From NCBI RefSeq assembly GCF_002934625.1, contig NZ_PTJD01000011.1, positions 1-64,000 of the forward strand: DNA of 64,000 nt, read 5' to 3'. This DNA comes from Kineococcus xinjiangensis. Lineage in GTDB: Bacteria > Actinomycetota > Actinomycetes > Actinomycetales > Kineococcaceae. Under the pieces are notes generated by a model. It worked only from the letters and a program-made list of their open reading frames with translations. It ran no database searches and was not told where the DNA came from. Below, piece after piece: positions 1-64,000 of this stretch (position 1 is its first letter; each line of letters begins with the position of its first letter). Position numbers and translations under genes: made by a program.

Positions 1-245
1 AGTTCGTGGTGCTGGTGCCCACCGGGGCCTCACCGGCCGTGCTGGACCGGATGACCGGGCGGATCCGCAAGGCCCTGGTGCCGGAGTTCACCGTCTCCGG
101 CCACCGGGTCCGGGTCGGCATCAGCGCGGGCACCGCCCTGGGCGGACGCGGCACCACCGCCGACGAGCTGATGGGCACCGCGGACGAGCGGATGTACGCA
201 GCCAAGCGCGCCGCCAGGACCGGTCAGGCGCCCGCCCACCGCTGA
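1..245 (+). CDS. GGDEF-domain protein, 3' end only
   Basis: The 5' part lies outside the window. The visible residues, read from base 3, are the C-terminal half of a GGDEF (diguanylate cyclase) domain. They begin FVVLVP, the strand that normally follows the GGDEF loop. Then come RVGISAG and the closing helix with DERMYAAKRAA, which matches the usual end of the domain (A-D-x-x-M-Y-x-A-K). After the domain only a short RTGQAPAHR tail remains before the TGA, so the enzyme ends with its catalytic domain. Activity cannot be judged because the GGDEF loop itself is missing. The gene is convergent with tsaD, and the stop codons are only about 27 bases apart. Confidence 0.85.
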   Translation, partial: FVVLVPTGASPAVLDRMTGRIRKALVPEFTVSGHRVRVGISAGTALGGRGTTADELMGTADERMYAAKRAARTGQAPAHR

Positions 246-272
246 CGGCCCGGTGGCCCGCCCGCGCGGGGT

Positions 273-1319
273 TCAGCGCCAGGGACCGGCCAGCAGCGCC
301 CCCGTCAGCGGCGCCGACGGGTCAGCGGGGATGCGCAGCTCGGAGGCCGGGGCCCCGGCGCGGACGAGCAGGTCCCCCACCGCGGCGATCATCGCGCCGT
401 TGTCGGTGCACAGCCGCATGGGCGGCACCCGCAGCTCGATGCCCGCCGCGGCGCAGCGCTCCTCCGCCAGCGCCCGCACCCGCGAGTTGGCCGCCACCCC
501 GCCCACGACGAGCAGGGTGTCCACGCCGTGGTCGAGGCAGGCGGCGACGGCCTTGCGCGTCACGGTGTCGGCCACGGCCTCCTGGAACGAGGCGGCGACG
601 TCGGCGACGGGCAGGTCCCCGCCGGCGCCCTGGCGCGCCTCCACCCAGCGCGCCACCGCCGTCTTCAGCCCGGAGAAGCTGAAGCCGTAGCGGGGGTCGG
701 AGGGCCGGGTCAGCGGCCGGGGGAAGGCGATGGCGCGCGGGTCGCCGTCCCGGGCGGCGCGGTCGACGGACGGGCCGCCCGGGTAGGGCAGGCCGAGGAT
801 GCGCGCGACCTTGTCGAAGGCCTCCCCGGCGGCGTCGTCGGCGGTGTCGCCGAGGTGGACGATCGGGTCGCGGGCGAGGTCGCCGAGGAGCAGCAGGGAC
901 GTGTGGCCGCCGGAGACGACGAGCGCCACGCAGCGCGGCGGCAGCGGCCCGTGCTCGAGGACGTCCACGGCGGCGTGCCCGGCGAGGTGGTGCACGCCGT
1001 AGAGGGGGACGTCGAGGGCGAAGGCGAAGGCCTTGGCGGAGGCCAGGCCGACCTGCACGGCGGTGGACAGGCCGGGGCCGGCGGTGACGGCGACGGCGCC
1101 GACGTCGGAGAGGTCGAGGCTCGCGCGGGTCAGGGCCTCCCGCACGACGGGGAGCATGGCCTCCAGGTGGGCGCGGGCGGCGATCTCCGGCACGACCCCG
1201 CCGAAGCGGGCGTGCTCGCTCATGCTGGAGGACAGGGCGTCGCCGAGGAGGCGCCCCTCCGCGACGAGCCCGGCGCCCGTCTCGTCGCAGGAGGTCTCGA
1301 TGCCCAGGACGACGGTCAC
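273..1319 (-). CDS. tsaD: tRNA N6-adenosine threonylcarbamoyltransferase TsaD
   Basis: TsaD is the catalytic subunit that transfers the threonylcarbamoyl group to A37 of ANN-decoding tRNAs. The protein is 348 residues, the normal length. It starts with the family signature [10 protein letters not shown] (about 6-15), and the metal-binding H-x3-H is HLAGH at about 111-115. [26 protein letters not shown] and FSGLKTAV follow as in ASKHA-fold members. I chose the GTG at 1319 because it gives the canonical N-terminus ([10 protein letters not shown]) and overlaps the def stop codon as GTGA, implying translational coupling. An open frame continues upstream of it but only antisense or shadow to def. 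Partners TsaB, TsaE and TsaC are not in this window. Confidence 0.96.
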
Positions 1320-1915
1320 GACCGGCTCCCCGCGTCGCGGCCGGCCCCGAGGTGCTCCCCGAGCCCGGCGGCGGTCAGGACGTCGGCGCGGGTGCGCGCG
1401 TCGAGGCGGTCGACGTAGACGAGGCCGTCGAGGTGGTCCACCTCGTGCTGCAGGCAGCGGGCGAGCAGGCCGGTGCCGACGATGCGCACGGGCCTGCCGT
1501 CGACGTCGGTGCCGGTGACCTCGGCGCGGGCGGGGCGGGCCAGCTCGGCGTACTCCCCGGGCACCGAGAGGCAGCCCTCGTCGTCGCGGTCGAGAGTGCG
1601 GCGCAGGCCGCGGGGCAGCTTCAGGACGGGGTTCACGATGTGGGCGACGACGTGCTCGCCGGTCTCGTCGGGGCAGTCGACGACGAAGACGCGGGCGTCG
1701 ACGCCGATCTGGTTGGCGGCCAGGCCCACGCCCTCGGCGGCGGCCATGCTGGCGAACATGTCCTCGACCAGGGTGCGCAGCTCCTCGTCGAAGCTGGTCA
1801 CCTCGGCGCAGCGGCGGTGCAGCACGGGGGTGCCGTAGGTGACGATCGGGTGGGCGGTGCCCTTGCGGGGCTGCTCCTGGGGGGCGGCCGGGGCGTCGGC
1901 GGGGTCGTCGCTCAC
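1316..1915 (-). CDS. def: Peptide deformylase
   Basis: This iron or zinc hydrolase removes the N-formyl group from nascent proteins. The protein is 199 residues and carries all three deformylase motifs: [11 protein letters not shown] (about 61-71), EGCLS (about 113-117, with the metal-binding Cys) and HEVDH (about 157-161, with two metal-ligand His and the catalytic Glu). The N-terminal ~20 residues are Pro/Ala-rich and disordered-looking, as in some actinobacterial enzymes. It is the upstream gene of a two-gene unit, and its TGA overlaps the tsaD GTG. Pairing of two essential translation-related genes fits housekeeping function. A GTG start is used (VSDDPADAP). Confidence 0.96.
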
Positions 1916-1990
1916 GCAGCAGATCGTAGGCGGGGACCCCGCGACGACGCGGAGTCCCCGGACCTGGGGTGCGGCTGCGGGGTGCGGGCC

Positions 1991-2554
1991 TCAGCCGCGG
2001 GCGGCGAGGGCGAGCGTCCAGTAGGGCGCGGCGGGGTCGCCCGCCAGGCCGACGCCCGCGGAGTCGAGGCGGCAGTCGAGGAGGTTGCGGCGGTGGCCGG
2101 GGCTGTCCAGCCAGGCGCGGACGACGTCGTCGGCGGTGGCGTAGCCGGCGGCCGCGTTCTCCGCGCTGCGCACGGCGTGGAAGCCGGCGCGGTGGATGCG
2201 CTGCAGGGGGGTGCTGCCGTCGACGCCGGTGTGGGTGAGCACGCGCCGGGCGGCCATGTCGGCGCTGTGCCCGGCGGCGGCCGCGGCGAGGAGGGGGTCG
2301 GGCGCCAGGGCGGGGCACCCGGCGGCGGCGCGCCCGGCGTTGGCGAGCTGCACGACGCGCTCGGCGGCGAGCACCACGGGGTCCACGGGCGCGGCGGCTG
2401 CTGCGGCGGGGGCTGCGGCGGTGAGCACCTCGGGGGAGACGGCGCGGGCGTCACGGGCGAGGGGGGCGGCCGCGGCGGGCGAGGCGGCGAGGGCGGTGGC
2501 CACGGCGGTGAGCGCGGTGGCGGTGAGCGCGATGGTGGCGCGGCGGTCTATCAC
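1991..2554 (-). CDS. Secreted CAP (SCP/PR1)-domain protein
   Basis: The 187-residue product has an N-terminal signal peptide ([22 protein letters not shown], ending near ASPAAAA) and a C-terminal CAP/SCP-like domain. Family features seen are LVQLAN-type helix ([16 protein letters not shown]), [15 protein letters not shown], the SAENAAAGY stretch and [13 protein letters not shown] (the W-x-x-S-x-x-H-x-x-N-(I/L)-L hallmark). Bacterial CAP proteins of this type are extracellular and of unclear biochemical role. I start at GTG 2554 because the signal peptide begins there; a longer in-frame opening to 2764 would add a charged, unrelated leader overlapping the divergent gene's upstream region. Two cysteines could form a disulfide. 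It is divergent from the membrane protein at 2803. Confidence 0.85.
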
Positions 2555-2596
2555 GGCGCGCAGCAAAGCACGGGCGCGTCCCTTCAACGATGGAAA

Positions 2597-2687
2597 GTGA
2601 TCTTCACCACAGGAGCACAGTTCCGACCCGCGGTCTGCGCTACGGCACCGCTTCGCCTCCATGACGTTCCCGTGAACGTTCCCGTCG
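2597..2687. promoter_or_regulatory. Divergent intergenic region with repeats
   Basis: The region between the CAP gene and the membrane-protein gene holds an interrupted inverted repeat GTGA-TCT-TCAC at 2597-2607. It also holds two head-to-tail 12-base copies of ACGTTCCCGTGA/ACGTTCCCGTCG at 2664-2687. These are visible in the sequence. That they bind a regulator is inference; I found no convincing -35/-10 pair. Confidence 0.3.
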
Positions 2688-2802
2688 CGGGGCGGTTCCA
2701 GGGAGCGGGTGATCGACGACTGGAGCACGGTGGATGCAGGTGGGAACGCCTCACGACACGACACCGCGCCCCGGGCGCAGAGATCGCACAGAGGAGGAAC
2801 TC

Positions 2803-3480
2803 ATGACCGCACACGACTTCGACCGTCAGGGCACCGTCAGGGAGACGGAGGTGGTCGAGCCCGCGGGCGCCACCGCTGCGCCCGGCCCCGTCACGACGGT
2901 CCGCAGCGAGGACCGCTCGGCCCGCCCGATGCAGCTGTCCATGGGCGCCGAGCGCCGCGACCGGGTGCGCTGGGGCCCGATCTGGGCCGGCCTCATCGTC
3001 ACCCTGTCCACCTTCCTGCTGCTCGAGGTGGCCTTCCTCGCCCTCGGGTGGCTGACCGTCGGCGGCACCAACGACACGACCGCCGGCTGGGTGAGCGGGC
3101 TCATCGGCCTGTTCTCCTTCTTCCTCGGCGGCCTGACCGCCGGGGCCACGTCGATGTGGCGCGGCGCCAGCGACGGCCTGCTCCACGGGATCATGGTGTG
3201 GGGTCTCGGCGTCGTCGGGATCGTCTTCCTGACCCTCTTCGGCGGCGGCGCGCTCTTCGGCTCGGTCGCCAACGTCCTCTCCCAGGTCGGCGCCGTGCAG
3301 CAGGCCAACCTGCCCGACGTCCAGCTGGGCCAGGCCATGGACACCGTCCGCACCGGCGCTGCCTGGGCGGCCCTGAGCCTCGGCCTGGCGATCACCGCCT
3401 CGGCGATCGGCGGCCTCCTCGGCGCCAAGATGTGGCCGAGCAAGCGCGACACCGAGCCCACCACGGTCGACGTCCGCTGA
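2803..3480 (+). CDS. Membrane protein of unknown function
   Basis: The 225-residue product has a soluble N-terminus of about 65 residues, then four likely membrane segments: WAGLIVTLSTFLLLEVAFLALGW-type helix, a Gly-rich helix (LIGLFSFFLGGLTAG), GLGVVGIVFLTLFGGGAL and a last helix (LSLGLAITASAIGGLLGA). A short charged tail follows. The Gly-rich helix pattern resembles YrzE/TIGR04086-type small membrane proteins, but I cannot name the family with confidence. The ATG at 2803 is preceded by an excellent ribosome-binding site (GAGGAGGAACTC). It is monocistronic, followed at once by a hairpin terminator. Confidence 0.8.
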   Translation: MTAHDFDRQGTVRETEVVEPAGATAAPGPVTTVRSEDRSARPMQLSMGAERRDRVRWGPIWAGLIVTLSTFLLLEVAFLALGWLTVGGTNDTTAGWVSGLIGLFSFFLGGLTAGATSMWRGASDGLLHGIMVWGLGVVGIVFLTLFGGGALFGSVANVLSQVGAVQQANLPDVQLGQAMDTVRTGAAWAALSLGLAITASAIGGLLGAKMWPSKRDTEPTTVDVR

Positions 3481-3509
3481 GCCGGACCGCAGCACCGGGC
3501 TGAACGCGC

Positions 3510-3542
3510 GAACCCCCCAGGCCCTCGGGTCTTGGGGGGTTC
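3510..3542 (+). terminator. Hairpin terminator
   Basis: A perfect 10-bp inverted repeat (GAACCCCCCA ... TGGGGGGTTC) has a 13-base loop and lies 30 bases after the stop of the membrane-protein gene. There is no T-run, as is usual in very GC-rich actinobacteria. Confidence 0.75.
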
Positions 3543-3581
3543 CGCACGTCCGGGCCCTCTTCCCCTCCCCCATGGCCTCTC

Positions 3582-3647
3582 CCCCGGAAAGGACCCTTTC
3601 CGGGGTTCAGGTGGGGTCCTCCACCCCGGAAAGGGTCCTTTCCGGGG
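3582..3647. repeat. Two copies of the 3'-end palindrome
   Basis: Two 24-base palindromes lie at 3582-3605 (arms CCCCGGAAAGG and CCTTTCCGGGG around centre AC) and 3624-3647 (same arms, centre GT). The second is therefore the reverse complement of the first. They lie between two convergent genes. See also the copies near 27766, 39189, 39646 and 50763. Confidence 0.9.
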
Positions 3648-3684
3648 TGGAGGACGGGGGCCAGGACGGGGTTCGGGCGCCGGG

Positions 3685-4458
3685 TCAGCCGCGGTAGGGG
3701 GCGCAGGCGGTCTGGACCGCCTGCGCGAGGTCGCCGGGCGTGTGCGCCCCGACCTGCACCGCCCACCACACCGCCGGGGAGCTGCCCCAGCGCTGCCGCA
3801 GCTCCGGGCGCGCCGCCGGGTCGTCGCGGAGGTGGTCCGCGGCGGCCTGGACGGCGGCCTGGTCCAGGGCGGCGCAGCGGGCCGCGTCGTCCATGCCCTG
3901 GGGGCGCAGCGCGGGGTCGCTCTCCGTGGTGAGGGCCGTCAGCTGGTAGCCGCTCGCGGCGTCGCCGGTGACCTCGAAGGTGCCCGTGACGTTCACCAGC
4001 GGCTGGGCCAGCTCCCCCACGGCCTCCGGGGGCAGGTCCAGCCGGATCCCGCCTCCGCCGCGACCGGGGATGACGAGGTCGCCCGCGGTGGGGTCGCTCG
4101 CCGGGTCGACGGCGGTGACGACGTCCAGCAGGAGGGTGCGGTCCCCGGTGGCGGCGGCACTGAGCGCGCCGCTCAGCGGGTCGCTGCCGTCCTCGGTCAC
4201 GACGACGGCGTCCACCAGGCTCAGCGGGCCCTCCTGCGGGGCGCTGGAGGGAGAGGCGGAGGTCGCGGTCGAGGTCGACGTGGAGGGCGACTCCGACGGG
4301 GACTGCGTCGGCGACTCCGTCGGCGTCTCCGAGGCGGACGGGCTCGTCGGGGTCGCGCCGGCGCTCTCGCCGCTGGGCGAGCCGGGGGCCTCCGACCCGC
4401 AGGCGGTGAGCACGGCGCTCAGCAGGAGCACGGGAACCGCACCACGGGCAGGGCGCAC
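3685..4458 (-). CDS. Secreted lipoprotein, Ser/Thr-rich linker
   Basis: The 257-residue product starts at GTG 4458, six bases after a GAGGAGG ribosome-binding site. It begins with a lipoprotein signal peptide (VRPARGAVPVLLLSAVLTACG, lipobox LTAC). A low-complexity Ser/Thr/Pro linker of about 55 residues (TPTESPTQSPSESPSTSTS) follows, as expected for a spacer through the cell wall. The folded part has no motif I recognise. It contains two Cys near the C-terminus (ARCAALDQAA and TACAPYRG) that could pair. It is adjacent to and co-directional with the VanW-like gene, so an envelope function is likely but unproven. Confidence 0.8.
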   Translation of the reverse strand: MRPARGAVPVLLLSAVLTACGSEAPGSPSGESAGATPTSPSASETPTESPTQSPSESPSTSTSTATSASPSSAPQEGPLSLVDAVVVTEDGSDPLSGALSAAATGDRTLLLDVVTAVDPASDPTAGDLVIPGRGGGGIRLDLPPEAVGELAQPLVNVTGTFEVTGDAASGYQLTALTTESDPALRPQGMDDAARCAALDQAAVQAAADHLRDDPAARPELRQRWGSSPAVWWAVQVGAHTPGDLAQAVQTACAPYRG

Positions 4459-4550
4459 GCGGGACCTCCTCGACCAGGGGCTGCAGGGACGATCACTCCA
4501 CGCTACAGGCACCGGACGCAGCGCAGTCCCCGTCGGGCCGACTGCCCGGA

Positions 4551-6494
4551 TCAGCCACCCGGGGCGGGCGCGGGGACGGGTGCCGCCGGTTCGGGGGTGG
4601 GCGTGGGCTTCGGCTTGGCGGGGTCCGGCCCGCAGATGACGCGGTCGCCCGCCTTGTAGCGGTGGCTCCACGTCTCCCGCCGCACCTCGCCGGTGACGAG
4701 GTGGCGCGCGATGCGGGTGACGTCCACGTCGAAGCCGGTGTGCGGGTCCTGCGGCTCGCACTTCGGGGACTCGTCGTACTTGACCCCGGGCGTGCGGATG
4801 TTGCGGCGCGGCGACTTCTCGGCCTGCACGTCCCACTCCTTCGTGCCCCAGAACGTCACCGTCACCTGCCCGCCGGCGACCTCCGCCTTCACGAGCACGC
4901 CGTGGGCGGAGTCGTTGCGGAAGCGCAGGTCGATGCTGCGCCAGTCCACCGTGGCCTCGCGGCCCTCGGGGTAGCGGGAGATGTAGAAGGAGTGCGGCTT
5001 GTGCTCCAGCTCGTCCAGGCCGGCGAAGAACATCGCGTTGAAGGTGGTCGTCGCCAGCTGCGAGACGCCGCCGCCGTAGCCGTCGACGAGCAGGCCGTTG
5101 TTGATGACGGGCGCCTTGTTGAACCCGCGGGCGGCGGTGCGCTCCCCGACGACCTGGTTGAGGGAGAACTCCTCCCCCGGCTCCAGGAGGGTGCCGTCGA
5201 CGGACTCCGCGGCGCGGCGGATGTTCTCGGTGCGGGCGGCGTTGGAGGTCAGCTTCGTGCTGAAGGTGGAGATGACCTCCCGGACGCCCAGGGCCTCCGC
5301 CTCCGCGGTGGTCAGCTCCGCGGGCCGCGGCACGAGCTCCACGACGGCGCGCCGCTCGGGGGAGGTGAGGGCGGGCAGGGCGGCCTCGGCGAGCCGGACG
5401 GGGTCGAGGTCGGCGCCGTCGACGGCGGGAACGACGACGGGCACACCGTCGCGGATCTCCACGGTCGCGTCGCGGGGCGGGACCTCCAGGTCCGGGGCGG
5501 CGGCCAGCACGGCGGCCTCCAGCGCGATCCCGTCGACGGTGAGCAGCAACTGACCCTCGCTCTTCCCGGCGGGCGTGGTGGCGGCGGCGGGCGCAGCCGC
5601 CGGCGTGGCGGGGGCCTCCGACGCGGGGACCTCCGACGCGGGGGCCTCGGACGCGGCAGGGCCCTCCGCACGCGGACCGGCCTGCATGGACAGCGCCGGG
5701 GTGAACGCCTCGGGCGGCAGGACGACCTCGCGCCCTCCCGTCACCACCACGAGCGGTCCGGACACGGCCGGCTCGGCGGCCTCGCGCATCGCGGTCGCGA
5801 CCTCCTCGGCGTCCACGCGGGGGCGCAGGACGTCCGCCGGCAGCTCCACCGGCGTCGTGCCCGCGGGCAGGGGCCACCGCTGCGCGAGGAGGTCGGTGCC
5901 GGCGACCACGTCCAGCCGGCGCCCCTCCCGGGCCTCCCCGGCCACGGCGCGGCCCTCCACGAAGGTGATCGAGCCCTCGACGGGCGCGGCGTCGACGCGC
6001 TCGGCGAACCCGCGCAGGGCCTCGCGCAGGGCGGCGGCGTCGACGTCGGTGACGGGCTCGGCCTCCCAGCCGCCCGCGACGTGGCGCCACAGCACCCGGG
6101 GGTCCCAGCTGGAGCCGGTCAGCTCCTCCAGGGTCGCCTCGACGTCGAGGCGCAGGCCCGCGGCGGCCGGGTCGAGGGCGGCCTCCACCGGCTCACCGGC
6201 GACGCTCACGACCACGGGCACGGGCGTGGCGCCGAGGCTGCCCGCGGCGGTGCTCAGGCTCTGCTCCGCCTCGGCGCGGCTCAGTCCGCCGACGTCGACG
6301 CCGGCGACGGTGGTCCCGCGCGGCACCTCCCCGGCGGTGGCGAGCGCGGCTCCGCCGTAGGCGGCTCCGGTCAGCGCCAGGGCGCCACCGGTCCACCACA
6401 GCCACGGGCGCCCGGGCAGCCGGCGGCCCCGCGGGACCGGTCCCTGAGCTGCCCCCGAGGGCGCGCCGGAGGTCGCCAGGTGCTGCTGATCCAC
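4551..6494 (-). CDS. VanW-family protein with peptidoglycan-binding-4 repeats
   Basis: The 647-residue product has a cytoplasmic N-terminus, one membrane anchor (PWLWWTGGALALTGAAYGGA) and a long extracytoplasmic part. The first half carries two PG_binding_4-like units, for example TTVAGVDVGGLSRAEAEQSL and its later counterpart. An Ala/Pro-rich linker (EAPASEVPASEAPATPA) follows. The C-terminal third is a VanW domain: STFSTKLTSNAARTENIRRA, LEPGEEFSLNQVVGERT, INNGLLVDGYGGGVSQLAT, and HSFYISRYPEGREATV. This is the common actinobacterial YoaR-like architecture, linked to the cell envelope; its reaction is unknown. I chose GTG 6494 over an earlier in-frame opening because the upstream residues are Pro/Arg-rich filler. 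Confidence 0.88.
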   Translation of the reverse strand: MDQQHLATSGAPSGAAQGPVPRGRRLPGRPWLWWTGGALALTGAAYGGAALATAGEVPRGTTVAGVDVGGLSRAEAEQSLSTAAGSLGATPVPVVVSVAGEPVEAALDPAAAGLRLDVEATLEELTGSSWDPRVLWRHVAGGWEAEPVTDVDAAALREALRGFAERVDAAPVEGSITFVEGRAVAGEAREGRRLDVVAGTDLLAQRWPLPAGTTPVELPADVLRPRVDAEEVATAMREAAEPAVSGPLVVVTGGREVVLPPEAFTPALSMQAGPRAEGPAASEAPASEVPASEAPATPAAAPAAATTPAGKSEGQLLLTVDGIALEAAVLAAAPDLEVPPRDATVEIRDGVPVVVPAVDGADLDPVRLAEAALPALTSPERRAVVELVPRPAELTTAEAEALGVREVISTFSTKLTSNAARTENIRRAAESVDGTLLEPGEEFSLNQVVGERTAARGFNKAPVINNGLLVDGYGGGVSQLATTTFNAMFFAGLDELEHKPHSFYISRYPEGREATVDWRSIDLRFRNDSAHGVLVKAEVAGGQVTVTFWGTKEWDVQAEKSPRRNIRTPGVKYDESPKCEPQDPHTGFDVDVTRIARHLVTGEVRRETWSHRYKAGDRVICGPDPAKPKPTPTPEPAAPVPAPAPGG

Positions 6495-6714
6495 GGTGTC
6501 GCGTCGTCCCCTCGCTGCCTGCCGAGGACCGGTGCCGGTCCCCCGCCGCCCCCCGCGGCTCTCGCCACTGTACGTGCCGTGCGGCGTCGGCACGGGCGGT
6601 CTGCGAGGTCCGGGCACCCCGGTCCGCGTGCACGGCCCGGGGTCGTCGGGAGCTCCGGGAGGCGGGCGCCGGAGCAGCCGCACGACCGGTGAGCCGGCCC
6701 CCCGGCCGGGCGCC

Positions 6715-8955
6715 CTAGGAGGTGACGAGCCCGCCGGGGCGTGACGCCAGCAGCTCCGCCCACACCGTCTTGCCGTCGTCGTGGGAGGTGACGCCCCACG
6801 CGGTGGCCAGCGTGTCGACGATGAGCAGGCCGCGCCCGCCCTGCGCCTCGAGGTCGGGGCTGCGCTCCTCGGGCCCGCGGGCGGAGCGGTCGCGCACCGA
6901 CAGCACCAGCTCGTCGCTGTCGGAGACGTAGCGCAGGGTCACGACGGGCGGGTCGTCGGTGTGGACGAGCGCGTTGGTGACGAGCTCCGACAGCACGAGC
7001 TCGGAGTCGTCGATGAGGTGCTCCAGCCGCCACTGCCCCAGCTCGGCGCGCAGGAAGCTGCGGGCCGCGGACACCGCGCGCCGGTCCGTGGGGAGGGTGA
7101 CGGCCACCTCGTCGCCGTGGACCCGCGGTCCGGCGTAGTCCAGCAGCAGCACGGCGGCGTCGTCGGTGAGCCGGTGCGGGATTCCGGCGACGATCCTGTC
7201 GGCGAGCTGCTCGCAGGAGGCGGCGGGCTGCGTGAGGGAGGCGCGCAGGGCTTCCTCGCCGGTGCTGAGGGGTGCGCCGGCGGTCTCCACGACCCCGTCG
7301 GTGTAGAGGACGACGCGGGTGGGCAGCGGCAGCTTGTGCACGGCCACCTCGTAGTCCGCGTCGGCCTGGATGCCCAGCGGCAGCCCCGGGGCGACGGTGA
7401 GCTCCCGGACGCCGCGCTCGTCGGCGGCCATCGGCAGGGGGTGCCCGGCGCTGGCGACGACGGCCACGCCGGTGCGCTGGTCGAGCTGGACGAGGCAGCA
7501 GGTGGCGAACAGGTCGTGGTTGAGGTCGAGGAGCATGCGGTTGGTGCGCTGGAGCACGGCGGCGGGTCCGTGCCCCTCGCTGACGTAGGCCCGCACGGCG
7601 GTGCGCAGCTGGCCCATCAGGCCGGCGGCGGTGGTGCTGTGGCCCTGGACGTCGCCGATGACGAAGACGACGTGGTCGCTGGTGCGGATCGCGTCGTACC
7701 AGTCGCCGCCGACCTCCGCGCCGGCCACGGCGGGCAGGTAGCGCACGGCGACGGAGGTGCGGTCGAGGTCGGGCAGCTCCCTCGGCAGCAGCCCCTGCTG
7801 CAGTGCGCGGGCGAGGTCGGTGAGGGCGGTGACGGAGGCGGCGAGCTGCTCGCGGGCGGCGCGCTCGGCGTCGTAGAGGCGGGCGCGCTCCAGGGCCTGC
7901 GCGACCTGCGCGGCGACGCTGCGCAGGAGGTCGACGTCGTCGGGGTGGGGCTCGCGCTCGTCCTCGTCGTTGACGATGAGGACGCCCACGGCGCGGCTGT
8001 CGCGGTCGAGGACGGGCACGGCCACGGACGTGCCGATCGACCCGGTGTCGAGCCCGTCGTAGGTGCTGTACCGGGCGCGCTGCCCCGTCAGCAGCCACCG
8101 CGGCTCGCGGCCGTGGAAGGCGGCGGTGACGTGGCTGTCCACGTCGAGGGGCAGGTGCGTCAGGCGGGCGGCGATGTCGGGCGGCAGGTTGGAGGTGCCG
8201 CGGCCGACGAGGCCGGGGCGCCCCGACGGGTCGATCATGTAGACGGCGGAGGAGTGGCAGCCGAGGACCTCGCTGACGGCCTCGGGGACGACGGCGATGA
8301 CGTCGGTGGCGCTGGCGGTGCGCGAGAGCAGGGCGGTGATGCGCTGCAGCTGCTGCATGCGCAGGGTCGCCGCGCGCGCCGCGGCCCGCTCGCGCTCGGC
8401 GGTCTCGCGGGCCTCGCGCTCGGCGGCGAAGAGGCGGGCGTTGTCGATGGCGACGGCGGCCTGGGCGGCGACGGCCTCGGCGGCCTCCTGCTCGGCCTCG
8501 CCGAAGCGGTCGGGGTCGCGGTGCCCGTAGAGGACGGCGCCGAAGACGCGGCCGTCGGTTCCCCGCACGGGGGTGGCGAGGTAGCTGCGGACGGGGACGT
8601 GCGGGGCGGGCAGGCCGCCGTGGGCGTTGTGCCCGAAGCGGGGCTCGCGGGCGACGTCGCCGACGCGCACGCTGCCCTCGCCGCTGAACGTGGGCGCGAA
8701 CAGCGGGGTGCTGCGGACGGGCGTGGTGGCAGGCATCTCGTGGCGCTCGGCCCCGACGAGGCTGAAGACGTCGAGGCGGGAGCCGCCCTCGTCCTCGGAG
8801 TGGTAGAAGAACGCGCCGTACTGCGCGCCGGTGGCCTCGACGCCCGCGGCGGTCACCTCGTCGAGGATCGCCCGCAGGTCGTGGCCCTCGCGCAGGGACA
8901 GCGTCGCGACCTCGAGGACGGTGCGCGACGCGGGGCGGTGCGGATCCACGGGCAT
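6715..8955 (-). CDS. GAF-GAF-SpoIIE phosphatase fused to HATPase
   Basis: The 746-residue protein combines two GAF-like sensory domains (about 12-170 and 205-365), joined by Ala/Glu/Arg-rich helices. A PP2C/SpoIIE serine phosphatase follows (about 395-600: GAEVGGDWYDAI, FVIGDVQGHS, VLYTDGVVE, DDAAVLLLDY). The C-terminus is a GHKL anti-sigma-type ATPase (about 615-740: DSELVLSELVTNALVHT, GGRGLLIVDTLATAWGV). Proteins of this layout dephosphorylate STAS anti-anti-sigma factors and may also phosphorylate them, so one chain may hold both arms of a partner switch. Metal-binding Asp residues (GGDWYD, GDVQGH, YTDG) are present. No STAS gene is adjacent; the one in this window is at 40201. Start is ATG 8955. 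Confidence 0.92.
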   Translation of the reverse strand: MPVDPHRPASRTVLEVATLSLREGHDLRAILDEVTAAGVEATGAQYGAFFYHSEDEGGSRLDVFSLVGAERHEMPATTPVRSTPLFAPTFSGEGSVRVGDVAREPRFGHNAHGGLPAPHVPVRSYLATPVRGTDGRVFGAVLYGHRDPDRFGEAEQEAAEAVAAQAAVAIDNARLFAAEREARETAERERAAARAATLRMQQLQRITALLSRTASATDVIAVVPEAVSEVLGCHSSAVYMIDPSGRPGLVGRGTSNLPPDIAARLTHLPLDVDSHVTAAFHGREPRWLLTGQRARYSTYDGLDTGSIGTSVAVPVLDRDSRAVGVLIVNDEDEREPHPDDVDLLRSVAAQVAQALERARLYDAERAAREQLAASVTALTDLARALQQGLLPRELPDLDRTSVAVRYLPAVAGAEVGGDWYDAIRTSDHVVFVIGDVQGHSTTAAGLMGQLRTAVRAYVSEGHGPAAVLQRTNRMLLDLNHDLFATCCLVQLDQRTGVAVVASAGHPLPMAADERGVRELTVAPGLPLGIQADADYEVAVHKLPLPTRVVLYTDGVVETAGAPLSTGEEALRASLTQPAASCEQLADRIVAGIPHRLTDDAAVLLLDYAGPRVHGDEVAVTLPTDRRAVSAARSFLRAELGQWRLEHLIDDSELVLSELVTNALVHTDDPPVVTLRYVSDSDELVLSVRDRSARGPEERSPDLEAQGGRGLLIVDTLATAWGVTSHDDGKTVWAELLASRPGGLVTS

Positions 8956-9056
8956 ACGTTACTCACTGTCTGACTTGCGCTGCGCCGCGTGATGGGAGTG
9001 GTTCGGTCCGGGGCTCACTCGTTCAGCGCACGGCCCCGCTCCGGCCCCGTTCCGGC

Positions 9057-9848
9057 TCAGAACCGGCGGTTCGCGAGCACGGGCACCACGGCGCGCGCCG
9101 AGGTCACCTCGTCGAGGTCCACGTCCACCACGAGCAGGTCCGGCCCCTCCCCCAGCCGGGCCCGCACCTCGCCCAGCGGCGACACGACGAGGCTGTTCCC
9201 GACGCCGGTCGGCGCCCCGCCCCGCTCGGGAGCGCCCGTGGTGGCCGGGTCCGCCTGCCCGCACGCGACGACGAACGTCGTGGAGTCCAGGGCCCGGGCC
9301 CGGGCGAGGACCTCCCACTGCTCCACCTTGCCCGGCCCCGCCCCCCAGGAGGCCGCGACGACGCTGATGAGCGCCCCCCGGTCGGCCAGCGCCTGGAACA
9401 GCCCGGGGAAGCGGACGTCGTAGCAGGTGGTGAGCCCGACGGGCACCCCGTCGACCTCCACGAGGACGGGGTCGAAACCGGGTGCGACGGTGCGCGACTC
9501 CTGGAACCCGAACGCGTCGAAGAGGTGGACCTTGTCGTAGTGGGCCTCCACACCGCCGCCGGTGACGAGGAGGGTGTTGCGCACGCGGTCGGCGTCGGCG
9601 GGGGTGAACATCCCGGCGACCACGGTGACGCCGTGCTCGGTGGCGATGTCGCGCACCGCCTGCGCCCAGGGGCCGTCGAGGGGCTCGGCGACCGGGCGCA
9701 GCGGCACGCCGAAGCAGCACATGGTGGCCTCGGGGAGCACGACGAGGCGGGCTCCGCGGGCGGCGGCCGCCGTGACGGCGTCGCGGAGGAGTTCCAGGTT
9801 GGCGGCGGGGTCGGGCGTGGACGCGATCTGGGCGAGGGCGATGCGCAC
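9057..9848 (-). CDS. Nitrilase-superfamily carbon-nitrogen hydrolase
   Basis: The 263-residue enzyme is of normal length for a single-domain C-N hydrolase. The catalytic triad is visible: Glu in LVVLPEATM (about residue 40), Lys in HYDKVHLFD and Cys in LTTCYDVRFP. The sequence around them (KVHLFDAFGFQES, CYDVRFPGLFQAL, VVAASWGAG) most resembles the Nit1/Nit2 group, which includes deaminated glutathione amidase and omega-amidases. Substrate cannot be fixed from sequence alone. It lies between the phosphatase gene and the giant surface protein with no overlap to either. Confidence 0.9.
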   Translation of the reverse strand: MRIALAQIASTPDPAANLELLRDAVTAAAARGARLVVLPEATMCCFGVPLRPVAEPLDGPWAQAVRDIATEHGVTVVAGMFTPADADRVRNTLLVTGGGVEAHYDKVHLFDAFGFQESRTVAPGFDPVLVEVDGVPVGLTTCYDVRFPGLFQALADRGALISVVAASWGAGPGKVEQWEVLARARALDSTTFVVACGQADPATTGAPERGGAPTGVGNSLVVSPLGEVRARLGEGPDLLVVDVDLDEVTSARAVVPVLANRRF

Positions 9849-9906
9849 GCCGCCAGCGTGCCACCGCGGGTGGCGGGGCGCGTGGGGTGGGTGGCGTGTT
9901 CTCGGC

Positions 9907-12900
9907 TCAGTCCCGCAGCAGCCCGGCGACGTCGTCCAGGACGCGCTCGCTGACGCGGCCCTCCCCGCCGAAGACGAAACCCTTCCGCACGCGGGCCGGG
10001 CCGGTGTTCAGCGCGGTGATCGCCTCGCGGGCGGTCGTCTCGAGCTCGTCGCGCGGGGTCAGCAGCAGCGGCCCGCCGTAGCTGCCCATGGCCGCGGCGC
10101 CGACGAGGGCGTCGGGCCAGTCGACCCCGGTGGCCACCCCGACGGAGCGCACGGGCGTGGTGGCGCCGAACCGGGCCGCGACCCGGCGGGCGGTGTCGTA
10201 GCGGTCGCGGCCGACGATGGCGCGGGCGGCGGCCGCGGGCACGGCGCGGGCGGCGGGGCCGCCGACGGGGATGACGCGGTTGTGCTGCGGGTCGTGCGCG
10301 TCGAGGTAGGCGCGGGTGGCGGGGCCGAGGTCCTCGCCCTGGGTGAGGAGGACGATCCCGCCGGAGTGCGCGGCGAGCGCGGAGACGGCCATCCCGTCGG
10401 GGAAGTCGAGGCCGGTGGCGAGGTAGATGGGGCCGTCGTCGCCGCGGCCGCGCACCGAGTCTGCGATCCGCACGGCGGTCTCGAACCGGTCGGCCCCGCC
10501 GAGCCGCACGAGGTTGTAGGTGCCGTCGAGGCTCTGGAGCCGGGCCTGGACGTCCTGGGAGAGGGCGCCGTGGAGGCCGAGGAGGTAGACGGTGCCGCCG
10601 GGGGCGACGATGCGCCGGATCTCCGCGGCGACGTCGGCGTCGAGCTGCTCACCGGGGGTGAGGAGCAGGGGGCCGCGGACCTGCCCGGCGAGGCGGGCAC
10701 CGGCGATGGCGTCGGCGAAGCGCGCCGAGGTGGCGACGACGGCCGCGGCGGCGCGGCGGTCCTCGGGGAAGGCGTCGCGGGAGACGGCGACGGCGGTGCC
10801 GACCCGGTTCAGGCCGCCGATGCGTTCCACGGGCCCGGGGGCGGGCGTCGGGGCGGGGGTCGGGGTCAGCACCACCACGGGCGGGTTCACCACCACCACG
10901 GGCGGGTTCACCACCACGGGCGGGTTCACCACGACCGGCGGGTTCACCACGACCGGCGGGTTCACCACCATGGGCGGGTTCACCACGACGGTGGGGTCGA
11001 CGACGACGTCGACCCAGGAGTCGGCGGTGAGGCCGGCGGCGTCGGTGACCCGGTAGGGGAAGGAGAAGGTGCCGGTGGAGTTCAACGCCGGCATGTAGGT
11101 GAAGGTGCCGTCCGGGGCGACCACGACAGTGCCGCTCACGGGGTCGGCCAGCTTGACGGCCGTGAGCTGGAACCCGGCGTCACCGAGCAGCACGTTCCCG
11201 GACACGGGCGTTCCCCCGGAAGTGGTGACGGTGTCGCGGGCGGCGGTCGGGGTGACGACGACGTCGACGCGGGCGGTGGTGGTGCGGCCGGCGGAGTCGA
11301 GGATCTGGTAGGTGAAGGAGTCACGGCCGGACCAGCCCGGAGCGGGCAGGTAGCTGAACGCCCCGTCGGCGCCGAAGGTGAGGGTTCCGCTGGTGGGACC
11401 GGTGAGCCTCGCGGCAGTGGGCCCCGTCCCGGTGTCGTTGGTCAGCACGTTGCCCGAGACGGCGACCCCCACGGTCGTGGTGGCCGTGTCGTCGACCGCC
11501 ACCGGCGGAGGCCCCATGACGACGGGGTTGACGACGGGGTCGACGACGATGACGACCTGGGAGTCGGCGGTGAGGTTGGCGTGGTCGGTGACCCGGTAGG
11601 AGATGAAGTCCGTGCCGGTGAAGTTCGCCGCCGGGGTGTAGGTGAAGGTGCCGTCCGCGGCGAACACGACGGTGCCGTTGCCGGGGCCGGCCAGCGTCGC
11701 AGCCCGGAGCCGGTCGCCGACGTCGTTGGCCAGCACGTTCCCGGAGATGGCGGTTCCCACGGGAGTGGTCACGGTGTCGCGGGCCGCGACCGGGTCGACC
11801 ACCACGTCGACGCGGGCGCTGGCCGTGTGCCCTGCGGCGTCCGTGATCTGGTAGGTGAAGGAGTCCCGCCCGGACCAGCCCGGACCGGGCAGGTAGTGGA
11901 ACACCCCGTCGGTACCCAGGGTGAGGGTTCCGGAGGTGGGGCGGTCGCGCCCCGTGACGGAGAGCCCCGTCCCGCCGTCGTTGGTCAGCACGTTGCCCGA
12001 GACCGCGGCCCCGGCGATCGTGGTGGCCGTGTCGTTGATCGCCACCGGCGGGGACACCACCACGACGGGCGGGGGGACCACGACGGGGGCGACGACGGGG
12101 TCGACGAAGACGTCGACCTGGGAGTCGGCGGTCAGGCCTGCGGCATCGGTGACCCGGTAGGAGAAGGAGTCCGTGCCGGTGAAGTTCGCCGCCGGGGTGT
12201 AGGTGAAGGTGCCGTCCGCGGCGAACGTGACGGCGCCGTTGCCGGGGCCGGCCAGCGTCGCAGCCCGGAGCCGGTCGCCGGCGTCGTTGGCCAGCACGTT
12301 CCCGGAGACAGCCGTGCCCACCGTGGTGGTGAGGGTGTCGCGGGCGGCTTCAGGCGTGACCACCACGTCGACGCGGGCGGTGGTAGTGCGGCCGGCGGAG
12401 TCGAGGACCTGGTACGTGAACGAGTCCCGCCCGGACCAGCCCGGACCGGGCAGGTAGCTGAACGCCCCGTCGGCACCGAGGGTGAGGGTTCCGGAGGTCG
12501 GGCGGTCGCGCCCCGTGACGGAGAGCCCCGTCCCGGTGTCGTTGGTCAGCACGTTGCCCGAGACCGCGGCCCCGGCGATCGTGGTGACCGTGTCGTCGAC
12601 CGCCACCGGCAGGGGCACCACCACGACGACGTCGACCTGAGAATCGGCGGTCAGGCCGGCGGCGTCGGTGACCCGGTAGGGGAAGGAGTCGGCACCGGTG
12701 AAGTTGGCCGCCGGGGTGTAGGTGAAGGTACCGTCCGGGGCGAACACGACGGTGCCGTGCACGGGGTCGGCGAGCTTCGTGGCCGTGAGCTGGGATCCGG
12801 CGTCGTTGGCCAGCACGTCCCCGGAGACGGGGGTTCCCTCGGAAGTGGTGAGGGCGTCGCGCATGGCGGCGGGATCGACCACCACGTCGACGCGGGCGGT

Positions 12901-14841
12901 GGCGGTGCGGCCGGCGGAGTCGAGGATCTGATAGCTGAAGGAGTCACGGCCTGACCGGCCGGGGGCAGGCACGTAGTCGAACGTCCCGTCGGCGCGCAGG
13001 GTGAGGATTCCGTAGGCGGGGCTGGTGAGCGTCGCGACGGAGAGCCCCGCCCCGGCGTCGTTGCCCAGCACGGTGCCTGAGGCGGTGGCCCCCGCGGTCG
13101 TGGTGACCGCATCGTCGACCGCCACCGGCCTGACCGCGACGTGGACCGTGCCGACGGCGGAGAGGCCGCTGGCGTCGGTGGCGCGGTAGGTGAAGGAGTC
13201 GTCGCCCGACCAGCCGGGGGCCGGGACGTAGGTGAACGCCCCGCCCGCACCGAGGGTGAGGGTGCCGTGGGCCGGGTCGGCGAGCCGCGTCGCGGACAGG
13301 TTCGTGGTGGGGTCGTTGGCGAGGACGTTCCCGCTCACCGGGGCACCGGCGTTCGTGCTGGCGGTGTCCGCGGTGACGACGGGGCCGACGCGGATCCGGA
13401 CGGTTCCGGGGGTGGGCGCGTCCCCGCCGATGTTGGAGGCGGTGTAGGTGAAGGAGTCGGTCCCGGAGAAGCCCGGGTCGGGTGTGTAGGTGTAGGAGCC
13501 GTCGCCGTTCCAGACGAGAGTTCCCCGGCCGGGCCCCGAGACGAGGGTGGCGGTGGTGGGGAGGCCGCTGTCGTTGGCGAGCACCCCCGGGGCCGTGACC
13601 ACGACGGCGTTCCCCGTGCTCGTGGTCGCCATGTCGTCGACCAGGTTCGGCGGGGCCGGCGTGAGCCGCAGGGTGATGGTGACGATGCCGCCCGTGGAGG
13701 TGAGGTTGTCCCGGTCGCGCACCGTGTAGGTGAAGGTGTCCGCGTCCGTGGGGCTGGTGTTGGTGTAGACGTAGGAACCATCCGGGTTCACGGTGACGGT
13801 GCCGTGGCCGGGCTGGCTGTAGCTCTCGATGACGAGGTTGCGCCCGAGGTCGTTGGCGAGCAGTCCCGGAGCCGCGACGGTGAGGGTCCCGCCGAGCTGG
13901 ATGGTGACGGTGTTGACGACCGGGGCGGGGCTGACGGTGACGGTGACCGTGGCAGTGGCGGTGACGCCCGTGGGGTCCGTCGCGGTGTACGTGAAGGAGT
14001 CGACGCCGGAGAACCCGGCGGTCGGGGTGTAGGCGATGCGCCCGTTCGACTGGACGGCGGCGATGCCGTGGGCGGGGGCGCTGCGGACGGTCGCGGTCAG
14101 GGTCGTGCCCAGGTCGTTGCCGAGGACGTCGACGGTGACGGGGGTGCCCGCGGTGGTGGTGGCGATGTCGTCGGCCGCGCGCGGGTTGATGGTGAGGCTC
14201 ACGACGGCGTCGGCGGTGAGCTGCGCGGCGTCGGTGACGCGGTAGGTGAAGGAGAACCGCCCGGACGCGCCGGGGGCGGGGACGTACGAGAACGAGCCGT
14301 TGGGGGCGAGGACCACGGTGCCGCGCGCGGGCTGCGTGAGCAGGGTGGCGACGAGCCCGACGCCGCGGTCGTTGGCGAGGACGCCGTCGGCCACGTCGGT
14401 GGCGATGTTCGGTGCGATGCCGTCGGAGCCGAGGGCGGTGGTGTAGGTGTCGTCCACCGCGGAGGGCCCGACGACGATCGTCACGGTGGCGTCGCTCTTC
14501 TGACCGAAGCCGTTGTTGCGGACCGAGTAGCCGAAGGAGTCGGCTCCGGAGAACCCGGGCCTCGGGGTGTAGGTGAAGGAGCCGTCCCCGTTGACGACGA
14601 CTGTGCCGTTCGACGGGTTGGTCCTCGGCTCCGCCACGAGGTTCGTGCCGGTGTCGTTGACGAGGACGCCGCGCGCGGGCACGACCAGCGGGGTGCCGGC
14701 GCGGGTGGAGTAGGAGTCCGGTGCCGCGACGGGCGCGGCTGCGGCGGCGGCGCTGGTGGCCCACGGCACCGTCGTGGCGGCGAGCAGGAACGTGGTGGTC
14801 GCGGTGGTGGCGGCCACGACGCGGCGGGTGCGGTGCGGCAC
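9907..14841 (-). CDS. Giant surface protein: 14 cadherin-like repeats plus CWB2
   Basis: The 1644-residue secreted protein has a signal peptide ending in an Ala-rich run. About 14 tandem Ig/cadherin-like units of 85-100 residues follow (tandem-95 type). Each opens like AVDDTATTTAGxxVSGNVL-ND and contains GTLTFGADGAFSYLPAPGWSGRDSFTYQ. Then comes a (N/V)PPVVV linker and three C-terminal cell-wall-binding-2 repeats (RIGGLNRVGTAVAVSRDAFP ..., RLGGADRFETAVRIAD ..., RAIVGRDRYDTARRVA). CWB2 repeats bind secondary wall polymers, so the repeats probably project as a stalk or adhesin. I chose GTG 14841 because GGGGGAGGG sits just before it; a GTG 18 bases upstream has no such site. Calcium-binding acidic motifs (VDD, RDT) recur at repeat starts. 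Confidence 0.92.
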   Translation of the reverse strand: MPHRTRRVVAATTATTTFLLAATTVPWATSAAAAAAPVAAPDSYSTRAGTPLVVPARGVLVNDTGTNLVAEPRTNPSNGTVVVNGDGSFTYTPRPGFSGADSFGYSVRNNGFGQKSDATVTIVVGPSAVDDTYTTALGSDGIAPNIATDVADGVLANDRGVGLVATLLTQPARGTVVLAPNGSFSYVPAPGASGRFSFTYRVTDAAQLTADAVVSLTINPRAADDIATTTAGTPVTVDVLGNDLGTTLTATVRSAPAHGIAAVQSNGRIAYTPTAGFSGVDSFTYTATDPTGVTATATVTVTVSPAPVVNTVTIQLGGTLTVAAPGLLANDLGRNLVIESYSQPGHGTVTVNPDGSYVYTNTSPTDADTFTYTVRDRDNLTSTGGIVTITLRLTPAPPNLVDDMATTSTGNAVVVTAPGVLANDSGLPTTATLVSGPGRGTLVWNGDGSYTYTPDPGFSGTDSFTYTASNIGGDAPTPGTVRIRVGPVVTADTASTNAGAPVSGNVLANDPTTNLSATRLADPAHGTLTLGAGGAFTYVPAPGWSGDDSFTYRATDASGLSAVGTVHVAVRPVAVDDAVTTTAGATASGTVLGNDAGAGLSVATLTSPAYGILTLRADGTFDYVPAPGRSGRDSFSYQILDSAGRTATARVDVVVDPAAMRDALTTSEGTPVSGDVLANDAGSQLTATKLADPVHGTVVFAPDGTFTYTPAANFTGADSFPYRVTDAAGLTADSQVDVVVVVPLPVAVDDTVTTIAGAAVSGNVLTNDTGTGLSVTGRDRPTSGTLTLGADGAFSYLPGPGWSGRDSFTYQVLDSAGRTTTARVDVVVTPEAARDTLTTTVGTAVSGNVLANDAGDRLRAATLAGPGNGAVTFAADGTFTYTPAANFTGTDSFSYRVTDAAGLTADSQVDVFVDPVVAPVVVPPPVVVVSPPVAINDTATTIAGAAVSGNVLTNDGGTGLSVTGRDRPTSGTLTLGTDGVFHYLPGPGWSGRDSFTYQITDAAGHTASARVDVVVDPVAARDTVTTPVGTAISGNVLANDVGDRLRAATLAGPGNGTVVFAADGTFTYTPAANFTGTDFISYRVTDHANLTADSQVVIVVDPVVNPVVMGPPPVAVDDTATTTVGVAVSGNVLTNDTGTGPTAARLTGPTSGTLTFGADGAFSYLPAPGWSGRDSFTYQILDSAGRTTTARVDVVVTPTAARDTVTTSGGTPVSGNVLLGDAGFQLTAVKLADPVSGTVVVAPDGTFTYMPALNSTGTFSFPYRVTDAAGLTADSWVDVVVDPTVVVNPPMVVNPPVVVNPPVVVNPPVVVNPPVVVVNPPVVVLTPTPAPTPAPGPVERIGGLNRVGTAVAVSRDAFPEDRRAAAAVVATSARFADAIAGARLAGQVRGPLLLTPGEQLDADVAAEIRRIVAPGGTVYLLGLHGALSQDVQARLQSLDGTYNLVRLGGADRFETAVRIADSVRGRGDDGPIYLATGLDFPDGMAVSALAAHSGGIVLLTQGEDLGPATRAYLDAHDPQHNRVIPVGGPAARAVPAAAARAIVGRDRYDTARRVAARFGATTPVRSVGVATGVDWPDALVGAAAMGSYGGPLLLTPRDELETTAREAITALNTGPARVRKGFVFGGEGRVSERVLDDVAGLLRD
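10868..10990 (-). repeat. 18-21-base tandem repeat encoding the PPVVVN linker
   Basis: About seven tandem copies of an 18-base unit (around ACCACGGGCGGGTTCACC, twice lengthened to 21) lie inside the giant surface gene and encode the NPPVVV linker between the stalk repeats and the wall-binding domain. The unit length is a multiple of three, so copy-number change would lengthen or shorten the linker without a frameshift. Confidence 0.9.
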
Positions 14842-14897
14842 GGGCCCTCCCCCTCTCACGGTTCCAGTCGCTTCGCAGGTCGTCGGATCCGGCCGGG

Positions 14898-14911
14898 CGG
14901 CTCTTGAGCCG
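14898..14911. terminator. Short palindrome in the intergenic gap
   Basis: CGGCTC-TT-GAGCCG (extendable by one G-C pair) lies between the two large CWB2 genes. It could end the upstream transcript. The stem is short and the loop only two bases, so support is weak. Confidence 0.3.
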
Positions 14912-14979
14912 CGAGGGAACCGGTTGCGGCAGACGGGTGACGGACGCCCTCCGTTCGCCGCGCCCGTCCGCCCGGCGCG

Positions 14980-17820
14980 TCAGCGCGGCAGGAGCCCGCG
15001 CACCTCGTCGATCACCCGCGGGTCGATGGCGTCCTCACCGCCGAACACGAGGGCGCGGCGCACCCCGTCTCCCGCCGTGAGGCCGGCCATCGCCCGGCGC
15101 GTCGAGGGGTCGAGCGTCCCTGCGGGGGTCAGCAGCAGCGGGCCTCCGTAGGCGCTCATGGCCGCGGCCCCGACGAGCGCGTCGGGCCAGGTGGCCCCGG
15201 TGGCGATGCCGACGACGCGGGGCGCGGGTGCTGCACGGGCTCCGGTGACGGCCGATGCGGGCGCGGTGAACCGGAGGGCGAGGAGCCGGGCGGTGTCGTA
15301 GCGGTCGGCACCGACGACGGCGCGCCCGGCGGCGGCGGGGAACGCCCGGGCGGCGACCCCACCGACGGGCACGACCCGGTCGCCGGTGGGGTCGTGCACC
15401 GCGAGGTGGGCGCGGGTGGTCTCGGGCATCCGCTCGCCGTCGGTCAGCAGCACCACGCCCCCGGAGTGCGCGGCGAGCGCGGCCACCGTCAGCCCGTCGG
15501 GGAAGTCGGTGCCGGAGGCCAGGTAGGCCGGGCCGCGGTCGCCGTGCGCGCGCAGGCGCTCGGCGATGGCGGTGGCGGTCTCGTAGCGGTCGGCCCCGCC
15601 GACGCGGACGATGCGGTAGCCGCCGTCCAGCCGCTCGACGGCGGCGTGGACCTGCGCGGAGAGGGCGCTCTCCCCGCCGAGGAGGTAGACCGTGCCGCCG
15701 GGGGTGACGACGCGGCGCAGCTCCTCGGCGACGGCGGGGTGGAGCTCCTCGGCGGGGTTGAGGAGCAGGGGGGCGCGCAGGTGCCCGGCGAGGCGCGCGC
15801 CGCCGATGGAGTCGGCGAAGCGGGCGGAGGTGGCGAGGACGGCCGCGGTGGCGGCGCGGGGTGCGGGGAAGGCGTCGCGGGTGACGGTGACGCCGGTGGT
15901 GACCCGGTCGGGGCCGCCGAGGCGCCCCACGGGTGCGGGAGTGGGCGTGGGCGCCGCGGTGACGTGGACGTCGACGAAGCCGGTGTCGTCGCCCGGGTCC
16001 GGGTCGGCGGTGTCGCTGGAGAGGATCCCGGCGACCGCGGTGAGCGTGCCCGGCGCGGAGGGGGTGAGCGTCACGTCGAGGGTGGCGGTGGCGCCGGCGG
16101 CGAGCACGGGGATCTGCCAGGTGCCGTTCCCGCTGTCGTAGCTGCCGGTGGTGGGCACCGCGGAGCCGAGGGTCGTGCCGGCGGGAGCGAGGTGGCGCAC
16201 CTGGACGGTGCGCGCGTCGGACGGGCCGGCGTTGGTGACGGCGACGCTCAGTCGCAGCGACTGCCCGGGCCGCACGTGCGGGGTGGCCGTGCCGACGCTC
16301 ACGGCGAGGCCGGCGGAGGCCGTCACGGCGGCGGTCGTCGAGGCGGTGCCGTCGCCGGGGCCGGGGTCGTGCGTGGCGCTCGTGACCGCGGCCGAGGCGG
16401 TGTGCGCGGATCCCGGCACGGCGTCGGCGGGGACGGTGCCCGTGACGGTGGCCGTCCGGGTGCCCCCGGAGGCCACGGTGGGGTAGTCGCAGGTGGCGGT
16501 GGTGCCCGCGACGGCGCACGTCCCGCCGGGGGAGGCCGCCGTGACGGAGGTGACGCCGACGGGGAGCTGGGTGGTCAGCCGCGCGGCGGTGGCGGTGCTG
16601 GGACCGGCGTTGGTGAGGGTGGCGCTGTACTCGACGGGGCGGCCGGCGACGACGTCGGTGCTGGTCCGGGTGATGCCCGCGGCGAGGTCGGCCATCGCCT
16701 CGATCGCGGTGGACGCCTCGTTCGAGGTGGACGTGGAGGTGTTGCCGGAGAGGCTGTCCCGGAACTGCGTGGTGGCGTCGTTGACGAGGGTGGTCTCGAG
16801 GGCGGCGGCGTCCACGCGCACCTGGTACGAGAAGCCGCGGCTCTCCCCCGCCGGGAGGGAACCGCCCGCCGAGGCCGTGGCGCCCTGCCCGACGCGGACG
16901 CGGACCGTGCGGGTGCCGGCGTCGTACTCGCCGGTGTCGTCGCCCGCGCCGTCGGTGAGGACGGCCGGGGTGCCGCCCGCCAGCGACCGCAGGGAGCCGG
17001 GCACGAACGTGGTGTGCGCCGGCAGCGCGTCGGTCAGGACGCTGAGCTGGGCGGGGTTGCCGCCGTCGTTGCGGGCGGTGACGGTGTAGGTGAGGACGTC
17101 ACCCACCCTGGCCGTGGAGGTGGCGGTGGGCGTGGCGACGGCCGTCTCGGTGACGACGCAGGCGCCGGTGCCGAAGGAGATGCTGTCGAGGAAGTTGCCC
17201 TGGATGGGGTCGTTGTACGCCGCCGACACGGCCTCGAAGGCGAACCGGGTGACGGTCTGCCCCGGTGGGACCGTGTAGAGCCCGGAGTGGGTGCCCCAGG
17301 CGCTCGTCCCGTCGCTGGAGGTCCCCTGGCTGGCGAGGGTGCCGCCCGGGGCGCCGATCAGCACCCTCATGACGTCCTGCACGTTCAGCTGGTAGAGGCG
17401 TCCGCGGTGCTGGAGCTCCCAGCGCAGCGACTGCCCCGGGGTGGTGGCGACGTCCTGGTAGAGCGTCGACGGCATGTTCGCGTTCAGCTCGGCCCACTGG
17501 TTCCCGGACCCGGCCGCGAAGACCGTCCCGCGCCAGTCCGTGAACGAGCCGCGCCAGATCTCGATCTCGCCGTCGGAGGCCGTCGTGCTCCAGCCGGGCA
17601 CGTCGGCCTGGGGCAGGAGCTTGTAGGTGTTGTTGTTCCCGATCGGGTCCTCGAAGCCGCCGTTGACGAGGGCGACGGTGGAGCTGCACGCGACGGGGCT
17701 CTGCGCGGCGGTGGCGGGGACGGCGGGCACGGCGAGCAGGGCGGCGCCGAGCGCGGCGGTGAGTGCGGCGGCGACCCCGGGGCGCGTGGTTGGGGTGCAC
17801 CGCGCCTTCCTGCTCGCCAC
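14980..17820 (-). CDS. Secreted DUF11/CWB2 surface protein
   Basis: The 946-residue product has a signal peptide (LTAALGAALLAVPAVPATAAQ). An N-terminal domain rich in aromatic residues follows (VNGGFEDPIGNNNTYKLLP, VPGWSTT, WAELNANMPSTLYQDV), resembling carbohydrate-binding-like surface modules. Next come about three DUF11-type domains (TYTVTARNDGGNPAQL; EYSATLTNAGPSTATAARL; LSVAVTNAGPSDARTV). The protein ends in three CWB2 repeats (RLGGPDRVTTGVTVTRDAFP, RVGGADRYETATAIAE, RAVVGADRYDTARLLA). It is therefore an exported wall-attached protein, perhaps structural or adhesive. A strong ribosome-binding site (AGGGGGAGATC) precedes GTG 17820. It has the same C-terminal anchor arrangement as its downstream neighbour. 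Confidence 0.9.
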   Translation of the reverse strand: MASRKARCTPTTRPGVAAALTAALGAALLAVPAVPATAAQSPVACSSTVALVNGGFEDPIGNNNTYKLLPQADVPGWSTTASDGEIEIWRGSFTDWRGTVFAAGSGNQWAELNANMPSTLYQDVATTPGQSLRWELQHRGRLYQLNVQDVMRVLIGAPGGTLASQGTSSDGTSAWGTHSGLYTVPPGQTVTRFAFEAVSAAYNDPIQGNFLDSISFGTGACVVTETAVATPTATSTARVGDVLTYTVTARNDGGNPAQLSVLTDALPAHTTFVPGSLRSLAGGTPAVLTDGAGDDTGEYDAGTRTVRVRVGQGATASAGGSLPAGESRGFSYQVRVDAAALETTLVNDATTQFRDSLSGNTSTSTSNEASTAIEAMADLAAGITRTSTDVVAGRPVEYSATLTNAGPSTATAARLTTQLPVGVTSVTAASPGGTCAVAGTTATCDYPTVASGGTRTATVTGTVPADAVPGSAHTASAAVTSATHDPGPGDGTASTTAAVTASAGLAVSVGTATPHVRPGQSLRLSVAVTNAGPSDARTVQVRHLAPAGTTLGSAVPTTGSYDSGNGTWQIPVLAAGATATLDVTLTPSAPGTLTAVAGILSSDTADPDPGDDTGFVDVHVTAAPTPTPAPVGRLGGPDRVTTGVTVTRDAFPAPRAATAAVLATSARFADSIGGARLAGHLRAPLLLNPAEELHPAVAEELRRVVTPGGTVYLLGGESALSAQVHAAVERLDGGYRIVRVGGADRYETATAIAERLRAHGDRGPAYLASGTDFPDGLTVAALAAHSGGVVLLTDGERMPETTRAHLAVHDPTGDRVVPVGGVAARAFPAAAGRAVVGADRYDTARLLALRFTAPASAVTGARAAPAPRVVGIATGATWPDALVGAAAMSAYGGPLLLTPAGTLDPSTRRAMAGLTAGDGVRRALVFGGEDAIDPRVIDEVRGLLPR

Positions 17821-17997
17821 GTCGATCTCCCCCTGCTCAGCGCTCTTCCCTGCCTCCCTTCGTGCGTCGACCAGTCGAGCGCCGGACCACAGGGGGTCTC
17901 ATGCGGATGGCGGACCGCCGGGGCGGGTGATGTGGGCCACAGCCCACGGTGGACGCCCGCACGCGGAACCACCGGCCCCGCCCGGCGTCCGATCCCC

Positions 17998-19224
17998 GTG
18001 CGCCCCCGCTCCCGTGCCGCTGCCGCCGCGGTGCTCCTCGTCGCCCTGCCCGCGTGCTCCGTCGGCCAGGGCCCGCCGGGCTGGGTCGCATGGCCGGAGC
18101 CCGAGCCGGTGTGGGACCTGCCGCTCGTGCCCGGGGAGTGGGTGGAGCTGCCGCCGTCGCCGCTGGAGGCGCGCGGGCACGCCGGGACGGCCTGGACCGG
18201 CCGGGAGCTCGTCATCGGCGGCGGGCACACGTACGACCCGCAGACACTGGGCCAGACCTGCGGGGACGGCGCGCAGTGCGCCGGTCCCATGCCCGTCCCC
18301 CACGACGACGCCGCCGCCTACGACCCGGCGGCGGACTCGTGGCGGGCCCTGCCGGAGCTCTTCCCCGTCCCGCAGTCGATCTACGGCGACCCGTCGCTGG
18401 ACGTCCTGCTCGATGCGGAGGCGATGACGTGGCGCCCCGAGGTGGGCACCCCGCCGATCCGCACCCTGGAGCCGGGCCGCTGGATCGGGGAGCAGTTCGT
18501 CACCGCCGGGTGGATCGAGGGCCCGAACGGGGAGCAGGACCCCCGCAAGCCCGTCGCGGTCGCCGTCTACGACGCCGGCACGGGCACGTGGCGGACCGAC
18601 CCGTGGCCGTTCGCCGACCCCCACCAGCAGGAGCTCATCAGCGTCTGGACGGGCACGGAGCTGCTGCTGGTCGTGCGGGCGATCGGCTCGGGCTGCACCG
18701 GTGGCGGGGTGTGCCGGCACCTGGCGGCGTGGTCACCGGACGGCACCTGGCGCGACGTGGCGGAGTGGCGGATCGCGGAGCCGCCCCCGCCGGGCTCCGT
18801 CGAGCGGCCCGCCGAGGACCAGGCACCGGGTGTGGCGAGCCAGTTCCACCAGCTGCTGTGGGACGGGCAGCGCGTCGTCGGCGTGGACGCCAGCTCCTCC
18901 TGGCACGAGGGCCTGGAGTTCGTGGTCCTCGACCCCCGCGACGGCAGCACCAGCCCGCTGACGACGCTCGGCGAGCAGCTGGGCGGCTACCCGCGGGTGC
19001 TGCTGCACGGGCAGGACCTGCTGGTGGTGGACGGCCCCCGGGTGGCGGTGTTCGGCTCCGACGACGGGCGGTGGCGGGCGCTGCCGCCGCTGCCCGCGCA
19101 GCGACCCAGCAACGGGCGGGCCGTCGGGCTCGCCGGCGACGTCCTCGTGGTGTGGGGAGGGATGGCCGACGACCACCCCCCGGGCAGCGTGGACGAGGCC
19201 CGCGGGTGGCGGTTCGGGTTGTGA
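17998..19224 (+). CDS. Kelch-like secreted lipoprotein
   Basis: The 408-residue product begins with a lipoprotein signal peptide (VRPRSRAAAAAVLLVALPACS; Cys about residue 20). The mature part has recurring beta-propeller-like motifs: GTAWTGRELVIGGGHTYD, AAAYDPAADSWRALPE, VAVYDAGTGTWRTDP, VWTGTELLLVV and WGGMADD. These match Kelch/galactose-oxidase-type blades (Trp/Gly-Gly with a following YDPxxxxW). Such lipoproteins are usually binding or scaffold proteins; no catalytic residues are evident. The start is uncertain because no ribosome-binding site is obvious; GTG 17998 was chosen since it gives a clean signal peptide. It is divergent from the DUF11 protein gene and interrupts the CWB2 cluster. 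Confidence 0.75.
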   Translation: MRPRSRAAAAAVLLVALPACSVGQGPPGWVAWPEPEPVWDLPLVPGEWVELPPSPLEARGHAGTAWTGRELVIGGGHTYDPQTLGQTCGDGAQCAGPMPVPHDDAAAYDPAADSWRALPELFPVPQSIYGDPSLDVLLDAEAMTWRPEVGTPPIRTLEPGRWIGEQFVTAGWIEGPNGEQDPRKPVAVAVYDAGTGTWRTDPWPFADPHQQELISVWTGTELLLVVRAIGSGCTGGGVCRHLAAWSPDGTWRDVAEWRIAEPPPPGSVERPAEDQAPGVASQFHQLLWDGQRVVGVDASSSWHEGLEFVVLDPRDGSTSPLTTLGEQLGGYPRVLLHGQDLLVVDGPRVAVFGSDDGRWRALPPLPAQRPSNGRAVGLAGDVLVVWGGMADDHPPGSVDEARGWRFGL

Positions 19225-19270
19225 GTGGCTCTACCGCAGGGGTTTGCGCCTCGGCGGGCTCTCCACGCAG

Positions 19271-19309
19271 CAGGGCGGGCCCCCACGCTGTGCGTGGAGG
19301 CCCGCCCTG
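19271..19309. terminator. Bidirectional hairpin terminator
   Basis: An 11-bp GC stem (CAGGGCGGGCC ... GGCCCGCCCTG) has an inner CACGC-TGT-GCGTG stem. It lies between the convergent Kelch lipoprotein and CWB2 genes, so it can end transcripts from either side. Confidence 0.8.
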
Positions 19310-19332
19310 TGGTGCGGTGGTGCGTCAGCCGG

Positions 19333-21867
19333 TCAGGACTGGATGTTCACCGTGACGTCGCTGCCCGTGAGGGTGAGCGCGTTGGTCGCCGCGTCGGCGA
19401 TGCCGGCCTGGCTGACGATGGTGGCCGGCAGGTCGAGCCCGGTGGCCGTCCCGACGGTGACGGTGACGACCCGGCCGGCCGCGTAGGCGGTCCCGCCGAT
19501 GGTGGTGCTCCCCGTGCTGAGCACGAACGTGGTGCCGCCCACGCCGTTGACGAGGTCCACGGCGGTGCCGTCCGCGTCCCGCAGGCGCAGCGTGGCGTTG
19601 CCCGCGACGGTGACGACCTCGCTGGCGGCGACGGTGAACGTGTCACCGGCGTCCAGCAGCAGGGCGTTGCCGACGTTGCTCGCGACCCGCACGTCCGCCG
19701 CGGTGGGGGCGGTCGTGTCGTTGACGGGCGTGGTGGTCGTGGCGTTGGTCGCCGCGGCGGTCGCCCGGCCGATCTGGCCGTCGTTCACGAACGACACCCG
19801 GTAGTTGTAGGTGCCGGCCGCCACGTCGTTGTCGACGTACTGGAAGCCGGGGGCCGCCGCGTCGGCGTCGGCCGTCGGGGTGGCGATGACGGCGTAGGCG
19901 CCGACGGTGCTGCCCGTCACGGTGGCCCGCTCGACCTGCACCGCGTCGACGTCGCCGCTGAGGACGGTCGTCAGGGTGACGTCGTTGGAGTTCGCGCCGG
20001 TGCCGACGGTGAACGTCGGCGCGGCCGGGGTGGCGGGGTTGTCGTCGGCGAGGACGAAGTCGCTGCTCCCGTCGGGGTCGACCGCGAACGTGCCCGTGAT
20101 GCCGTCACCGGAGGTCAGCGCCGCCTCGAAGGTGCCGAGCCCGACCGAGACGCCACCCAGGGTGAACTTGTCGGTGCTGTCGTAGGTGTAGCGCACCGTG
20201 GCGCCGGAGGTCGCCGTGGTGAAGGAGTTCGCGGCCCTGTCCACCGAGACGACCGTTCCGCCGGTGACGGACCCGGCGGCGGCGAGCGGGGCGGTGACCG
20301 TCGTCGCCCCACCGAGGCCGTAGAGCTCGGTGGCCGCTGCGAAGGTCCCCGCGGCGGTGCCGGAGGTCTCCAGGCGGATGCTGGTGCCACCGGTGGTGGC
20401 GGTGCCGCCGGGGCCGCCGTTGACGTAGACGACCGGGACCACGGTGCCGGGCGCGGTGGCGTCGATCGTGAACGTGAGGTTCCCCGCGACGGGCTGGGCG
20501 GTGGTGGTGCGCTTCTCGGTGTCGCCCTCGGCGAAGGTCGCCGCGGCGTTGTTCACCGAGGTGATGTCGGCGATGTCCGCACCGGTGGCGACGGAGAACC
20601 CGCTGGCAGCGTTGGCGTCCGCGCCGGTGAGGAACGTGACCGCACCGTCCGCACCGGTCTGGATGCTGGCCCCGTTGACCAGGGTGATGCGGTAGGTGGT
20701 GCCCGCAGTGAGGCCGGTGACCGTGTAGGTGCGGTCGTCGGCGGCGTCGTTCGGGCCCGCGGTGTCGTTGACGAGCGTGGTCGTCACGGCGGTGTTCGGC
20801 GCCACGGCGATGGTGCCGAGCTGGCCCGCTCCACCGGCCGCCTCGGCGGCCTCGACGACGGCGACGGGCAGGACCGCGACACCGCCGATGGCGACACCGG
20901 AGGTGAGGGTGGCGGCGTTGGCCTTGAGGTAGGTCTCCGCGTCGTTGCCCAGGACCGCACCCTCGGTGAGGATGATCGGGAAGTTGTTCTTCGCCGCGTA
21001 CACCGACGCCGGGAGCGCGTCGACGGGCGCGAAGCCGTTGACCAGCGCGACACCGGCCTTGCTGAACCCGAAGGCCGCGGTCTGGGCCACGTTCAGAGCC
21101 GTCTCGGCGCGGTCGGCGCCGGCGATGCGGGTGACGGTGATGCCCTGCGCGGCGAGCGCGTCGCGGACGGCGACGGACACCGCCGCCTCGCCACCGAGGA
21201 TGGTGACGTTCTTGATGCCCTGGGCCTTCAGCCCGGCCAGCGCGAAGCTGTTCAGGGAGCCCGTCTGGGTCAGGTAGATCGGGGTGCCGGTCTTGGCCGC
21301 CACCGGGGCGATGGCCAGGGCGTCGGCGAAGACGTCACCACGGGCCAGGAACGCCGAGGTCGGGGCGGTACCGCCGCGGACGGCCTGCGCCTGCGCCGCG
21401 ATCTTGGCGGCGGTCTCGTAGCGGTCGCCGCCCTGGATGCGGTTCTTCGTGGTCACCGAGGCGGGCAGCGCGTTCAGGACTGCCTCGGAGATGGCGTTCG
21501 TGCCGCCGACGGCCCAGACCGTGGTCGGCTTGAGGGCGTTCAGCGCGGCGAGCGTCTCGGCCGGGATGCTGCCGGACTGCACGTAGAGGATCGGTGCGGT
21601 GGTGCCCGCGAGGGCGGCGGCGCCGAGGGCGTCGACGGCGTTGTCACCGTTGGCGATGACCACGTTGGTGGCACCGGTGGGGAAGGTCGCCGTCGCCACG
21701 CTCGCGGCGGTGGCGAAGCGGTTCTCCACGTTCGCGGGACGGGTGAGGTCGAAGGTGGGCGTCGCCTCAGCGGCCACGGCGGTGAAGCCCACGCCGGTCA
21801 GACCCACGAGGGCGGCGACGCCGGCCCCGATACCACTCCGGCGCAACCTCGAGGTTGCAGCAGACAC
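19333..21867 (-). CDS. S-layer-like protein, N-terminal CWB2 repeats (paralogue 1)
   Basis: The 844-residue product has a signal peptide (RLRRSGIGAGVAALVGLTGVGFTAVAAEA). Three N-terminal CWB2 repeats follow (NRFATAASVATATFPTG; NRIQGGDRYETAAKIAAQAQ; RIAGADRAETALNVAQTA). About 550 residues of Ala/Thr/Val/Gly-rich beta domains come next (e.g. DDRTYTVTGLTAGTTYRITLVNG, fibronectin-III-like) and end in a bacterial-Ig/SwmB-like segment. The composition, with few Lys/Cys and an acidic, Thr/Ala-rich body, fits an S-layer or abundant surface protein. The wall-binding part is at the opposite end from the two proteins at 9907 and 14980. It uses a GTG start preceded by GGAGGCATC. It is about two-thirds similar along its first 600 residues to the product at 22149, a clear duplication. 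Confidence 0.9.
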   Translation of the reverse strand: MSAATSRLRRSGIGAGVAALVGLTGVGFTAVAAEATPTFDLTRPANVENRFATAASVATATFPTGATNVVIANGDNAVDALGAAALAGTTAPILYVQSGSIPAETLAALNALKPTTVWAVGGTNAISEAVLNALPASVTTKNRIQGGDRYETAAKIAAQAQAVRGGTAPTSAFLARGDVFADALAIAPVAAKTGTPIYLTQTGSLNSFALAGLKAQGIKNVTILGGEAAVSVAVRDALAAQGITVTRIAGADRAETALNVAQTAAFGFSKAGVALVNGFAPVDALPASVYAAKNNFPIILTEGAVLGNDAETYLKANAATLTSGVAIGGVAVLPVAVVEAAEAAGGAGQLGTIAVAPNTAVTTTLVNDTAGPNDAADDRTYTVTGLTAGTTYRITLVNGASIQTGADGAVTFLTGADANAASGFSVATGADIADITSVNNAAATFAEGDTEKRTTTAQPVAGNLTFTIDATAPGTVVPVVYVNGGPGGTATTGGTSIRLETSGTAAGTFAAATELYGLGGATTVTAPLAAAGSVTGGTVVSVDRAANSFTTATSGATVRYTYDSTDKFTLGGVSVGLGTFEAALTSGDGITGTFAVDPDGSSDFVLADDNPATPAAPTFTVGTGANSNDVTLTTVLSGDVDAVQVERATVTGSTVGAYAVIATPTADADAAAPGFQYVDNDVAAGTYNYRVSFVNDGQIGRATAAATNATTTTPVNDTTAPTAADVRVASNVGNALLLDAGDTFTVAASEVVTVAGNATLRLRDADGTAVDLVNGVGGTTFVLSTGSTTIGGTAYAAGRVVTVTVGTATGLDLPATIVSQAGIADAATNALTLTGSDVTVNIQS
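21843..21858. promoter_or_regulatory. 16-base perfect palindrome at codons 4-9
   Basis: GCAACCTCGAGGTTGC is fully self-complementary and sits at +10 to +25 of the S-layer-like gene. The paralogue has the identical palindrome at the same offset (25037-25052). It could be an RNA hairpin or an operator at the translation start; its role is inference. Confidence 0.6.
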
Positions 21868-21995
21868 GATGCCTCCATGGCGGTGTGCGGTGCGGTCCCC
21901 CCCATGGGGACCAGCTCAGTCGTGCGACGACCGCCCCACTTCCCTTGACAGGGGCCCCCGGGGCGGTCATGCGCAACGTACACCGCTGTCACACC
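21868..21995 (-). promoter_or_regulatory. Conserved leader and upstream element (paralogue 1)
   Basis: Read on the minus strand, a 21-base element GGTGTGAC-N4-GTGTACGTT occupies 21975-21995. TACGTT fits an actinobacterial -10 (TANNNT), but no good -35 is visible. About 100 bases of leader follow. They include a stem (GGTCCCC and GGGGACC, 21894-21912) and the ribosome-binding site GGAGGCATC. The same elements recur before the paralogue at 25061. Confidence 0.55.
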
Positions 21996-22080
21996 GGCCA
22001 CAGGCGAACCGGGGAAGTGGGTGGGTGGAGGAGCGATGGTGGGGTGGGGCTGACGGGACCGACGCCCGAGCCGCGAAAGG

Positions 22081-22118
22081 CCAGAGGCCCCGATCTCCGG
22101 AGAGATCGGGGCCTCTGG
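22081..22118 (-). terminator. Strong hairpin terminator
   Basis: A perfect 17-bp stem (CCAGAGGCCCCGATCTC and its complement) with a CGGA loop lies about 30 bases after the stop of the S-layer-like gene at 22149. Confidence 0.88.
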
Positions 22119-22148
22119 GGTCCACTCAGCAGCGAGCAGGATCAATCA

Positions 22149-25061
22149 TCAGGGAGCGATGACCGTGTCGGCGTTGCTCTGGTTCGTGCCACCGGTGAAG
22201 GCCGTCGGACCGGCCACAGCCACTGCGGTGGCAGCGTTGGCCGACGCCGCGGTGACACCCAGCGTGGAGGTGGCGGCGTCGATCGCTGCCTCCACCTGCC
22301 CCTGGGTCGCCGCGACCGCAACACCCGCACTGTCGGTCGGGAGGGTCACGGTGATGACGTCGCCTGCTCGCGCGGCCGACAGGGCCACGCTGTTGCCACT
22401 TCCCTGCACGAACTGGATGCTCAGGGAGTTGCCAGCCGTACCGGCAGCGTTGGCCGTGGCCGTCACGCCCTGGATGAGAGCGCTGGCAGGCGTTGCCGCA
22501 ACGACGGGCGTCTGTCCGGCGTTCCAGGCGTTGCCCGCCGTGTCGGCGATGCCCGCGGCTGCCCTCACGGTGAGCGGGTAGGTCGCCGGGAGCGCAGTGG
22601 CCAAGGTGGCCCCGATGGGAGTGGGGTTTCCGGTCAAGGTGATCGTCAGAACCCGGTTGGCCGTGTACGTCCCGGCGTCGCTGCCCTCGGCGATGGTGAC
22701 CGACGCAGCGTTGAGCGCGAAGGTGGCGTTGGTTCCATTGGTGAGCTGGTAAGTATCGCCCGCACTGTCGGTGAAGCGGATGGCGGCGGTGCCGGTGGCC
22801 GTGACGTCCTCGTTGAAGATGAGGCGGATCACGTCATTGGTGTCGGCGTCGGACGTGAAGCCCGCGTTCGTCACGAGCCGGTCGGAGATCGTCAGCGGGG
22901 CCGTCGTGTCCGCGGTGGGAGCGGTGGTGACGACATTGCCAGTGGTAGCCGGAGCGCCCTGGTCGCCGTCGTTGACCCCGGTGATCCGGTACCGGTAGGT
23001 GCCGGCTGCGACGTCCATGTCGGTGATGGTGGCGGTTCCGTTCGCGATCTGCGCCGCCGTCAGCGTGCCCGCCCCGGCGACGGCGGTGAAGGCACCCACG
23101 ACGTCGCCGCTCACCGCAGCGCGCTCCACGATCAGCGAGTCCACGGCGTTGGCACCGAAGTTCACCGCGATGCTCACGTCGTTGCCGCCGTTGACCGTCG
23201 GCGTCAGGGTCGGCAGCCCCGGGTTGCTGTCGGTCAGGTTGAAGACGCTGCCGCCCTCGGGGTCGACGGCGAAGGTACCCGCGATCCCGTCACCGGCGGA
23301 GAGGGCCGCCTCGAAGGCGGTCAGCCCGACGGACGCACCGTCCACGGTGAAGGTGTCCCCGACGGTGTCGTAGGTGTAGCGCGACGTGACACCACCGGTC
23401 GTGATGGTGAACGAGTTGTTCGCCTTGTCCACGGCAGCCACGACGCTGCTGGCGGGGAGGCCGCCGCCGGTGGCGAGCGGGGCGACGTAGGTCATCGGTC
23501 CACCGAGGCCGAACGTCTCCGTGGCCGCCGCGAAGGTCCCCACAGCCGTAGCGGAGGTCTCCAGACGGATGCTCGTGCCACCCGTCGTGGCCGTGCCACC
23601 GGTCCCGCCGTTGATGTAGACCACCGGCACGACCGTGCCGGGGGCGGTGCCGTCGATCGTGAAGGTGATGTTGCCGGCGACCGGCTGCGTGGTGGTCGTG
23701 ATGAAAGCGGTGTCAGTATCAGCGAAGGTGGGCCTCGCGTTGTTCACCGAGGTGATGTTCGCGATGTCGGCACCGACGTCGGCGGAGAACCCGCTGGCAG
23801 AGCCGGCGTCGGCGCTGCTGAGGAAGCTCACCTGACCGTTTGCGCCGACCTGGATGCTAGCTGCGTTCACCAGGGTGATGCGGTAGGTCGTGCCCGCGGT
23901 GAGGCCGGTGACCGTGTAGGTGCGGTCGTCCGTGGCGTCGTTGGCGCCCCCCGTGTCGTTGACGACCGTGGCCGTCGCGGCCGTGTTCGGCGTGACGGCG
24001 ATGCTGCCGACCGCGTCGCCCGCCCCACCAGCCTCCTCGGCGGCGGTGACGACCGTCTCCGGCAGGACCGCGGTACCACCGACGGCTAGACCGGTGGTGA
24101 GGGTCGCGGCGTTGGCGGTGAAGTAGGCCTCCGCGTCGTTGCCCAGGACCGCACCCTCGGTGAGGATGATCGGGAAGTTGTTCTTCGCCGCGTACACGGA
24201 CGCCGGGAGGGCGTCGACCGGGGCGAAGCCGTTGACGAGGGCCACACCGGTCTTGCTGAACCCGAAGGCGGCGGTGTTGGCGATGTTCAGGGCCGTCTCC
24301 GCGCGGTCGGCACCGGCGATGCGGGTGACGGTGATGCCCTGCGCCGCGAGGGCGTCGCGCACCGAGGTCGACACGGCGGCCTCGCCACCGAGGATGGTGA
24401 CGTTCCTGATGCCCTGGGCCCTCAGCCCGGCCAGGGTGGTCGGGTTGATGGTGGCGGTCTCCGTCAGGAAGATCGGAGTGCCGGTCTTGGCCGCCACCGG
24501 GGCGATGGCCAGGGCGTCGGCGAAGACGTCACCACGGGCGAGGAACGCCGTGGTGGGGGCAGCCCCGCCACGCACGGTCGCCGCACGAGCCGCGATGTTC
24601 ACGGCGGTCTCGTAGCGGTCGGCGCCCGAGACGCGGTTCTTCGTCGTCACCGAGGCGGGCAGCGCGTTGACCACGGCCTCGGACACGGCGGTGGTGCCAC
24701 CGACGATCCAGGCGGTGGTCGGGTTCAGCGCCCTGAGAGCCGCCATCGTCTCGGCGGGGATGTCACCGGAGCGGACGTAGAGGATCGGCGTGTTCACGCC
24801 GGCCAGGGCGGCAGCACCCAGGGCGTCGACGGCGTTGTCACCGTTGGCGATGACCACGTTGGGGGCACCGGTGGGGAAGGTCGCCGTCGCCACGCTCGCC
24901 GCGGTGGCGAAGCGGTTCTCCGTCTGGGCGGGGCGGGTGATGTCGAAGTTAGGGGCCGCCTGAGCGGCCACAGCGGTGAACCCGACGCTGGTCAGACCCA
25001 CGAGGGCGGCAACGCCGGCCCCGATACCACGCCGGCGCAACCTCGAGGTTGCTGCGGTCAC
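22149..25061 (-). CDS. S-layer-like protein, N-terminal CWB2 repeats (paralogue 2)
   Basis: The 970-residue product has a signal peptide nearly identical to its neighbour's (TSRLRRRGIGAGVAALVGLT). Three N-terminal CWB2 repeats follow (NRFATAASVATATF; NRVSGADRYETAVNIAARA; RIAGADRAETALNIANTA), then the same run of beta domains. It differs by a longer C-terminus with a SwmB/Ig-like domain (LTISDRLVTNAGFTSDAD) and a final Ala/Asn/Thr-rich segment (TPASALIQGVTATANAAG) absent from the paralogue. I chose GTG 25061 because it aligns with the neighbour's start and has GGAGGCATC before it. As an abundant secreted wall-bound protein it is a candidate S-layer subunit. The pair could be alternative or co-assembling subunits. 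Confidence 0.9.
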   Translation of the reverse strand: MTAATSRLRRRGIGAGVAALVGLTSVGFTAVAAQAAPNFDITRPAQTENRFATAASVATATFPTGAPNVVIANGDNAVDALGAAALAGVNTPILYVRSGDIPAETMAALRALNPTTAWIVGGTTAVSEAVVNALPASVTTKNRVSGADRYETAVNIAARAATVRGGAAPTTAFLARGDVFADALAIAPVAAKTGTPIFLTETATINPTTLAGLRAQGIRNVTILGGEAAVSTSVRDALAAQGITVTRIAGADRAETALNIANTAAFGFSKTGVALVNGFAPVDALPASVYAAKNNFPIILTEGAVLGNDAEAYFTANAATLTTGLAVGGTAVLPETVVTAAEEAGGAGDAVGSIAVTPNTAATATVVNDTGGANDATDDRTYTVTGLTAGTTYRITLVNAASIQVGANGQVSFLSSADAGSASGFSADVGADIANITSVNNARPTFADTDTAFITTTTQPVAGNITFTIDGTAPGTVVPVVYINGGTGGTATTGGTSIRLETSATAVGTFAAATETFGLGGPMTYVAPLATGGGLPASSVVAAVDKANNSFTITTGGVTSRYTYDTVGDTFTVDGASVGLTAFEAALSAGDGIAGTFAVDPEGGSVFNLTDSNPGLPTLTPTVNGGNDVSIAVNFGANAVDSLIVERAAVSGDVVGAFTAVAGAGTLTAAQIANGTATITDMDVAAGTYRYRITGVNDGDQGAPATTGNVVTTAPTADTTAPLTISDRLVTNAGFTSDADTNDVIRLIFNEDVTATGTAAIRFTDSAGDTYQLTNGTNATFALNAASVTIAEGSDAGTYTANRVLTITLTGNPTPIGATLATALPATYPLTVRAAAGIADTAGNAWNAGQTPVVAATPASALIQGVTATANAAGTAGNSLSIQFVQGSGNSVALSAARAGDVITVTLPTDSAGVAVAATQGQVEAAIDAATSTLGVTAASANAATAVAVAGPTAFTGGTNQSNADTVIAP
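25037..25052. promoter_or_regulatory. 16-base perfect palindrome at codons 4-9 (second copy)
   Basis: GCAACCTCGAGGTTGC lies at +10 to +25 of this gene, identical in sequence and offset to the copy at 21843-21858. Confidence 0.6.
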
Positions 25062-25489
25062 GATGCCTCCAAAGGCGATGTGAAGTGTGATCCCCCCCAC
25101 GGGGGCCGGCTCAGTCGAGCCCTGTGTACCGCCCTGCTCCCCCACTTGCCGGGGTCCCCTGGCGACGTCTCAAAACGTACACGAGAGTCACACCAGCAAC
25201 ACGGAGAGCAACCAAGATCTCTTGGCCGGGACGCACCGTAAGGATGCCTGAACGGGCTGTGACCTGCACGTTTGCCCCACACGGGCTAACATAACGATTC
25301 GGTCACGGGCCCCTCGTTGCGCCCCAGGAGCCTCATCTTCACCCATTTGCAGCAGCAGGAGAAGACTCCCGACGCACCAGTCACAACCGTCCCAGCACCC
25401 GGCACAGGGTGCCGCGCCATCCGGGTGACGGCACGCCCGGCCGCTGTCTCGACGTCAAGGAGCCCTCCCGCCGTGACGACACACACGTC
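25062..25489. promoter_or_regulatory. 428-base divergent intergenic region
   Basis: This holds the leader of the S-layer-like gene (C-rich/G-rich stem about 25092-25105; conserved 21-base element at 25174-25194, 17 of 21 bases equal to the copy at 21975). To its right are the inverted repeat CCAAGA-TC-TCTTGG at 25212-25225 and an unusually AT-rich patch (CTAACATAACGATT, about 25286-25299). The patch may carry the promoter of the GGDEF-EAL gene. No clear -35 could be paired with it. Confidence 0.5.
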
Positions 25490-27739
25490 ATGACGGCTCC
25501 CTCCGCAGCCCCGCCGCGCCCGCGCGGCCGCTGGAGCCTCCCCCTCCTCGTGGCCGCCGCCCTCACCGCGCCCGGCCTCGCCGCCGTCCTCGACCCGGCG
25601 TTCCTCGCCACGCCCTTCCCGTGGATCCCCTTCCTCGCCTTCAGCGGCGCGACCACCCTCCTCCTCACCACCCAGGACCCCGCCGACCCGCGCCGCCGCT
25701 ACGGCCGCGTCTCCCTGACGTGGGGCGCCGGCCACCTCGTGGCCGCCCTGCTCCTCCTCAGCGGCGTCGGGGGGCCCCAGGCGAGCATCGCCGTCCTCGC
25801 CGCGACCTTCGCCGGCGTGATCGTCCTCATGCAGTCCGGCCTGCGCCGCATCGCCGCCCCCGGCAGCATCCCCACCCTGCTCATCGACGCGAGCATGCTC
25901 GGCGCCGCCCTCTCCGTCGTCACCTGGCACGTCCTGTCCGCCGTCGGCGCCGTCGACGGCGGCACCGGCCTCCGGCTCGCCGTCCTGGCCCTCCTGCTCG
26001 GCGCCACCCACGTCACCGCCCGCGGCATCCACGCCGCCATCGACGACCCCCGCATGCGCGCCCCCGGGATCGCGCTGGCCGCCTGCGCCCTCGGCGAGCT
26101 CCCCGCCCTCTACGCGATCCTCACCGGCGACCTCCGGATCGGCTGGGTCGGCGCCCTCCTCGTCCTCGCCGGCACCGCCGTCGCAGGCGTCTTCTCCCCC
26201 CACCGCAGGACCGGCCTGCGCAGCGTCGCCGACGGCGCCCTCGCCGAGCACCGCCGCGAGATCGCCTCCCTCATCCCCGGCCCGCTCCTGCTCGCCGACC
26301 TCGCCTGGCTCATCGCCGACCCCGGCTCCACCACCCGCGCGCTCCTCCTCCTCTACGCCCTCACCCTCGTCCTCTACGCCGTCCGCCACTACGAGGCAGC
26401 CCGTGCCTACCTCGCCGTCGCCGGCGACCTGCGCACCCAGGCCCTGCTCGACCGCGGCACCGGCCTCGGCAACCGCCTCGCCCTCACCGAGACCCTCCGC
26501 CAGGTCAGCACCTCCGAGCGCTCCGTCCTCCTCGTGGCCGTCGAGGGCCTCGACAACGTCCGCGACGTCCTCGGCCTCTCCGCCGGCGACGCCGTCCTCG
26601 CCGCCGTCGGCCGCCGCCTCGAGGCCGCCGCACCCTGCGGCGGCGCCTACCGCAGCGGCGACGAGGAGTTCGCCGTCCTCCTCACCGGCGGCACCGACGA
26701 AGCCCGCGCCCTCGCCCCCGCGCTGCTCGACGCCGTCCGCAGCGCCCCCGCGCAGGTGCCCGCCGCCGCCCGCTTCGACCTCGACGCCACCATCGGCCTC
26801 GCCTCCACCAGCGGGCGCCGCTCCCCCGACGCCCCCGACAGCGAGCGCCTCGCCGTCCTCACCGACGCCGCCCTCGCCCTGCGCGGAGCCCGCAGCGGCG
26901 GCAGCGGCACCGTCGCCGCCTTCGACGGGGCCATCGCCGACGCCAACCGGCGCCGCCTCCTCGTCCGCGAGCGCCTCGCCCTGGCGCTGGCCGCCGGCAC
27001 CCTCGACGTGCACTTCCAGCCGGTCGTCGACCTCGACACCGGCGGCGTCGCCAGCTTCGAGGCACTCGCCCGCTGGACCGACGACGTCCTCGGCCGCGTC
27101 AACCCCGTCGAGTTCATCACCGTCGCCGAGGAGGCCAACCTCGTCGTCGCCCTCGGCCAGCACGTCCTCGCCGCCGCCGTGCGGACCGCCGCCGACGCCG
27201 GGGTCTTCGCCGCCGGCGCGAGCCTCGCCGTCAACGTCTCCGTCGTGCAGCTCCACGCGCCCGGCTTCGCCGACGCCGTCCGCGCCGTCCTCACCGACGT
27301 CGGCGTGCCCGCGTCCCAGCTCACGCTGGAGGTCACCGAGTCGGTGTTCCTCGACACCGGCAGCCCCGCCGAGCGCGTCCTGCGCGAGCTCGCCGACACG
27401 GGCGTGCGCATCGCCATCGACGACTTCGGCGCCGGCCACGCCTCCTTCGGCTACCTCGGCCGCTTCCCCGCCCACGTGCTGAAGATCGACCGCTCCCTCA
27501 CCAACACCCTGACGGTGGACTCCGACGGGCAGGTGATCGTCTCCTGCATCGTGGAGCTGGCCACGCAGCTCGGGATGGTCGTCGTCGTCGAGGGCATCGA
27601 GACCGCCGAGCAGGCCGTCATCTGCTCCGCCCTGGGGGCGCAGCGCGGGCAGGGCTGGCTCTTCGAGGCCGCCGTCCCCACCGAGCGCCTCGCAGAGCAG
27701 CTCGACCGGAACTTCGCCTCGGGCGGCGTCCCCGCCTGA
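25490..27739 (+). CDS. Membrane GGDEF-EAL c-di-GMP protein, degenerate GGDEF
   Basis: The 749-residue protein has about seven to eight membrane helices over its first ~290 residues, then a GGDEF domain and an EAL domain. The GGDEF loop reads SGDEEF and the substrate-binding region (EGLDNVRDVLGL) is altered, so cyclase activity is doubtful. The EAL domain keeps the phosphodiesterase residues: FEALARW, NVSVVQLH, LEVTESVF, IDDFGAG, LKIDRSL and VVEGIETAEQ, ending GQGWLFEAA. It is likely a membrane-bound c-di-GMP phosphodiesterase whose GGDEF part is regulatory. Start ATG 25490 gives MTAPSAAPPRPRGRW, a normal N-terminus before the first helix; the ribosome-binding site is weak. It is convergent with the GGDEF gene at 27862. 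Confidence 0.9.
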   Translation: MTAPSAAPPRPRGRWSLPLLVAAALTAPGLAAVLDPAFLATPFPWIPFLAFSGATTLLLTTQDPADPRRRYGRVSLTWGAGHLVAALLLLSGVGGPQASIAVLAATFAGVIVLMQSGLRRIAAPGSIPTLLIDASMLGAALSVVTWHVLSAVGAVDGGTGLRLAVLALLLGATHVTARGIHAAIDDPRMRAPGIALAACALGELPALYAILTGDLRIGWVGALLVLAGTAVAGVFSPHRRTGLRSVADGALAEHRREIASLIPGPLLLADLAWLIADPGSTTRALLLLYALTLVLYAVRHYEAARAYLAVAGDLRTQALLDRGTGLGNRLALTETLRQVSTSERSVLLVAVEGLDNVRDVLGLSAGDAVLAAVGRRLEAAAPCGGAYRSGDEEFAVLLTGGTDEARALAPALLDAVRSAPAQVPAAARFDLDATIGLASTSGRRSPDAPDSERLAVLTDAALALRGARSGGSGTVAAFDGAIADANRRRLLVRERLALALAAGTLDVHFQPVVDLDTGGVASFEALARWTDDVLGRVNPVEFITVAEEANLVVALGQHVLAAAVRTAADAGVFAAGASLAVNVSVVQLHAPGFADAVRAVLTDVGVPASQLTLEVTESVFLDTGSPAERVLRELADTGVRIAIDDFGAGHASFGYLGRFPAHVLKIDRSLTNTLTVDSDGQVIVSCIVELATQLGMVVVVEGIETAEQAVICSALGAQRGQGWLFEAAVPTERLAEQLDRNFASGGVPA

Positions 27740-27765
27740 GGGGCGCCCGGGGCCGTCCTCTCTTC

Positions 27766-27831
27766 CTCCGGAAAGGACCCTTTCCGGGGTCGAGAGGGCC
27801 CGTCCAGGCACGGAAAGGACCCTTTCCGGGG
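27766..27831. repeat. Two copies of the 3'-end palindrome
   Basis: Copies lie at 27766-27789 and 27808-27831, both with centre AC and both with one or two mismatches in the outer left arm (CTCC, GCAC in place of CCCC). They lie between two convergent c-di-GMP genes, 27 bases after one stop and 31 before the other. Confidence 0.88.
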
Positions 27832-27861
27832 TTGATCGGGGCTGGGCGCCCGGGGGCCCCG

Positions 27862-29391
27862 TCAGTCCAGGGCGGCGCTGCGGGCCGCGGCGCGCTTCGC
27901 GTCGTACATGCGGGTGTCGGCCAGCGCCAGGAGCAGGTCCACGGTCTGCTCGTCCGCGATCCCCACCACCTCCGACACCGCCCCCACGCTCGCCGTCAGC
28001 GGCAGCACCGCCGCGCCCACCGCGAACGGCTCCGCCAGCGACCCGAGGATGCAGCCCACCAGCAGGTCCCGGTCCACCGCCGGGTCCGTCACCACCACGG
28101 CGAACTCGTCCCCGCCCAGCCGAGCCGCCGTGCCCCCCGACGGCAGGCACCGCGACAGCCGGGTCCCGACCTCCCGCAGCAGCGCGTCCCCCACCGCGTG
28201 CCCCAGCGTGTCGTTGACGCCCTTGAAGTCGTCCAGGTCCACGAACGCCACCGTCACCGGCACCCCCGACGCCACGGACTCGTCGACGGCCCGCCGCATC
28301 CGGTCCGCGAACAACCCCCGGTTGGCCAGGCCCGTCAGCCCGTCGTAGTGCGCCAGGCGCTGCAGCTCCGCCCGCTGCCGCTGCGTCACCTCCAGCAGCG
28401 TGTGGTTCTCCGCGAGGATCAGCCACTGCCGCCCCAGCACCAGGCACACCAGCACGGCGCTGGCCACCACGACCACCCGGTCCACCGTCGTCCACAGCTG
28501 CCAGACCACCATCGGCGCCGCCAGCAGCAGCGGCACGTACGGCAGCAGCACCGACAGGCGCGAGCGCCCCTCGGGCACCGGATCACCGCGCGGGTCGTCG
28601 TGGCGGGCGGCGGCGGCCAGCCCGAACAGCGCGAACGCCCCCAGCCACGCGTAGTCGGACGCCCCGCCCGTGGCGTACCCGTCCAGGGAGAAGTCGTAGG
28701 TGAAGCCGGCGTCCCCCGCCAGCATCAGCGCTCCCCCCGCCACCAGCAGCCGGGCGGGCACCGAACGCGGGTTGCGCAGCAGCGACAGCAGCAGCACCGT
28801 CAGCAGCACGATGTCGGTGACCGGGTAGGCCAGGGAGAAGAGGAGCGGGACCACCTCCTCCGCGGTGGCCACCATCGCGTCGAGGGAGAGCACCCACGCG
28901 GTGCAGAACAGGGCGCAGGCCATGACGAGGCCGTCGGCGAGGGTCCGCAGCCGCAGCCGCCACGTGCCGTAGCCGCGGTGCACGTACAGCGCCGACACCA
29001 CGGACAGCACGGCGAAGCCCATGAAGCCGGCGTCGGCGACCGACGGGAAGGGCGCCGCGTCGCCGCGCACCACCTCCCGCCACGCCCAGACGACCTGCCC
29101 GGCGGTCCAGCACAGGCACGCCGCCCCCATCAGCACCCACGACTGACGGCGGGCGGACAGCGCGCCGAGATCGTCGAGCTGCCGCCCCACGCGCAGGCAG
29201 GCGAGGCCCGCGACGAGCGCGACGGCGGCCTCCGTGACACCGAAGAGGGCCTGCTCGGCCACGGGCACGCCGACGAGGAGGGCGTCCCCCACCACGACGA
29301 GGACGAGGAGCAGCGCCACGAGGCCGGCCCGCAGCCGCGCCCGGGCGCCGCGCCCGTCCCAGGAGGGTGCCCGCACGGCTCCTGCTCGCAC
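27862..29391 (-). CDS. Membrane diguanylate cyclase (GGDEF)
   Basis: The 509-residue protein has about eight to nine membrane helices (for example LRAGLVALLLVLVVVGDALL, LAYPVTDIVLLTVLLLSLL, VVVVASAVLVCLVLG). A C-terminal GGDEF domain of about 165 residues follows. The catalytic loop is intact (ARLGGDEFAVVV), as are VAFVDLDDFKGVNDTLGH and the closing DTRMYDAKR. The inhibitory I-site RxxD five residues before GGDEF is absent (SGGT there), so product inhibition by that route is unlikely. The membrane part resembles MHYT/MASE-like sensors only in general topology; no name is justified. Start is uncertain: GTG 29391 or GTG 29376. A promoter candidate lies at 29466-29494. Confidence 0.88.
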   Translation of the reverse strand: MRAGAVRAPSWDGRGARARLRAGLVALLLVLVVVGDALLVGVPVAEQALFGVTEAAVALVAGLACLRVGRQLDDLGALSARRQSWVLMGAACLCWTAGQVVWAWREVVRGDAAPFPSVADAGFMGFAVLSVVSALYVHRGYGTWRLRLRTLADGLVMACALFCTAWVLSLDAMVATAEEVVPLLFSLAYPVTDIVLLTVLLLSLLRNPRSVPARLLVAGGALMLAGDAGFTYDFSLDGYATGGASDYAWLGAFALFGLAAAARHDDPRGDPVPEGRSRLSVLLPYVPLLLAAPMVVWQLWTTVDRVVVVASAVLVCLVLGRQWLILAENHTLLEVTQRQRAELQRLAHYDGLTGLANRGLFADRMRRAVDESVASGVPVTVAFVDLDDFKGVNDTLGHAVGDALLREVGTRLSRCLPSGGTAARLGGDEFAVVVTDPAVDRDLLVGCILGSLAEPFAVGAAVLPLTASVGAVSEVVGIADEQTVDLLLALADTRMYDAKRAAARSAALD

Positions 29392-29465
29392 TCCCCACCC
29401 CCTGCACCCACCTGCACCCGCCTGCGCCAAGCCAACAGCATGACGCGCCCGAGCGTCACGCGGGG

Positions 29466-29494
29466 TAGATATAGGCACAACTGTGCGTCGCCAA
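29466..29494 (-). promoter_or_regulatory. Promoter of the GGDEF gene with operator-like spacer
   Basis: On the minus strand, -35 TTGGCG (29494-29489), a 17-base spacer and -10 TATCTA (29471-29466) form the most consensus-like promoter here. The spacer holds a palindrome GCACA-AC-TGTGC (29475-29486) that could be a repressor or activator site. Confidence 0.5.
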
Positions 29495-29555
29495 AGGTGG
29501 GCGTCTGCCCATCCCGCGCCCGGTTGGGCCGCCACCACCGGGGTACTGCCGCCGC

Positions 29556-30362
29556 ATGCCCGCCCCCCGCGCCCTGGAGCTGACGTTCATCGGCACCGCC
29601 ACGGTGCTGCTGCGCTACGGCGACCTCACCCTCCTCACCGACCCCAACTTCCTCCACCGCGGCCAGTACGCCTGGCTCGGCAAGGGCCTCGTCGCCCGGC
29701 GCCTCACCGACCCCGCCCTGCGCGTGGAGGAGCTCCCGCCCCTCGACGGCCTGCTCCTGTCCCACCTGCACGGCGACCACTTCGACCGCGTCGCCCGCCG
29801 CGGCCTGCGCAGCGACCTGCCCGTGCTCACCACCCCGCACGCGGCCCGCCGCCTCGCCGCCTGGCACGGGATGACCGACGTGCGGGGGCTGCGCACCTGG
29901 GAGAGCGCGGAACTGGTGTCCGGCGGGACGCGGGTGCGGGCCACCGCCGCCCCGGGACGGCACGCCCGCGGGGCGCTGCAGGGGGTGCTGCCGCCGGTGA
30001 TGGGCTCCCTGCTGGAGTTCGGGCCCGCCGGCGGGGGCACCGAGTTCACCCTCTACCTCACCGGCGACACCCTGCTGGTGGAGGAGATCCGCGAGATCCC
30101 CCGCCGCTACCCGGGCATCGACGCCGCCGTCGTCCACCTCGGCGGCACCACCCTGCCGGGCGGCCTCGTGGTGACCATGGACGGGGCGGAGGGTGCCGAC
30201 CTCGTCGACCTGGTGCGCCCGCGGCAGACCGTGCCGGTCCACTACGACGACTACGGGGTGTTCCGCTCCCCGCTGAGCGACTTCCGGGCCGAGGCGGAGC
30301 GGCGCGGCTGGGCCGACGACGTGCGGTGGGTGGCGCGCGGGGAGACCGTGACCCTGACCTGA
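29556..30362 (+). CDS. Metallo-beta-lactamase-fold hydrolase
   Basis: The 268-residue protein has the MBL-fold metal motif H-x-H-x-D-H (LSHLHGDHFDRV, about 72-83), LTFIGTATVLLRYGDLTLLTDPNF at the start, YLTGDTLLVEEI with the bridging Asp, and VPVHYDDYGVFRSPL with a late His. The layout is that of the UlaG-like/L-ascorbate-6-phosphate-lactonase-related family found widely in bacteria. Substrate is unknown. The ATG start follows a short gap from the divergent GGDEF gene. It is convergent with the HATPase gene, with the duplicated 49-base element in between. Confidence 0.88.
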   Translation: MPAPRALELTFIGTATVLLRYGDLTLLTDPNFLHRGQYAWLGKGLVARRLTDPALRVEELPPLDGLLLSHLHGDHFDRVARRGLRSDLPVLTTPHAARRLAAWHGMTDVRGLRTWESAELVSGGTRVRATAAPGRHARGALQGVLPPVMGSLLEFGPAGGGTEFTLYLTGDTLLVEEIREIPRRYPGIDAAVVHLGGTTLPGGLVVTMDGAEGADLVDLVRPRQTVPVHYDDYGVFRSPLSDFRAEAERRGWADDVRWVARGETVTLT

Positions 30363-30373
30363 GGCGCGGGCGC

Positions 30374-30495
30374 GGGGACGTTGCGCAGGCGACGCGCCGG
30401 CGTGTCACGGCCGAACGTCCCCGCCTCAGCCCTGCCCGCCCGACATGGGGACGTTGCGCAGGCGGCGCGCCGGCGTGTCACGGCCGAACGTCCCC
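30374..30495. repeat. Duplicated 49-base element with inverted ends
   Basis: Two 49-base copies (30374-30422 and 30447-30495) differ at a single base and are separated by 24 bases. Each starts GGGGACGTT and ends AACGTCCCC, a 9-base terminal inverted repeat. They fill the gap between two convergent genes, 11 bases past one stop and about 33 from the other. A transcript-end or dispersed-repeat role is inferred from position. Confidence 0.88.
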
Positions 30496-30527
30496 GCCCA
30501 GCCCCGGCGCGGCCGGGCGCGGGAGGG

Positions 30528-30962
30528 TCAGGTGCCGTCGGGGAAGACCGGGCACTCGCCGCGGTCGAACGCAGCGGCGTCCTCGGGGTCGATCTCCACC
30601 CACACCAGCTTCCCGTGCGGGGTGCTCTCCACCCCCCAGCGCGAGCTCAGCGTCTGCACCAGCAGCATCCCCCGCCCCCCGGTGTCCGAGGGCCCCGCCG
30701 TCGCCAGCTGCGGCGGGCGGGGGCTGGAGTCCGTCACCTCCAGCCGCAGCGCCGACTGCCGCACGGTGCACGTCAGCGTGGCGGGCGGGGTGGCGTGCAG
30801 CACCGCGTTGCCCACGAGCTCGCTCACCAGCAGCGAGGCGAGCTCCTCCATGCCCGGCGGCGGCGCGTCGTCGAGCACCACCTCCCGCACCCGGCGGCGC
30901 GCCATCGAGGGGGCGCGACCGTCCGCGGGCAGCTGGATGATGCGACGGGGCTCTGGCTCCAC
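30528..30962 (-). CDS. Anti-sigma-type HATPase (RsbW/SpoIIAB-like)
   Basis: The 144-residue, single-domain GHKL ATPase resembles anti-sigma regulatory factors. The N-box is visible (LASLLVSELVGNAVLHA, Glu and Asn conserved), as are a D-box (LRLEVTDSSP) and a G-box (GGRGMLLVQTLSSRWGV). Such proteins bind and phosphorylate STAS antagonists and may sequester a sigma factor. Many in actinobacteria are orphans like this one. A STAS protein encoded at 40201 and two SpoIIE phosphatases in the window are candidate partners; this is inference. The start is GTG 30962, with no strong ribosome-binding site. Confidence 0.85.
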   Translation of the reverse strand: MEPEPRRIIQLPADGRAPSMARRRVREVVLDDAPPPGMEELASLLVSELVGNAVLHATPPATLTCTVRQSALRLEVTDSSPRPPQLATAGPSDTGGRGMLLVQTLSSRWGVESTPHGKLVWVEIDPEDAAAFDRGECPVFPDGT

Positions 30963-31021
30963 GCCGACCTGTTACCCAGCGCGCCCGGCATCTCACACCT
31001 GCGGAACGCCGCCGGGCGGGC

Positions 31022-31432
31022 TCAGGCCTGCGCCGCGCCGCCCCCGGCGGGCCGGTCGCCGTCCTCCACCGGGCGCATCCCCAGCGCCAGCAGCGGCTCG
31101 GACATCGCGCGCTGCCACCACGCCACGCCCCCGGCGAGCACCAGCAGCAGCGCCACCAGCGCCAGCGGCCAGGAGTCCCACCAGAAGGCCAGCACGACGA
31201 GGACGATGCCCGCCGCGGGCAGCACCACCGGCGGCACCTTGTTCCACCAGGTCGGCTGCAGCGTCGCCGCCGCGTACCACCACGCGACCACGGCGACCCG
31301 CTCGTCCGGGTGGCGGCGTCCCCGCCGGGCCAGCGCCAGGGCCTCGCGGCGGTCCTCCGGCGCCAGGGCGTGGAACGCCCGCGCGGCGTTGATGCGGCGC
31401 TCCCTGTCCATCGCTGGGCCCACCAGGGCCAT
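31022..31432 (-). CDS. Small two-helix membrane protein
   Basis: The 136-residue product of unknown function has an N-terminal Arg-rich helical region (DRERRINAARAFHALAPEDRREALALARRG). Two closely spaced membrane helices follow (VVLPAAGIVLVVLAFWW, LALVALLLVLAGGVAWW), then an acidic Gly/Ala tail. It is Trp-rich around the membrane edge. AGGAGGAACGGC precedes the ATG at 31432 and supports that start. Downstream lies the HATPase gene (gap 59 bases) in the same orientation, so they may share a transcript. I do not recognise a family. Confidence 0.7.
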   Translation of the reverse strand: MALVGPAMDRERRINAARAFHALAPEDRREALALARRGRRHPDERVAVVAWWYAAATLQPTWWNKVPPVVLPAAGIVLVVLAFWWDSWPLALVALLLVLAGGVAWWQRAMSEPLLALGMRPVEDGDRPAGGGAAQA

Positions 31433-31496
31433 GCCGTTCCTCCTGCCACCGTCGTCGGCCGCTGCGTCGTCCGCCCCGGCGGTGCGGCCGGGGACG

Positions 31497-31589
31497 CGGA
31501 GGGCGAGGGATTCGAACCCCCGAGGACGGGTTGGGTACCGCCCTAGCGGTTTTCAAGACCGCCGCCTTCAACCACTCGGCCAGCCCTCC
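31497..31589 (-). tRNA. tRNA-Ser(UGA)
   Basis: Read on the minus strand, acceptor arm GGAGGGC pairs with GCCCTCC. The D-arm is GCCGAGTGG-TTGAAGGC, and the anticodon stem-loop GCGGTCTTGAAAACCGC has anticodon TGA. A long class-II variable arm follows, then T-loop GGTTCGAATCC and discriminator G. CCA is not encoded. The length (93) and long variable arm are typical of serine tRNA. Confidence 0.95.
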
Positions 31590-31631
31590 CTGCGGGCGGG
31601 CCCGCAGGGCCCCAGTCTGCCACCGGAGCAC

Positions 31632-31668
31632 GTCCGCCCCGCCCGCGGGAGACGCGGACGGGGCGGAC
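31632..31668 (-). terminator. Terminator of the chemoreceptor gene
   Basis: A 16-bp stem with one mismatch (GTCCGCCCCG-CCCGCG and its complement) and a five-base loop lies 18 bases after the chemoreceptor stop, between it and the tRNA. A second hairpin (CCTGCGGG-CGGG-CCCGCAGG, 31589-31608) directly abuts the tRNA 5' end. Confidence 0.8.
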
Positions 31669-31685
31669 CGAGCGGGACGGGCGGG

Positions 31686-33266
31686 TCAGGAGGAGAAGAC
31701 CCGCACCGCCTCCTGCAGCTTCGAGGACGTCTCCGCCAGGTCCCGGGCCGCGGAGCGGATCGCGGTCAGGTCGTCGGAGGTGCGCCGCGCGGCGTCCACC
31801 ACGCCGTCCAGCGTCACGACGATCTCCCGGCCGTTGTCCGCGGCCCTCGCGACGTCGCGCACCATCTCCTGGGTGGACAGGTTCTGCGTGTGCACGGCCT
31901 CGGTGATCGTGCCCTGGTACTGGTCGATGCGGCTGACGATCCCGGAGATGTCCGCGATGAGGGCGGTGGCCTGGGAGACCGCGCCCTGGATGGCGATGAC
32001 CCGCCCGGAGATCTGCTCGGTGGCCTGCGCGGTCCCCTGCGCCAGGTCCTTCACCTCACCGGCGACCACGGCGAAGCCCTTGCCCGCGTCACCGGCACGG
32101 GCCGCCTCGATGGTGGCGTTCAGGGCGAGCAGGTTCGTCTGCTCCGCGATGGAGGTGATGACCTTCACGACGTCGCCGATCTCCGCGGAGGAGCGGCCCA
32201 GGTCGGCGACCGCGCGGCTGGTCGTCGCCGCCACGTCCACGGCCTCCTGCGCGATGCCGGCCACGGCGCGGGCGTTGTGGCCGATCTCCACGATGGAGTC
32301 CCCGACGCGCTCGGCGCCCTCGGAGACGGCGCAGATGGTGGCGCTGATGTCCTGGGCGCTGCCCGCCACGGCGACCGCCCGGCCGCTGGTCCGCTCGGCG
32401 TGCTCGGCGATCTGGTCGCTGCTGCGCACGAGCTGGGAGGCGGCGGAGTCCAGGTCGGCGGCGGCGGCGGTCACGTCGCGGACCACGCCGTCGGCCCGGT
32501 CGAGGGTGGCGTTGAGGGCGACGGCGAGCTGCTCCAGCTCGGTCTCGCCCCGGCCCGTGTCCAGGCGCACGCTGAGGTCGCCGGCGGCGAGGACGTCGGT
32601 GGCGCGGCGGATCGGCCGCACGATGCTGCGGCCCACCGCCAGGCAGACGAGCACGCAGACCACGAGCAGGCCCAGGGCCCCGAGCGCGAGGCGCTTGGCG
32701 TCCTCGAGGGCGGCGGCGGAGACGGTGTCGACGTAGACGCCGGAGCCGACGACCCAGCCCCACGGCGCGTAGCCCGCGACGTAGGAGATCTTCGGCTGCG
32801 GCTCCTCGGCGTCCGGCTTGGGCCACTGGTAGCCCACGAAGCCGGCCCCGTCCTTGCGGACGACCTCGGCCATCTCCACGAACAGCTTCTTGCCGTCGGG
32901 GTCGGCGTTGCCGGACAGGTCCTTGCCGTCGAGCTCCGGCTTGATGGGGTGCATGACCATCGTCGGGCCCATGTCGTTGACCCAGAAGTACTCCTTGCCG
33001 CTGTAGCGCAGCGTCTTGAGCACGGCGATGGCGGCGGCCTTGGCCTCCTCCTCGCTCAGGCGGCCGGCCTCGGCCTCGGCCCCGTAGTGGCTGACGACCC
33101 CGAGGGCGGTCTCCACGACGTTGCGGGTGGCGGCCTCGCGCTCGGCCATGATCCGGTCGCGGATCTGGAAGCCGGCGATGGCTGCGACACCGGCCATCCC
33201 GATGGCGGCGACGAGGACGATGACGAGCAGACGTGCGGCGATCGACCGCACTCCCGAGTGCTTCAT
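31686..33266 (-). CDS. Methyl-accepting chemotaxis protein, Cache sensor
   Basis: The 526-residue transmembrane chemoreceptor has membrane helix 1 at about 8-30 and an extracytoplasmic single-Cache domain of about 150 residues ([43 protein letters not shown]). Membrane helix 2 is near 190-212 ([19 protein letters not shown]), followed by HAMP ([22 protein letters not shown]) and the signalling coiled coil. The hairpin tip is canonical ([20 protein letters not shown], then [15 protein letters not shown]). The ligand is probably a small organic acid or amine, as for sCache_2 receptors. No C-terminal NWETF-like tether is present. ATG 33266 has GAAGTGG before it and starts just before helix 1. 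The promoter candidate at 33317 resembles those of cheA and cheB. Confidence 0.93.
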
Positions 33267-33316
33267 GAGCCACTTCCCAGACCGGGCGCCCCAGCAGCGC
33301 CACCTCTCCCGACACT

Positions 33317-33343
33317 GTCGGCGCACGCGCGGACCGCCTTGAG
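33317..33343 (-). promoter_or_regulatory. Motility-sigma-like promoter of the chemoreceptor gene
   Basis: On the minus strand CTCA (33343-33340), 17 bases, GCCGAC (33322-33317). This is close to the TTCA-N16-GCCGAT pattern before cheB and cheA. As I recall, it also resembles the FliA-type consensus CTCA-N15-17-GCCGAA reported for motile Actinoplanes. Confidence 0.5.
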
Positions 33344-33414
33344 GACGGCGCCCGTCCAGGGGGAGGCGTCCTGGGATAGCGTCGCGCGACCGACCCCGAG
33401 AAGCCGGAGCCCGA

Positions 33415-34137
33415 GTGCGCACGATCGTCGTCCTGCCGACGTACCAGGAAGCGGAGAACATCGCCGGCATCATCGCCGCCGTGCTGGCGTCGCCGGTCGC
33501 GCCGGACGTCCTCGTGGTCGACGACTCCTCCCCGGACGGCACGGGCGACGTGGTGCGCGGCGTCGCCGCCGGTCTGCCCGAGGGCCGGGTGCGGCTGCTC
33601 ACCCGCCCCGTCAAGGAGGGCCTGGGGGCCGCCTACCGGTCGGGCTTCGCGCAGGCCGTCGCCCTCGGCTACGACGCCGTGGTGCAGATGGACGCCGACG
33701 GCTCCCACCCCGTCAGCGCGCTCGTGCCGATGGCCGCGGCCCTCGCCGGCGGTGCGGACCTGGTGCTGGGCTCGCGCTACGTGCCGGGCGGCGCGGTCGA
33801 CGACGCCTGGCCCTGGTACCGGCGGCTGCTGTCGCGGGGCGGCAACGTCTACGCCCGGGTGCTGCTGCGCTCGGACATCACCGACCTGACCGGCGGGTTC
33901 AAGATGTGGCGGGCGTCGCTGCTGGCCCGCCTCGACCTGGACTCGCTGACCGCCGCCGGCTACGCCTTCCAGATCCAGACGACCCTGGCCGCGCTGGAGC
34001 TCGGCGCCCGCACGGCGCAGGTGCCGATCCTCTTCACCGAGCGCACCCGCGGCTCGTCGAAGATGTCCCGCTCGATCGTCGCCGAGGCGATGGTGGCGGT
34101 GGTGCGGATGCGCCGGCACGGGGCGAAGCTGCGCTGA
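33415..34137 (+). CDS. Polyprenol-phosphate mannosyltransferase-like GT2 enzyme
   Basis: The 240-residue family-2 glycosyltransferase resembles actinobacterial polyprenol monophosphomannose synthase (Ppm1, dolichol-phosphate-mannose synthase type). Motifs in order: [26 protein letters not shown] (nucleotide/metal site), [11 protein letters not shown] (D-x-D type), [30 protein letters not shown] and [10 protein letters not shown] (R-x-x-G-x-S-K-M). This is the full family signature. It has no membrane domain, so it works as a peripheral enzyme and would supply lipid-linked mannose for wall glycans or protein mannosylation. GTG 33415 is the start. No operon partner is next to it. Confidence 0.92.
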
Positions 34138-34151
34138 CGGCGCCGCCCGCG

Positions 34152-34169
34152 GTCCCCACCTGCGGGGAC
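34152..34169 (+). terminator. Weak hairpin after the mannosyltransferase
   Basis: GTCCCC-ACCTGC-GGGGAC, a six-bp stem, lies 15 bases after the stop codon. It is plausible but short. Confidence 0.4.
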
Positions 34170-34257
34170 GCTCCGCTCCGGTCGCGGGCCGGGAACCGCG
34201 GTGGGACCCTGTGCGCCACCACCGGGCAGCGCAGATGCCGTCCGGCGATCGTCGAAC

Positions 34258-34278
34258 GGGGCGGCGGTCCGCCGCCCC
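34258..34278 (+). promoter_or_regulatory. Hairpin just before the EAL-gene ribosome-binding site
   Basis: GGGGCGGC-GGTCC-GCCGCCCC is an 8-bp perfect stem ending seven bases before the GGAGGGGGG ribosome-binding site of the EAL gene. It could affect ribosome access or be incidental in GC-rich DNA. Confidence 0.35.
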
Positions 34279-34299
34279 GTGCGCGGAGGGGGGCCCGTC

Positions 34300-35163
34300 G
34301 TGGACCACGCCGGAGCCGTCCCCCTGCCGGTGGTCACCGGCACCCCCGCCGCCCCCCTGCTCCACACCGCGGCGGCCGTGCGGCGGGCCACGGCGCTGCA
34401 GCCCATCGTCGAGCTGTCCACCGGGCGGGTCGTCGGCCTGGAGGCGCTCAGCCGGTTCAGCACCGCCGGCGGGGAGCCGCTGCGGCCCGAGCGGGTCTTC
34501 GCCGAGGCGCACCGGCGCGGGGGCGGCGCGGAGCTGGAGCACCTGGCGCTCACGGCGGCGCTGGCCCTGCTGCCCTGCGTGCCGGCGGGCCGCTACCTGT
34601 CCGTCAACGCCTCCCCCACCGTGCTGCTGCACCCGCGCACCGTCCCCCTGCTGCTGGCGGCGGAACCGCAGCGCCTCGTGGTGGAGGTCACCGAGCACGA
34701 GCCGGTGCAGGACTACCGGGCGCTGCGCGCGGCCCTGGACGTGCTGCGCGGGCACGGGGCGCGGATCGCGGTGGACGACGCGGGCTCCGGCTACGCCAGC
34801 CTCCAGCACGTCCTGCACCTGGCCCCGGAGGTCGTGAAGCTCGACATCGCCTTCGTCGCGGGCATCGACACCGACCCGGCACGCCGCGCGGTGACGCGGG
34901 CGCTGGTGGGCCTGGCCGCCGAGGTCGGCGCGACGCTCGTCGCCGAGGGGGTGGAGCGCGCCGCGGAACTCGCCGTGCTCCTCGACCTCGGCGTGGCCTG
35001 CGGGCAGGGGCACCACCTCGGCCGGCCGCTGGTGGCGGCGCCTCCGGCGCGCAGCGACGGGGGAACGGCGGCGGCGCCCGCGGACGACGACGGCCCGGCA
35101 CCCCTGTGGGGGTGCCGGGCCGTCGGGGACCTGCCCGTCGAGGACCCGGTCCTCGGCAGGTGA
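34300..35163 (+). CDS. Stand-alone EAL c-di-GMP phosphodiesterase
   Basis: The 287-residue protein is essentially a lone EAL domain, about 240 residues. All signature residues are present: LEALSRF (EAL), YLSVNAS (Asn), VVEVTEHEPV (Glu), AVDDAGSGYAS (DD), EVVKLD (Lys), VAEGVERAAEL (Glu) and GQGHHLGRP (Gln). It should hydrolyse c-di-GMP to pGpG. No membrane or sensor domain is seen, so it is a soluble enzyme. GTG 34300 follows GGAGGGGGG at good spacing. The last ~25 codons run through a strong hairpin (35088-35125), giving a C-terminal tail (DDDGPAPLWGCRAV) that is probably unimportant. It is convergent with the response-regulator gene; stop codons are about 6 bases apart. Confidence 0.9.
   Translation: MDHAGAVPLPVVTGTPAAPLLHTAAAVRRATALQPIVELSTGRVVGLEALSRFSTAGGEPLRPERVFAEAHRRGGGAELEHLALTAALALLPCVPAGRYLSVNASPTVLLHPRTVPLLLAAEPQRLVVEVTEHEPVQDYRALRAALDVLRGHGARIAVDDAGSGYASLQHVLHLAPEVVKLDIAFVAGIDTDPARRAVTRALVGLAAEVGATLVAEGVERAAELAVLLDLGVACGQGHHLGRPLVAAPPARSDGGTAAAPADDDGPAPLWGCRAVGDLPVEDPVLGR
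35088..35125. terminator. Terminator hairpin inside the 3' end of the EAL gene
   Basis: A perfect 17-bp stem (CGACGGCCCGGCACCCC and its complement) with a TGTG loop lies within the last coding bases of the EAL gene, 38 bases before its stop. It also lies 45 bases past the stop of the convergent response-regulator gene, so it probably ends that transcript. Confidence 0.8.
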
Positions 35164-35169
35164 CGCTCG

Positions 35170-36072
35170 TCAGAACGTGACGATCGACAGGCCGCCCTTG
35201 CCGTAGCGGGACACGCTGACCGTCAGGTCCACCCGGCTGCCCTTGCGGGTCGCCCAGTCGACCACGTCCGGGCGCAGCTGCTCGCCCGGGCGGTAGTACG
35301 CGTGCAGCTTCAGGTGCGGGGCACCCTCCAGGTTGAACAGCGAGGCCATGATGTTGAGGACCTCGCCGGCGTTCTGGTGGAGGTTGTCGGGCATCTCGCG
35401 GTCCTCGATGGCCGCCTCGCTGGCGCCCGGCGGGAGCAGGCCGATCGCCGCGCCGCAGTGGGCGGCGAGGTCGAACGACATGACGGCCACGGCGGCCGAC
35501 TTCAGCCGGTCGTCCACGTAGAGCGCCACCGTCGTGCCCGGCTTGCCCCCCGGGGGGACCTCCGGGCCGGGGGCCACGTCGACGTCGCGGTTGAGCAGGT
35601 CGGACAGCAGGTTGCGGACGGCCAGGTTGGTGGGCAGGGGGCTGGGCATGCCCTCCTGCCACTTGACCGCCGGGCCGGTGCTCTGGGAGACCTGCTGCTG
35701 GGCGTTGGACTTGCCCAGCACCGGCTCCAGGGCGTCGGCGAACTGCTCGGGGGTGAAGGGCTTGGCGATGAGGAAGAGCGCCCCGGCCGCGGCGGCCTTG
35801 TCGCGCATCTCCTGCGAACCCTCCGAGGTGACGAACCCGAAGGGCACCGTGTCCCCGCCGGCCCGCAACGCCTGGAGCATCTCGATGCCCGTGCGCTCCG
35901 GCATGTTCCAGTCGGACAGCACGATGTCGGGGTTCTCGTTGCGAACCACCTCGAGACCCTCCTGGCCGTTCTCCGCCTGGACGACCTCCACCCAGTCGTA
36001 GCCGGCCTGCCGCAGCGTGCGGATCACGATCTGCCGCATCACCCGGCTGTCGTCGACCACCAGCGCTTTCAT
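35170..36072 (-). CDS. Receiver domain fused to a CheX/CheC-like domain
   Basis: The 300-residue protein has an N-terminal CheY-like receiver (1-120: KALVVDDSRVMRQ, phospho-acceptor Asp about 54 in VLSDWNMPERTG, Thr/Ser in GFVTSEG, Lys in LIAKPFTP). A linker of about 20 residues leads to a C-terminal ~160-residue domain. That domain has VDDRLKSAAVAVMSFDLAAH and NLHQNAGEVLNIMASLFN, reminiscent of CheX/CheC phosphatases (E-x-x-N signature). It may dephosphorylate CheY under its own receiver's control; this is inference. It is the last gene of the cheB-cheR-cheY-cheX run, 55 bases after cheX. GGGAG precedes its ATG. Confidence 0.8.
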   Translation of the reverse strand: MKALVVDDSRVMRQIVIRTLRQAGYDWVEVVQAENGQEGLEVVRNENPDIVLSDWNMPERTGIEMLQALRAGGDTVPFGFVTSEGSQEMRDKAAAAGALFLIAKPFTPEQFADALEPVLGKSNAQQQVSQSTGPAVKWQEGMPSPLPTNLAVRNLLSDLLNRDVDVAPGPEVPPGGKPGTTVALYVDDRLKSAAVAVMSFDLAAHCGAAIGLLPPGASEAAIEDREMPDNLHQNAGEVLNIMASLFNLEGAPHLKLHAYYRPGEQLRPDVVDWATRKGSRVDLTVSVSRYGKGGLSIVTF

Positions 36073-36127
36073 GGCGCCTACTCCCGTTCCGCCTCGTTCT
36101 CCGTGCCCGCCCCGACCAGCGGAATGC

Positions 36128-36595
36128 TCAACTCAACCACACGATGACGCTCAGCCACCCGTCGCGCCACACGGCGTCCATGCGGCCCACCTCGGCCGCC
36201 CCGTTGCCCAGCCGGGGAGTGGCGGTGGAGAGCACCGGCAGACCCAGCGAGCCTGCGTCCGGGACCAGCGCCTTGACGTTGCCCGCGACGATGTTGGCGA
36301 CCTCGCCGAGGGCGTCGTGCACCTCGTCCTCGGGCAGCGCCTCCTCCTGCAGCATCACCGCGGCCAGCGCCGAGGCCGTCGCCTGCGGCACCGTGACGGT
36401 GACGAGACCGGGGCGCGCCCCGGAGATCGACACGCTGGCGCAGAGGACGGGCCCCTCCGCCCCGATCGGCTCGAACGCCGGGTACGGCGGCTCGACCGTC
36501 GAGAAGAAGGAGTCCCACATCTGCATCACGATCTGCAGGAGCGCCTCGTCCTCGACGTAGTGCCCCAGCTCCTCGAGCTCGAAACCGGCGGTCAT
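36128..36595 (-). CDS. cheX: CheX-like chemotaxis phosphatase
   Basis: The 155-residue protein has the CheX/CheC-type helix pair (ALGEVANIVAGNVKALV, where E-x-x-N matches the CheY-P phosphatase signature) and a beta-rich remainder (VLCASVSISGARPGLVTVTVP). CheX proteins speed hydrolysis of CheY-phosphate and reset the motor signal. Its ATG overlaps the cheY stop codon as ATGA (36592-36595), so the two are translationally coupled, which supports the pairing. No CheZ gene is in the window, as is normal outside proteobacteria. Sequence similarity to textbook CheX is modest, so the name rests on motif and context. Confidence 0.78.
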   Translation of the reverse strand: MTAGFELEELGHYVEDEALLQIVMQMWDSFFSTVEPPYPAFEPIGAEGPVLCASVSISGARPGLVTVTVPQATASALAAVMLQEEALPEDEVHDALGEVANIVAGNVKALVPDAGSLGLPVLSTATPRLGNGAAEVGRMDAVWRDGWLSVIVWLS

Positions 36596-36975
36596 GCGCC
36601 CGCCACCTCGGGCAGGAGGCCGAGGAGTGCGAGCTTCTCCTCGAGCGCATCCGGAGTGAACGGCTTGATGAGGTACTCGTGGGCCCCGGCGGCCAGGGCG
36701 CGGACGATCTGCCCGTGCTCGGCCTCGGTGGTGACCATCATCATGGTCATGGTCCGGTACGCGCGGTTGGCGCGGATCTGCGTGACCAGGGTGAGACCGT
36801 CCATGACCGGCATGTTCCAGTCGATGGTGGCCAGGTCGGGCAGCGGTCCGCTCTTGAGGACCTCCAGGGCCTCGGCCCCGTCAGCAGCTTCCACCGTCTC
36901 GTAGCCCAGCTTGCGCAGGGCTCCGCCGATGATCTTCCGCATGGCCCGCGAGTCGTCGACGACAAGCGCCCTCAT
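36592..36975 (-). CDS. cheY: Chemotaxis response regulator CheY
   Basis: The 127-residue single receiver domain has acidic pocket Asp7-Asp8 (VVDDSRAMRK), phospho-acceptor Asp52 (LATIDWNMPVMDG), Thr in MMVTTEAE and Lys in EYLIKPFTPD. There is no output domain, as expected for CheY acting on the flagellar switch. The gene lies between cheR (2-base gap) and cheX (ATGA overlap). The ribosome-binding site GGAGGCTGAGC precedes ATG 36975. It is 40-50% similar to the receiver at 35170, suggesting that the fusion arose from duplication of this gene. Confidence 0.93.
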   Translation of the reverse strand: MRALVVDDSRAMRKIIGGALRKLGYETVEAADGAEALEVLKSGPLPDLATIDWNMPVMDGLTLVTQIRANRAYRTMTMMMVTTEAEHGQIVRALAAGAHEYLIKPFTPDALEEKLALLGLLPEVAGA

Positions 36976-36977
36976 GC

Positions 36978-37802
36978 TCAGCCTCCGTTCTTCGGTCGGT
37001 GGACCGAAACTCGTCCGATGAGAGTTCGCTCCCATCCGTCGTCGACCCCCAGCGTCGTCTCCGCGCCGCCGAGGAACAGGTACCCGCCCGGGCGGAGGAC
37101 CGCCCGCACGCGCTGGAGGATGTCCCGCTTGGTGGAGACATCGAAGTAGATGAGCACGTTCCTCAGGAACACCACGTCGAACTGCCCGACACCGCGGAAC
37201 GGCAGCGCGAGGTTCATGTGCTGGAACGTGACCATCCGCTTGAGGTCGTCGTTGACCTGCCACTGGGTGCCCACGCGGGTGAAGTGCCGCACGAGCAGGT
37301 TGGCGGGCAGGCCCCGGTTCATCTCGAGCTGGGAGAAACGGCCGCTGCGGCCCTTCTCCAGGACCTCGTTGGAGATGTCGGTGGCGAGGATCTCCGCGCG
37401 CCAGCCCTCGGCGACGACGGAGTCCTTCAGCAGCATCGCGAGGCTGTACGCCTCCTGCCCCGTGGAGCAGGCTGCCGACCAGATCCGCAGCTGCCGGGTG
37501 GCGCCGCGGGTCTGCTTCAGGTCGGGGAGCACGGCGGTCGAGAACGCGGTGAACGGCGCACCGTCGCGGAACCACGAGGTCTCGTTCGTGGTCAGCGCCT
37601 CCACGATGTCCATCTGCTTCCGCCGGTCGAGGCCGACGCGCACACCCTCGATGTAGGCCGAGACGTCGGGTGCGCCGGCCGCCCTCGCGAGGGGGACGAG
37701 CCTGGACTCGACGAGGTACTCCTTGCCCTTCTCGAGGACGATCGCGCTCTCGCGTCGGACGAGGGTGCAGACCCAGTCGAAGGCCTGGTTCGTCAGCGGC
37801 AC
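36978..37802 (-). CDS. cheR: Chemoreceptor methyltransferase CheR
   Basis: This 274-residue S-adenosylmethionine-dependent enzyme methylates glutamates on chemoreceptors. It has the helical N-terminal domain (FDWVCTLVRRESAIVLEKGKEYLVESRL), then the Rossmann-fold part: TTNETSWFRD, LRIWSAACSTGQEAYSLAM (SAM motif), EILATDISNEVLEKGRSG, FDVVFLRNVLIYFD and LRPGGYLFLGGAE. Length and motifs are normal. The GTG start is preceded by an exceptionally complete Shine-Dalgarno sequence (AAGGAGGTGATC), which includes the cheB stop codon. The nearest receptor substrate in the window is at 31686. Confidence 0.95.
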   Translation of the reverse strand: MPLTNQAFDWVCTLVRRESAIVLEKGKEYLVESRLVPLARAAGAPDVSAYIEGVRVGLDRRKQMDIVEALTTNETSWFRDGAPFTAFSTAVLPDLKQTRGATRQLRIWSAACSTGQEAYSLAMLLKDSVVAEGWRAEILATDISNEVLEKGRSGRFSQLEMNRGLPANLLVRHFTRVGTQWQVNDDLKRMVTFQHMNLALPFRGVGQFDVVFLRNVLIYFDVSTKRDILQRVRAVLRPGGYLFLGGAETTLGVDDGWERTLIGRVSVHRPKNGG

Positions 37803-37804
37803 GT

Positions 37805-37816
37805 GATCACCTCCTT
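37805..37816 (-). promoter_or_regulatory. Twelve-base Shine-Dalgarno of cheR over the cheB stop
   Basis: AAGGAGGTGATC on the minus strand is a 12-base match to the complement of the bacterial 16S rRNA 3' end. The TGA within it is the cheB stop codon, and cheR GTG is seven bases past GGAGG. Confidence 0.8.
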
Positions 37817-39039
37817 CCTGCGGAGAACCGGCCCGGGGCGGTGGCCGGTGGGAACGGGGTGGACGACGGGGTGGTGCGGGGGGTCACCGGCGGCGGCGGG
37901 GCCCCCGCCGGTGAGGTGGTCGATGTGCCCGCCGCCGAGCGCGGGGCCGGGGGTGCCATGGAGGCCGCACCACCGAGCCGTCGCACGATCGCGTCGGCGA
38001 TGCCGTGCAGCGGGAGGATCTCGTCGGCGACGCCCTCGCGGGCGACCGCGCCGGGCATGCCCCAGACCACCGAGGTGGCCTCGTCCTGCACGAGGACGTG
38101 ACCGCCGGCGCTCGCGATGCCCTTGCAGCCGTTGCGGCCGTCGGAGCCCATCCCCGTGAGGATCACGGCCAGCAGCTCGCCGCCGTAGAGGGTGAGCGCC
38201 GAGCGGAACATGACGTCCACGGCGGGGCGGCAGAAGTTCTCCGGCGGTCCCTGGTGCAGCTTCGTCACCACGTTCGTGCCCTGCCGCACGACCTCCATGT
38301 GGAAGTCGCCGGGCGCGATGTAGACGGTGCCGGGGACGACGGGCTGGCCGTTCTCGGCCTCCACGACCCGCAGCGCGCTGGCCTTGTCGAGGCGCTGCGC
38401 GTAGAGGCGCGTGAAGACCGGGGGCATGTGCTGGGTGATGAGGACGGGCACCCCGAGGTTCGGGGGGAGCTTGGAGATCACCGCGGTGAGGGCCTCGGGC
38501 CCGCCCGTGGAGGAGCCGATGACCAGGGCGCGCGCCTTCGCGCCGGGCGCGGCGGGACGCGGCCGCGGCGGCGGCGCGAACGCCGGTGCCGGCGGGCCGG
38601 AGGGGCCGGAGGGGCCGCGCTCCCGGAACCTGGGCACGAGGGCCTTGATCTTGGGGATGAGCTGCGAGCGGACGCTCTCCATGGACTCCGACACGCTGCC
38701 GACGTTGGCCGGCTTCGTGACGTAGTCGCTGGCGCCCTTGGACAGCGCCTCCAGCGCGGCGGCGGCGCCGCGCTCGGTGAGGGTGCTGAACATGACGATC
38801 GGCACGCGGCGGTCGATCTTGCGGATCTCCACCAGCGCCTGCAGGCCGTCCATCACCGGCATCTCGACGTCGAGGGTGATGGCGTCCGGCCGCAGTTGCT
38901 CGACCTTGCCGACGGCGATCTGGCCGTTGGCCGCCGTCGCGACGACCTCGATGGCGGGGTCGGTGGCGAGCACGTCGGTGATCAGGCGACGGACGACGAC
39001 CGAGTCGTCCACCACCAGCACCCTGATGCGGTCCCCCAC
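37807..39039 (-). CDS. cheB: Chemotaxis methylesterase/deamidase CheB
   Basis: The 410-residue protein has an N-terminal receiver (RIRVLVVDDSVVVRRL, phospho-acceptor Asp57 in ITLDVEMPVMDG, Lys in YVTKPAN) and a Pro-rich linker (PSGPSGPPAPAFAPPP). The methylesterase domain follows, with catalytic Ser in VIGSSTGGPEAL, His in ITQHMPPVFT and Asp in LTGMGSDGRNG. An extra ~55-residue Pro/Thr/Ser tail (TSTTSPAGAPPPPVTP) follows. It removes methyl groups added by CheR and completes adaptation. I chose GTG 39039 because it gives the classic start (VGDRIRVLVVDDS) with GGACGGGG before it. First gene of the operon; promoter candidate at 39111. Confidence 0.95.
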   Translation of the reverse strand: MGDRIRVLVVDDSVVVRRLITDVLATDPAIEVVATAANGQIAVGKVEQLRPDAITLDVEMPVMDGLQALVEIRKIDRRVPIVMFSTLTERGAAAALEALSKGASDYVTKPANVGSVSESMESVRSQLIPKIKALVPRFRERGPSGPSGPPAPAFAPPPRPRPAAPGAKARALVIGSSTGGPEALTAVISKLPPNLGVPVLITQHMPPVFTRLYAQRLDKASALRVVEAENGQPVVPGTVYIAPGDFHMEVVRQGTNVVTKLHQGPPENFCRPAVDVMFRSALTLYGGELLAVILTGMGSDGRNGCKGIASAGGHVLVQDEATSVVWGMPGAVAREGVADEILPLHGIADAIVRRLGGAASMAPPAPRSAAGTSTTSPAGAPPPPVTPRTTPSSTPFPPATAPGRFSAGRR

Positions 39040-39110
39040 GCTGAACCCCGTCCTCAGCGGTGCACGCACCGCAGTCTCGAAAACCGCCGATCGCAGCGGA
39101 CTCCCACTCC

Positions 39111-39136
39111 ATCGGCTGCGGGCGGCGAACCCTGAA
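39111..39136 (-). promoter_or_regulatory. Motility-sigma-like promoter of the cheB operon
   Basis: On the minus strand TTCA (39136-39133), 16 bases, GCCGAT (39116-39111), about 72 bases before the cheB start. The same two boxes with the same spacing occur before cheA (61697-61722). Confidence 0.6.
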
Positions 39137-39188
39137 GCGCAGATGCGGACGGCTGCGTCCGGCCCGGTCCCCCGCGAGGCCCCCGCGC

Positions 39189-39212
39189 GCACGGAAAGGA
39201 CCCTTTCCGGGG
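39189..39212. repeat. Single copy of the 3'-end palindrome
   Basis: Arms CGGAAAGG and CCTTTCCGGGG around AC, with the left outer arm mutated (GCAC). It lies 25 bases beyond the stop of the VOC gene at 39237. Confidence 0.88.
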
Positions 39213-39236
39213 TCGAACGGGCTGGGGTCCGGCGGG

Positions 39237-39617
39237 TCAGTCCGGCAGGTACAGGCAGAACGGGTGCCCGGCCGGATCCAGGCAGACGCGGACGTGCTCC
39301 TGCGGCTGGAAGTCCGCGACGCTCGCCCCGGCGGCGCGGGCGTGCTCCACCGCGGCGGCCAGGTCGTCGACGGCGATGTCCAGGTGGGCCGTCATCCGCT
39401 GCTCCCCCGCCCGGGCGGGCCAGACCGGCGGCACGTGGTCGGGCTCGGTCTGGAAGGACAGGCCGGCGCCGCCGCCGGGTGCGGCCAGGACCACCCACTC
39501 CGGGGAGTCCTCGCTCACCTCCCAGCCGAGCAGGCGCCGGTAGAAGGCGGCCAGCTCCCGGGCGTCGGGGGCGCCGAGCGTGGTCGCGGTCAGGCGCAGG
39601 CGGGGCGCGTCGGGCAC
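39237..39617 (-). CDS. VOC-superfamily (glyoxalase-like) protein
   Basis: The 126-residue single VOC domain has two beta-alpha-beta-beta-beta halves: LTATTLGAPDARELAAFYRRLLGWEV ... EWVVLAAP, and MTAHLDIAVDDLAAAVEHARAAGA ... VCLDPAGHPFCLYLPD. The family includes glyoxalases, dioxygenases and antibiotic-binding proteins. The His in TAHLDI and the Cys/His around AGHPFCLY are plausible metal ligands, but the function cannot be assigned. GTG 39617 has GAGGAGG just before it. It is flanked on both sides by 3'-end palindromes and is probably monocistronic. Confidence 0.82.
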   Translation of the reverse strand: MPDAPRLRLTATTLGAPDARELAAFYRRLLGWEVSEDSPEWVVLAAPGGGAGLSFQTEPDHVPPVWPARAGEQRMTAHLDIAVDDLAAAVEHARAAGASVADFQPQEHVRVCLDPAGHPFCLYLPD

Positions 39618-39645
39618 GGTGCCTCCTCGGGACGGACCCCGCCCC

Positions 39646-39711
39646 GCCCGGAAAGGACCCTTTCCGTGGCCCGGGAGGGGATCTCGACCCCGGAAAGGGT
39701 CCTTTCCGGGG
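39646..39711. repeat. Two copies of the 3'-end palindrome
   Basis: Copies lie at 39646-39669 (centre AC, two arm changes) and 39688-39711 (centre GT, perfect arms). They are opposite in orientation and lie 86-151 bases beyond the stop of the YchJ-family gene at 39797. Confidence 0.88.
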
Positions 39712-39796
39712 AGTAGGGGGGGATCGGGGAGTCGGGGAGGGGAGTCGGGGGGAAGTGGACGGGACGGGGGTGGAGCGGGGCGGGACGAGGGCGGGA

Positions 39797-40204
39797 TCAC
39801 CGGGGCAGCGCCGCCACGTACAGCCAGCGCCCGCCCTCCTTCACGAACCGGCTCCGCTCGTGCAGCACCCCCCGGCCCTCCGCGGAGCGGTACGACGCCC
39901 GGAACTCCACCACGCCCTCCGCGTCGAGGAAACCCCCGCCGCTGCCGCCCAGCACGTCGAGGCGCACCCACGACACGTCCGGGTCCGGATCCAGCTCCGC
40001 CGGGCGCGTCGACGGGTGCCACGTCCGCAGCAGGTACGGCCCGTCCCCCACGGCGAAGGCGCTGAAGCGGGAACGCATCAGCAGCTCCGCCGTCGCCGCC
40101 TGCGCCTCCCCGGCGTGCAGGCGACCGCAGCACACGGCGTAGGGATCCCCCAGCCCGCACGGGCAGGACCGCCCACCCCCGGGCGGCACCTCCACGCCGC
40201 TCAC
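39797..40204 (-). CDS. YchJ-family (UPF0225) SEC-C protein
   Basis: The 135-residue protein has an N-terminal Cys-rich zinc-binding SEC-C-like motif (RSCPCGLGDPYAVCCGRLHAG) and a C-terminal NTF2-like domain (TAELLMRSRFSAFAVGD, WVRLDVLGGSGG, VVEFRASYRSAEGRGVLHERSRFVKEGGRWLYV). This is the standard YchJ architecture; biochemical role unknown. Its GTG overlaps the stop of the STAS gene (GTGA, 40201-40204), making it the last gene of the rsbQ-rsbP-STAS operon. Association of YchJ with a stress-signalling operon is unusual and may be incidental co-transcription. Confidence 0.87.
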   Translation of the reverse strand: MSGVEVPPGGGRSCPCGLGDPYAVCCGRLHAGEAQAATAELLMRSRFSAFAVGDGPYLLRTWHPSTRPAELDPDPDVSWVRLDVLGGSGGGFLDAEGVVEFRASYRSAEGRGVLHERSRFVKEGGRWLYVAALPR

Positions 40205-40587
40205 GGCCCCACCGCCGCCACCGCGGCCGGCAGGTCGTCCAGCGCCAGCCCGTCGGACATGCCCACCAGGTCCAGGATCAGCCGCGCCGCGCTCCCCGGC
40301 GGCGCCACCACCCGGAAGGCCGCCCCGCAGCGGGCGCACTCGCGGGCCAGGCGGTCCACCAGCCGCACCCCCGAGCTGTCGCAGAACGTCACCTCGGTCA
40401 GGTCCAGCACCACCCCCGACGCCCCCGCCACCCACTCCGGCAGCCTCTCCAGCACCGGCAGCACGACGCCCACGTCCAGCTCCCCGCGGGCACGCAGGAC
40501 CTCCACCCCACCCGCCCGACCGTCCGGCCCCGGCAGCACCTCCACGCCCACGGCACCTCCCCCGGTGGTCCCCACCCCAGGGATCAT
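40201..40587 (-). CDS. STAS-domain anti-anti-sigma factor (RsbV-like)
   Basis: The 128-residue STAS domain has an N-terminal Gly-rich lead and core VEVLRARGELDVGVVLPVLERL. The diagnostic VVLDLTEVTFCDSSGVRLVDRL holds the phospho-acceptor Ser (second Ser of DSSG). Such proteins are phosphorylated by an RsbW-type kinase and reactivated by a SpoIIE phosphatase. The phosphatase gene immediately upstream overlaps it as ATGA (40584-40587), so it is very likely the phosphatase's substrate. No kinase or sigma gene is in the operon; the ATPase at 30528 is a candidate. The C-terminal half is typical (CGAAFRVVAPPGSAARLILDL). Confidence 0.88.
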   Translation of the reverse strand: MIPGVGTTGGGAVGVEVLPGPDGRAGGVEVLRARGELDVGVVLPVLERLPEWVAGASGVVLDLTEVTFCDSSGVRLVDRLARECARCGAAFRVVAPPGSAARLILDLVGMSDGLALDDLPAAVAAVGP

Positions 40588-42203
40588 GCCCCAGCGTGCG
40601 CCGCACCGGCAGCGGGCGCGTGCGGCGCGCCCACGCCCGGCCCCCGCCACGTCAGCAGCAGCACGCACACGTCGTCGTGCCCGCGCTCGTCGCGCAGCAG
40701 CTCGTCCGTCAGCGCGCGCACCGACGCGGCCTCCGTGCCGCGCCCCAGCCGGGCGGCGGCCGCCTCGAGCAGCTCCAGACCCACGTCGATGCCGCGCTCG
40801 CGCCGCTCCACGAGCCCGTCGGTGCACAGCAGCACCCGGTCGCCCGGCTCCAGCCGCACCTGCGCCTCGACCCGCTCCCCGTGCCGGGCGAACGCCCCCA
40901 GCGGCGTGGAGCGCCCCTCCCACAGCAGCCGCACCGGCCCCCGCGCGGGCAGCAGCAGCGGGGGCAGGTGGCCCGCGCAGGCGTAGCGCAGCAGCCCCGT
41001 CGCCAGGTCCAGCTCGGCGTAGGCGACCGTGGACATCGCCGCCGCCTCCACCTGCTCCACGAACCGGTCCAGCCGCGCCAGCAGCCGTCCCGGTCCCGTC
41101 CCGCCCCCCGCCACCGCCCGCACCGCGCTGCGCAGCTGCCCCATCGCCGCGGCCGCACCCAGCCCGCGCCCCACGACGTCCCCGACGACCACCGCCAGCA
41201 CGCCCGGCTCGCCGCCGGGGAGGAAGACGTCGTAGAAGTCGCCCCCCACCTCCAGCGCCTCCACGCCCGGCCGGTACGCCGTGGCGACGGCGTAGCGCGG
41301 GTCGTCGGGCGGGTCGACCCGCAGCAGGGAGCGCTGCAGCTCGTGGGCGACGAGGGCGCTGTGCTCGTGCAGGCGCGCCCGCTCCAGGGCGAGACCCCCC
41401 TGCCCGCCGGCGGCCGCGAGGACCTCCGCGTCGAGGGGCTCCGCCGCCGGACCGGACCTCGGGAGCAGCGAGAGGACCCCCTCCAGGGCGGTGTGCCCCC
41501 GCAGCGGCACGACGATCCGGCCCCCGCCCGAGCGGACCGCCCCGCCGCCACCGGGCAGCAGCTCCCCGCCCGGTCCACGGCCGAGCAGCTCCGCGGCCGG
41601 CTCCGGACAGTCGCCGGGCGCCTCCCCGGTGCTGCCGCGGGCGCGCAGACCGCCGTGGCCGTCCGCGACCCACACCGTGCCGGCGGCGGCTCCCGCAGCG
41701 GCCACGGCGGTGCCCAGCAGCGCCCCGGCGACGCCGTCCACCCCCACCGCGACCGACAGGGCCGCGCTCACCCGCTGCAGGGCCCGCACCCGCGCCGCGG
41801 AGCGCTCGGCCGCGGACCGGGCGGCGAGCAGCTCCCGCTCGTAGCGGACCCGCTCGCGGGCGCTGACGAGGGCGGCGTGCACGACCTCCAGCGGCGCGCC
41901 CGGCGCGGGCGCGGCCACGGCCGTGAGCAGCACCGGCAGCCGCCCGCCCGGGACCCGCAGCTCCAGCGCCACCTCCTCCACCCGCCGCTCCACGTGCAGC
42001 AGGGGCGACAGGTGCGTCTCCCAGTAGATGCGCCCGCCCGCCGTGAGCAGGTCGCTGAGGGCGGCGCGGCCCACCAGGTCCGCCGGGGCCCGCCCCAGCC
42101 AGCGCAGGGCGGTGGCGTTGGCGGCGACGACGGTCCCGTCCGCGCTCAGCGTCAGCAGCGCGCAGGGCGCCGCGTCCCAGCTCCCCCGCGCCGCGGCGGT
42201 CAT
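40584..42203 (-). CDS. rsbP: PAS/GAF-SpoIIE phosphatase, RsbP-like
   Basis: The 539-residue protein has a PAS domain (about 10-125: CALLTLSADGTVVAANATALRWLG, GRIYWETHLSPLL), a helical linker, a GAF-like region (about 140-280) and a SpoIIE/PP2C phosphatase (about 325-525). Phosphatase motifs: LEVGGDFYDVF, VVVGDVVGRG, YACAGHLPP, LLCTDGLVERR and HDDVCVLLL, with the metal-binding Asp residues kept. In Bacillus, RsbP has a PAS-coil-PP2C layout and activates RsbV under energy stress, needing RsbQ. Here the adjacent upstream gene is an RsbQ homologue, overlapping as ATGA (42200-42203). The added GAF is a difference from Bacillus RsbP. Confidence 0.9.
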   Translation of the reverse strand: MTAAARGSWDAAPCALLTLSADGTVVAANATALRWLGRAPADLVGRAALSDLLTAGGRIYWETHLSPLLHVERRVEEVALELRVPGGRLPVLLTAVAAPAPGAPLEVVHAALVSARERVRYERELLAARSAAERSAARVRALQRVSAALSVAVGVDGVAGALLGTAVAAAGAAAGTVWVADGHGGLRARGSTGEAPGDCPEPAAELLGRGPGGELLPGGGGAVRSGGGRIVVPLRGHTALEGVLSLLPRSGPAAEPLDAEVLAAAGGQGGLALERARLHEHSALVAHELQRSLLRVDPPDDPRYAVATAYRPGVEALEVGGDFYDVFLPGGEPGVLAVVVGDVVGRGLGAAAAMGQLRSAVRAVAGGGTGPGRLLARLDRFVEQVEAAAMSTVAYAELDLATGLLRYACAGHLPPLLLPARGPVRLLWEGRSTPLGAFARHGERVEAQVRLEPGDRVLLCTDGLVERRERGIDVGLELLEAAAARLGRGTEAASVRALTDELLRDERGHDDVCVLLLTWRGPGVGAPHAPAAGAAHAGA

Positions 42204-43045
42204 GTCCGGGCGGGATCGCCGGCGGGCAGCGCGAGCACCGGGGAGGCGAGGTAGCGGCGGATCACCTCGACCAGCTCTCCCGGGGCGGACAGGACGGGGA
42301 CGTGGCCCACGGCGTCCAGCACCACCAGCTCACTGCCGGGGAGGTGCTCGTGCACATAGCGGCCCACGGCCGGGGGTGCGACGGCGTCGACCCTGCTCTG
42401 CACCACCAGCGCGGGCGTCCGCACCCGCCGCAGGTCCGCGCGGTTGTCCCCGAGGAAGGTGGCCCGGGCGAAGCAGCGGGCCACGTCGGGGTCGGTGCGG
42501 CAGAAGCTGCCCGTCAGCTCGTCGCCCAGCTCGGGCCGGTCGGGGGTGCCCATGATGAACGGCGCGGTGCTGCGGGCCCAGCCGAGGTAGTTGCCGTCCA
42601 TGGTCTCCAGCAGCTCCTCGACCTCCTCCCGGCTGAACCCGCCCGTGTAGCCGCGCTCGTCGACGTAGCGGGGGCTGGGGCCGACGAGGACGAGGCGCTG
42701 CACGAGGTCGGGGCGCTGCGCGGCGACGAGCACGGCGATCATCGCGCTGACGGAGTGGCCGACGAGCACGGCGGCGCCGAGGTCGAGGGCGTCCAGCACC
42801 TCGACGAGGTCCTCGGCGTAGCCCTCGACGCGGCTGTGGCGGACGGGGTCGTGGGCGGCGAGGTCGGAGCCGCCGGAGCCGACGTGGTCGAGCAGGACGA
42901 CGCGGTGGGTGCTCTCGAAGGCGGGGGCGACGTGGCGCCAGACCCCCTGGTCGCAGCCGAAGCCGTGGAGCAGCGCCATCGGCGGCGCCCCCGGGGTCCC
43001 CCGCAGCGCGACGTTGTTCCGGCGCAGCACCCGCTCCCGGTCCAT
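42200..43045 (-). CDS. rsbQ: RsbQ-like alpha/beta hydrolase
   Basis: The 281-residue alpha/beta-hydrolase closely resembles Bacillus RsbQ. Shared stretches include GFGCDQGVWRHVAPAFE, HRVVLLDHVGSGGSDL, YTGGFSREEVEELLETMDGNYLGWA, RFC/SFCRTDPDVARCFARA and VGRYVHEHLPGSEL. The catalytic triad is visible: Ser98 (GHSVSA), Asp in QSRVDAVAPP and His in AVGHVPVLS. RsbQ is needed for RsbP-dependent sigma-B activation by energy stress, probably via a small hydrophobic molecule; plant karrikin/strigolactone receptors are relatives. It heads the operon and uses a leaderless-looking start: ATG is 6 bases after the -10 (43052-43057). Confidence 0.92.
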   Translation of the reverse strand: MDRERVLRRNNVALRGTPGAPPMALLHGFGCDQGVWRHVAPAFESTHRVVLLDHVGSGGSDLAAHDPVRHSRVEGYAEDLVEVLDALDLGAAVLVGHSVSAMIAVLVAAQRPDLVQRLVLVGPSPRYVDERGYTGGFSREEVEELLETMDGNYLGWARSTAPFIMGTPDRPELGDELTGSFCRTDPDVARCFARATFLGDNRADLRRVRTPALVVQSRVDAVAPPAVGRYVHEHLPGSELVVLDAVGHVPVLSAPGELVEVIRRYLASPVLALPAGDPART

Positions 43046-43051
43046 GGAGCC

Positions 43052-43080
43052 ACCGTAAGTGCACGATCGATCACTGCCAA
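43052..43080 (-). promoter_or_regulatory. Promoter of the rsbQ operon (leaderless)
   Basis: On the minus strand -35 TTGGCA (43080-43075), 17-base spacer, -10 TACGGT (43057-43052), then six bases and the ATG. The expected transcription start falls on or next to the A of ATG, predicting a leaderless mRNA. Confidence 0.62.
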
Positions 43081-43098
43081 CGGGCCCCCTCCTCCGGC

Positions 43099-43132
43099 TT
43101 CGCCCCCGGAGAGGACCTCTTCCGGGGGCGAA
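43099..43132 (-). terminator. Diverged 3'-end palindrome, terminator-like
   Basis: TTCGCCCCCGGA and its complement around GAGGACCTCT form a 12-bp stem. The core resembles the 24-base family (GGAGAGGACCTCTTCC). It lies 31-64 bases past the MMPL gene stop (43164). Confidence 0.75.
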
Positions 43133-43163
43133 AGCGGGGAAAGGCGGGGAAAGCCGGGCGGCT

Positions 43164-45392
43164 TCAGCCGTGCAGGGCGGGCACCCAGCGCGGGCCGGTG
43201 TGCGCGGAGCGCCCCAGCAGCGCCAGCGCCGCCGGCAGCAGCAGCCCCCGCACCACCGTCGCGTCCAGCAGCACCGCGGCCGCCAGCCCCACCCCCAGCT
43301 GCTTCATGCCGAGGTCCGACATCGTGCCGAACACCGCGAACACCGCCACCATGACGACCGCGGCGCTCGTGACCACCCCGGCGGTGCGGGCCACCCCCGC
43401 GGCCACCGCCTCGCGGGCCGTGCGCCCGGCGGCGAACTCCTCGCGGACCCGGGCGACGACGAGGACGTGGTAGTCCATCGACAGCCCGAACAGCACCACC
43501 AGCATCAGCACCGGCAGCCAGCTCACCACCGCACCCGTCGACGTGAACCCGAGCAGGCCCTCCGCCCACTCCCCGCCGAAGACGACGGTGACGATGCCGA
43601 ACGCCGCCAGGCAGCTGCCCGCGTTGAGGACGAGCGTCGCCAGCGCCAGCGCCGGGGACCCGAAGGACAGCAGCACCACCGCGAACGTCAGCACCAGGAC
43701 GAACGCCGCCACCCACGGCAGCCGCTCCGACATCCACGCGGACAGGTCGGTGCCCTCCGCAACGCCCCCGACGGCCACCGTCGCCCCCGCGGGCAGCTCC
43801 CCGCGCAGCCGCGGGACGAGCCGCTCGCGCACCTCGGCGACCGCCTCGGCCGCCTCCTCGCCGCCCGGTGCCCCCGCCAGCGGCAGGGCCAGGACGTGGA
43901 CCCGCCCGTCGACGGCCGAGCGCAGGCTGGGCGGCGTGCCCTCCGCGAAGCGCAGGCCGAGGCCGGCGGCGCCGGCGCGGGCCTCGGCGTCGGCCCGCTC
44001 CAGGGCCGCCACGGCCCGGTCCGCCCCCGCGGCGGTGGACGTCACGACGACGTCGACGGTGGCGCCGGAGTCGGGGAAGGCCGCGGTGAGCCGATCCAGC
44101 GCCTGCACGCTCTCGAAGTGCTCCGGCAGGGCCTCCGCCCCGGGCAGCGCCGTCTGCATCCCGAACGCCGGCACCGCCAGGCCCACGACCAGCGCCCCGC
44201 CGCCGAGCAGCGCCACGACCGGGCGGCGGGCGGCGACACCGGCGACGCGGCCCCACGCCGAGCGCTCCGGGTCCGCGCCGCGCGCACCCCGGCGCAGGCG
44301 GGGCAGGCGCAGCGCCTCCACCCGGTCGCCGAGGACCGCCATCAGCGCCGGCAACAGCGTCGCCGAGGCCAGCACAGCGACCGCCACGACGAGCACCGCG
44401 CCGAGCGCCAGGGACGTGTAGAGGCCGCCCGCGACGAGCATCCCCGCCATGGACACGACGACGGTGGCGCCGGAGACGACGACCGCCCGGCCCGACGTGC
44501 GGGCGGCCAGCAGGATCCCGTCGCGCACGGAGGCGCCCTCGGCACGCGCGGCGCGGGCCCGGCGCAGCACGAACAGTGCGTAGTCGACACCGACGGCGAG
44601 GCCGATGAGCAGCGTCAGGCTCGCCGCCTCGGGCGCCACGGGGCGCACGCCCGACACCAGCGCGGTCAGGCCGAGGGCGACGACGACGGAGACGAGGCCG
44701 AGGACGACGGGGACCAGTGCGGAGACGAACGATCGGAACGCCAGCAGCAGCACGAGCAGCGTCAGCGGGATGCTCAGCAGCTCCGCGCGGTGCAGCTCGG
44801 CGGTGACCTGCTCACCCACCTCGCGGTCGATGGAGCCGGGGCCGACCTGGCCGACCTCCAGCTCGGGGTGGGCCGCGGCGAGGTCCGCGGTCCGCTCCAG
44901 CGCGCCGGCCACGTCCTCCTGCGCGGACTCCCCGACGGGGGTGTCCAGCAGCAGCGGCACGGCGTAGGTGCGCCCGTCCGCGGACAGCGTCCCCTCCCCG
45001 ACGCCCGTGACGTGCGGGGCGCCGCGGTAGGCGTCCACGGCCTCCGCGTGCAGCCGCTCCAGCGTCGCGGGGTCCATCGCGTGCTGCGCGGTCAGCACCA
45101 GCGTCTCCTGCTGCGGCCGGCCGAAGTCGGCCCCCTCGAGGGCGGCGGCGGCCGCGCGGGAGTCGCCGACCAGCTCGTCCACGGGATCAGTGGTCGTGGT
45201 CCCCCGGCCGATGAGGAGCACGGCGGCGGCGACCAGCAGCACCCAGCCGAGCAGCACCCACCAGCGGCGCTCGATGCTGAACCGGGCCGCTCCACCGCCC
45301 CGGGGCGGGACCGGGGGCAGCGGTGGGCCGGCGGCGGGGCGCGCGCGGGGAACGGTCGGGGCGGGGCGCTGGGGCGCGGACTGCGAGGGCAC
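43164..45392 (-). CDS. MMPL-family (RND) membrane transporter
   Basis: The 742-residue protein has about 12 membrane helices in two duplicated halves. Each half begins with one helix (WWVLLGWVLLVAAAVLLIG), then a large extracytoplasmic domain, then five to six helices. Motifs include LLIGLAVGVDYALFVLRR, VVVSGATVVVSMAGML, GLSMDYHVLVVARVREEF and LDATVVRGLLLPAALALLG. These are hallmarks of actinobacterial MMPL transporters, which export lipids or siderophores or act as drug efflux pumps with proton coupling. Substrate unknown. GTG 45392 follows CCGGAGG. The Pro/Ala-rich N-terminus (PSQSAPQRPAPTVPRA) is cytoplasmic. No regulator is adjacent. Confidence 0.9.
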   Translation of the reverse strand: MPSQSAPQRPAPTVPRARPAAGPPLPPVPPRGGGAARFSIERRWWVLLGWVLLVAAAVLLIGRGTTTTDPVDELVGDSRAAAAALEGADFGRPQQETLVLTAQHAMDPATLERLHAEAVDAYRGAPHVTGVGEGTLSADGRTYAVPLLLDTPVGESAQEDVAGALERTADLAAAHPELEVGQVGPGSIDREVGEQVTAELHRAELLSIPLTLLVLLLAFRSFVSALVPVVLGLVSVVVALGLTALVSGVRPVAPEAASLTLLIGLAVGVDYALFVLRRARAARAEGASVRDGILLAARTSGRAVVVSGATVVVSMAGMLVAGGLYTSLALGAVLVVAVAVLASATLLPALMAVLGDRVEALRLPRLRRGARGADPERSAWGRVAGVAARRPVVALLGGGALVVGLAVPAFGMQTALPGAEALPEHFESVQALDRLTAAFPDSGATVDVVVTSTAAGADRAVAALERADAEARAGAAGLGLRFAEGTPPSLRSAVDGRVHVLALPLAGAPGGEEAAEAVAEVRERLVPRLRGELPAGATVAVGGVAEGTDLSAWMSERLPWVAAFVLVLTFAVVLLSFGSPALALATLVLNAGSCLAAFGIVTVVFGGEWAEGLLGFTSTGAVVSWLPVLMLVVLFGLSMDYHVLVVARVREEFAAGRTAREAVAAGVARTAGVVTSAAVVMVAVFAVFGTMSDLGMKQLGVGLAAAVLLDATVVRGLLLPAALALLGRSAHTGPRWVPALHG

Positions 45393-45503
45393 GGGAACCT
45401 CCGGCTGGGCGGGCGTCGCGGGGACGCCTGGAACCCTCCCGCCCGTGGTGGTGCCGGGTCGCTGGTGCGCGCACCCGTCCCGGGGTGGGGCCAGCCCCAC
45501 CCT

Positions 45504-45531
45504 CCCGCCCGGGAAGGGACCTCCCGGCGGG
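45504..45531 (-). terminator. Hairpin terminator after the solute-binding lipoprotein
   Basis: CCCGCCCGGGA and TCCCGGCGGG pair with one bulge and a seven-base loop (AGGGACC), nine bases after the stop codon. The GGAAGGGACC core hints at relation to the dispersed palindrome. Confidence 0.7.
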
Positions 45532-45539
45532 GTCGAGGG

Positions 45540-46454
45540 CTACCCCTCGTCGGCCAGCACGGCCTCGGACAGGTGCCAGCGGCGCAGCAGCCGGTCGTAC
45601 GTGCCCCGCTCGTCGAGCTCGGCGAGCGCGTCGGTCAGCAGATCCCTGAACCGGAAGTCGGAGGGCGGCACGGCGACGCCGAAGACGACGGGCAGCTCCG
45701 GTGCGGTGTCCATGACGCGGTAGTGGCTGCGGGTGCGGGGGTTGGTCATCAGGTGCGCCGCCTGCGCGTGGTCGGTGACCAGCGCGTCGGCCTGGCGGGT
45801 GCGCAGCTGCAGCAGGGCGTCGGCGTTGGAGGGGAACTCCTCGACGCGGATCCCCTGCTCGCCGCAGTCCAGCGCCGCCTCGCGCAGGACGTCCACCTGC
45901 GCGGTGTCCCGCTCCACGGCGACGACGAAGCCGCACAGGTCGTCGAGGTCGGTGACGCCCACGATGGTGTGCCGCTGGACCAGCAGCGACGTGGGCGTGG
46001 CGAGGAACGGGACCACGTCGGCGTGCAGGCCGGCCGCCGCCGGGGCGCCGGCGGTGGTGAGCGCGACGTCGAAGCGGGGGATCCCCGTGCCCCCGGAGTC
46101 CCCCTCCCCCATCCGCTCCGGCAGCCCGGCCAGGACCTGCCGGGGCGGGACCACGACGAGCTCGAAGCGCACCCCCATCAGGCGCCCGAGCTCGGCGAGC
46201 AGGTCGGGCGCGAAGCCGACGACCCGGCGCCCGTCGGCGTCGAAGGAGCTCAGGGGCCGGTGCGAGGCGTCCGTGGCGACGCGCACGACGCCGCGCTCCA
46301 GCACGTCCGGGGGCAGCCGCTCGTGGAGGGCGGGGTCCACGGCGGTCGCGGGGGGCGCACTCTGCACCGCCCCGCACGCCGGCACGAGCACCGCCAGCGC
46401 CGCGGCGAGCGCCAGGGCCGCGCCGGCGCGCCGTGTCGCACGCACCTTCCTCAC
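45540..46454 (-). CDS. Family-3 solute-binding lipoprotein
   Basis: The 304-residue lipoprotein has signal sequence RATRRAGAALALAAALAVLVPACG (lipobox VPAC). A periplasmic binding-protein-3 fold follows: VVRVATDASHRPLSSFDADGRRVVGFAPDLLAELGRLMGVRFELVVVP, FDVALTTAGAP, VVAVERDTAQVDVLREA, RQADALVTDHAQAAHLM, and ELPVVFGVAVPPSDFRFRDLLTDALAELDERGTYDRLLRRW. This is the amino-acid-binding (PBPb) family. No ABC permease or ATPase gene is near. Its GTG overlaps the stop of the diguanylate cyclase gene (GTGA, 46451-46454), suggesting that it presents a ligand to that sensor rather than to a transporter. Confidence 0.9.
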   Translation of the reverse strand: MRKVRATRRAGAALALAAALAVLVPACGAVQSAPPATAVDPALHERLPPDVLERGVVRVATDASHRPLSSFDADGRRVVGFAPDLLAELGRLMGVRFELVVVPPRQVLAGLPERMGEGDSGGTGIPRFDVALTTAGAPAAAGLHADVVPFLATPTSLLVQRHTIVGVTDLDDLCGFVVAVERDTAQVDVLREAALDCGEQGIRVEEFPSNADALLQLRTRQADALVTDHAQAAHLMTNPRTRSHYRVMDTAPELPVVFGVAVPPSDFRFRDLLTDALAELDERGTYDRLLRRWHLSEAVLADEG

Positions 46455-47692
46455 ACCCTCGCCGGGCGCGGGGCGGGCACGGGACCGCCGCCGGGCGCGC
46501 CACCCGCCTCGGGCGGGTTGCCCGGGATGGCTCCGTAGATCACGACACCGCCGTTGGCGCCGTGCTTGCCCTTGTACATCGCGGCGTCCGCGTGGCGCAG
46601 CAGCTCCTCCATGGAGTCGCCGTGGTCCGGGTGCAGCGCGCCGCCGAACGTGGTCTGCACGGGCAGGACGTGCTCGTCGATCGAGGTGTCCTCGTTCACC
46701 GCGCACCGGACGGAGGTGAGCAGCTCGTGCGCCTCGGCGATGGTGGCGACCCCGGGCAGCAGCACGGCGAACTCGTCACCGCCGAGACGGGCGACGGTGT
46801 CGTCGGTGCGCACCGCGCCGGACAGGCGCTGGGCGATGACCTGCAGCAGCACGTCGCCGGCGTGGTGGCCGAGGGTGTCGTTGACGGACTTGAAGTGGTC
46901 GACGTCGATCAGGGTGACGAGGCCGGGCTGGCCCTTGCGCAGGTCGCGCTCCACGGCGGCGCGGAAGGCGGCGCGGTTGGGCAGGCCGGTGAGGCTGTCG
47001 TGCAGGGCCTGGTGCTCCTGCCGGCGGGCGAAGCGGCGCAGCTGCCGGGTGGAGGACCAGGAGATCAGCGCCAGCACGAGGTAGAGGACGCCGAGCGCCG
47101 CACCCAGGCCCCAGTACAGCCGCCGGGTGTCCTCGCGCAGCTGCGCCTCGATGCTCTCGTAGGGCAGGAAGACCTCCAGCACCCCGACGGCCTGGTTGTC
47201 GGCGTCGGGGGTGATGGGCTGCAGGACCCGGATGACGTTCACCTCGGGGGCGTAGGGGTCGGGCACGATGGCGGCGCCGACCGTGCCGCCGGCCGCCGCC
47301 TCCACGTCGGCGTCGCGATTGACGAGCTTCCCGTCCGTGTTGCTGATCCCGTCGTCGGCGAAGACCACCCGCCCGCCGAAGGTGCGCAGCCGCAGGTGCA
47401 GGACGGAGTCGTGGAAGACCGCGAGGTCGGTGGCGGCGCGCAGCCGCTGCTGGGCGGCCGGGGAGATGCCGCTGGCGATGCTGGCCCCCTCGCCCCGCAG
47501 GGCCGGCGCGACCGCCACCTCCTCGATGACGGCCGCCTGGGCGCGCCCGAGCTGCAGGCCCTGCTGCACGGCCTGCTGCTGGTACGTGTGCACCTGGACC
47601 GCACCGAGGCCGAGGATCGGCACCAGGCTCGCCGCTGCGTAGATCGCGAACAGGCGGGCCCCGGCACCTCCGCTGCGGCGCGACGGTCTCAT
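46451..47692 (-). CDS. Transmembrane diguanylate cyclase with periplasmic sensor
   Basis: The 413-residue protein has membrane helix 1 (about 13-33), an extracytoplasmic domain of about 165 residues (Cache/CHASE-like: AVFHDSVLHLRLRTFGGRVVFADDG, VIRVLQPITPDADNQAVGVLEVFLPYE), helix 2 (LYWGLGAALGVLYLVLALISW) and a GGDEF domain. The cyclase is intact (LIDVDHFKSVNDTLGHHAGD, ARLGGDEFAVLL) with the inhibitory I-site RTDD five residues before GGDEF, so feedback inhibition by c-di-GMP is expected. It lies first of a two-gene unit with the binding lipoprotein. Start ATG 47692 (MRPSRRSGG) chosen since the first helix follows directly; a GTG 60 bases upstream is possible. Confidence 0.9.
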   Translation of the reverse strand: MRPSRRSGGAGARLFAIYAAASLVPILGLGAVQVHTYQQQAVQQGLQLGRAQAAVIEEVAVAPALRGEGASIASGISPAAQQRLRAATDLAVFHDSVLHLRLRTFGGRVVFADDGISNTDGKLVNRDADVEAAAGGTVGAAIVPDPYAPEVNVIRVLQPITPDADNQAVGVLEVFLPYESIEAQLREDTRRLYWGLGAALGVLYLVLALISWSSTRQLRRFARRQEHQALHDSLTGLPNRAAFRAAVERDLRKGQPGLVTLIDVDHFKSVNDTLGHHAGDVLLQVIAQRLSGAVRTDDTVARLGGDEFAVLLPGVATIAEAHELLTSVRCAVNEDTSIDEHVLPVQTTFGGALHPDHGDSMEELLRHADAAMYKGKHGANGGVVIYGAIPGNPPEAGGAPGGGPVPAPRPARV

Positions 47693-47850
47693 GCACAGGT
47701 CATCGGGTGCCGCCGCTTCGGGCTTGAACGGTCTGCTCGAACGGTTCAGCACCGCCGGCCGCGCCCGCGCGGGGGTGGGGACAACCCCACCCGGGGGACG
47801 GGTGCCCGCACTGCTCCGCCGGCGGCTCCCGCGGACCTACTGTCGGTGGC

Positions 47851-49197
47851 GTGAGCACCCCCGCACTCCTCCCCGGCCCCTGGCGGCCCCTGCCGGCCCG
47901 GCTGTGGCTCGACGGCTGGTGGGCCGTCTGCCACCTGGCCCTGACGGTGCTGCTGCTGGGCTGGTACGTGACGCTCTTCGTCCTGCTGGTGCTGGGCACC
48001 GCCCTGACGCCGGTGTTCCTGACGGGGGTGCCGCTGCTGCTGCTGGCGCGGGTGGGCATCCGGGCGTCGCAGTGGGTGGAGCGCTGGCGGCAGGAGGCGC
48101 TGCTCGGCGAGGCGATGCCCGCCCAGCCGGTGCGGGTGTCGCCGGATGCGAGGCCGTGGTGGCGGCGGTGGCTGCTGGACGCTCAGCCGTGGCGCACCGG
48201 GCTGCACCTGCTGCTCGTGTCGACGTACGGGGCGGTGGCGGCGGGGGTGGTCGTCGGCCTGACCGGCGCCGCGCTGGGCGCCCTGGCCGCGCCGCTGGCG
48301 GCGGGCGGGGACCTGGCCTGGCCGTTCGTGCAGCCGGCGCTGCCGATGCCCGTGCCCGTGCCGGTCGTCGTGGTGGCCGCGGTGCTCCTGCTGCTCCTGG
48401 TGCCGCTGCTGGCCCGCGCGCTCGTCGTGCCGGAGACCGCCGCGGCGCGGGCGCTGCTGGGCCCGACCCGCAGCGCGCGGGAGGCCGTCCTGGAGCGGCG
48501 GGTGGAGTCGCTGACGGTGACGCGGGAGCGGGCCGTGGACTCGGTGGAGGCGGAGCGCCGCCGCATCGAGCGGGACCTGCACGACGGCCCGCAGCAGCGG
48601 CTGGTGGCGCTGGCGATGCAGCTGGGGATGGCGCAGCGGGCGCTGGAGCGCGACCCGGCCGCCGCGCAGCGACTGCTCGACAAGGCCCACGGCACCGCCA
48701 AGGAGGCGATCTCGGACATGCGGTTCGTGGCCCGCGGGATCCATCCGCCCGTCCTCACCGACCGGGGCCTCGACGCGGCGCTGTCGGCACTGGCGGCGAG
48801 TTCGGCGGTGCCGGTGCGGGTGGACGTCGACCTGGACCCGGCGCGCGACGGGCGGCCCTCGGCGACGTCGGAGGCCATCGCCTACTTCTGCGTCTCCGAG
48901 GCGCTGACGAACGTCGCCAAGCATGCCGGCGCGACCCGCGCCCACGTGGAGGTCCGCCGCGACGGGGACCTCCTGGTGCTGCGGGTCAGCGACGACGGCG
49001 TGGGCGGGGCGTGCCCGTCGGAGGTGCCCGTGCCGGCCGGAGTGTCGGGCTCGGGCCTGCGGGGGCTGGCGGACCGGGTGGCCTCCGTCGACGGCTGGAT
49101 CCACCTGGACAGCCCGGTGGGCGGCCCGACGGTCCTCACGGCGGGCCTGCCGTGGGACCGGCGGGACGGATCCGGGTCGAGGGGCGGTGCGCGGTGA
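47851..49197 (+). CDS. NarL-type sensor histidine kinase
   Basis: The 448-residue protein has an N-terminal four-to-five-helix membrane sensor (CHLALTVLLLGWYVTLFVLLVLG; LLLLARVGIR; HLLLVSTYGAVAAGVVVGLTGAAL; VVVVAAVLLLLLVPLLARALVV). HisKA_3 follows with phospho-acceptor His244 (EAERRRIERDLHDGPQQRLVAL) and then HATPase_c (FCVSEALTNVAKHAGAT, LRVSDDGVGG, SGLRGLADRVASVDG). The membrane sensor resembles the DUF/PspC-like sensor of actinobacterial LiaS-type kinases. It is first in a three-gene operon; its stop overlaps the regulator start as GTGA (49194-49197). GTG 47851 start. Confidence 0.93.
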   Translation: MSTPALLPGPWRPLPARLWLDGWWAVCHLALTVLLLGWYVTLFVLLVLGTALTPVFLTGVPLLLLARVGIRASQWVERWRQEALLGEAMPAQPVRVSPDARPWWRRWLLDAQPWRTGLHLLLVSTYGAVAAGVVVGLTGAALGALAAPLAAGGDLAWPFVQPALPMPVPVPVVVVAAVLLLLLVPLLARALVVPETAAARALLGPTRSAREAVLERRVESLTVTRERAVDSVEAERRRIERDLHDGPQQRLVALAMQLGMAQRALERDPAAAQRLLDKAHGTAKEAISDMRFVARGIHPPVLTDRGLDAALSALAASSAVPVRVDVDLDPARDGRPSATSEAIAYFCVSEALTNVAKHAGATRAHVEVRRDGDLLVLRVSDDGVGGACPSEVPVPAGVSGSGLRGLADRVASVDGWIHLDSPVGGPTVLTAGLPWDRRDGSGSRGGAR

Positions 49198-49910
49198 GCG
49201 GTTCCGGGAGCGCGGCGGGTGCCGCGCCGCTGCGGGTGGTGCTGGCGGAGGACTCCGTCCTGCTGCGGGAGGGGCTGGTGAGCCTGCTCACCGCGGAGGG
49301 CGTCGAGGTCGTGGCGGCCGTGGACCGTGCGGAGGACGTGCTGCGCGCGGTCGCGGAGCACTCCCCCGACCTGGCGGTGCTGGACGTGCGGATGCCACCG
49401 ACGTTCACCGACGAGGGGATCCGCGCGGCCCTGGTGGTGCGGGAGCAGCACCCGGGCACGGCGGTCCTCGTGCTCTCGCAGTACGTGGAGGAGCGCTACG
49501 CCACGGACCTCGTCGCGGGACGCGCGACGGGCGTGGGCTACCTGCTGAAGGACCGCGTCGCCGACGTCGACCAGTTCGTCCGCACCCTGCACCACGTCGC
49601 GGCCGGCGGGACGGCCGTGGACCCGGAGGTCGTGGCGCAGCTGCTGTCGCGGGTGCGCCGCGACGACCCCCTGGGCCGGTTGACCCCGCGGGAGCTGGAG
49701 GTCCTGCAGCTCATGGCGGAGGGTCGCTCGAACTCCGCGGTGGCGGCGCACCTGTTCGTGACGGACAAGGCCGTGGAGAAGCACGTCTCCAGCATCTTCG
49801 CGAAGCTCGACCTGCCCCCCGCGGGCGAGGACCACCGCCGCGTCCTCGCCGTCCTGCGCTACCTCGGCACCGCCGCGCACGGCGGGGCGAACCCCTGGAG
49901 GAACCCGTGA
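49194..49910 (+). CDS. LuxR/NarL-family response regulator
   Basis: The 238-residue protein has a receiver domain (LRVVLAEDSVLLREGLVSLL, phospho-acceptor Asp64 in LAVLDVRMPPT, Lys in GYLLKDRVADV) and a C-terminal LuxR-type helix-turn-helix (LTPRELEVLQLMAEGRSNSAVAAHLFVTDKAVEKHVSSIFAKLDL). Cognate to the kinase upstream, with start and stop overlapping (GTGA). It probably activates its own operon and cell-envelope genes. It also overlaps the DUF4097 gene (GTGA 49907-49910). Confidence 0.95.
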   Translation: MSGSGSAAGAAPLRVVLAEDSVLLREGLVSLLTAEGVEVVAAVDRAEDVLRAVAEHSPDLAVLDVRMPPTFTDEGIRAALVVREQHPGTAVLVLSQYVEERYATDLVAGRATGVGYLLKDRVADVDQFVRTLHHVAAGGTAVDPEVVAQLLSRVRRDDPLGRLTPRELEVLQLMAEGRSNSAVAAHLFVTDKAVEKHVSSIFAKLDLPPAGEDHRRVLAVLRYLGTAAHGGANPWRNP

Positions 49911-50743
49911 GCACGGACACCGGCCGGATCGGCACGCAGGGCGCGTTCGCCGTGCCCGTGGAGGAGCTGCCCCCGCCGCGGCCGCGACGGGGCGGCCGGG
50001 CCGTCGCGGCGGTGCTCGGCGCGGTGGTGGTGGGCGGGGTGGCGCTGTCCGCCTTCGGGACCATGGCGAGCACGAGCAGCACGACGACGCGGGAGTTCCC
50101 CGGCGCGGTGACGTCCCTGGTGGTCGTCACGGACACGGGGGAGGTGCGGGTGCGCGAGGTGCCCGGGCGCTCGGGGGCGCAGGTCGTGACGACGCTGAGC
50201 GGGTACCGCTCGGGTCCGTCGGCGGACGCCGGGCTGACGTCGGGGACGCTGTCCCTGACGGGGGGCTGCGAGGGCTCCGCGTGGCCGTTCCCGTGCTCGG
50301 TGTCGTTCGACGTGGAGGTCCCGCCGGGGACGGACGTGGACGTGGCGTCGCACACCGGGGACGTGGACCTGGCGGGGACGTTCCCCGAGGTGCGGGCGGC
50401 CCTGAGGACGGGGGACCTGGTGTGGCGCGACGCCGCCGGGGAGTCCGTGGAGGGCCGGACCTCCACGGGCGACGTGGAGGTCCACGGCGCGGTGGGTGAG
50501 GTGCTGCTGGCGACGTCCACGGGGGCCGTGCGGGCGGAGCTGACGGAGGCGCCGCGCTCGGTGGCGGTGGAGTCGAGCACCGGGGACGTGACGGTCGTCG
50601 TGCCCCGGGACGGCGCGCGGTACGACGCGAGCACGACGACGAGCACCGGGGACTCCACCGTGCAGGTGCCCGTCGACTCCACCTCGGACCGGCGGCTGCG
50701 GGCCGAGACGAGCACGGGCGACGTCGTCCTCCGGCACCCCTGA
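49907..50743 (+). CDS. DUF4097 membrane-anchored beta-helix protein
   Basis: The 278-residue protein has one membrane helix (about 30-52: RAVAAVLGAVVVGGVALSAFGTMA) and an extracytoplasmic, regularly repeating beta-strand domain: STSTGDVEVHGAVGEVLLATSTGAVRAELTEAPRSVAVESSTGDVTVVVP. The S-S-T-G-D-V repeat is characteristic of the DUF4097 (adhesin-like, LiaG-type) family. LiaG-type proteins are linked to the LiaFSR envelope-stress system in Firmicutes; here the kinase-regulator-DUF4097 order suggests an analogous module, as inference. GTG 49907 has GGAGGAA before it. The gene is last in the operon, followed by paired palindromes. Confidence 0.88.
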   Translation: MSTDTGRIGTQGAFAVPVEELPPPRPRRGGRAVAAVLGAVVVGGVALSAFGTMASTSSTTTREFPGAVTSLVVVTDTGEVRVREVPGRSGAQVVTTLSGYRSGPSADAGLTSGTLSLTGGCEGSAWPFPCSVSFDVEVPPGTDVDVASHTGDVDLAGTFPEVRAALRTGDLVWRDAAGESVEGRTSTGDVEVHGAVGEVLLATSTGAVRAELTEAPRSVAVESSTGDVTVVVPRDGARYDASTTTSTGDSTVQVPVDSTSDRRLRAETSTGDVVLRHP

Positions 50744-50762
50744 CCCCGCCCCGCCCGAACTC

Positions 50763-50828
50763 CCCCGGAAAGGACCCTTTCCGGGGTCCAGCCCACCCCG
50801 GCGACCCCGGAAAGGGTCCTTTCCGGAG
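50763..50828. repeat. Two copies of the 3'-end palindrome
   Basis: Copies lie at 50763-50786 (centre AC, perfect arms) and 50805-50828 (centre GT, one change in the last arm). They are opposite in orientation, between two convergent genes. Confidence 0.9.
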
Positions 50829-50850
50829 ACGGGACAGGCCGGGCCGGGCG

Positions 50851-51267
50851 TCAGGCGTCCGGGGCGGGCGCCTCGTGCAGGTACGCCAGGTTCGGGTGGG
50901 CGCTGGCGCGGTCCGGCGGCGGCAGGTACGGCGCCGAGGTGGTGTCGACCGCCCGGCGCAGCTCCTCCCGGGTGCACTCCACAGGTCCGGCCGCCCACAC
51001 GTGCTTCAGCCAGAACGGCGTGAGGGCGAACAGCGGCATCCCCAGCAGCAGGGCCGCGCCGAGGCCGGACCAGGCCGAGGCCCACGCGAGGAACACCACG
51101 TGCGGCAGCACGCTGAGGACGAGCTTGCCGCGCCAGCCGAACGTCGTGACGGTGGGCCGGGTGCGGCTGGTGCGGCGCACGGCGGACCACTCCACGGAGT
51201 CGCTGACGTAGTGCCGGCTCCGGCTCGGCTCGACGTACGGGCGCTCCGCGGCCCCGGCGCTGTCCAC
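50851..51267 (-). CDS. Small two-helix membrane protein
   Basis: The roughly 138-residue protein of unknown function has a charged N-terminal half (YVEPSRSRHYVSDSVEWSAVRRTSRTRPTVTTFGWRGKL). Two membrane helices follow (VLSVLPHVVFLAWASAW, GLGAALLLGMPLFALTPFWLKHVW), then a C-terminal tail with Cys (ECTREELRRAVDT). The start is uncertain: GTG 51267 gives VDSAGAAERP, but no clear ribosome-binding site is present and earlier in-frame GTGs exist. It lies downstream of a nitrilase-family gene on the same strand. I do not recognise the family. Confidence 0.6.
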   Translation of the reverse strand: MDSAGAAERPYVEPSRSRHYVSDSVEWSAVRRTSRTRPTVTTFGWRGKLVLSVLPHVVFLAWASAWSGLGAALLLGMPLFALTPFWLKHVWAAGPVECTREELRRAVDTTSAPYLPPPDRASAHPNLAYLHEAPAPDA

Positions 51268-51332
51268 GGGAGGGGCTTCGACCGCCGGCGCGTGCGGGTG
51301 GACCCCGACCCACCCGCACGGCGCAACGGGGC

Positions 51333-52115
51333 TCAACCGCCCGGGTGCAGCTCCGCCGGGTGCAGCTCCGCCACGACCACGCCCTCGTCCCGGCCCGCCC
51401 GCACCACCGGGCGCCCCCGCGGGTCCCACACACCGCTGCCCCCGCACCCCGTCCACTCCCCCGCCGGCCCGGCGTGGTTCGACAGCAGCGCGTAGACGCC
51501 GTTGTCGCGGGCGCGGGCGGGGAACCGGTCGCGGACCTCCCGCTCGCCGCCGCCGACGCCGAACAGCCCGCCGACGAGGTAGGCGTGCGCACCCCGCACC
51601 GCGGCGGCGCGGGCGTGTGCGGCGACGCCGGAGTCGGCGCAGATGCCGAGGCCGAGGCGCCAGCCGTCCAGCTCGAAGGTCCCCGGGGCGGTCCCGGGGG
51701 TGAACACCGCCTCCTCGCCGGGGTGCAGGTGCTGCTTGTCGTAGCGGGTGAGGAGCTCCCCGCCCGCCGAGACGACCAGCGCGGACAGGAGCACGGTGGC
51801 CCCCTCCCGCACGGCGGCGCCCACGACGGCGGTGGTGGCGGTGGCGGCGCAGGCCCGCACGAGCGGTTCCAGCCGGGGGTCGGCCAGCGGCGCGGCCGCG
51901 TCCAGGGCGAGGTGCTGCGGGTCGGCGGCGACGAGGGCGGGCTCGTACCCGGGCAGGAACAGCTCGGGCAGGACCACCAGGCGCGCGCCTGCGGCGGCGG
52001 CCTCCCGCACGAGCCGGGCCGCAGCGGCGGCGTTGGCGGCGAGGTCCCCGGGCACCGAGCAGCCCTGCGCGGCGGCGACCCGCAGCGTCGGGACCGGACG
52101 GGCGCTCTGCTGCAC
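51333..52115 (-). CDS. Nitrilase-superfamily hydrolase (second)
   Basis: The 260-residue C-N hydrolase has catalytic triad residues Glu in LVVLPELFLPGY, Lys in TRYDKQHLHPGEE and Cys in LGICADSGV (after the family's usual G-x-x-x-C). Length is normal. KQHLHPGEE and the absence of other domains do not fix substrate; candidates are amidase-type enzymes such as N-carbamoylputrescine amidase or aliphatic amidases. GTG 52115 follows GGGAGGG. It is upstream of the small membrane protein and just downstream of the pxpC gene (44-base gap), so a role in nitrogen scavenging with those genes is possible. Confidence 0.85.
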   Translation of the reverse strand: MQQSARPVPTLRVAAAQGCSVPGDLAANAAAAARLVREAAAAGARLVVLPELFLPGYEPALVAADPQHLALDAAAPLADPRLEPLVRACAATATTAVVGAAVREGATVLLSALVVSAGGELLTRYDKQHLHPGEEAVFTPGTAPGTFELDGWRLGLGICADSGVAAHARAAAVRGAHAYLVGGLFGVGGGEREVRDRFPARARDNGVYALLSNHAGPAGEWTGCGGSGVWDPRGRPVVRAGRDEGVVVAELHPAELHPGG

Positions 52116-52159
52116 GAGGCACCCTCCCACGGCCGCGGCCCGCCCGGCAGCGGGTGGGG

Positions 52160-53020
52160 TCAGCGCTTCCGCGCGAACCGCAGGACCTGCCCGGGGCGGG
52201 CCTGCGCCGCGCGGTCGACGTCGGCGTCGAGCACGACCGCGATCACGGGGTAGCCGCCGGTCAGCGGGTGGTCGGCGAGGAACAGCGCCGGGGATCCGTC
52301 GGCCGCCACCTGCAGCGCTCCCCGCACGACGCCCTCGCTGGGCAGCTCCTCGGTGCGGCTGCGGCGCAGGACGGGACCGGCCAGCCGCATCCCCACGCGG
52401 TCGCTGCGCGCGGTCACCGTCCACGCCGCGGTCAGCAGCTCCCGCAGCGCCGCGGGGACGAACCAGTCGTCGCGGGGGCCGGGCAGCACCCGCAGGCGCA
52501 CCTCGCCCGCGGCGGGGGCGACGGCGACCGCGTCCACCTGCGGCCAGTGCGCGGGGGCCGTGCCCACCGGGAGCACCTGCCCGGCGGCGATCGGGGGCGG
52601 CCCCAGCCCGGAGAGGACGTCGGTGGAGCGGCTGCCGAGCACGGGCCGCACGTCCACGCCGCCGCGCACGCCGACGTAGCTGCGCAGCCCGGCCTCGGGG
52701 AGGCCGACCTCCAGCTCCTCGCCGTCGCGCAGGTGCAGCACCTCCCCCGCCCAGGCGTCGCGCCCGGCGCAGCGCAGCGGGCCCGCCGCGCCGGTGACGG
52801 CCACGGCCACCGCCCCCCGGGCCCGCAGGCGCAGCCCGCCGAGGGTCGCCTCCAGCGCCGCGGCGCGCGGGTCGTTGCCGAGGAGCCGGTTGACCAGCAG
52901 CAGCGCACCCCGGTCGGCGGCGCCCGAGGGACCCACCCCCATGTCGGCCAGCCCGGGCCGGCCGGTGTCCTGGACGCTGGTGAACGGGCCGGCCGCCAGC
53001 ACCTCCAGCGCCCTCGTCAC
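52160..53020 (-). CDS. pxpC: 5-oxoprolinase subunit C (biotin-dependent carboxylase-like KipA)
   Basis: The 286-residue protein of the KipA/AHS2 family has GPFTSVQDTGRPGLADMGVGPSGAADRGALLLVNRLLGND, LEATLGGLRLRA, GLRSYVGVRGGVDVRPVLGSRSTD (glycine-rich AHS2 signature), LRVLPGPRDDWFVP, SDRVGMRLAGPVL, ELPSEGVVRGALQVAADGSPALFLADHPLTGGYPVIAVV. With PxpA and PxpB it forms the ATP-dependent 5-oxoprolinase that turns pyroglutamate into glutamate. Its GTG overlaps the pxpB stop (GTGA, 53017-53020). PxpA is not adjacent here. Confidence 0.93.
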   Translation of the reverse strand: MTRALEVLAAGPFTSVQDTGRPGLADMGVGPSGAADRGALLLVNRLLGNDPRAAALEATLGGLRLRARGAVAVAVTGAAGPLRCAGRDAWAGEVLHLRDGEELEVGLPEAGLRSYVGVRGGVDVRPVLGSRSTDVLSGLGPPPIAAGQVLPVGTAPAHWPQVDAVAVAPAAGEVRLRVLPGPRDDWFVPAALRELLTAAWTVTARSDRVGMRLAGPVLRRSRTEELPSEGVVRGALQVAADGSPALFLADHPLTGGYPVIAVVLDADVDRAAQARPGQVLRFARKR

Positions 53021-53676
53021 GGGGCCGCCGTCCCGGCGTCGGTGAAGCGCACCCGCGTCCCCGGCCGCAGCAGGGCGGGCGGGTCGCGGTCGGGGTCGAA
53101 GAGGACGGCGTCGCAGGTGCCGATGAGCTGCCAGCCGCCGGGGGAGGTCCGGGGGTAGACGCCGCTGAACTCCCCGGCCAGCGCGACGGAGCCCGCCGGG
53201 ACGCGGGTGCGCGGGGAGGACCGGCGGGGCACGTGGAGGCGGGGGTCGCCCCCGGTGAGGTAGCCGAAGCCGGGCGCGAAGCCCGTGAAGGCGGTGGTCC
53301 AGGTGGAGGCGGTGTGGGCGGCCACCACCCCCGCGGCGCCGAGGCCGGTCAGCTCCCCGACCTCCGCGAGGTCCTCGCCGTCGTAGACCACGCGCAGCTC
53401 CACCGCCGGGGCGGGGGCGGGAGCGGCGGCGGCGCCGGTGGGAGCGGCCCGCCCCGCCAGCAGGCCGGCGAGCGCGGCGAGGTCGGCGCCGGGTGCCGTG
53501 CGCACGAGCACGGTCCGGGCGGCGGGGACGACGTCGACGACGCCCGGGGGTGGCGCGGCGGCCAGGTCGGCGTGCAGGGCGAGGGCGGCGGGCAGGGAGC
53601 CGAGCTCCACGAGCAGGGCGGCGTCCCCGCAGGGCAGCACCCGCGGCGCGTCCGGAGGGCACCGGGGGGACGTCAC
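53017..53676 (-). CDS. pxpB: 5-oxoprolinase subunit B (KipI/AHS1)
   Basis: The 219-residue AHS1-family protein has RVLPCGDAALLVELG, DVVPAARTVLVRT, VVYDGEDLAEVGELTGLG, VVAAHTASTWTTAFTGFAPGFGYLTGGDPRLHVPRRSSPRTRVPAGSVALAGEFSGVYPRTSPGGWQLIGTCDAVLFDPDRDPPALLRPGTRVRF. The GFAPGFGYL, RTRVPAGSVA and YPRTSPGGWQLIG stretches are the family hallmarks. It should partner PxpC in pyroglutamate cleavage. I chose GTG 53676, the last good in-frame start; the earlier reading is shadow of the 53777 gene. An Ala/Pro run in the middle (GAAAAPAPAPA) is a lineage insertion. Confidence 0.93.
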   Translation of the reverse strand: MTSPRCPPDAPRVLPCGDAALLVELGSLPAALALHADLAAAPPPGVVDVVPAARTVLVRTAPGADLAALAGLLAGRAAPTGAAAAPAPAPAVELRVVYDGEDLAEVGELTGLGAAGVVAAHTASTWTTAFTGFAPGFGYLTGGDPRLHVPRRSSPRTRVPAGSVALAGEFSGVYPRTSPGGWQLIGTCDAVLFDPDRDPPALLRPGTRVRFTDAGTAAP

Positions 53677-53710
53677 CCGCCGAGCCTGCCATCGCGCCCC
53701 CCGAATGCGA

Positions 53711-53757
53711 AGGACCCCCTGCGCCGTCCCCGGGACGGGGGCGGCGCAGGGGGTCCT
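53711..53757. terminator. Hairpin terminator before pxpB
   Basis: A 15-bp stem (AGGACCCCCTGCGCC and its complement) with an inner GTCCCC/GGGGG pairing lies 20 bases beyond the stop of the gene at 53777. It lies before pxpB on the minus strand and so separates the two transcripts. Confidence 0.82.
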
Positions 53758-53776
53758 CGGCGTGGAGGGGCCGGGC

Positions 53777-54727
53777 TCAGCCCAGCTGGGGCGGGGCGGG
53801 CGGCACGGGCGGGAAGGCCGCCTCCCAGGGGCGCATGAGGCGCTCCCGCGACTCCCCGCCGAGCAGGTCCGCGACCACCTCCGCGTGCAGGGCGCCGCTG
53901 ACGACGTTCCAGACCCCGCTGGCCCCGTCGCCGGCGTCGAGCCCACCGGCGCGGAAGGCCCGCACGGCGAGCATCTGCGCCTCGGCGGCGGTGCGGACCC
54001 GGTCCGAGAGGTGCACCGCCCAGGAGGCGTCGTGGACCGCGGAGGCCCACTCGCCACCGCTGGCGCGCACCGCCTGCGCGGCCGCCCGCAGGCAGGCGCG
54101 GTCCTCCGCGTCCATCGCCGCGAGGCGCTCCAGCAGCTCCACGGCACCCGCCTGGGCGTGGCCGAGGGCGGAGGGCCGGCGCGAGAGGGGCGGGAGGTCC
54201 TTGACTGCGGTGAGGTACGGCGCGACGAGGGTGCGCCGCAGGTCCGCGGGCAGCCACTGGCCGAGGTAGGCCGAGACCGCGGCGTCGGCCAGCACCTCGC
54301 CGGCGTGGGAGGCCACCTCGGTGCGCAGCCCCACGCCACCGTCGTGCTGGGTCCAGGTCCAGTCGAGGATGTCGTGGTGGACGAGGCGCACCAGCGCGTC
54401 GGCGTCGGCGACGGTGCTCGCCTGCAGCACCCGCACGACGCCGGACTCCACCCGCGGGCCCGTCACCGCGTCGTCGAAGTCCCCCTCGACGAGGCCGTTG
54501 GCGACCTGGGAGAGGACCTCGTCCATGCGCGGCACCGTCTCGGTGATCTCCCGGACCCGGTCCCAGGCGCGCTCGCGGGCGGGCCCGTCGTGCCGGGCGG
54601 CGAGGACCTCGAGGTCCCGCGGGGAGCAGGCGAGCGCGTGGAGCAGGACCCCGGCCACGGCGTCCCCGCAGGGCAGCCGGACCAGGTCGAAGCCCAGGAC
54701 GGGGGAACTCACCAACGAGTAGTGCAT
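53777..54727 (-). CDS. Unrecognised 316-residue protein
   Basis: The conceptual product is a soluble, mainly helical protein with no signal peptide or membrane segment. Distinct stretches are LGFDLVRLPCGDAVAGVLLHAL, RAWDRVREITETVPRMDEVLSQVANGL, VHHDILDWTWTQHDGGVGLRT, YLGQWLPADLRRTLVAPYLTAVKDLPPL and WAVHLSDRVRTAAEAQMLAVRAF. Codon use is like its neighbours, and GGAGGCACTGTC precedes ATG 54727, so it is very likely a real gene. The DGGV and WTWTQH stretches do not match any catalytic motif I know. It is flanked by a terminator and by a divergent PAS-GGDEF-EAL gene. Confidence 0.72.
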   Translation of the reverse strand: MHYSLVSSPVLGFDLVRLPCGDAVAGVLLHALACSPRDLEVLAARHDGPARERAWDRVREITETVPRMDEVLSQVANGLVEGDFDDAVTGPRVESGVVRVLQASTVADADALVRLVHHDILDWTWTQHDGGVGLRTEVASHAGEVLADAAVSAYLGQWLPADLRRTLVAPYLTAVKDLPPLSRRPSALGHAQAGAVELLERLAAMDAEDRACLRAAAQAVRASGGEWASAVHDASWAVHLSDRVRTAAEAQMLAVRAFRAGGLDAGDGASGVWNVVSGALHAEVVADLLGGESRERLMRPWEAAFPPVPPAPPQLG

Positions 54728-55021
54728 GACAGTGCCTCCAGGATCGGCCGTGGCTCCACGATGGCACTGCGTGAGTGTGATGCCTACGCGCGGTCACGCG
54801 AACGGGCGCAGGACGTCCGGCGGACGGACCTGCCGCCCGCCCTCCCGGGAGGCGGGGGATCGCGCGGGCGACAGCCCTCACCTGCAGTGACACACTCTGA
54901 GCACACGGCGTGGGTGTGGTCACCGTCTCCCCCCGGGAGCCCGGCGACCCCGTGTCAGCAGCGCGCACCCGTAGCGGTCCGTCCGTCCAGGGGACCGCCA
55001 CTCGGGCTGGGGGGGGCGTCG
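54728..55021. promoter_or_regulatory. 294-base divergent intergenic region
   Basis: This is the upstream region of both the unknown gene (minus) and the PAS-GGDEF-EAL gene (plus). It contains the minus-strand ribosome-binding site near 54733-54738, an inverted repeat CCTCCCGGGAGG about 54841-54852 and no convincing -35/-10 pair. A GCCGAT lies on the minus strand, but its spacing to an upstream CTCA is 23 bases, too far for the motility promoter. Confidence 0.4.
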
Positions 55022-56701
55022 GTGCACGAGGACTGCGGCAGGGACGACGGCGACGCAGCCTCCACGCACGCGATCCTCACGGGTGCCCTCGACGGCGTCG
55101 CGGCGTGCAGCGCCGACGGGCGCATCACGGAGTTCAACCCCGTCGCGCAGAGCATGTACGGCTGGGGGCGGGAGGAGGCCCTCGGCCGCGACCTGGTCGA
55201 GCTGCTGATGCCCGCCGCCGACCGCGACGCCAAGCGGCGGGCCATCGGCGCCCACCTCGCGGGCGAGGACAGCGGGCTGGTCGGCCACCGCGTCGACGTG
55301 CTGGGCCTGCGCCGCAGCGGGGAGCTGTTCCCCCTGGAGCTGTCGGTGATCGACCTGGGCCGGGACCCCGGCCGCTTCGTGATCTTCATGCGGGACGTCT
55401 CGGAGCGCCACCGCGCGGAGCAGCGCCTGCGGGAGCTCGCGGAGCTGGACGGGCTCACCGGGCTGGCCAACCGGGCGACGTTCACCGGGGCGCTGGCCGT
55501 GGCCTGCTCCGCGGAGGAGCGCGGCAGCGTGATGCTGCTGGACCTGGACTCCTTCAAGCTCGTCAACGACACCCTCGGGCACCGCGCCGGCGACGAGTGC
55601 CTGCACCACGTCGCGGACGTGCTGCGGTCGCGGACCCGGCAGGGCGACCTGGTGGCGCGCGTGGGTGGCGACGAGTTCGCGGTCCTGCTGCCCACCATCC
55701 CCCCGGCGGCCGCCCGCAGGATCGGGCAGGACCTGCTGAGGCTGCTGCGGGAGCGCCCCCTCGTCCTCGGCTCCCGGCCGGTGCGGGTCTCGGCGAGCAT
55801 CGGCATCGCGGCGCTCTCGCCCGGCGAGCCCCCCGAGGAGGTCCTGCACCGCGCCGACGCCGCCATGTACCAGGCGAAGCAGGCGGGGCGGGACCGGGTG
55901 GCGGTCTTCAGCGACGTGGCCGGTGCCGCGCGGATCACCTCCGCCCACGCCGGGCAGGCGCAACGGCTGCGCAACGTCCTGGCCGACGACGGCCTCGTCC
56001 TGTGGGCGCAGCCCATCGTCGAGGCCCGCACGGGGGCGGTGCGCTGCGTGGAGCTGCTGGCCCGCCTGGCCGACGGCGGGGGCGGGGTGCTGATGCCGGC
56101 CGCCTTCCTGCCCGCCGCGGAGCGCTTCGACCTGGTGCAGCGCCTCGACGCGCAGGTCGTGACCGCGGCGGCCGCCCTGCTGCGCCGCGCCGACGCCGCG
56201 GGGGTCGCCGCTCCCCTGCTGCACGTGAACCTCTCCGGCCGCTCCCTGTCCGACGACGGGGTGCTGGAGACCATCGAGGAGCAGCTCGGGAACGTGGACG
56301 CAGCGCACTTCGTCTTCGAGGTGACGGAGACGGCGGCGGTGACGCAGCTGGACACGGCGGTCCGCTTCGCCCGCCGGCTGGCCGCGATGGGCTGCGGGCT
56401 GGCGCTGGACGACTTCGGCGCCGGCTACGCCTCCTTCACCTACCTCAAGCACCTGCCCGTGCAGCTGGTGAAGATCGACGGGGAGTTCGTGCGGGGGATC
56501 CTCACCGACCGCCTCGACCGGGCGGTGGTGCGGGCGGCGGTCTCCGTGGCGATGGACATGGGCTACCTGACCGTGGCGGAGTACGTGGAGAACGCGGAAC
56601 TGCTGGCGGAGGTGCGCGGCTTCGAGGTCGACCTCGTGCAGGGCTTCCACCTCGGCCGCCCGCAGCGCGCGGAGGTGGTGCTGGGGTTGGAGCCGGCGTA
56701 G
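55022..56701 (+). CDS. PAS-GGDEF-EAL c-di-GMP protein
   Basis: The 559-residue soluble protein has a PAS domain (about 15-130: LDGVAACSADGRITEFNPVAQSMYGWGREEALG, SGELFPLELSVIDLG), then a GGDEF domain (LLDLDSFKLVNDTLGHRAGD, VARVGGDEFAVLL), then EAL. The GGDEF loop is intact and preceded by the I-site RQGD. The EAL domain is of the ELL type (VELLARL) with LHVNLSG, FEVTETAAV, LDDFGAGYASF, VKIDGEF and a final AEYVENAEL instead of EGVE, as seen in a subgroup of EAL proteins. Phosphodiesterase activity is plausible but less certain than for the proteins at 25490 and 34300. GTG 55022 has GGGGGGGCG before it. Confidence 0.88.
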   Translation: MHEDCGRDDGDAASTHAILTGALDGVAACSADGRITEFNPVAQSMYGWGREEALGRDLVELLMPAADRDAKRRAIGAHLAGEDSGLVGHRVDVLGLRRSGELFPLELSVIDLGRDPGRFVIFMRDVSERHRAEQRLRELAELDGLTGLANRATFTGALAVACSAEERGSVMLLDLDSFKLVNDTLGHRAGDECLHHVADVLRSRTRQGDLVARVGGDEFAVLLPTIPPAAARRIGQDLLRLLRERPLVLGSRPVRVSASIGIAALSPGEPPEEVLHRADAAMYQAKQAGRDRVAVFSDVAGAARITSAHAGQAQRLRNVLADDGLVLWAQPIVEARTGAVRCVELLARLADGGGGVLMPAAFLPAAERFDLVQRLDAQVVTAAAALLRRADAAGVAAPLLHVNLSGRSLSDDGVLETIEEQLGNVDAAHFVFEVTETAAVTQLDTAVRFARRLAAMGCGLALDDFGAGYASFTYLKHLPVQLVKIDGEFVRGILTDRLDRAVVRAAVSVAMDMGYLTVAEYVENAELLAEVRGFEVDLVQGFHLGRPQRAEVVLGLEPA

Positions 56702-56779
56702 GCGGCCGGGCCCCGCGGGCCCGCGGTGGTGGGTGGCCCTCCCCGTGCCCCGGAGGTGCACACCCCCCACGATGGGGCG

Positions 56780-57649
56780 ATGCGCCGTGAGGACTCTCCC
56801 CGTGGAAGGCCGACGTCCACGCCCGACGGGCCGTCGCGGCACCCGTTCGACGAGTCGCTGGACGACGGGCGCGGACACGACTTCATCGGGCCGTGGGACC
56901 TGACCCACTGGCCGACCGCCGCCGGTCGCCGGCTCGCCGACCTGGCGGTCCGCGCCGGGCGCAGGTTCGCGCCCCACCAGGTGCTGGCGATCACGGTGGT
57001 CCTCGGCCTCCTGCTGACCGCGGCCCTGACGGCGCTGGCCAGCGAGGTCTACGAGGCCGTGGTGGAGGCCGAGGGCGTCGCCCTGCTGGACCGGCCGGTG
57101 CTGAACCTGGCGATCGCCCTGCGCTCCCCGGAGCTGAACTCCGCCGTCACCGCGTTCACCGACGTGGGCGGCACGGTCGGCATGCCGATCCTGGCCGCCA
57201 CCGCTGCCGTCGGCCTGTCACTGCTGTGGCGGCGCTGGAGCCCGCTGGTCCTGGTGGTCGTCACGATGCTCGGCTCCCTCCTGCTGACGGTCGTCGGCAA
57301 GGCCGCGGTCGGCCGGATCCGCCCACCGCTGTCCCTGGCCGTGCCGCCGCTGGAGCAGAGCGCGTCCTTCCCCAGCGGGCACACCCTGAACGCCGTCGCC
57401 TTCGCCGGCATCGTCACCTACCTGGTGCTGCGCAGGGCGCGCCGGGAGTGGGGCCGGGTCCTCGTCGTCCTCCTCGCGGCTGCCTTCGCCGTCGCGATGG
57501 GGCTCAGCCGCGTCTACCTGGGCCACCACTGGCTCACCGACGTGCTGGTCGCGTGGGCCCTGGGCCTGGGCTGGCTCAGCGTCGTCATCACCGCCCACCG
57601 GCTCTTCCTCACCGTGCACCGGAGGCGCCGGGCCGCGGCGGGGGGATGA
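56780..57649 (+). CDS. PAP2-family membrane phosphatase
   Basis: The 289-residue protein has a soluble N-terminus of about 50 residues and about six membrane helices. It shows the three-part PAP2 catalytic signature: K-x6-R-P (KAAVGRIRPP), P-S-G-H (FPSGHTLNAVAF) and S-R-x5-H-x3-D (SRVYLGHHWLTDV). Family members dephosphorylate lipid phosphates such as undecaprenyl diphosphate or phosphatidic acid on the outer face of the membrane. ATG 56780 chosen; a GTG 54 bases earlier would add Pro-rich residues only. Location next to the c-di-GMP protein gene (same strand, 78-base gap) gives no clear partner. Confidence 0.9.
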   Translation: MRREDSPRGRPTSTPDGPSRHPFDESLDDGRGHDFIGPWDLTHWPTAAGRRLADLAVRAGRRFAPHQVLAITVVLGLLLTAALTALASEVYEAVVEAEGVALLDRPVLNLAIALRSPELNSAVTAFTDVGGTVGMPILAATAAVGLSLLWRRWSPLVLVVVTMLGSLLLTVVGKAAVGRIRPPLSLAVPPLEQSASFPSGHTLNAVAFAGIVTYLVLRRARREWGRVLVVLLAAAFAVAMGLSRVYLGHHWLTDVLVAWALGLGWLSVVITAHRLFLTVHRRRRAAAGG

Positions 57650-57803
57650 GCGGTGGTGCGGTGCGCCGCGGCGGCCCGGTCGGCGGGGTGCTGTGCCCGG
57701 TCCTGGCCGGCGCGGGGTGCGGCGGGCCCGCACCGCAACGGGGTGGCCCGCCCTCGGGGGCGAGGGCACGGGGGACGTCGACGCCCGCGCGTGCCCGGCG
57801 GCG

Positions 57804-58070
57804 TCAGGCCTTCCCGGGGGCGGTCTCGTGGGGGACGAGGAAGGTGGCGCCGTCCGCGGCGGTGACCCGGTCCCACTCCCCGAAGCCGGAAGCCGCTTCC
57901 TCCGGTGTGCGCGGGCCGCGTTCGGGGAGGCGGGGGCTGACCCCCTGGGCGGGGCCGCCGAGGGCGAAGGAACCCTGCAGGAGGACGTCGACCCAGCGGT
58001 GCCGGGATCGCGCCGGGCGGTAGTGGTAGGGGATCTCGCGGTCTTCCGGGTGCTGCACGTCGTCAGCCAT
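57804..58070 (-). CDS. Small hypothetical protein (88 residues)
   Basis: The product is small, hydrophilic and slightly basic (MADDVQHPEDREIPYHYRPARSRHRW, then VDVLLQGSFALGGPAQ, ending FGEWDRVTAADGATFLVPHETAPGKA). GGAGGGGGAGAC sits directly before ATG 58070, a strong ribosome-binding site, so it is likely expressed. No signal peptide or membrane helix is seen. The family is not recognised, and no function is offered. Confidence 0.65.
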   Translation of the reverse strand: MADDVQHPEDREIPYHYRPARSRHRWVDVLLQGSFALGGPAQGVSPRLPERGPRTPEEAASGFGEWDRVTAADGATFLVPHETAPGKA

Positions 58071-58296
58071 GTCTCCCCCTCCGGGAGGGTGCCGCCGCCT
58101 GTGCGCCGAGCGTGGCGCGCCGGCTCCCGGCACACTTCGAGGCTAACCCGGAAACGGGCCGTCGGCGCGGGCGGCAGGTGGGTCCGCGCCGGGCAGGCGC
58201 CGGGGCCCGAGTTCGCCCGCGCACGACGACGCGGTTCCGCCACCGCACCTGCGCGAACCGGGGTGCCGCGCGCCCCTCCGGGTGCGAGGGTGTGGC

Positions 58297-58716
58297 ATGG
58301 CCATCCCCGTCACCGGTTTCGCCCACGTCCGCCTCACCGTCACGGATCTGCGCCGTTCCCGGGAGTTCTACGACGCGCTGTTCGGCTGGGACGTTGCCTT
58401 CGAGGTGCCGCCCGGCGCCGACGAGAGCACCCGCGAGGCGCTCGCCTTCCTCTTCGGCGGCATCATCTACGCCGTCCCCGGCGGCCTGCTCGGCCTGCGC
58501 CCGGTCGCGGAGGGCGGCGACTCCTTCTCGCCGGACCGCGTCGGGCTCGACCACCTCTCGTTCTCGGTGGCCTCCCGGGAGGTCCTCGACGACGCCGTCG
58601 CCGCGCTGGAGTCCCTCGGCGTCGCGCACGCCGGCGTCAAGGAACTCGGTGGGAACCTGATCCTGGAGTTCCGCGACCCGGACGGCATCGCGCTGGAGCT
58701 CTTCGCCCCGGCCTGA
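58297..58716 (+). CDS. VOC-superfamily (glyoxalase/bleomycin-resistance-like) protein
   Basis: The 139-residue VOC domain has two paired halves: VTGFAHVRLTVTDLRRSREFYDALFGWDV and GLDHLSFSVASREVLDDAVAALESLGV ... LILEFRDPDGIALELFAP. Both halves have the conserved D-L/F-Y-x-x-L-F-G-W and F-R-D-P-D-G-I-x-L-E pattern. Possible metal ligands are His15-like in FAHVRL, His in LDHLSF and Glu in ALELFAP. Typical members are isomerases, dioxygenases or resistance proteins; the substrate is unknown. ATG 58297 is the chosen start. It is followed by a very long hairpin. Confidence 0.85.
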   Translation: MAIPVTGFAHVRLTVTDLRRSREFYDALFGWDVAFEVPPGADESTREALAFLFGGIIYAVPGGLLGLRPVAEGGDSFSPDRVGLDHLSFSVASREVLDDAVAALESLGVAHAGVKELGGNLILEFRDPDGIALELFAPA

Positions 58717-58755
58717 ACCGGTCGGCCCGAACCGCTGGTCACCCGAACCGCTGGA

Positions 58756-58820
58756 CGCAGTCCGCCCGCTCGCCCGCGCTCACCTGAATCCAGGTGAGCG
58801 CGGGGAGCGGGCGGACTGCG
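58756..58820. terminator. Very strong bidirectional terminator
   Basis: A stem of about 30 bp has one bulged base (CGCAGTCCGCCCGCT and CCCGCGCTCACCTG with complements) and an AATC loop. It lies between the convergent VOC and cheW genes. Confidence 0.9.
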
Positions 58821-58839
58821 TCGCAGGGAGGGTGCTCGG

Positions 58840-59277
58840 TCAGACCGCGAGCACGCCCTCGATCTCGAGGACGCGGTCGACGTCGAGGACGAGCAGCAGC
58901 GCGTCGTCGAGCTTGTAGGCGCCGCGGATGAGCTCGCGCACGGGGCCGTTCAGCGTGTCCGGCGGCGGCTCGAAGGTGGCGTCGGCGGCCTCGATGACCC
59001 CGCCGATGGAGTCCACCAGGAGGCTCCAGACCTCCTCGGCGGCGCGGACCACGACGTTCATCGCGACCTGGCCCTCGGCGCGGTCCGGCATCCGCAGGCG
59101 GCGGCGCAGGTCCAGCGCGGTGACGACCTGCCCGCGCAGGTTGATCAGACCCGCGACGGCGGGCGGGGCGAGGGGGGCCGGGGTGCGGGGCTGCTCGGTG
59201 AGCACCTCCTGCACACGCCTCACCTCGACGCCGAACAGGTGCCCGGCCAGGTGGAAGGTGGCGTACTGAGTCGACAC
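58840..59277 (-). CDS. cheW: Chemotaxis adaptor CheW
   Basis: The 145-residue CheW domain has QYATFHLAGHLFGVEVRRVQEVL, VAGLINLRGQVVTALDLRRRL (the N-L-R-G-x-(I/V)-(I/V) core), VVRAAEEVWSLLVDSIGGVIE and LDDALLLVLDVDRVLEI. Coupling protein between chemoreceptors and CheA. The gene starts one base after the cheA stop codon, so the two are co-transcribed and probably coupled. GTG 59277 is the start. This is the only separate CheW in the window; CheA carries two more CheW-like domains. Confidence 0.95.
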   Translation of the reverse strand: MSTQYATFHLAGHLFGVEVRRVQEVLTEQPRTPAPLAPPAVAGLINLRGQVVTALDLRRRLRMPDRAEGQVAMNVVVRAAEEVWSLLVDSIGGVIEAADATFEPPPDTLNGPVRELIRGAYKLDDALLLVLDVDRVLEIEGVLAV

Positions 59278-59278
59278 G

Positions 59279-61642
<2,364 letters not shown>

Positions 61643-61696
61643 GTGGTCCACTCCCGGCTGTCGTTGATCGCGCCTTCCGGCGTGCCTGCACAGAGC

Positions 61697-61722
61697 ATCG
61701 GCACGCCGGGCCCTCACCTGAA
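61697..61722 (-). promoter_or_regulatory. Motility-sigma-like promoter of cheA-cheW
   Basis: On the minus strand TTCA (61722-61719), 16 bases, GCCGAT (61702-61697), about 55 bases before the cheA start. It is the same pair of boxes and spacing as before cheB (39111-39136). Confidence 0.62.
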
Positions 61723-61801
61723 CAGCCGGTCCGGGACAGCCGGACGGAGCAACCGGTCGGGGCAACCGGTCGGGCGCCGGGCAGCACGGTCCCCGACGGA
61801 C

Positions 61802-61833
61802 GGCGCCCCGTCCTCTGGGGAGGACGGGGCGCC
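61802..61833 (-). terminator. Terminator of the conservon operon
   Basis: A perfect 14-bp stem (GGCGCCCCGTCCTC and complement) with a TGGG loop lies 57 bases after the GTPase stop and before the cheA promoter. Confidence 0.88.
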
Positions 61834-61889
61834 ATGGCCGTGCTGCTGGGGACTCGCTGGTGCGGGTGCCCCGGGGGGGCGGTGGCGGC

Positions 61890-62519
61890 TCAGGCGTTGC
61901 TGAGGCGCGAGAGCGCCAGCTGCACCAGCGTGACGAGGCTGTGCTTCGTCGCCGCCTTGCTGCGGGCGTCGGTGTAGACGAAGGGGATGTGCTTGCCGAC
62001 GGCCAGCGCCTCCCGGACGTCCTCGAGGTCGTGCTGCGCCATGCCGTCGAAGCAGTTGACCGCCACGACGAACGGGATGCCGCGGGACTCGAAGTAGTCC
62101 ACGGCCGGGAAGCACTGGTCGAGCCGGTCGGTGTCCACGAGGACGACCGCGCCGATGGCGCCCTTGACCAGGTCGTCCCACATGAAGAGGAAGCGGTCCT
62201 GGCCCGGGGTGCCGAACAGGTACAGCCACAGGTTCCCCGGCAGCGCGATGCGGCCGAAGTCCATGGCGACCGTGGTGGACGTCTTGCGCCCCGTGTTGAT
62301 GCCCGCGTCGTCGACGCCGACGGAGTGCTCCGTCATCGCCGCCTCGGTGCGGAGGGGCTCGATGTCCGAGATGGAGCCGATGAAGGTCGTCTTCCCGACG
62401 GCGAACCCGCCGGCGACGACGATCTTGACGACCGTGGGGGCGGCTGCCGGAGCGGAGGCGTTCCCCGCCGGCGTTGCGGCCCCAGCGGGCTGGCTCACGT
62501 CAGAGCGAGGAAATGCCAT
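61890..62519 (-). CDS. cvnD: Conservon-type small GTPase (CvnD-like)
   Basis: The roughly 209-residue Ras-like ATP/GTP-binding protein has an N-terminal Pro/Ala-rich lead. P-loop KIVVAGGFAVGKTTFIGSISDI follows, with the family's altered G3 (YLFGTPGQDRFLFMWDDL, no D-x-x-G aspartate) and G4-like VAVNCFDGM. It contains EHSVGVDDAGINTGRKTSTTVAMDFG, typical of this actinobacterial family. CvnD proteins act with roadblock, DUF742 and sensor-kinase proteins as a GTPase switch for development or antibiotics. Start: ATG 62519 has GGAGAG eight bases before it and overlaps the DUF742 stop; GTG 62498 is an alternative one base after that stop. Confidence 0.9.
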   Translation of the reverse strand: MAFPRSDVSQPAGAATPAGNASAPAAAPTVVKIVVAGGFAVGKTTFIGSISDIEPLRTEAAMTEHSVGVDDAGINTGRKTSTTVAMDFGRIALPGNLWLYLFGTPGQDRFLFMWDDLVKGAIGAVVLVDTDRLDQCFPAVDYFESRGIPFVVAVNCFDGMAQHDLEDVREALAVGKHIPFVYTDARSKAATKHSLVTLVQLALSRLSNA

Positions 62520-62913
62520 TGAGAACACTCTCCAGGACGCTGATGGTGGTGGCGGGTTCCGCCGTGGTGGTGGTGGCCGGGAGGCCGTGGACGCGGACCT
62601 TGCCGGCGGCGGCCAGGTCGCTCACGACGACCCGGATGACTCCGACAGGCATGTGGACGTGCGCGGACAGCTCCGCGACCGAGAGGTACTGGCTCGCGGT
62701 GAGCTCGAGGATGCGCTTGCGTTCCGGCGTCATCCCGACCTCGGGCTGGGCGATGGCCTCCACCAGCGCCTCGACGGGGATGCCCGTCGAGGAGGTGCGT
62801 GTCCGGCCTCCCGTCACGGTGTACGGACGGACGGTGAACTCCTCGCCACCGTCTTCCTCGGCGTCGTCGGACCAGAGGTCCGCCTTGCCAGGAGGGGGAG
62901 TCATTCCACTCAC
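62500..62913 (-). CDS. cvnC: DUF742 protein (conservon CvnC-like)
   Basis: The roughly 137-residue DUF742-family protein has an acidic N-terminus (DLWSDDAEEDGGEEF), VRPYTVTGGRTRTSS (the R-P-Y-x-x-T-G-G-R-T signature) and a winged-helix-like core (ERKRILELTASQYLSVAELSAHVHMPVGVIRVVVSDLAAAGKVRVHG). In conservons it lies between roadblock and GTPase genes, as here. GTG 62913 overlaps the roadblock stop as GTGA; ATG 62904 is an alternative nine bases later. The winged-helix region suggests DNA- or protein-binding, unproven. Confidence 0.88.
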   Translation of the reverse strand: MSGMTPPPGKADLWSDDAEEDGGEEFTVRPYTVTGGRTRTSSTGIPVEALVEAIAQPEVGMTPERKRILELTASQYLSVAELSAHVHMPVGVIRVVVSDLAAAGKVRVHGLPATTTTAEPATTISVLESVLNGISSL

Positions 62914-63359
62914 CACCCCGCGGCAGCAGGCGCCGAGGACGTGGGCAGGTTGGCCCGCATCTCCGACACCAGCTGCGGGGTGAGGGTGGCCTCGCACCGC
63001 TGGACCAGCATCGCCATCTCGTAGCCGATGAGGCCGACGTCGCAGCCGGCGTCGGCGGCGACGGCGAGGACGGAGCCGTCGGAGATGTTGACGAGGAAGA
63101 AGAACATCTCGTCCATCTCGATGATGGCCTGGCGGACCTCGCCGGCGTCGAGCTGGCGTGCCGCCCCGCGGGACAGGCTCGACATGCCGGAGACGATGGC
63201 CGACAGCTGGTCACCGGCCTCGCGGTGCAGCTGGTCGGACATGGCCATCAGCAGGCCGTCCGCGGAGACGACCACCGTGTGGCGGACTCCGGGAGTGCTG
63301 CGGACGAAGTTGTCGAGGAGCCAGCTGAAGTCGGCGGCCTCGGAGCTCATCGCGGTCAC
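62910..63359 (-). CDS. cvnB: Roadblock/LC7-domain protein (conservon CvnB-like)
   Basis: The 149-residue roadblock domain has DFSWLLDNFVRSTPGVRHTVVVSADGLLMAMSDQLHREAGDQLSAIVSGMSSLSRGAARQLDAGEVRQAIIEMDEMFFFLVNISDGSVLAVAADAGCDVGLIGYEMAMLVQRCEATLTP. Roadblock proteins regulate small GTPases, in line with the GTPase gene two positions downstream. GTG 63359 follows GGAGGAAACCCACT, a good site. Gap to the upstream kinase gene is about 200 bases. Confidence 0.9.
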   Translation of the reverse strand: MTAMSSEAADFSWLLDNFVRSTPGVRHTVVVSADGLLMAMSDQLHREAGDQLSAIVSGMSSLSRGAARQLDAGEVRQAIIEMDEMFFFLVNISDGSVLAVAADAGCDVGLIGYEMAMLVQRCEATLTPQLVSEMRANLPTSSAPAAAGW

Positions 63360-63378
63360 AGTGGGTTTCCTCCGGTTT

Positions 63379-63438
63379 CGGTGCAGCGAGTGTCGGTGCA
63401 GCGGGTGTGGGTGCGGCGGGTGTGGGTGCAGCAGGTGG
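63379..63438. repeat. Four 15-base tandem repeats upstream of the roadblock gene
   Basis: Four imperfect 15-base units (about CGGTGCAGCGGGTGT) lie in the 201-base gap between the kinase end and the roadblock start. The first unit begins about 20 bases before the roadblock start codon. It could be a spacer or a regulatory stretch; it has no coding evidence. Confidence 0.75.
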
Positions 63439-63560
63439 TGCGGTGCTGGGGCGGGCGCCCCGGTGGGGTGGTGCGGGCCCGGGGGGCGCCGGCGGCGGGT
63501 GCCGCCGGCGCGTCCGGGGCGGAGGTGGGATCGACCCAGGTGGGCTCGATCCAGGTCGGG

Positions 63561-64000
63561 TCAGTCCTGGGTGCGCTCATCCGCACCACCCTCCGCGGTC
63601 GGGGCGTCGCCCGGCTCGGTCGTGGCACGACCGCGGGAGACACCGGCCTGGAAGCCGCTCAGCATCGAGCGGACGTCCGCCGGCGCGCGCCGCTGGCGGG
63701 CGGCTGCCGGACGGGCCGCGACCGGCTTGGCGGCCGCGGGAGTCGCACCCGCCTGACGGCGGACCAGCGGCTGGGAGCCGCCGCCCATCGTCGGGCGGAA
63801 GGTGGCGCCCTCCGCCAGGGCGGAGAGGGCGTCGGCGGCCACCGACGAGCGCTGCGGACGGGCAGGCTCGGCGGCGGGAGCCGGGGCCGGGGCGGGGGCC
63901 TCGACGACCGGGGCGGCTGCCTCGGCGACGGGGGCCTCGGCCTCGACGGCCGGAGCGGCTGCCTCGGCGGCCGGGACCTCCGGGCGGCGGCGCTGCGGCA
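63561..64000 (-). CDS. Conservon sensor kinase (CvnA-like), C-terminal tail only
   Basis: Only the last ~145 residues lie in the window; the 5' part extends beyond base 64000. The visible part is an Ala/Pro/Glu-rich tail (AAAPAVEAEAPVAEAAAPVVEAP, then APAPAPAPAAEP), followed by SVAADALSALAEGATFRPTMGGGSQPLVRRQAG and RSMLSGFQAGVSRGRATTEPGDAPT. Such disordered tails with the SMLSGFQ-x-GVxRGR stretch are typical C-termini of conservon sensor kinases in this position. The kinase domain itself is not seen, so the name rests on tail sequence and operon order (kinase-roadblock-DUF742-GTPase). Confidence 0.75.
   Translation of the reverse strand, partial: PQRRRPEVPAAEAAAPAVEAEAPVAEAAAPVVEAPAPAPAPAAEPARPQRSSVAADALSALAEGATFRPTMGGGSQPLVRRQAGATPAAAKPVAARPAAARQRRAPADVRSMLSGFQAGVSRGRATTEPGDAPTAEGGADERTQD

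Follow-up and report, generated by a model that had tools for sequence, protein, structure and literature searches.

A membrane diguanylate cyclase (DGC) and a family-3 solute-binding lipoprotein (SBP), encoded by two overlapping genes in a 64,000-nucleotide stretch of the Kineococcus xinjiangensis genome (the window), probably form one two-protein receptor, where the SBP would be the ligand subunit that sets the activity of the cyclase. This proposal builds on demonstrated features, namely the structure of the two genes, their conserved pairing, a switch of the SBP family, an element upstream of the pair and its co-occurrence with flagellin. It suggests that several groups of actinobacteria, most of them flagellated, read an outside chemical into a c-di-GMP signal. 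The features of the locus are the following:

45540..46454, minus strand: gene of the family-3 (SBP_bac_3) solute-binding lipoprotein (Pfam profile, PDB sequence matches, AlphaFold2 model, homologs)
46374..46376, minus strand: codon of the lipobox cysteine, Cys27 (invariant in seven aligned SBP_bac_3 partners)
46451..46454, minus strand: GTGA overlap between the DGC stop and the SBP start (sequence)
46451..47692, minus strand: gene of the membrane DGC, with TM1, extracytoplasmic sensor, TM2 and GGDEF, and no EAL (profile search, homolog alignment, AlphaFold2 model)
46769..46783, minus strand: GGDEF active-site motif, residues 304-308, preceded by the RxxD I-site R295-D298 (sequence; invariant in homologs)
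47123..47590, minus strand: extracytoplasmic sensor domain, residues ~35-190 (conserved family in homologs)
47701..47728, minus strand: promoter-like element TTCA-N17-CCCGATG, 36 nt upstream of the DGC start (weak flagellar-sigma match, in register with stronger matches in relatives)

On the minus strand, the DGC gene comes first and its stop codon TGA (46453-46451) overlaps the GTG start of the lipoprotein (46454-46452) as GTGA. Coordinates, profiles and domains confirm in this respect a preliminary description of the locus, which had reported a family-3 lipoprotein gene overlapping that of a membrane DGC. The lipoprotein (304 aa, lipobox LVPAC) matches the Pfam family SBP_bac_3 (PF00497) at E=1.2e-11 with 44.9 bits, the cut-off being 26.4, and its PDB sequence matches are amino-acid-binding proteins. 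Its AlphaFold2 model (pLDDT 82) shows an amino-acid-binding-protein fold, with the best structural match at E 8.5e-18; the score above the Pfam cut-off, together with this periplasmic-binding-protein fold, places it within SBP_bac_3. Modelling was confined to the proteins of the window, leaving aside the homologs from genome searches. About 40 nt after the SBP stop, and on the same strand, starts an MMPL transporter gene (43164-45500, minus), of which no counterpart was seen among the inspected neighbours of homologous pairs. Divergent from the DGC lie a histidine kinase gene (HisKA_3) and then a response regulator (47851-49910, plus).

The cyclase has 413 aa, with about 155 extracytoplasmic residues between TM1 and TM2, followed by a GGDEF domain (PF00990, E=8.3e-41 in Pfam) whose intact active-site motif and I-site predict a c-di-GMP synthase. 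The sensor domain gave no significant Pfam family and no PDB sequence match, and the alignment reveals sensor residues conserved across homologs. The AlphaFold2 model of the DGC reaches a pLDDT of 70.5 and a pTM of 0.41, values too low for reading an interface and at which the domain arrangement is uncertain. A fold for the sensor was sought on this model with Foldseek and VIA-align and then discarded, as the structures obtained were GGDEF-containing ones with an inflated rmsd over the sensor. The whole genome (4.6 Mb) carries about 90 GGDEF genes, a very large c-di-GMP repertoire, and the SBP-DGC pair would therefore be one input among many.

All ten close homologs of the SBP that were found (10/10, the window included), spread over four families or more, have a homologous sensor-GGDEF protein encoded immediately before them, one of the loci being cut by a contig end. 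We regarded as close those homologs with 37-45% identity or with E<1e-120 to the SBP profile, and besides the window they comprise L035, L036, L037, L038, L039, L100, L136 and L137, plus L040, where the C-terminus of the EAL is all that remains before the SBP at the contig end. A scan of named genomes contributed a Nocardioidaceae MAG (L037), Couchioplanes caeruleus (L038), Nucisporomicrobium flavum (L039) and a Micrococcales MAG from a fen (L040), and later searches added three further pair-bearing genomes (G732, G942 and G919). Among 396 genomes of the order, SBP matches at the level of the true family (E<1e-140) amount to just three, those of the window, G033 and G015, and all the remaining matches have E>=1e-59. 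Of the 11 other complete pair loci, 8 join both genes by ATGA, GTGA or TGATG (ATGA in L035, L036 and L136; GTGA in L137, as in the window; TGATG in L037), and the remaining three have gaps of 11-17 nt (L038, L039 and L100). Since every close homolog found is paired alike, the pairing is not a product of chance. Its distribution is patchy and spread over families other than that of the window, and conservation of the gene pair across Kineosporiales was not observed, as a close SBP homolog turned up in none of the 11 further genomes from that family.

Two candidates were set aside during this survey. A reversed pair had been considered at L040, where a distant GGDEF-EAL gene lies downstream of the SBP, but the gene order is the normal one, as the EAL end that precedes the SBP reveals. 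Weaker SBP matches (E from ~1e-3 to 1e-21) were rejected as members of the family, since neighbours at L008-L010 include permease and ATPase genes, and are read as ordinary transport SBPs. In the fen MAG (L040, 1103-3412, plus strand), the start of the second GGDEF-EAL gene falls on the SBP stop codon, which results in a DGC-SBP-DGC row.

A second family of binding proteins appears beside the same sensor. A profile of the sensor domain (A5) was searched over 394 genomes of the class and matched in 17 of them. In family f35, where 2 of 200 genomes carry the sensor at E<=1e-35, a sensor-GGDEF gene without EAL overlaps the gene of a binding protein unrelated to SBP_bac_3, an OpuAC protein of the betaine type (E 2e-39 to 1e-41), both in G536, at two loci, and in G632. 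A tree of 26 cyclases groups the SBP-linked DGCs in one clade, with a middling support of 88/87, which holds a single OpuAC subclade (100/100), pointing to one switch of the binding-protein family. The clade also has a member without an adjoining SBP (L101, genome G664). The tight pair in at least four families, together with the replacement of the SBP family beside the same sensor, strongly supports the coupling of lipoprotein and cyclase that had been proposed from the window. The OpuAC partners (L102 4351-5316, minus; L103 6273-7217, plus; L104 5813-6745, plus) have a signal-like N-terminus, but in contrast to the SBP_bac_3 partners a lipobox cysteine is not evident in them.

More distant homologs of the sensor-GGDEF protein occur with no nearby SBP that matches the SBP_bac_3 profile, and none was evident in the neighbour genes read. 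At one of these distant loci (L105, 7065-8303), a sensor-GGDEF-EAL gene is followed 3 nt later by that of a GSDH protein (glucose/sorbosone dehydrogenase) whose N-terminus resembles that of lipoproteins. Such distant homologs fit an explanation in which the sensor binds a ligand of its own, and the SBP merely delivers, scavenges or blocks, as a modulator in the manner of YfiR on YfiN instead of a ligand sensor; DgcN/YfiN is moreover the closest NCBIfam match of the DGC, for its GGDEF part only. However, a switch from SBP_bac_3 to OpuAC beside an unchanged sensor is easiest to understand if the SBP brings the ligand specificity, and we hold a mere modulator to be very unlikely.

Members of SBP_bac_3 mostly serve ABC transporters, and the lipoprotein could likewise be an orphan transport SBP for a permease encoded elsewhere, co-transcribed with the cyclase in a co-regulation of uptake and lifestyle. 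The genome offers 53 permease matches (BPD_transp_1), all of them outside the window, and less similar SBPs of this family (25-31%) do adjoin permease genes. On the contig of the pair, the nearest match (C11:145396) is about 98 kb away, in keeping with the earlier statement that there is no ABC permease nearby, and the neighbouring permease and ATPase genes that mark an ABC-transporter SBP are missing around the lipoprotein. The preliminary description had made its proposal depend on the linkage in relatives, and this linkage is with the cyclase in all close SBP homologs; no adjoining permease was seen at the pair loci examined, whose surroundings were assessed by reading gene translations rather than with a permease profile. 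The pairing with one specific sensor clade, the presence of a second SBP family in the same position and the loss of the canonical amino-acid contact in the window SBP also argue against an orphan transport protein, which we consider unlikely.

The copy in the window is atypical in several aspects. Close SBP-paired homologs have an EAL domain after the GGDEF, whereas the window DGC ends after the GGDEF and, as judged from the alignment, the EAL of its close relatives is lost. In the pocket of the SBP, His65 replaces Tyr and the Arg position is not an Arg, with D62, T184 and D228 kept, and there is an insertion of 12 residues relative to the homologs. These homologs retain the full Asp/Tyr/Arg/Thr/Asp set, and Asp, an aromatic residue, a carboxylate-binding Arg, Thr and Asp are what we take, from HisJ and GlnBP, to be the typical family-3 contacts of an amino acid. 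By such contacts the window SBP does not classify as an amino-acid binder, and a different binding mode is possible. The loss of the carboxylate-binding Arg leaves the amino acid suggested in the preliminary description unsupported for the window copy, which probably does not bind an ordinary alpha-amino acid in the customary manner; for the homologs, with their contact set kept, an amino-acid ligand is plausible.

The missing EAL, the Arg/Tyr loss and the 12-residue insertion, along with a weak upstream element and a long terminal branch of the window DGC (0.69 in the tree of 26 cyclases), could alternatively be signs of a decaying remnant, a pair that is no longer a working receptor after losing its EAL, eroding its pocket and weakening its promoter. 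We find this quite unlikely, as both frames are intact and the GGDEF, the I-site, the lipobox and the translational overlap are all retained; furthermore, OpuAC-linked homologs likewise lack the EAL, so GGDEF-only versions persist elsewhere.

In the two-protein receptor that we favour, the lipoprotein would be tethered to the outer side of the membrane, where it would bind a small solute, and in one of its states, either bound or empty, it would dock on the extracytoplasmic domain of the cyclase. Docking would change the GGDEF dimer and thereby place the rate of c-di-GMP synthesis under the control of the outside chemical. In those close homologs that have an SBP partner, this same sensor would act on a GGDEF-EAL protein, which could alternate between synthesis and breakdown of c-di-GMP; in K. 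xinjiangensis, synthesis alone would remain, with an altered binding pocket. We infer here the contact between SBP and sensor, the direction of control, the ligand and the motility output. c-di-GMP governs swimming and attachment, and the likely setting of the receptor would be the decision to swim or settle of flagellated cells or spores.

Within 100 nt upstream of the cyclase, 10 of 12 loci have a (T/C)TCA-N15..17-(G/T/C)(C/T)CGA(T/G) pattern, in most cases at a distance of 34-41 nt from the start, against a background of 0.0087 per 100 nt; the pattern was chosen after the loci had been seen, so P-values are illustrative only. The consensus common to the flagellar sigma clade and WhiG consists of a -35 TAAA and a -10 GCCGATAA (PMC8325347). 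The -10 part of our elements resembles GCCGATAA, with GCCGATA/G in several homologs and CCCGATG in the window, and the -35 part is TTCA or CTCA, not TAAA. Sigma factors of the FliA/WhiG type are present. Scanning flagellar loci for such promoters yielded few matches, and the link to a flagellar sigma factor thus rests on the pair loci and the literature. Flagellin is encoded in 6/6 pair-bearing genomes of the class sample versus 55 of 394 genomes overall (14%), a co-occurrence with a hypergeometric P of 6e-6, or 3e-4 when four lineages are counted. It is also encoded in the genomes of L037, L038 and L039, and is absent from the fen MAG of L040.

In Streptomyces, c-di-GMP restrains WhiG by way of RsiG, an anti-sigma of WhiG that depends on c-di-GMP. 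A short ORF lying two genes upstream of the pair (L035 5948-6316, L036 6214-6612) shows an incomplete RsiG-like S(X)2R(X)3Q(X)3D motif, the Q being replaced in L036. This ORF of G015 and G033 was dismissed as a part of the system, with no match in other pair genomes.

Few inputs to c-di-GMP signalling have, as far as we know, been identified in actinobacteria. The pathway had been put forward as of a kind not known to be described in these bacteria, and no description of an actinobacterial SBP-DGC pair was found in the open-access literature searched, which is weak evidence of absence; systems of this general type are already known, from proteobacteria (NspS-MbaA) and, with a kinase as output, from actinobacteria (GlnH-GlnX-PknG). 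Tentatively, the pairs might constitute an undescribed class of actinobacterial receptors, with a sensor family without known relative, interchangeable SBP_bac_3 or OpuAC ligand subunits, a nutrient input to c-di-GMP, transcription by a flagellar-type sigma factor and possibly a feedback loop on motility via the c-di-GMP-restrained WhiG (RsiG). A detachable, swappable ligand subunit in a conserved receptor makes this c-di-GMP input testable, and suggests that receptor specificity changes by exchange of the binding protein and not of the sensor. Such a receptor would also carry the control of c-di-GMP enzymes by SBPs beyond proteobacteria, into monoderm bacteria.

Among known systems, YfiN/DgcN-YfiR resembles the pair in that a periplasmic partner controls a GGDEF protein with two TM segments, and DgcN is the best NCBIfam match of the DGC, although this match covers the GGDEF part only and falls below the threshold of that family (155 of 325 bits). 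Differences are that YfiN has a HAMP domain and that YfiR does not belong to the solute-binding proteins. NspS is a PotD-type SBP that binds polyamine, whereas the partners reported here are SBP_bac_3 lipoproteins or OpuAC proteins of monoderm actinobacteria. In NspS-MbaA of Vibrio cholerae and Sinorhizobium meliloti, a periplasmic SBP sets a membrane GGDEF-EAL protein through its periplasmic domain, and this protein is bifunctional, a property that the homologs here may share (PMC8967002, PMC9993111). The tandem of SBP and membrane GGDEF-EAL protein is present in these homologs, the EAL being absent in the window; the sensor here has no Pfam or PDB sequence match. In GlnH-GlnX-PknG of Mycobacterium and Corynebacterium, an actinobacterial family-3 SBP lipoprotein signals via a membrane protein that is not a transporter (PMC6069109, PMC9769921), but the output is the Ser/Thr kinase PknG instead of a GGDEF domain in the same chain, and GlnX is predicted to be all-helical with four TM segments, in contrast to two here. 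A family-3 SBP domain also feeds a c-di-GMP enzyme in RmcA-type proteins, where it is fused in the same chain (PMC8846402), whereas the pair has a separate lipoprotein with its own gene. Diguanylate cyclases and phosphodiesterases are counted among the receptor types activated by SBPs (PMC9602780). On the best-supported reading, the window pair would be of an already known general kind, working like NspS-MbaA and GlnH-GlnX-PknG and belonging to neither.
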